From: a bacterium
Lineage (GTDB): Bacteria; Blakebacterota; Blakebacteria; Blakebacterales; Blakebacteraceae
NCBI GenBank assembly: GCA_025774615.1
Contig: JALGVQ010000077.1
Location: 1 to 13,380, forward strand
Direction: 5' to 3'
Length of the DNA: 13,380 nucleotides
Below the pieces are notes generated by a model. The model saw only the letters and a list, made by a program, of their open reading frames with translations. It was not told the DNA's origin and ran no database searches. This document shows, one piece after another, positions 1 to 13,380 of the stretch; positions within the stretch are counted from its first letter, which is position 1, and each line of letters begins with the position of its first letter. A program made the position numbers and the translations under genes.

Positions 1-12
1 AGAACGTGCATG

Positions 13-1254
13 TCAGACTCCCGGGTCTGTAATCTTGCCAATGAAGAGAATGGTACCTGAACAGCGTTCACGAATGATGAAGATAAAGGGTCGATCCACG
101 ATCATTGTCTCAGGTCCGCTGCTGTAACCCATCTCGACCGAGGTGACTGCCGCAGCCTCTGTGCCCTTCTCATCCACTTTGATGAATGTCTTGTGCTTTA
201 CTTCGTTGATGAACAGGTTCGGCTGATTCTCTTCCAGGTACATACGGGTAAAGTTGGCCTGAAGGTCATCGAAAGCGATTCCCATCCCCATGGCGATCAG
301 TATGTCATTCAGGGTGATCTCATATTCGAGTTCGAACTTCGGCATCCCGAACAGAGCCAGCTCCTCGTGCCACCAGCGATCGGAAAGACTATCCCATTGT
401 TCGCTGCCGAAGCTGGCGATGAAAGCGTCAATATCCACACCGGAATCAGGCAGTATGATAGTCATGGTGAAGAGGCTGTCACCGTAGGCCAGATCCACCG
501 CCTGGTAGTCAGAACCGGAGCTCCTGCCAAGCTTGACGTCCTCGATGAACATCATCGGGACCTGCCGTGTTGATCCATCGGCCAGAGTGAAGGGTCGATC
601 CTCAGTGGCGCTCTCCCTGAACCGGTAGGTCCAGTCCCCCTTGAAGTAGATGGCGTTGATGAGGAACATCATCGTCATGGGATCTATCGGCTTCTCGACG
701 ATCTCCTCGATTTTACCATTCGTTTTCTCAACCACCCATGCGTTGATGATGTCGGCCGCGCCCGGGTTATTGAAATTCAGTCCCCGGACCTCGGCATCGA
801 AATATTCCTGGTTTACATCGATGAAAGGCTGTTCGATCGGAAAACTATCCCGATACCAGATCGAATTGGCGATCTCGAATTGGACCTTCGGATCGAGGTT
901 GGTAAGTAGATTAATGAGACTTCGATATGCCTGGTTGATCTCCTCCTCTGTAAGCCCTGCGAGTTCCAGGGTCTCCTTCATGACGGTATATGTCTCACCC
1001 GCCGCGCCATTCAGGGTCATACCGAGCGCCATCGAAATGCTCAGCGGGGAGATGAAGATATTATCTCCTCCCTCAGCGTCGGTGATCGCCTGGAAAAGAT
1101 TGAGACCGAAAATGTTTTCGGAAGTGATGAGCTCGACTTCCTGTTCACTGAGGACACGCGGGAGGGTTCTTCTGACTGGACTGGTCGGGCTGCCGCCACA
1201 TCCGACGAGAAGGGTGCCGGTAAAAATTGTTATGAGGATTCCGCTCCGAATCAT
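13..1254 (-). CDS. Serpin-family serine protease inhibitor, predicted lipoprotein
   Basis: A suicide-type protease inhibitor fold of 413 residues. The N-terminus is a lipoprotein signal: a hydrophobic stretch ending in lipobox L16-V17-G18-C19, followed by Gly-Gly-Ser, so the mature protein should be lipid-anchored and periplasmic or surface-exposed. Serpin hallmarks are the NAIYFKGDW segment mid-protein, the hinge EKGTEAAAVT (362-371), and the signature MIVDRPFIFII (384-394). The hinge is rich in small residues, as inhibitory serpins require for loop insertion. From P14 Thr365 to the Pro of the DRPF signature there are 24 positions, the same as in alpha-1-antitrypsin. That register puts P1-P1' at Ser378-Ser379, with Tyr at P2 and Met at P4. 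I chose the ATG at 1254 because AGGTG lies just upstream and the signal peptide starts there; a GTG at 1302 would add 16 residues without a visible site. It lies about 120 bp downstream of the hydrolase on the same strand. The family is certain; the target protease is unknown. Confidence 0.95.
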   Translation of the reverse strand: MIRSGILITIFTGTLLVGCGGSPTSPVRRTLPRVLSEQEVELITSENIFGLNLFQAITDAEGGDNIFISPLSISMALGMTLNGAAGETYTVMKETLELAGLTEEEINQAYRSLINLLTNLDPKVQFEIANSIWYRDSFPIEQPFIDVNQEYFDAEVRGLNFNNPGAADIINAWVVEKTNGKIEEIVEKPIDPMTMMFLINAIYFKGDWTYRFRESATEDRPFTLADGSTRQVPMMFIEDVKLGRSSGSDYQAVDLAYGDSLFTMTIILPDSGVDIDAFIASFGSEQWDSLSDRWWHEELALFGMPKFELEYEITLNDILIAMGMGIAFDDLQANFTRMYLEENQPNLFINEVKHKTFIKVDEKGTEAAAVTSVEMGYSSGPETMIVDRPFIFIIRERCSGTILFIGKITDPGV

Positions 1255-1374
1255 GGTCACCTGCTCCCGCGCCGGTTCTGCGATACTGGCCCGGTTTATC
1301 ACCAGACTGGAAAGAGTTCTTACAAGTATGAACGGACGGACGGTCGGTGTGGTTTACGTCTCCAACGCCGTGTT

Positions 1375-2028
1375 TCAGGTGGGTGGATGCTCGAACGCCC
1401 CGGTTTTCAGGAAGGAGATCGTCTGCTCGACCGTTTCCGGATGATTGCAGATGAAAGTATGATGAGCCGTCACGATCAGGAAATCCTTCATGTCGGGCAA
1501 TCGGGTGTTCTCGATCTCAACTGTTCCATCATGTTCACACTCCAGCCCGCGTATCGCGTTGATGTACGAAATCGGATTCAGCAGGTGGAAGCGGTGTGAG
1601 CCGGCAATGACACCATATTCCCCCAGTGGCAGGCCCAGACGGTCGAGCGAGGGGGCACCCTGATTGAGATCCCGGACCGGTTTACCGTAGAACCACCGGG
1701 CAGTCCTGGTGTTGCCGAACCGCTCGGCGATACCGGCGCCTCTGTTCGGCGGCGCGATCATCACAATCCGACCGGCAGAGAAGGGTAGCGGTTCCGCTGT
1801 GGCACCCCTGATGATGAGCGAGCCGAATGAGTGTCCTACGAAATGGACGGGTGTATCGTGCTCATCGAAGCGCTCGATAGATCTTCTGAGATGATCGACA
1901 TGATCGCTGAGTCGGTAGAGACGGCTGTGGTATTGCCAGTTGTGGGTCCTGAAACCGGCCTCGCGGATGGCCTTTGCCAGGCGGCGCATGCTCATCCGGG
2001 TCCGTCCCAGGCCATGAAGGAGTACCAC
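1375..2028 (-). CDS. Alpha/beta-hydrolase fold lipase/esterase-like protein
   Basis: A small serine hydrolase of about 217 residues with no signal peptide or membrane segment. Seen: an oxyanion-hole HGLGR motif right at the N-terminus (H5-R9), the nucleophile elbow GHSFG with Ser67, a likely acid Asp167 in EHDGTV, and a likely catalytic His190 in AHHTF. The order and spacing fit a complete triad. Lipases and acyl-ester hydrolases of this type often carry the HDGTV-x-TRLP-x-HHT layout; the substrate cannot be read from the sequence. The start is uncertain. GTG at 2028 is the only usual start codon near the fold's first strand, but the frame stays open upstream into the end of the acyltransferase gene (stop at 2070) without an ATG, GTG or TTG that I could find nearby. 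It follows the acyltransferase by about 41 bp on the same strand, so co-transcription and a lipid-related role are plausible inferences. Confidence 0.85.
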   Translation of the reverse strand: MVLLHGLGRTRMSMRRLAKAIREAGFRTHNWQYHSRLYRLSDHVDHLRRSIERFDEHDTPVHFVGHSFGSLIIRGATAEPLPFSAGRIVMIAPPNRGAGIAERFGNTRTARWFYGKPVRDLNQGAPSLDRLGLPLGEYGVIAGSHRFHLLNPISYINAIRGLECEHDGTVEIENTRLPDMKDFLIVTAHHTFICNHPETVEQTISFLKTGAFEHPPT

Positions 2029-2069
2029 CAGGGGGTTCCGGGTGTCTCCCCGGGTTCGGGAGGAGCGTA

Positions 2070-3500
2070 TCAGCGGGCCACCTCCTGCAGCTTCTCCAGG
2101 TGGTGGGCGATCGAATTGGCATAGTAACGCAGGATCTGAGTCTCCTCATCTCTCGACCGATAGATCCCGTCACTCTCTTCCACGATATGGCGGAGGGTGA
2201 ACATCCGCAGACCCACGGTGAAGGCATAATCCCGATCACTCCGTGGAATATAGATGTGAGCGCCGCAGGCCTCGAGTTCGCTCATGAGGTTCTGTGCTTC
2301 AGCCTTGATCTCCAGTTCACTGAATGATCTGCCCGGGTGGCGAAGGAACACTGTCGCGATAATGGATACGGGTACGACGGGAACCACATCGCTGATCTTC
2401 TTCATGAGATCGACACCGAGTGTCTCAACCTCGCGGAACAGTTCCTCCTTATTCATATCCCGGAAGTCCGATCCGGTCTCTGCTAGATACGCCCGCATCG
2501 AGACTGGTGACCCGAAATTGACACAGGCGTACCCGAAACGGTGCCATTTACCCCGGAACATCAGCCAGAAGTTGTGGGCGACGAACCTGATGGTCGTGAA
2601 AAGGGAGAAGAAGACTCCTTTCTTTTCGTGTTCCGGCTGTTTTTTCAGGATCAGGCTCCGGTCTTCAAGCACCCGGTCGTAGTTGACTCCCACAGGTATG
2701 AATACCAGGTCCCTCTCTCCCGCGGGATCGAAGGACCGGAGCATATAACTGAGCAGGCCCAGCTTCGGTGGCCGCAGATACCCGTCTCTGGTCAGACCAC
2801 CCTCGGGGTACATGGCCTGGACGACACCGGCGCGGGTGGCCATGTGAACATACCGTTCGAGTACTTTACGGTAGAGCCGGTCGCCCGATCGGCGCCGGAT
2901 GAAGTATGCTCCCATTGCCCTGATCAGGGTCTGCAGGGGCCAGATGCGCGCCCACTCGCCCACCGCGTAACTCAGAGCCGTCCGGGACGCGGCCAGGTAC
3001 GCGATCAGTATGTAGTCCATGTTGCTGCGGTGGTTCATCAGGAAGACCACGCTCGAATCGGGTGGGACATCCGCATGGCCCTCGTCATCGATATACCCGA
3101 GACGGACCCGGTAGAGCAACCGGGCCAGTTTCTGTGCCATCCAGCAGCCGATCCGGAAGTAGAAGTAGGCGTTGAACGCGGGGACGATCTCTCTGGCAAA
3201 CGTGCGCACCTGCGACATCAGTACTTCGCGGGGGACACCATCCTCGGCGGCGTATTCCTCTATCGCCTCCAGGACCTCGGGATCGAACACGAGACGATCG
3301 ATGAGGACCTGCCGCTTCGTGAGTTTGAACGGTTTGATCTTCAGGCGGAGTCGGCTGTTGAGTTCCTCGACCACACGGTTGACACGTCTGCGTACAAACC
3401 AGCGCACACCCGGCAGCAGGAGATGGTCAACGGCGGCGAGGATCGCCAGCGCGACCAGGATGATCACGATCCAGAAGGGAAGGGAGATGTGCTCGACCAA
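2070..3500 (-). CDS. Glycerol-3-phosphate acyltransferase, PlsB-type (short form)
   Basis: Predicted to acylate the sn-1 position of glycerol-3-phosphate, the first step of phospholipid synthesis, at the inner membrane. All four acyltransferase blocks are visible in 476 residues: NHRSNMDY with the catalytic H157-x4-D162, GAYFIRRRSGD (197-207), YPEGGLTRDG (231-240) and VFIPVGVNYDRV (266-277). The later segment VPVVPVSIIATVFLRH is typical of PlsB rather than PlsC. One hydrophobic N-terminal segment (about 9-30) probably anchors the protein. At 476 residues it is much shorter than E. coli PlsB (about 807), lacking most of the N- and C-terminal extensions; similar short homologues are known outside Gammaproteobacteria. 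The start codon is TTG, supported by a strong TAAGGAG 5 nt upstream. It heads the hydrolase-serpin gene series. An alternative is a PlsB-like acyltransferase using another acceptor. Confidence 0.88.
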   Translation of the reverse strand: MVEHISLPFWIVIILVALAILAAVDHLLLPGVRWFVRRRVNRVVEELNSRLRLKIKPFKLTKRQVLIDRLVFDPEVLEAIEEYAAEDGVPREVLMSQVRTFAREIVPAFNAYFYFRIGCWMAQKLARLLYRVRLGYIDDEGHADVPPDSSVVFLMNHRSNMDYILIAYLAASRTALSYAVGEWARIWPLQTLIRAMGAYFIRRRSGDRLYRKVLERYVHMATRAGVVQAMYPEGGLTRDGYLRPPKLGLLSYMLRSFDPAGERDLVFIPVGVNYDRVLEDRSLILKKQPEHEKKGVFFSLFTTIRFVAHNFWLMFRGKWHRFGYACVNFGSPVSMRAYLAETGSDFRDMNKEELFREVETLGVDLMKKISDVVPVVPVSIIATVFLRHPGRSFSELEIKAEAQNLMSELEACGAHIYIPRSDRDYAFTVGLRMFTLRHIVEESDGIYRSRDEETQILRYYANSIAHHLEKLQEVAR

Positions 3501-3505
3501 CAGTG

Positions 3506-3512
3506 CTCCTTA
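3506..3512 (-). promoter_or_regulatory. Strong ribosome-binding site fixing a TTG start
   Basis: On the minus strand, TAAGGAG sits 5 nt before the TTG at 3500. This near-perfect Shine-Dalgarno sequence is why the acyltransferase is called from TTG. Confidence 0.7.
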
Positions 3513-3538
3513 CGTGGTTCGATCAGGATGATGTCAGG

Positions 3539-3566
3539 AGTGTAGCGGAGCGGAAGCATATTTCAA
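3539..3566 (-). promoter_or_regulatory. Candidate sigma-70 type promoter for the acyltransferase operon
   Basis: On the minus strand, TTGAAA (complement of 3561-3566) and TACACT (complement of 3539-3544) are separated by 16 bp. They match the -35 and -10 consensus at 5/6 and 4/6. The implied transcription start near 3532 leaves a leader of about 30 nt containing the ribosome-binding site. This is a consensus match only. Confidence 0.4.
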
Positions 3567-3569
3567 CAC

Positions 3570-3598
3570 TTGAACTGCACTCCGTCGCCCTCCATCAT
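3570..3598 (+). promoter_or_regulatory. Candidate promoter for the M20 peptidase gene
   Basis: TTGAAC at 3570-3575 and CATCAT at 3593-3598 are 17 bp apart, each matching the sigma-70 consensus at 4/6. The spacing is ideal but the match is weak. The transcription start would fall just before the 7-bp repeat, so the repeat would lie in the leader. Confidence 0.25.
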
Positions 3599-3609
3599 GC
3601 CGTGAACCC

Positions 3610-3644
3610 ATCACCGATTACCGATCACCGATTACCGATCACCG
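3610..3644 (+). repeat. 7-bp tandem repeat (ATCACCG/ATTACCG alternating)
   Basis: Five heptamer units run without interruption: ATCACCG, ATTACCG, ATCACCG, ATTACCG, ATCACCG. The array can equally be read as a 14-bp repeat of 2.5 copies. A degenerate sixth unit, ATGACAT, follows at 3645-3651 and contains an in-frame ATG for the peptidase. The array ends 18 bp before the preferred peptidase start at 3663, and changes in copy number would alter the leader length. Confidence 0.9.
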
Positions 3645-3662
3645 ATGACATCCGGGGAGTCC

Positions 3663-4916
3663 ATGATGACCTTCACTGACAGCGATGGTACCTATCCCAG
3701 CGCGACTGACACTCCGCCGCCCGATTTTGATACCCCCGAAGAACTCCTTTCTCTGGCCAGGGATCTGATCCGGATACCGAGCGTGACCGGCAACGAGTCG
3801 GCAGTCTCGGCCTTTGTCTCAAACTGGTTGAGTGACGCCGGTCTGGCTGTGGAGAAGCTGGAGACGGAGGCTGGTCGGCCCAATGTGATCGCCACCATCG
3901 GTTCAGGGGAGGGGCCTCTCTATGTGATGAATGGCCATCTCGATATCGTGCCCGTGCCGGAGGATGAGGAGTGGGAGCATCCACCGTTCGAGGCAGTCGT
4001 TGCGGATGGGAGGCTGCACGGACGGGGATCGTTCGACATGAAGGGGGGATGCGCTTCGCTCATGTGGGCCGCAGCGTGCCTGACGGAACGGAAGGATGAT
4101 CTGCAGGGCACACTCCAGGTACACCTTGTCTGCGACGAAGAGAAGGGTGGAAATCTCGGATCGGGCGCCATCGCGAATGCGATAAAGGAAGGTCGACTGC
4201 CAAAGCCGGATGGTATCCTCTCCCCGGAACTCTCCTGGTTCCATGTAAGGACGGCTGAACGGGGCATCTTTCAGTTCCGGATCCGGTTCAGCGGCCGTTC
4301 CTCCCATACCGCCCGGGCGCGGGCCGGTGGGCTGAACGCGATTGCCGTTGCCTCACGGGGAGTGCTGGCGCTCGAGAAGCATATCGACCGGTTCCACCCC
4401 GACGTCGGTTTCCCGGTCATCAGTGTGAACCGTATCGAGGCGGGATCATCGAACAATCAGGTGCCCTCCACCTGTACAGTCCTGGTTGACCGGCGGATCG
4501 TGCCCGGTGAGACCGCTGAAAGTGTCATGGAAGAGGTGCGTGTGGCGCTCGACGGTCTCAAAGAGCAGACCGAAGATGGACGGCTCCTGCCGGTCGAGTA
4601 TGAGATCATCACCGACGACGATGACCTGATGGCGGTCGTCGATCCGAATATGACCGATCGGGACGATCATATGGTGCAGGTGCTATGGGATGAGGCAGCA
4701 TCACTGCTCGGGTACCGGCCGCCACCCTACACTGACTGGGGCGGGGCTACCGATGCCCACTGGTTCCGGCCGATGGATATCCCGATGGTGACACTGGGGC
4801 CCACCGGTGCCGGAGCTCACGCCGCGAACGAGTACACCGATGTGTCGTCACTCGGCGCGATCGGTGAGATCTACCGCCGGACTCTTGCCCGGCTCCTGGG
4901 TGTAGCTGACGATTGA
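3663..4916 (+). CDS. M20-family metallopeptidase/deacylase (ArgE/DapE/CPG2 type)
   Basis: A di-zinc hydrolase of amide bonds in small peptides or N-acylated amino acids, cytoplasmic by its lack of a signal peptide. Family landmarks, numbered from the ATG at 3663 (417 residues): GHLDIVPV with metal ligand H92 and catalytic D94, GRGSFDMKG with the bridging D125, DEE with general base E159 and metal ligand E160, a further acidic ligand E189 in SPEL, and the C-terminal ligand H386 in GAGAHAANEY. The lid/dimerisation domain lies between, with RSSHTARA (H215). All active-site residues are present. An ATG at 3645 would add six residues but overlaps the tandem repeat and has no ribosome-binding site. 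GGGGAG precedes 3663 by 3 nt and 3666 by 6 nt, so 3666 is an equally good start. The substrate (acetylornithine, succinyl-diaminopimelate, dipeptide or other) cannot be decided, and no arginine or lysine pathway gene adjoins it. The 3' end overlaps the convergent PAP2 gene. Confidence 0.9.
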   Translation: MMTFTDSDGTYPSATDTPPPDFDTPEELLSLARDLIRIPSVTGNESAVSAFVSNWLSDAGLAVEKLETEAGRPNVIATIGSGEGPLYVMNGHLDIVPVPEDEEWEHPPFEAVVADGRLHGRGSFDMKGGCASLMWAAACLTERKDDLQGTLQVHLVCDEEKGGNLGSGAIANAIKEGRLPKPDGILSPELSWFHVRTAERGIFQFRIRFSGRSSHTARARAGGLNAIAVASRGVLALEKHIDRFHPDVGFPVISVNRIEAGSSNNQVPSTCTVLVDRRIVPGETAESVMEEVRVALDGLKEQTEDGRLLPVEYEIITDDDDLMAVVDPNMTDRDDHMVQVLWDEAASLLGYRPPPYTDWGGATDAHWFRPMDIPMVTLGPTGAGAHAANEYTDVSSLGAIGEIYRRTLARLLGVADD

Positions 4917-5846
4917 GTCGGAACCTGACTCGCGGTATCTCCGGTCGAACCGTCTGAGCAGGCCGGGGATCACCGCGACCACGGCGACCGCCACCACCAT
5001 GCCGTAGATCACATCTACGCCGTAGTGGTACCCGGTGTATATCGTGCTGATAGCGAGTCCCACCGAAAGCGGAGCCCAGAATCGCGGGGCCACCCGGAAC
5101 CGTACCGCGAATACCGCCACCACGATCGCTACCGCGACATGGCTTGAAGGAAATGCTCCCCCGACGATCGTTCCATGCCCGAACAGCCACTGCTCGAACC
5201 TGGTGATCGGCCCTCCGGCGAGTTCGAGCACCGGACCGGGATACCCCTCAAAGAATACCGGGCCGCCGACCGGTGTGAGAAGGAAGTGGAGGTAGCAGAA
5301 GTAGAACACAAGCACAACAGCGGTGATGAACTGTCGAAAGTCGAATAGAGCTGTGTCGATCCGTTCTCGACGCCATCGCAGGTAGAGCGGGATCCCGACC
5401 CCTGGTATGAAGAGATAGAACGAGGTGTAGCAGAAATACATCAGTTCGGTGAGCCAGGGATTGGCGACCTGCTGCATCCACGGCGTGAGCATCCTGCCGA
5501 AAAGCGCTCTGTCGGCTGTCACCATGATCGGGTCGAGAAAGCCGGGATGAATGAGGTGGATCATCTCTCCGATCGCCTTGAAACAGAAGACGAACAGGAG
5601 GGTGGGGTACCACCAGCGCAGGAGCCACGCGAAGGGATGGTCGTACACCAACGGGGCCCTGCGCAGTGTGAATCCGATGGCGGCGATGACGAGATGGAAC
5701 AGGATGAGCGGCCACGGTCGGGGATGGCGTCCGAGTATCACACCGGAGACAAGGAGAAGCAGGAGGATGATCCCCAGGTAAGAGAAGTAGATGATATCGG
5801 GAAGTTCCCACCGCAGTAATGGCCTCTGTACACCGATTTCCTCCAC
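4848..5846 (-). CDS. PAP2-superfamily integral membrane phosphatase/phosphotransferase (Aur1/inositol-phosphorylceramide-synthase-like)
   Basis: A polytopic membrane protein of 332 residues with roughly six to eight hydrophobic segments and a charged, probably disordered C-terminal tail after about residue 297. The PAP2 core is visible as GGAFPSSHVA (His236) and, about 34 residues later, YTGYHYGVD (His274 and Asp278). These correspond to the catalytic His/His/Asp of phosphatidic-acid phosphatases. The first motif of classical PAP2 enzymes (K-x6-RP) is not apparent. The YTGYHYxxD form and the TPVGGPVF segment resemble the Aur1-like branch that transfers phosphoryl head groups between lipids. 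The start is GTG, with GGGAG about 9 nt upstream. The last 22 codons and the stop overlap the end of the M20 gene on the other strand. A lipid phosphatase or head-group transferase in the inner membrane is likely; the exact substrate is unknown. Confidence 0.85.
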   Translation of the reverse strand: MEEIGVQRPLLRWELPDIIYFSYLGIILLLLLVSGVILGRHPRPWPLILFHLVIAAIGFTLRRAPLVYDHPFAWLLRWWYPTLLFVFCFKAIGEMIHLIHPGFLDPIMVTADRALFGRMLTPWMQQVANPWLTELMYFCYTSFYLFIPGVGIPLYLRWRRERIDTALFDFRQFITAVVLVFYFCYLHFLLTPVGGPVFFEGYPGPVLELAGGPITRFEQWLFGHGTIVGGAFPSSHVAVAIVVAVFAVRFRVAPRFWAPLSVGLAISTIYTGYHYGVDVIYGMVVAVAVVAVIPGLLRRFDRRYRESGSDSIVSYTQEPGKSPAVDLTDRAE

Positions 5847-6246
5847 TGCAGCTCACTCCCGCTGTACGTCCTCAAAACTCTCCTCAGTGACAATAACGCA
5901 TGCATTCCTGACGGGGACCACGATGATCCGGTGCCCTGTCCCGCGACTTGACACCCTCTGTGTGTATGACCGCAACAGAAGAGGTCGATGTGATGTTTCG
6001 AAATGACACAAATCAGTGCTCTTCAACTCTTCCCCATACCTTCACCGGGAGCCTCCATTTATTCTGTAATACCTCATTAATGGCGCAACCATGCGGGTTT
6101 ATCTGCGTATACCAGCGTTAACCAGAAGACAATGATCGAATGCGGAGTTTTTGGCACGAACTCTGCTTATATACATCGACAGAGAGGGCTGGCCTGTCTG
6201 CCTGGACGGTCGAATACCTTCTCACCTTCGTGAAAGTGGGGATCGC
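5847..6246. other. Divergent intergenic region between the PAP2 and DUF5916 genes
   Basis: About 400 bp without a supportable gene. It is visibly more A+T-rich than its surroundings from about 5990 to 6180. It holds the sigma-54 promoter at 6152-6167 and an 8-bp palindrome TTTCGAAA at 5996-6003, about 150 bp upstream of that promoter, a distance at which enhancer-binding activators can sit; a link is speculative. A weak sigma-70 style pair (TTCACC at 6041, TGTAAT at 6065, 18 bp apart) is also present. No convincing promoter for the PAP2 gene was found. Confidence 0.6.
6152..6167 (+). promoter_or_regulatory. Sigma-54 (RpoN) type -24/-12 promoter
   Basis: TGGCACGAACTCTGCT matches the sigma-54 consensus TGGCACG-N4-TTGCW at every specified position but one (C for the first T of TTGC). 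The invariant GG and GC have exactly the required spacing. A T-run precedes it, as is common for such promoters. Transcription would start near 6178, giving a leader of about 69 nt to the ATG at 6247. It falls inside an upstream extension of the downstream frame that would start at TTG 6151, which argues that this extension is not translated. Expression would need an AAA+ enhancer-binding activator, and none is encoded in the window. Confidence 0.7.
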
Positions 6247-8475
6247 ATGATCGGGGAAAAGGATCAACCTGCAGCCATCACGGTTTTGACCGTGCTTCTG
6301 CTGGCAATCAGCCTGAGTACCGGTGTGTCTGCGCAGGCCACGAACAGTTCGGGGAACGGGCTTACCAACGGCGTGAACGAACGCTTCAGAAACGCGGGGA
6401 TGCTCGTGCTCGCCGGCAGGGGAACGCCGGTCATCGATGGGGTGCTCTCGATAGATGAGTGGGATATGGCCACTCCGTACTCCGGTTTCACCCAGTTCCA
6501 GCCCGATCCCGACAAGCCGGCGTCCCAGAAGACGACCGCCTGGATCCTCTACGATGAGAACAACCTCTATGTGGCATTCGCCTGCGAACAGCCGGACCCT
6601 GAGATCCAGGCCTATATAACCCGCCGTGACCACATGGAGGGTAATGCCGATTTCGTGGCCATCCTGGTCGATCCCTTCCTGAGCTGGAAGGAAGCCTATC
6701 TCTTCATGGTGAATCCCGCCGGGATACAGAGCGAGACGATGGTAGGGACCGAGGGTGGCGGTGATGGCAACTGGGATACTCTGTGGAGGGCGCAGGCTTC
6801 GGTGAGTGAGTCCGGGTGGTCGGCAGAGATGGCGATCCCCTGGAATAGCCTGAGGTTCACACGCGCGGACAAACAGACATGGGGCATCAACCTTGTCCGC
6901 TCGATTGGCGGGAAGAGTGAGATGTCGGTCTACGCGCCGCTCGACATCGGCGGGAACAATATCATAGCCAGCAACGCCACATTCAGCGGTGTCGAAGGAG
7001 TGAGTCCCGGACGCAGCATCTGGTTCAATCCCTACGCGACAGCCAGGGCTGCCCGGGAGGGAGCCGTGGGAGGCGGAACCGACTGGGCCAGACAGTCAGG
7101 TCTGAACTACATGGGCGCCGACCTGCGCCTCGGGCTTGCGAGCAATCTCATCCTCGACATGACGGTGAATCCCGATTTCGGCCACATCGAGGCGGATCAG
7201 GAAAAGATCAATCTGACTCCGTATGAGCTCTTCTTCGAGGAGAAACGCCCCTTCTTCCTTGAGGGTCAGCGCATCTTCGATATGCCGATCGACCTCTTCT
7301 ACTCCCGAAGGATCTATAACCCGATCGGCGGTGCGAAGCTTACGGGGCAGGTTGGTTCGACCCAGATCGGGTTGGTCACCGCCTATAACGAACCACTCGG
7401 ATCGAACGATCCATTCCCCTACACCATGCAGTCGGCTCTGCGGCTGAAACAGAACATAGGGACCTCCTATATCGGGGCGATGGTGACAAGCCAGGAAATG
7501 CCGGCTCAGTCGAGGACCGATGATGAGAGCGGCTATTATCGCAACATCGGTATCGACTTCGACTTCAAGCCCTCCGACCGGATATCGGTCATGGGACAGG
7601 TCGCGACCTTCTCCGAATCAGAAGTGGGCAGGCGGAACGGCGCCTGGGTGCTGGCAGCCGCCTACACAAGCCGGAGCCTGATCTCCACCATCTCGTTCGT
7701 TGATATCCAGAGGGATTTCGATGCGAGGCTCGGATTCGTGCCTAGAAGGAACCAACTGCTTATCGAACCCTTCATCGGATACCGGCATGAAGCTGACTGG
7801 GGCAAGATCAAGTGGGTGACGCCCAATTGCCGGGTACTGCGATTCCAGAACAGCACCACCGGTGAACTGGTGGAGCAGCGGATCGGTCCCGGAGTGAGTG
7901 TCCAGATGCGGAACAACTCGAGCATCAACTTCGATGTCTGGATCTGGGATGTCCGACGGAACGGTATCACCTATCCGGGGACCAATTATACCGTCTCCTG
8001 GAACGCGAACCAGTCAGGTGCATTGAACGGCTACGCGGGGTTCGATGTCGGTGACGGATTCGACTACGGGGACGAACAGGTCGTGACCGACTATGCGGGA
8101 TGGACCGGTGTGACCTGGCGTCCCGGGATGCGCGCGTCCGTTTCGGTGAGTGGTCAGTACATACAGCGGAACATGGTCGATGGCGGTGGTGTGATCGGCG
8201 ACTACGTCATCGGGTCGGTTCGGGGGAACTACCAGTTCACCCGCGAACTGTTCGGACGGATCTACCTGCAGCAGCGGCTCGATCATACGGGACAGGATGC
8301 TGGTGCCGGATCGAAATCCCGGCGGATGCTCATGAATGTTCTCCTCGGCTACGAAGTCGGCCCGGGGAGTGTGATATACGTGGCTTACAACCACTACGAC
8401 CTGGGAACCATTCCGGGCGTGGGAGAACCCGATCGGGTTCTCTTCCTGAAGGTGGCGCGGCTCTTCGCGTTCTGA
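6247..8475 (+). CDS. CBM9-like / DUF5916 outer-membrane beta-barrel protein
   Basis: An exported protein of 742 residues. The signal peptide spans about 1-29 with a hydrophobic core (11-22) and a V-S-A cleavage site before Gln30. Residues of roughly 50-230 form a CBM9-like beta-sandwich (GTPVIDGVLSIDEWD, then NNLYVAF, ESGWSAEMAIPW). The DUF5916 signature follows: NPDFG at 308-312 and FFEEKRPFFLEG at 329-340. The rest, to residue 742, is rich in alternating beta-strands and ends Arg-Leu-Phe-Ala-Phe, the C-terminal aromatic signal used for barrel insertion by the BAM machinery. The family is common in Bacteroidota, Gemmatimonadota and related phyla, and its function is not established; glycan or other ligand binding at the surface is only an inference from the CBM9-like part. 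The ATG at 6247 is preferred because it begins the signal peptide and lies downstream of the sigma-54 promoter; TTG 6151 is the alternative. Hairpins follow the gene. Confidence 0.9.
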   Translation: MIGEKDQPAAITVLTVLLLAISLSTGVSAQATNSSGNGLTNGVNERFRNAGMLVLAGRGTPVIDGVLSIDEWDMATPYSGFTQFQPDPDKPASQKTTAWILYDENNLYVAFACEQPDPEIQAYITRRDHMEGNADFVAILVDPFLSWKEAYLFMVNPAGIQSETMVGTEGGGDGNWDTLWRAQASVSESGWSAEMAIPWNSLRFTRADKQTWGINLVRSIGGKSEMSVYAPLDIGGNNIIASNATFSGVEGVSPGRSIWFNPYATARAAREGAVGGGTDWARQSGLNYMGADLRLGLASNLILDMTVNPDFGHIEADQEKINLTPYELFFEEKRPFFLEGQRIFDMPIDLFYSRRIYNPIGGAKLTGQVGSTQIGLVTAYNEPLGSNDPFPYTMQSALRLKQNIGTSYIGAMVTSQEMPAQSRTDDESGYYRNIGIDFDFKPSDRISVMGQVATFSESEVGRRNGAWVLAAAYTSRSLISTISFVDIQRDFDARLGFVPRRNQLLIEPFIGYRHEADWGKIKWVTPNCRVLRFQNSTTGELVEQRIGPGVSVQMRNNSSINFDVWIWDVRRNGITYPGTNYTVSWNANQSGALNGYAGFDVGDGFDYGDEQVVTDYAGWTGVTWRPGMRASVSVSGQYIQRNMVDGGGVIGDYVIGSVRGNYQFTRELFGRIYLQQRLDHTGQDAGAGSKSRRMLMNVLLGYEVGPGSVIYVAYNHYDLGTIPGVGEPDRVLFLKVARLFAF

Positions 8476-8499
8476 CCTCCAGGCTGGTTGCACGAGTGC

Positions 8500-8528
8500 C
8501 CGGCTCTGTCACCCCACAGCAGAGCCGG
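8500..8528. repeat. Inverted repeat: 9-bp perfect stem, 11-nt loop
   Basis: CCGGCTCTG at 8500-8508 pairs exactly with CAGAGCCGG at 8520-8528. It lies 25 bp after the DUF5916 stop. It has no T-tract on either side, so it is not a classical intrinsic terminator. It may stabilise the 3' end of the message or act together with the second hairpin. Confidence 0.75.
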
Positions 8529-8537
8529 ACTTGTCAC

Positions 8538-8575
8538 GGCCGGGACGTTGCCTCTACACTGGCGACGTCCCGGCC
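8538..8575 (+). terminator. Strong GC-rich hairpin, possible U-less terminator or mRNA 3'-end structure
   Basis: GGCCGGGACGTTGCC (8538-8552) pairs with GGCGACGTCCCGGCC (8561-8575): 15 pairs with a single G-T wobble and an 8-nt loop. It is the strongest hairpin I noticed in the window and lies between the DUF5916 stop and the racemase ATG at 8602. The absence of a following T-run makes Rho-independent termination uncertain. The structure could separate expression of the two genes, protect the upstream message, or modulate racemase translation 26 nt downstream. Confidence 0.55.
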
Positions 8576-8601
8576 CTCTGACTACAGGTGTGAATCCTCA
8601 G

Positions 8602-9294
8602 ATGAAAAAGATCGTCGGCATCATCGGTGGTATGGGTCCTGAGGCAACTGCCGATTTCTATATGCGACTGGTCAAGCGGACTCCTGCCGGACGGGACCAG
8701 GATCACCTTCATGTGATCATGGATGGGAACCCGGCCATCCCCGATCGGACGGAATCATATCTGAATGAGAGCACCGCCACGATGGATGCCGTCGTGGAAT
8801 CGGCCCTCCGGCTCGAACAGATGGGTGCGGAGTTGCTGACGATGCCGTGCAACAGTGCTCACATCTGGTACGACGGGATCATCTCTCAGCTCACCGTACC
8901 TCTGATCAACATGGTCGAAGAGGTGTTCGCAGCGATCAGGGAATCTGGTCTGCGGACAGTCGGTCTTCTGGGTACTGCAGGGGCCCTGCAATCGGGCCTG
9001 TATGAACGATATGCCGGTGATGTGAACCTGATGGTTCCGACCGATGATGAGCGTGAGCATATCCACAGGGCGATCTATGCAGTCAAGGCCGGAGCGCGAC
9101 CCGATGAGGGCACGGGAAAGAGGACCCTGCTTGAGATCATTACCGGTTACCGGGAGAGAGGGGCGGAGGGAGTCATCCTCGGCTGTACCGAGACCCCCCT
9201 TCTGGTCAGCCAGAAGGATATGCCCGAATTCCCGGTGTTCGATTCAACCGATATCCTGGTGGAAGCCACGTTTCAACAGGCGTTCGTCGAGTAA
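8602..9294 (+). CDS. Aspartate/glutamate racemase family protein
   Basis: A 230-residue cytoplasmic enzyme of the PLP-independent, two-cysteine racemase family. It begins with the characteristic GIIGGMGPEAT (6-16). The two catalytic cysteines are both present: Cys83 in MPCNSAH and Cys195 in GCTETPL. They act as the acid/base pair that removes and returns the alpha-proton. Family members interconvert L- and D-aspartate or L- and D-glutamate; some are amino-acid racemases of broad specificity, and residue inspection does not settle which. The frame is open for 38 codons upstream (to 8488), but that stretch covers the hairpins, and MKKIVGIIGG is the normal family N-terminus. AGGTG lies about 11 nt before the ATG, a slightly long spacing. 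The gene is on the same strand as the DUF5916 gene and convergent with the aminotransferase, 45 bp apart. D-amino acids for peptidoglycan or signalling are a plausible use. Confidence 0.9.
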   Translation: MKKIVGIIGGMGPEATADFYMRLVKRTPAGRDQDHLHVIMDGNPAIPDRTESYLNESTATMDAVVESALRLEQMGAELLTMPCNSAHIWYDGIISQLTVPLINMVEEVFAAIRESGLRTVGLLGTAGALQSGLYERYAGDVNLMVPTDDEREHIHRAIYAVKAGARPDEGTGKRTLLEIITGYRERGAEGVILGCTETPLLVSQKDMPEFPVFDSTDILVEATFQQAFVE

Positions 9295-9339
9295 TAATCT
9301 GTCGACCGGTCGATCCCCGTCAGCGGCTGATGAACCTGT

Positions 9340-10374
9340 TCAGAGCACCTCGATCCAGCTATAGGGATCTTCACGCTCTTCCCGGATGATCCCGTTCAGA
9401 CCGTTATAGAGCGCCATTGTCTTCTCACCGACCTCACCCCCGCAGAACTCCATCTTCCGGTCGCGGTGGGTCATGGAGAGGATAGGGGTGATCACTGCCG
9501 CGGTACCCGAGCAGAAAGCCTCGTCGGCCTCGAATATCTCCTCGATCGCGACCTGTCGCTCCTCGATGGTGTACCCGAATTCGGTAGCCGCCATCTCACA
9601 GATCGACTTTCTGGTGATACCCGGAAGTATCGAGCCGTCGAGTTCAGGCGTTGCGAGGACATCACCCTTGATGAGGAAGAAATTCGCGGCGCCCACCTCT
9701 TCCAGGTAACGCTGTTCCCTGGCGTCGGTGTAGACGATCTCCGAGTAACCTTCAGCCTTGGCCAGTGAACCGGGATACATCCCACCGGCGTAGTTCCCGA
9801 TCGCCTTGACCCCACCGGTGCCGTACTGGGCGGCGCGGTGAAAATCCTCGGTTATGAGCAGGTTGATGCCCGCCAGACCTTCCTTGAAGTAGGGACCGAC
9901 CGGTGAGACATAGATCAGAAAGGTGTACGAGGGCGCTGGCTTGACGCCGAGTACCGGACCTGAGCCGAACACCAGCGGACGCAGATAGAGGGCGCCTTTG
10001 TCGGCAGGGGGTACGTAGTCGATGTTATCGCGCACGATCATCCTGATTGCATCGAGGAAGAGGTCTTCCGGGACCTCCGGCATGCAGAGCCGGCGACAGC
10101 CCGAGTTGGTGCGCCTGGCGTTCTCATCCGGCCGGAAAAGGACCACATTGTCCTTCGCGGTCCGATAGGCCTTCATGCCTTCGAAGAGACCCTGACCGTA
10201 ATTGATCACACAGGCCGCTGGGGAGAGAGTGATGTCTCCGTAGGGAACCAGACCCTTCGATTCCCACGTCCCCCCTTCAAGGCATTCAGCGATATACATC
10301 GATCTGGTGGGTGTTATTGAAAAGGTGAGCTCATCCCAGTTGATCGCCACGGTGTCCTTCACATCGGTCTCCAT
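9340..10374 (-). CDS. ilvE: Branched-chain amino-acid aminotransferase (class IV PLP)
   Basis: Transfers the amino group between glutamate and the 2-oxo acids of leucine, isoleucine and valine. It is cytoplasmic, 344 residues, and of the BCAT group with an extended N-terminus. Seen: NYGQGLFEGMKAYR (58-71) with the residues around the phosphate and substrate pockets, RPDENARR (81-88), the PLP-binding Lys190 in GTGGVKAIGNYAG, LEEVGAANFF (224-233) carrying the acidic partner of the PLP ring nitrogen, LPGITRKS (250-257) and FCSGTAAVITPI (287-298). All family landmarks are intact. The frame extends 49 codons upstream to 10521 inside the Lon-family gene, but that part looks non-homologous. The ATG at 10374 has AGAGGG about 8 nt upstream. 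Only 25 bp separates it from the Lon-family stop, so the two are probably co-transcribed. No other ilv or leu gene is in the window. Confidence 0.92.
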   Translation of the reverse strand: METDVKDTVAINWDELTFSITPTRSMYIAECLEGGTWESKGLVPYGDITLSPAACVINYGQGLFEGMKAYRTAKDNVVLFRPDENARRTNSGCRRLCMPEVPEDLFLDAIRMIVRDNIDYVPPADKGALYLRPLVFGSGPVLGVKPAPSYTFLIYVSPVGPYFKEGLAGINLLITEDFHRAAQYGTGGVKAIGNYAGGMYPGSLAKAEGYSEIVYTDAREQRYLEEVGAANFFLIKGDVLATPELDGSILPGITRKSICEMAATEFGYTIEERQVAIEEIFEADEAFCSGTAAVITPILSMTHRDRKMEFCGGEVGEKTMALYNGLNGIIREEREDPYSWIEVL

Positions 10375-10399
10375 GATCAGCCCTCTCAGGTGATTGGTC

Positions 10400-12655
10400 T
10401 TACACGCCTGATTGCCTGCCGTTCCCGTCCCGGGAGCCGAATGCTTCCTGCATGCTCCGGGAGAGGGATTCAAGGTGCTTCGCCACGCGATAATTGATCG
10501 ATCCAACCGGCCAGGTGCCATCCTCCTGGAGCTCTCCAGCCTCTACACCAGTCAGGATCTCTATGCCCTGGTCAACGTGTTCGATCGGGTAGATGTGGAA
10601 CTGACCGGCCTTGACGGCCTCGATCACTTCATCCTTCAGTTGCAGGTGGCGCACGTTTGACGCGGGGATCATCGCGCCCTGGGTTCCGGTAAATCCCTTC
10701 AGTTTGCAGGTATGGAACCATCCCTCGATTTTCTGGTTCGCTCCTCCGATCGCCTGCACCTCTCCCAGCTGATTCACCGATCCGGTAACCGCGAGATCCT
10801 GTCTGAGCGGTATGCGCGCCAGGGCGGACAGGAGGCAGTAGAGCTCGGTCGAGGAAGCGGAATCTCCGTCGACACCGTTGTAGAGCTGCTCGAAGGTCAG
10901 GCTTGCCGAGAAGGAGAGTGGATTCTCACGGGCATACCGGGAAGAGAAGAACCCCTGCAGGATCATCACACCCTTGTTGTGGATGTTCCCGGCCATATCG
11001 GTGTCGCGATCGATCTGTATGATCCCTGCCCTGCCGGCAAAGACACGCGCGGTGAGCCGCGAGGGCTTCCCGAATTCGTAGTCACCGAGGCTCAGCACCG
11101 CCAACCCGTTGATCTGCCCCTCGACACTCCCTTCGGTGTCCACAAGCACGGTACCCTCGGTGATCATCTCCTGGAGTCGTTCCTCGACCCGATTGGAACG
11201 GTAGACCTTTTCCTCTATCGCCTTCAAAACATGGTCACTGGAAACAATCTCGGATTCGTCCTGCTGGGCCCAGTAATCGGCTTCGCGAAGGAGATCGGCG
11301 ATTTCCACGAACCTGGTTGAGAGTTTCTCCTGGTCGGCTACGATCCGGCCGCCGTACTCGACGATCCGTGCCATGGCTGTCCGGTGGAAGGGCAGAAGAT
11401 GCTCTTCCCGCGCGCGGGAGGCTATGAATCCGGCATAGGCCGCCACCGTACCCTCATCCTGTGCCACGGTGTGTCCGAAATCGGCCTTCACCTTGAAAAG
11501 CTTGCGGAAATCCTCTTCATGCTGGTACAGGAGCATGCCGAGCATCGGAGATCCGATCATGATCACTTTAACGTCGAGTGGGATCGGTTCCGGTTTCAGT
11601 CCCTGGGTCTGGATCACCCGGAACTGGTCGTTCAGGTCCTCGAGATGGATCTCATGGGTCCGGAGAGCGCGCTTAAGGGCGTCCCAGGCTGTCGGGTTCT
11701 TCAGGACATCGAGTGCTTCGACGACGAGATATCCACCGTTTGCCTGATGCAGGGCGCCAGCCTTGATCATCGTGTAGTCAGTGGTCATGGTGCCCATGGT
11801 GGCCCGGTATTCCATGCGCCCGATCAGGTTATAAAAGGAGGGATTCGCTTCCATGATGACCGGAGCGCCTTCCCGGTCGCAGTTGTCGACCAGGACATTC
11901 ACTGCATACCGGATCAGGGGGTCGTCCTCCCTGGGCATCTTCATGCCCGGGATGGGCATCTGCGGCTGCTGCTGATCCTCCTCCTCCTTGAAGTCGTCCA
12001 GATTCGTCAGGACATCCTCTTTCAGTTCGTCCAGGTAATCGATAACCGTCTTGTGGGCCTCAAAAGCCTCCTTCACCTCATCGATCGCATGTGAGACGGG
12101 CATTGCCGCGATAACCCGTTCCAGATCCCGCAGTTTGTATTTGGCGCTTTTCTCAAGATCCCTGATCTGCCGGGTGATATCCCGCATCACCTTCTGAAGG
12201 TCCTCCTGATTCTCCTCCAGCGTGGTACGATCCTCCTCGGATAGTTCCTCCCACTCCTGTGACGACATCGGTTTGCCATCTTTGACCGGAAGGGTCAGTA
12301 TCCCACCACCCGACTGCTCGATCGTGAATCCGCGTTTTTCCGCCTCTGCCTTGAATCCGTTAAAGAGCTCATCCCGTTTTTCTGTCAGGTCCTTGACCAG
12401 AGTTGCTCTCCGCTCCTCATGGACCGTTCCCTCAAAAGCCTTCGGGATCTCTTCCTTCAGTTCCTCGAGCAGATCCTGTACCGCCTTCTTGAATTCACAA
12501 CCCATGCCGGCAGGCAGCCGGAGGGCTCTCGGGGAGTCCGGTTGGGCGAAGTTGTGGACGTAACACCAGTCATCCGGCGTGGGGCGTTCGGCGGCAGTCT
12601 GATTTACCGCGATCTTGATGGAGGTCTTTCTTCCCGTCCCCGACTCGCCGGCCAC
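10400..12655 (-). CDS. Lon-like AAA+ protease (LonB/LonC/YcbZ group), main reading frame; 5' end lost by frameshift
   Basis: ATP-dependent serine-lysine protease frame of 751 codons. It opens with the Walker A motif GESGTGRKT (residues 3-11), continues with the family segment PDDWCYVHNF (27-36) and LRLPAGMG (45-52), and has a long charged helical/coiled-coil insert (about 54-230). Next comes the rest of the AAA module, with GGYLVVEALD (307-316) in the Walker B position, DVKVIMIGSP (361-370) and the helical lid. The Lon protease domain occupies roughly 500-700, with catalytic Ser599 in DGDSAS and Lys642 in GGANQK, both present. Homologues normally start about 60 residues earlier, and that missing part is encoded at 12655-12825 in another frame. 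The GTG at 12655 has no well-placed ribosome-binding site, so translation would depend on reinitiation at the overlapping TAG-GTG. Without the strand that precedes Walker A, ATP binding is doubtful. It is probably co-transcribed with the TPR gene upstream and ilvE downstream. Confidence 0.85.
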   Translation of the reverse strand: MAGESGTGRKTSIKIAVNQTAAERPTPDDWCYVHNFAQPDSPRALRLPAGMGCEFKKAVQDLLEELKEEIPKAFEGTVHEERRATLVKDLTEKRDELFNGFKAEAEKRGFTIEQSGGGILTLPVKDGKPMSSQEWEELSEEDRTTLEENQEDLQKVMRDITRQIRDLEKSAKYKLRDLERVIAAMPVSHAIDEVKEAFEAHKTVIDYLDELKEDVLTNLDDFKEEEDQQQPQMPIPGMKMPREDDPLIRYAVNVLVDNCDREGAPVIMEANPSFYNLIGRMEYRATMGTMTTDYTMIKAGALHQANGGYLVVEALDVLKNPTAWDALKRALRTHEIHLEDLNDQFRVIQTQGLKPEPIPLDVKVIMIGSPMLGMLLYQHEEDFRKLFKVKADFGHTVAQDEGTVAAYAGFIASRAREEHLLPFHRTAMARIVEYGGRIVADQEKLSTRFVEIADLLREADYWAQQDESEIVSSDHVLKAIEEKVYRSNRVEERLQEMITEGTVLVDTEGSVEGQINGLAVLSLGDYEFGKPSRLTARVFAGRAGIIQIDRDTDMAGNIHNKGVMILQGFFSSRYARENPLSFSASLTFEQLYNGVDGDSASSTELYCLLSALARIPLRQDLAVTGSVNQLGEVQAIGGANQKIEGWFHTCKLKGFTGTQGAMIPASNVRHLQLKDEVIEAVKAGQFHIYPIEHVDQGIEILTGVEAGELQEDGTWPVGSINYRVAKHLESLSRSMQEAFGSRDGNGRQSGV

Positions 12656-12825
12656 TAGCCGTCAGCAACGACTCCGAGAGCGAATTCGATCGATTTCGCC
12701 GCTCTCGGTTGCCCGATCATGACGATCTCGGATTCCATCTCGGCGGTACTGTCTGCGGGGAAGACCGCGGGATCACAGTGGGTACGCAGTCGGTCAGGTG
12801 TCAGGGCAACCGGCCGGTCTGGCAT
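12655..12825 (-). pseudogene. N-terminal fragment of the Lon-like protease, out of frame with the rest
   Basis: A 56-codon frame from ATG 12825 with AAGGA 7 nt upstream (12833-12837), ending at TAG 12657-12655. Its product includes LTPDRLRTHCDP (8-19) and the stretch IGQPRAAKSIEFALGVVADG (37-56). This matches the usual start of the Lon-like family, in which a Cys-Asp-Pro element and an I-(G/I)-Q-x-x-A-x-x-(A/S)-(I/L)-x-F segment precede the P-loop. Homologues then read Gly-Tyr-Asn-Leu-Phe-Val before the glycine-rich Walker A. Here the Gly is followed by TA and then by GTG of the next frame, which fits loss of 10 nt. The fragment and the 751-codon frame together make one gene of normal length (about 810 residues). 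It could be a pseudogene, a coupled two-part gene or a sequence error. Confidence 0.85.
12674..12708. repeat. Inverted repeat inside the Lon N-terminal fragment
   Basis: CCGAGAGCG at 12674-12682 pairs perfectly with CGCTCTCGG at 12700-12708, around a 17-nt interior that itself holds the small palindromes GAATTC and ATCGAT. It ends 17 bp from the frameshift junction. It lies in sequence coding for conserved residues, so it may be chance. Confidence 0.55.
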
Positions 12826-12832
12826 GCGAAGA

Positions 12833-12837
12833 TCCTT
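12833..12837 (-). promoter_or_regulatory. Ribosome-binding site of the Lon-like gene
   Basis: AAGGA on the minus strand, 7 nt before the ATG at 12825. It shows that the original start of the Lon-family gene is here and not at GTG 12655. Confidence 0.65.
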
Positions 12838-12866
12838 GCTGAGGTTTGAAACAGTAAAAGCCGCTC

Positions 12867-13380
12867 TTAATCGCCTCCACGCAACTCTGTGAGCATCCTC
12901 CGGGCACTCTCCTTCATTACCTCGCTCTCAGTCCAGATGATGGACTTTTCAAATGCCAGTCGGGCATTCGTTCTCTGGTTCCTCTTCATATAGGCGAACC
13001 CGAGATTGAAATGAGCTTCGGCATACCCGGGATTGATGCTGATTGCCCGTTCATACTGTTCGATAGCTCTACGGACGTAATTCTTGGAGAAGAGGGCGTT
13101 ACCCAGGAGGTAATACGCCTGCTCATTTCTCGGATGGGTGTCGATGTACCGGCGGTACGATCGATCAGCTTCATCGATGCGGTCCAGTTCGATGAGGGCA
13201 AGTCCCAGCTCGAAATATGCTTCAGTGTAATTGGGGTCGATGGAGATCGCTCTTCTCAGCACCGTTGCGCCCCGCTGGAACTGACCCCGGGCGACATAGA
13301 TCTTGCCCATGGCATGGGGGATCGAAGGATCGTCAGGGTTCATGATCGCGGCGATCTGCCAGAATGAGAGGGCCTGATTC
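12867..13380 (-). CDS. Tetratricopeptide-repeat protein, C-terminal part (gene continues beyond the window)
   Basis: The last 170 codons of a TPR protein. The frame is open to the window edge: codons upstream of the ATG at 13343 encode NQALSFWQIAAI, which completes the helix of a preceding repeat, so that ATG is internal. About four full or partial TPR units are visible. Examples are YFELGLALIELDRIDEA and YYLLGNALFSKNYVRRAIEQY, each followed by the helix-B pattern ending in (S)I(D/N)P, with the last unit HFNLGFAYMKRNQRTNAR. TPR arrays bind partner proteins or peptides, and nothing here tells the partner. It stops 41 bp before the Lon-like ATG on the same strand, which suggests one transcript. 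Whether the missing N-terminus has a signal peptide or other domain cannot be seen. Confidence 0.9.
   Translation of the reverse strand, partial: NQALSFWQIAAIMNPDDPSIPHAMGKIYVARGQFQRGATVLRRAISIDPNYTEAYFELGLALIELDRIDEADRSYRRYIDTHPRNEQAYYLLGNALFSKNYVRRAIEQYERAISINPGYAEAHFNLGFAYMKRNQRTNARLAFEKSIIWTESEVMKESARRMLTELRGGD

Follow-up and report, generated by a model that had tools for sequence, protein, structure and literature searches.

LonC proteases are Lon-like enzymes that are not dependent on ATP hydrolysis, and the reference member from Meiothermus taiwanensis, MtaLonC, has degenerate Walker motifs and no ATPase activity (PMC3391209). MtaLonC (PDB 4FWD/4FW9 and others) is also the best solved match to the gene considered here, with E 4e-90 for the longer of its two frames and 5e-125 for the family profile. 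The gene lies on the minus strand of a 13,380-nucleotide stretch (the window) of the MAG G000, and its reading frame is interrupted by a 10-nt gap. At the other end of the window (16–1302, minus strand), this bacterial genome encodes a serpin with a lipoprotein-like N-terminus (E 2.7e-107). The features of the split gene are as follows.

12658–12825, minus strand: N-terminal fragment of the predicted LonC-type gene, 56 codons, starting at ATG 12825
12655–12657, minus strand: TAG stop of the first frame, with one G in common with the GTG (12655–12653) of the second
12655–12656, minus strand: position of the 10-nt loss, with TA (12657–12656) on one side and GTG (12655) on the other, placed by homologue residues and DNA alignment
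10400–12655, minus strand: C-terminal frame, 751 codons, with a P-loop-like GESGTGRKT, the LonC helical insert, AAA_32, LonB AAA-LID, and Lon_C with Ser599/Lys642
12673–12842, minus strand: 5' block, 170 nt, unusually alike in this genome and a sister species (93% identity versus ~80% around it)

Two frames and the junction between them

The open reading frames 12825–12655 (56 aa) and 12655–10400 (751 aa) were confirmed on the minus strand with the lengths and start codons given in the initial annotation, and the junction between them reads ...GCT GAC GGC TAG TGG CCG GCG... on that strand. Direct reading of the sequence for the 56-codon fragment shows AAGGATCTTCGCATG, and AAGGA upstream of ATG 12825 is a plausible ribosome-binding site. 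The proposal that the two frames are halves of one Lon-like gene was borne out by an intact homologue from the same family (L003) that matches both, such that the 56-aa frame aligns with its N-terminus (67% identity, E 1e-23) and the 751-aa frame with the remainder (71% identity); other homologues, too, match the 751-aa frame from end to end.

The initial annotation had further predicted a loss of 10 nt between TA and GTG that would affect a Y-N-L/I-F/Y-V strand before the P-loop, and had proposed counting the missing bases in an alignment with homologues. That alignment, made at the DNA level with L002/L031 and L003, contains one gap in the window sequence, exactly 10 nt long and just before the P-loop. 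The residues preceding xxGxxGxG[KR] are GY/F-N-L/I/M-F/Y or a close variant in nearly all of the ~95 homologues, with [YF]-[NH]-[LIVM]-[FY] at the position of the window's gap, in agreement with the predicted strand. The frame break is present in the sequence, far beyond chance. It is absent from every one of the ~95 homologues read at that point, the N-terminus is lost in none of the homologues examined, and no second intact copy of the gene was found elsewhere in the window's genome.

Protein identity and selection

Pfam domains on the 751-aa frame, comprising LonC_helical (PF20437, 65.2 bits versus a cut-off of 24), AAA_32 (PF13654), LonB AAA-LID (PF20436) and Lon_C (PF05362), assign the gene to the LonC type at the level of sequence. 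Of the two LonC insertions, CX3GLX(G/E) in the α3–β9 loop appears in the window as CKLKGFTG, with Phe in place of the Leu of the family consensus CKLKGLTG, and φ-X2-A-φ in helix α5 as VIEAV (VLEAV in MtaLonC), both gapless against MtaLonC. Assignment to the LonB equivalog (TIGR00764, NCBIfam) was rejected at 115.1 bits versus the curated cut-off of 516.6. The initial annotation had described the product as an AAA+ protease in which all motifs other than the lost strand are intact. The Lon-like part of this description stands, as does the catalytic dyad, with Ser599 conserved in 91 of 91 and Lys642 in 91 of 92 homologues covering the respective positions. However, AAA+ is too strong a term for a LonC-type protein with a degenerate ATPase site, and intactness does not extend to the ATPase motifs: Arg takes the place of the P-loop Lys in the window, as it does in 40 of 97 homologues, and in the Walker B region (GGYLVVEALD in the window) the catalytic Glu is missing family-wide, its position being mostly occupied by Ala, Val or Ile. 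The ATPase site of the LonC family is degenerate to begin with and MtaLonC lacks ATPase activity, so deleting the strand ahead of the P-loop would abolish no ATP motor known for the family, and the consequence first attached to this loss was overstated.

The dN/dS of the downstream frame, another check that had been proposed, is 0.095 at dS ~1.0 against the sister genome G001, the only same-genus genome compared, indicating strong purifying selection. Two of 84 near-invariant family columns deviate in the window protein, both conservatively, and the N-terminal fragment is undecayed, with a dN of 0.064 at a gene-wide dS of ~1. Synonymous changes are scarce in the 5' block, where 4 were observed between the two species versus ~15 expected (binomial P 1.2e-5) and the first 23 codons of the gene hold none, while conservation of this stretch toward the outgroup is ordinary. 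An RNA element was rejected here, since no significant RNA structure is found in the block (fold z-score −0.01) and an Rfam search returned one chance-level match and nothing else. A repeated or mobile element was likewise rejected, the block being single per genome in G000 and G001. Such conservation is rare and not singular, since within 43 kb the start of a second gene (L125, STAS-like by reading) is conserved to the same degree. The similarity would be explained by recent interspecies exchange, by local constraint or by an assembly that mixed co-occurring relatives, and such a chimeric assembly, or a tangled one, might also account for the presence of both this gap and the sister's lesion described below at this end of the gene.

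Origin of the gap

How did an otherwise constrained gene come to be split? The sister genome supplies a point that the initial annotation had not foreseen. On its contig JALGWK010000121.1 (L031), the 10 nt are present and the window's site has no gap, and the LonC-type gene is broken ~60 nt upstream by an 8-nt tandem duplication (CGGACAGC CGGACAGC) that shifts the frame to the same net phase as the window's gap. The C frame of G001 is open over 749 codons. Two other genomes of the phylum have the gene, G001 and the same-family genome G002, in which it is intact; a further phylum member (G003, 63% complete) gave no match to it. Because the lesions are different, lie at different places, and G002 is intact, the window's gap and the G001 duplication are independent.

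To set these lesions against a baseline, ~155 kb of G000 contigs were aligned to G001 contigs, and a lesion was defined as an indel not divisible by three with the codon phase of substitutions continuing across it in one genome only; the names carB, ppdK, HD-GYP and rsmD used here come from reading translations. G001 carries a 31-nt out-of-frame deletion in fusA (L256, G001:C111, near 603; L133:14516), a gene that is intact in G000. G001 has no other canonical EF-G, as its second copy is a 40% paralogue that G000 has too. An apparent carB of G001 has an out-of-frame loss of 10 nt (L254, G001:C410, opposite L218:8071), an apparent ppdK a 22-nt tandem duplication (L148, G001:C10, opposite L129:3749), and two further genes are frame-broken by −49 and by a +22 tandem. 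In G000, the compared contigs hold, besides the LonC gap, one clear lesion and one N gap: a 76-nt out-of-frame loss in an HD-GYP-type gene (L119:9550–10150, minus strand), and an 11-N run within an rsmD-like gene (L125:15141–15151) that marks a scaffold join or masked stretch. Some 50 nt from that loss, the G001 copy of the HD-GYP-type gene contains an in-frame tandem duplication of 24 nt, making this the second gene with lesions paired between the two MAGs. On reading, apparent frame splits in a tRNA region, a LysM-like gene and the 5' end of a racemase proved to come from stop-to-stop frames upstream of true starts and were set aside. A placement of the lesions at long stretches identical across the two species is weakly supported (P 0.002, with detection bias).

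A canonical fusA cannot plausibly be broken in a living cell, and most likely neither can carB, and a living cell would hardly carry breaks in fusA, carB and ppdK together; for this reason assembly error is indicated for lesions of this kind. The gap in the window is probably of the same origin, the LonC-type gene being intact and the assembly locally in error. Several observations favor this reading: no break occurs at this point in ~95 homologues, with G002 intact and G001 broken elsewhere; the gene has a low dN/dS, only two deviating columns of 84 and the dyad; the N-terminal fragment is undecayed; the break in the sister gene is of another type, and both genomes have lesions in other genes; and for samples of the sister's naming series, published work describes short-read assembly with IDBA-UD, a description not tied to the G001 bin or to G000 (PMC9727166). 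The initial annotation had instead regarded the loss as recent or tolerated, a biological interpretation that sits poorly with frame-breaking indels in both MAGs of the genus, in G001 even in fusA and the apparent carB and ppdK. Some points count against assembly error. The housekeeping-gene lesions belong to G001 and not to the window's own genome, for which the ~155 kb compared gave one further clear lesion and one N gap. The 10-nt gap is accompanied by neither an N run nor a repeat, and for one gene to be hit in both species at points ~60 nt from each other would have a chance of ~0.5% at the observed lesion rate by our own estimate, unless assembly is difficult at this spot or breakage is really tolerated there.

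An alternative hypothesis is that the 10 nt were truly lost, through a very recent frameshifting deletion, and that in this strain the gene is either at an early stage of decay to a pseudogene or still gives a shortened LonC from a start within it, with the sister's lesion independent, equally real and located in the same dispensable N-terminal stretch. Both lesions do fall within the first 7% of the gene, the frames downstream are open and strongly constrained in both species, and an enzyme that does not need ATP hydrolysis (PMC3391209) could withstand a lesion close to its P-loop. However, the supposedly dispensable stretch is undecayed in both species and present in all homologues, in the sister no start codon is available to the C frame from the duplication up to the GTG, and no Shine-Dalgarno sequence precedes that GTG, and a comparable lesion lies in the sister's main fusA. 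We rank a recent deletion second, as less likely than an assembly error.

Much less credible is a functional two-cistron arrangement, in which translation from ATG 12825 would stop at TAG and reinitiate at GTG to give a separate peptide, or a coupled regulatory leader, in addition to the 751-aa enzyme. The TAGTG stop-start overlap, the common direction of the frame shift in both species and the unusually conserved synonymous sites of the first fragment would suit such an arrangement, but a common direction is a 1-in-2 chance, the sister's first frame continues beyond the GTG and so forms no overlap, the 5' block shows no significant RNA structure and no Rfam match above chance level, and the outgroup L003 has a plain single ORF. 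Programmed frameshifting was rejected, as neither lesion carries a slippery heptamer. A genus-specific coupled leader, split off as the N-terminal 56 codons by two independent frame breaks with selection on its nucleotide sequence, is the least probable proposal of all.

Returning to assembly error, we infer two things, that the gap in the window is an artefact and that the enzyme is active. The living organism would then have one intact gene of ~810 codons for a soluble LonC-type protease, predicted to be a Ser/Lys peptidase that assembles as a hexamer, has a degenerate AAA-like module and degrades unfolded proteins with no ATP-driven unfolding step, and the gap would belong with the other short deletions and tandem duplications seen in both MAGs of this genus. 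Two cautions follow for short-read MAGs: indels of ~8–76 nt, with no homopolymers, can break conserved genes, and sister MAGs can break at nearly one spot, mimicking convergent gene decay. Should the gap prove real, it would offer a natural test of whether LonC needs the strand before its vestigial P-loop.

Comparison with known Lon proteases

The window gene shares the AAA_32, LonB AAA-LID and Lon_C protease domains with archaeal LonB (TonLonB, PDB 3K1J). Unlike archaeal LonB, it is without the catalytic Walker B Glu and scores 115 versus 516.6 on the LonB equivalog. With MtaLonC it shares a protease domain that aligns gaplessly through the LonC-specific stretches, the Ser/Lys dyad, and a P-loop-like motif accompanied by a missing catalytic Walker B Glu. 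The differences from MtaLonC are that the window gene is split by the 10-nt gap in the assembly, that it would be longer when read with intact relatives (~810 codons versus 719 aa), and that it keeps GxxGxG[RK] more fully than the GPPSLGKHE of MtaLonC.
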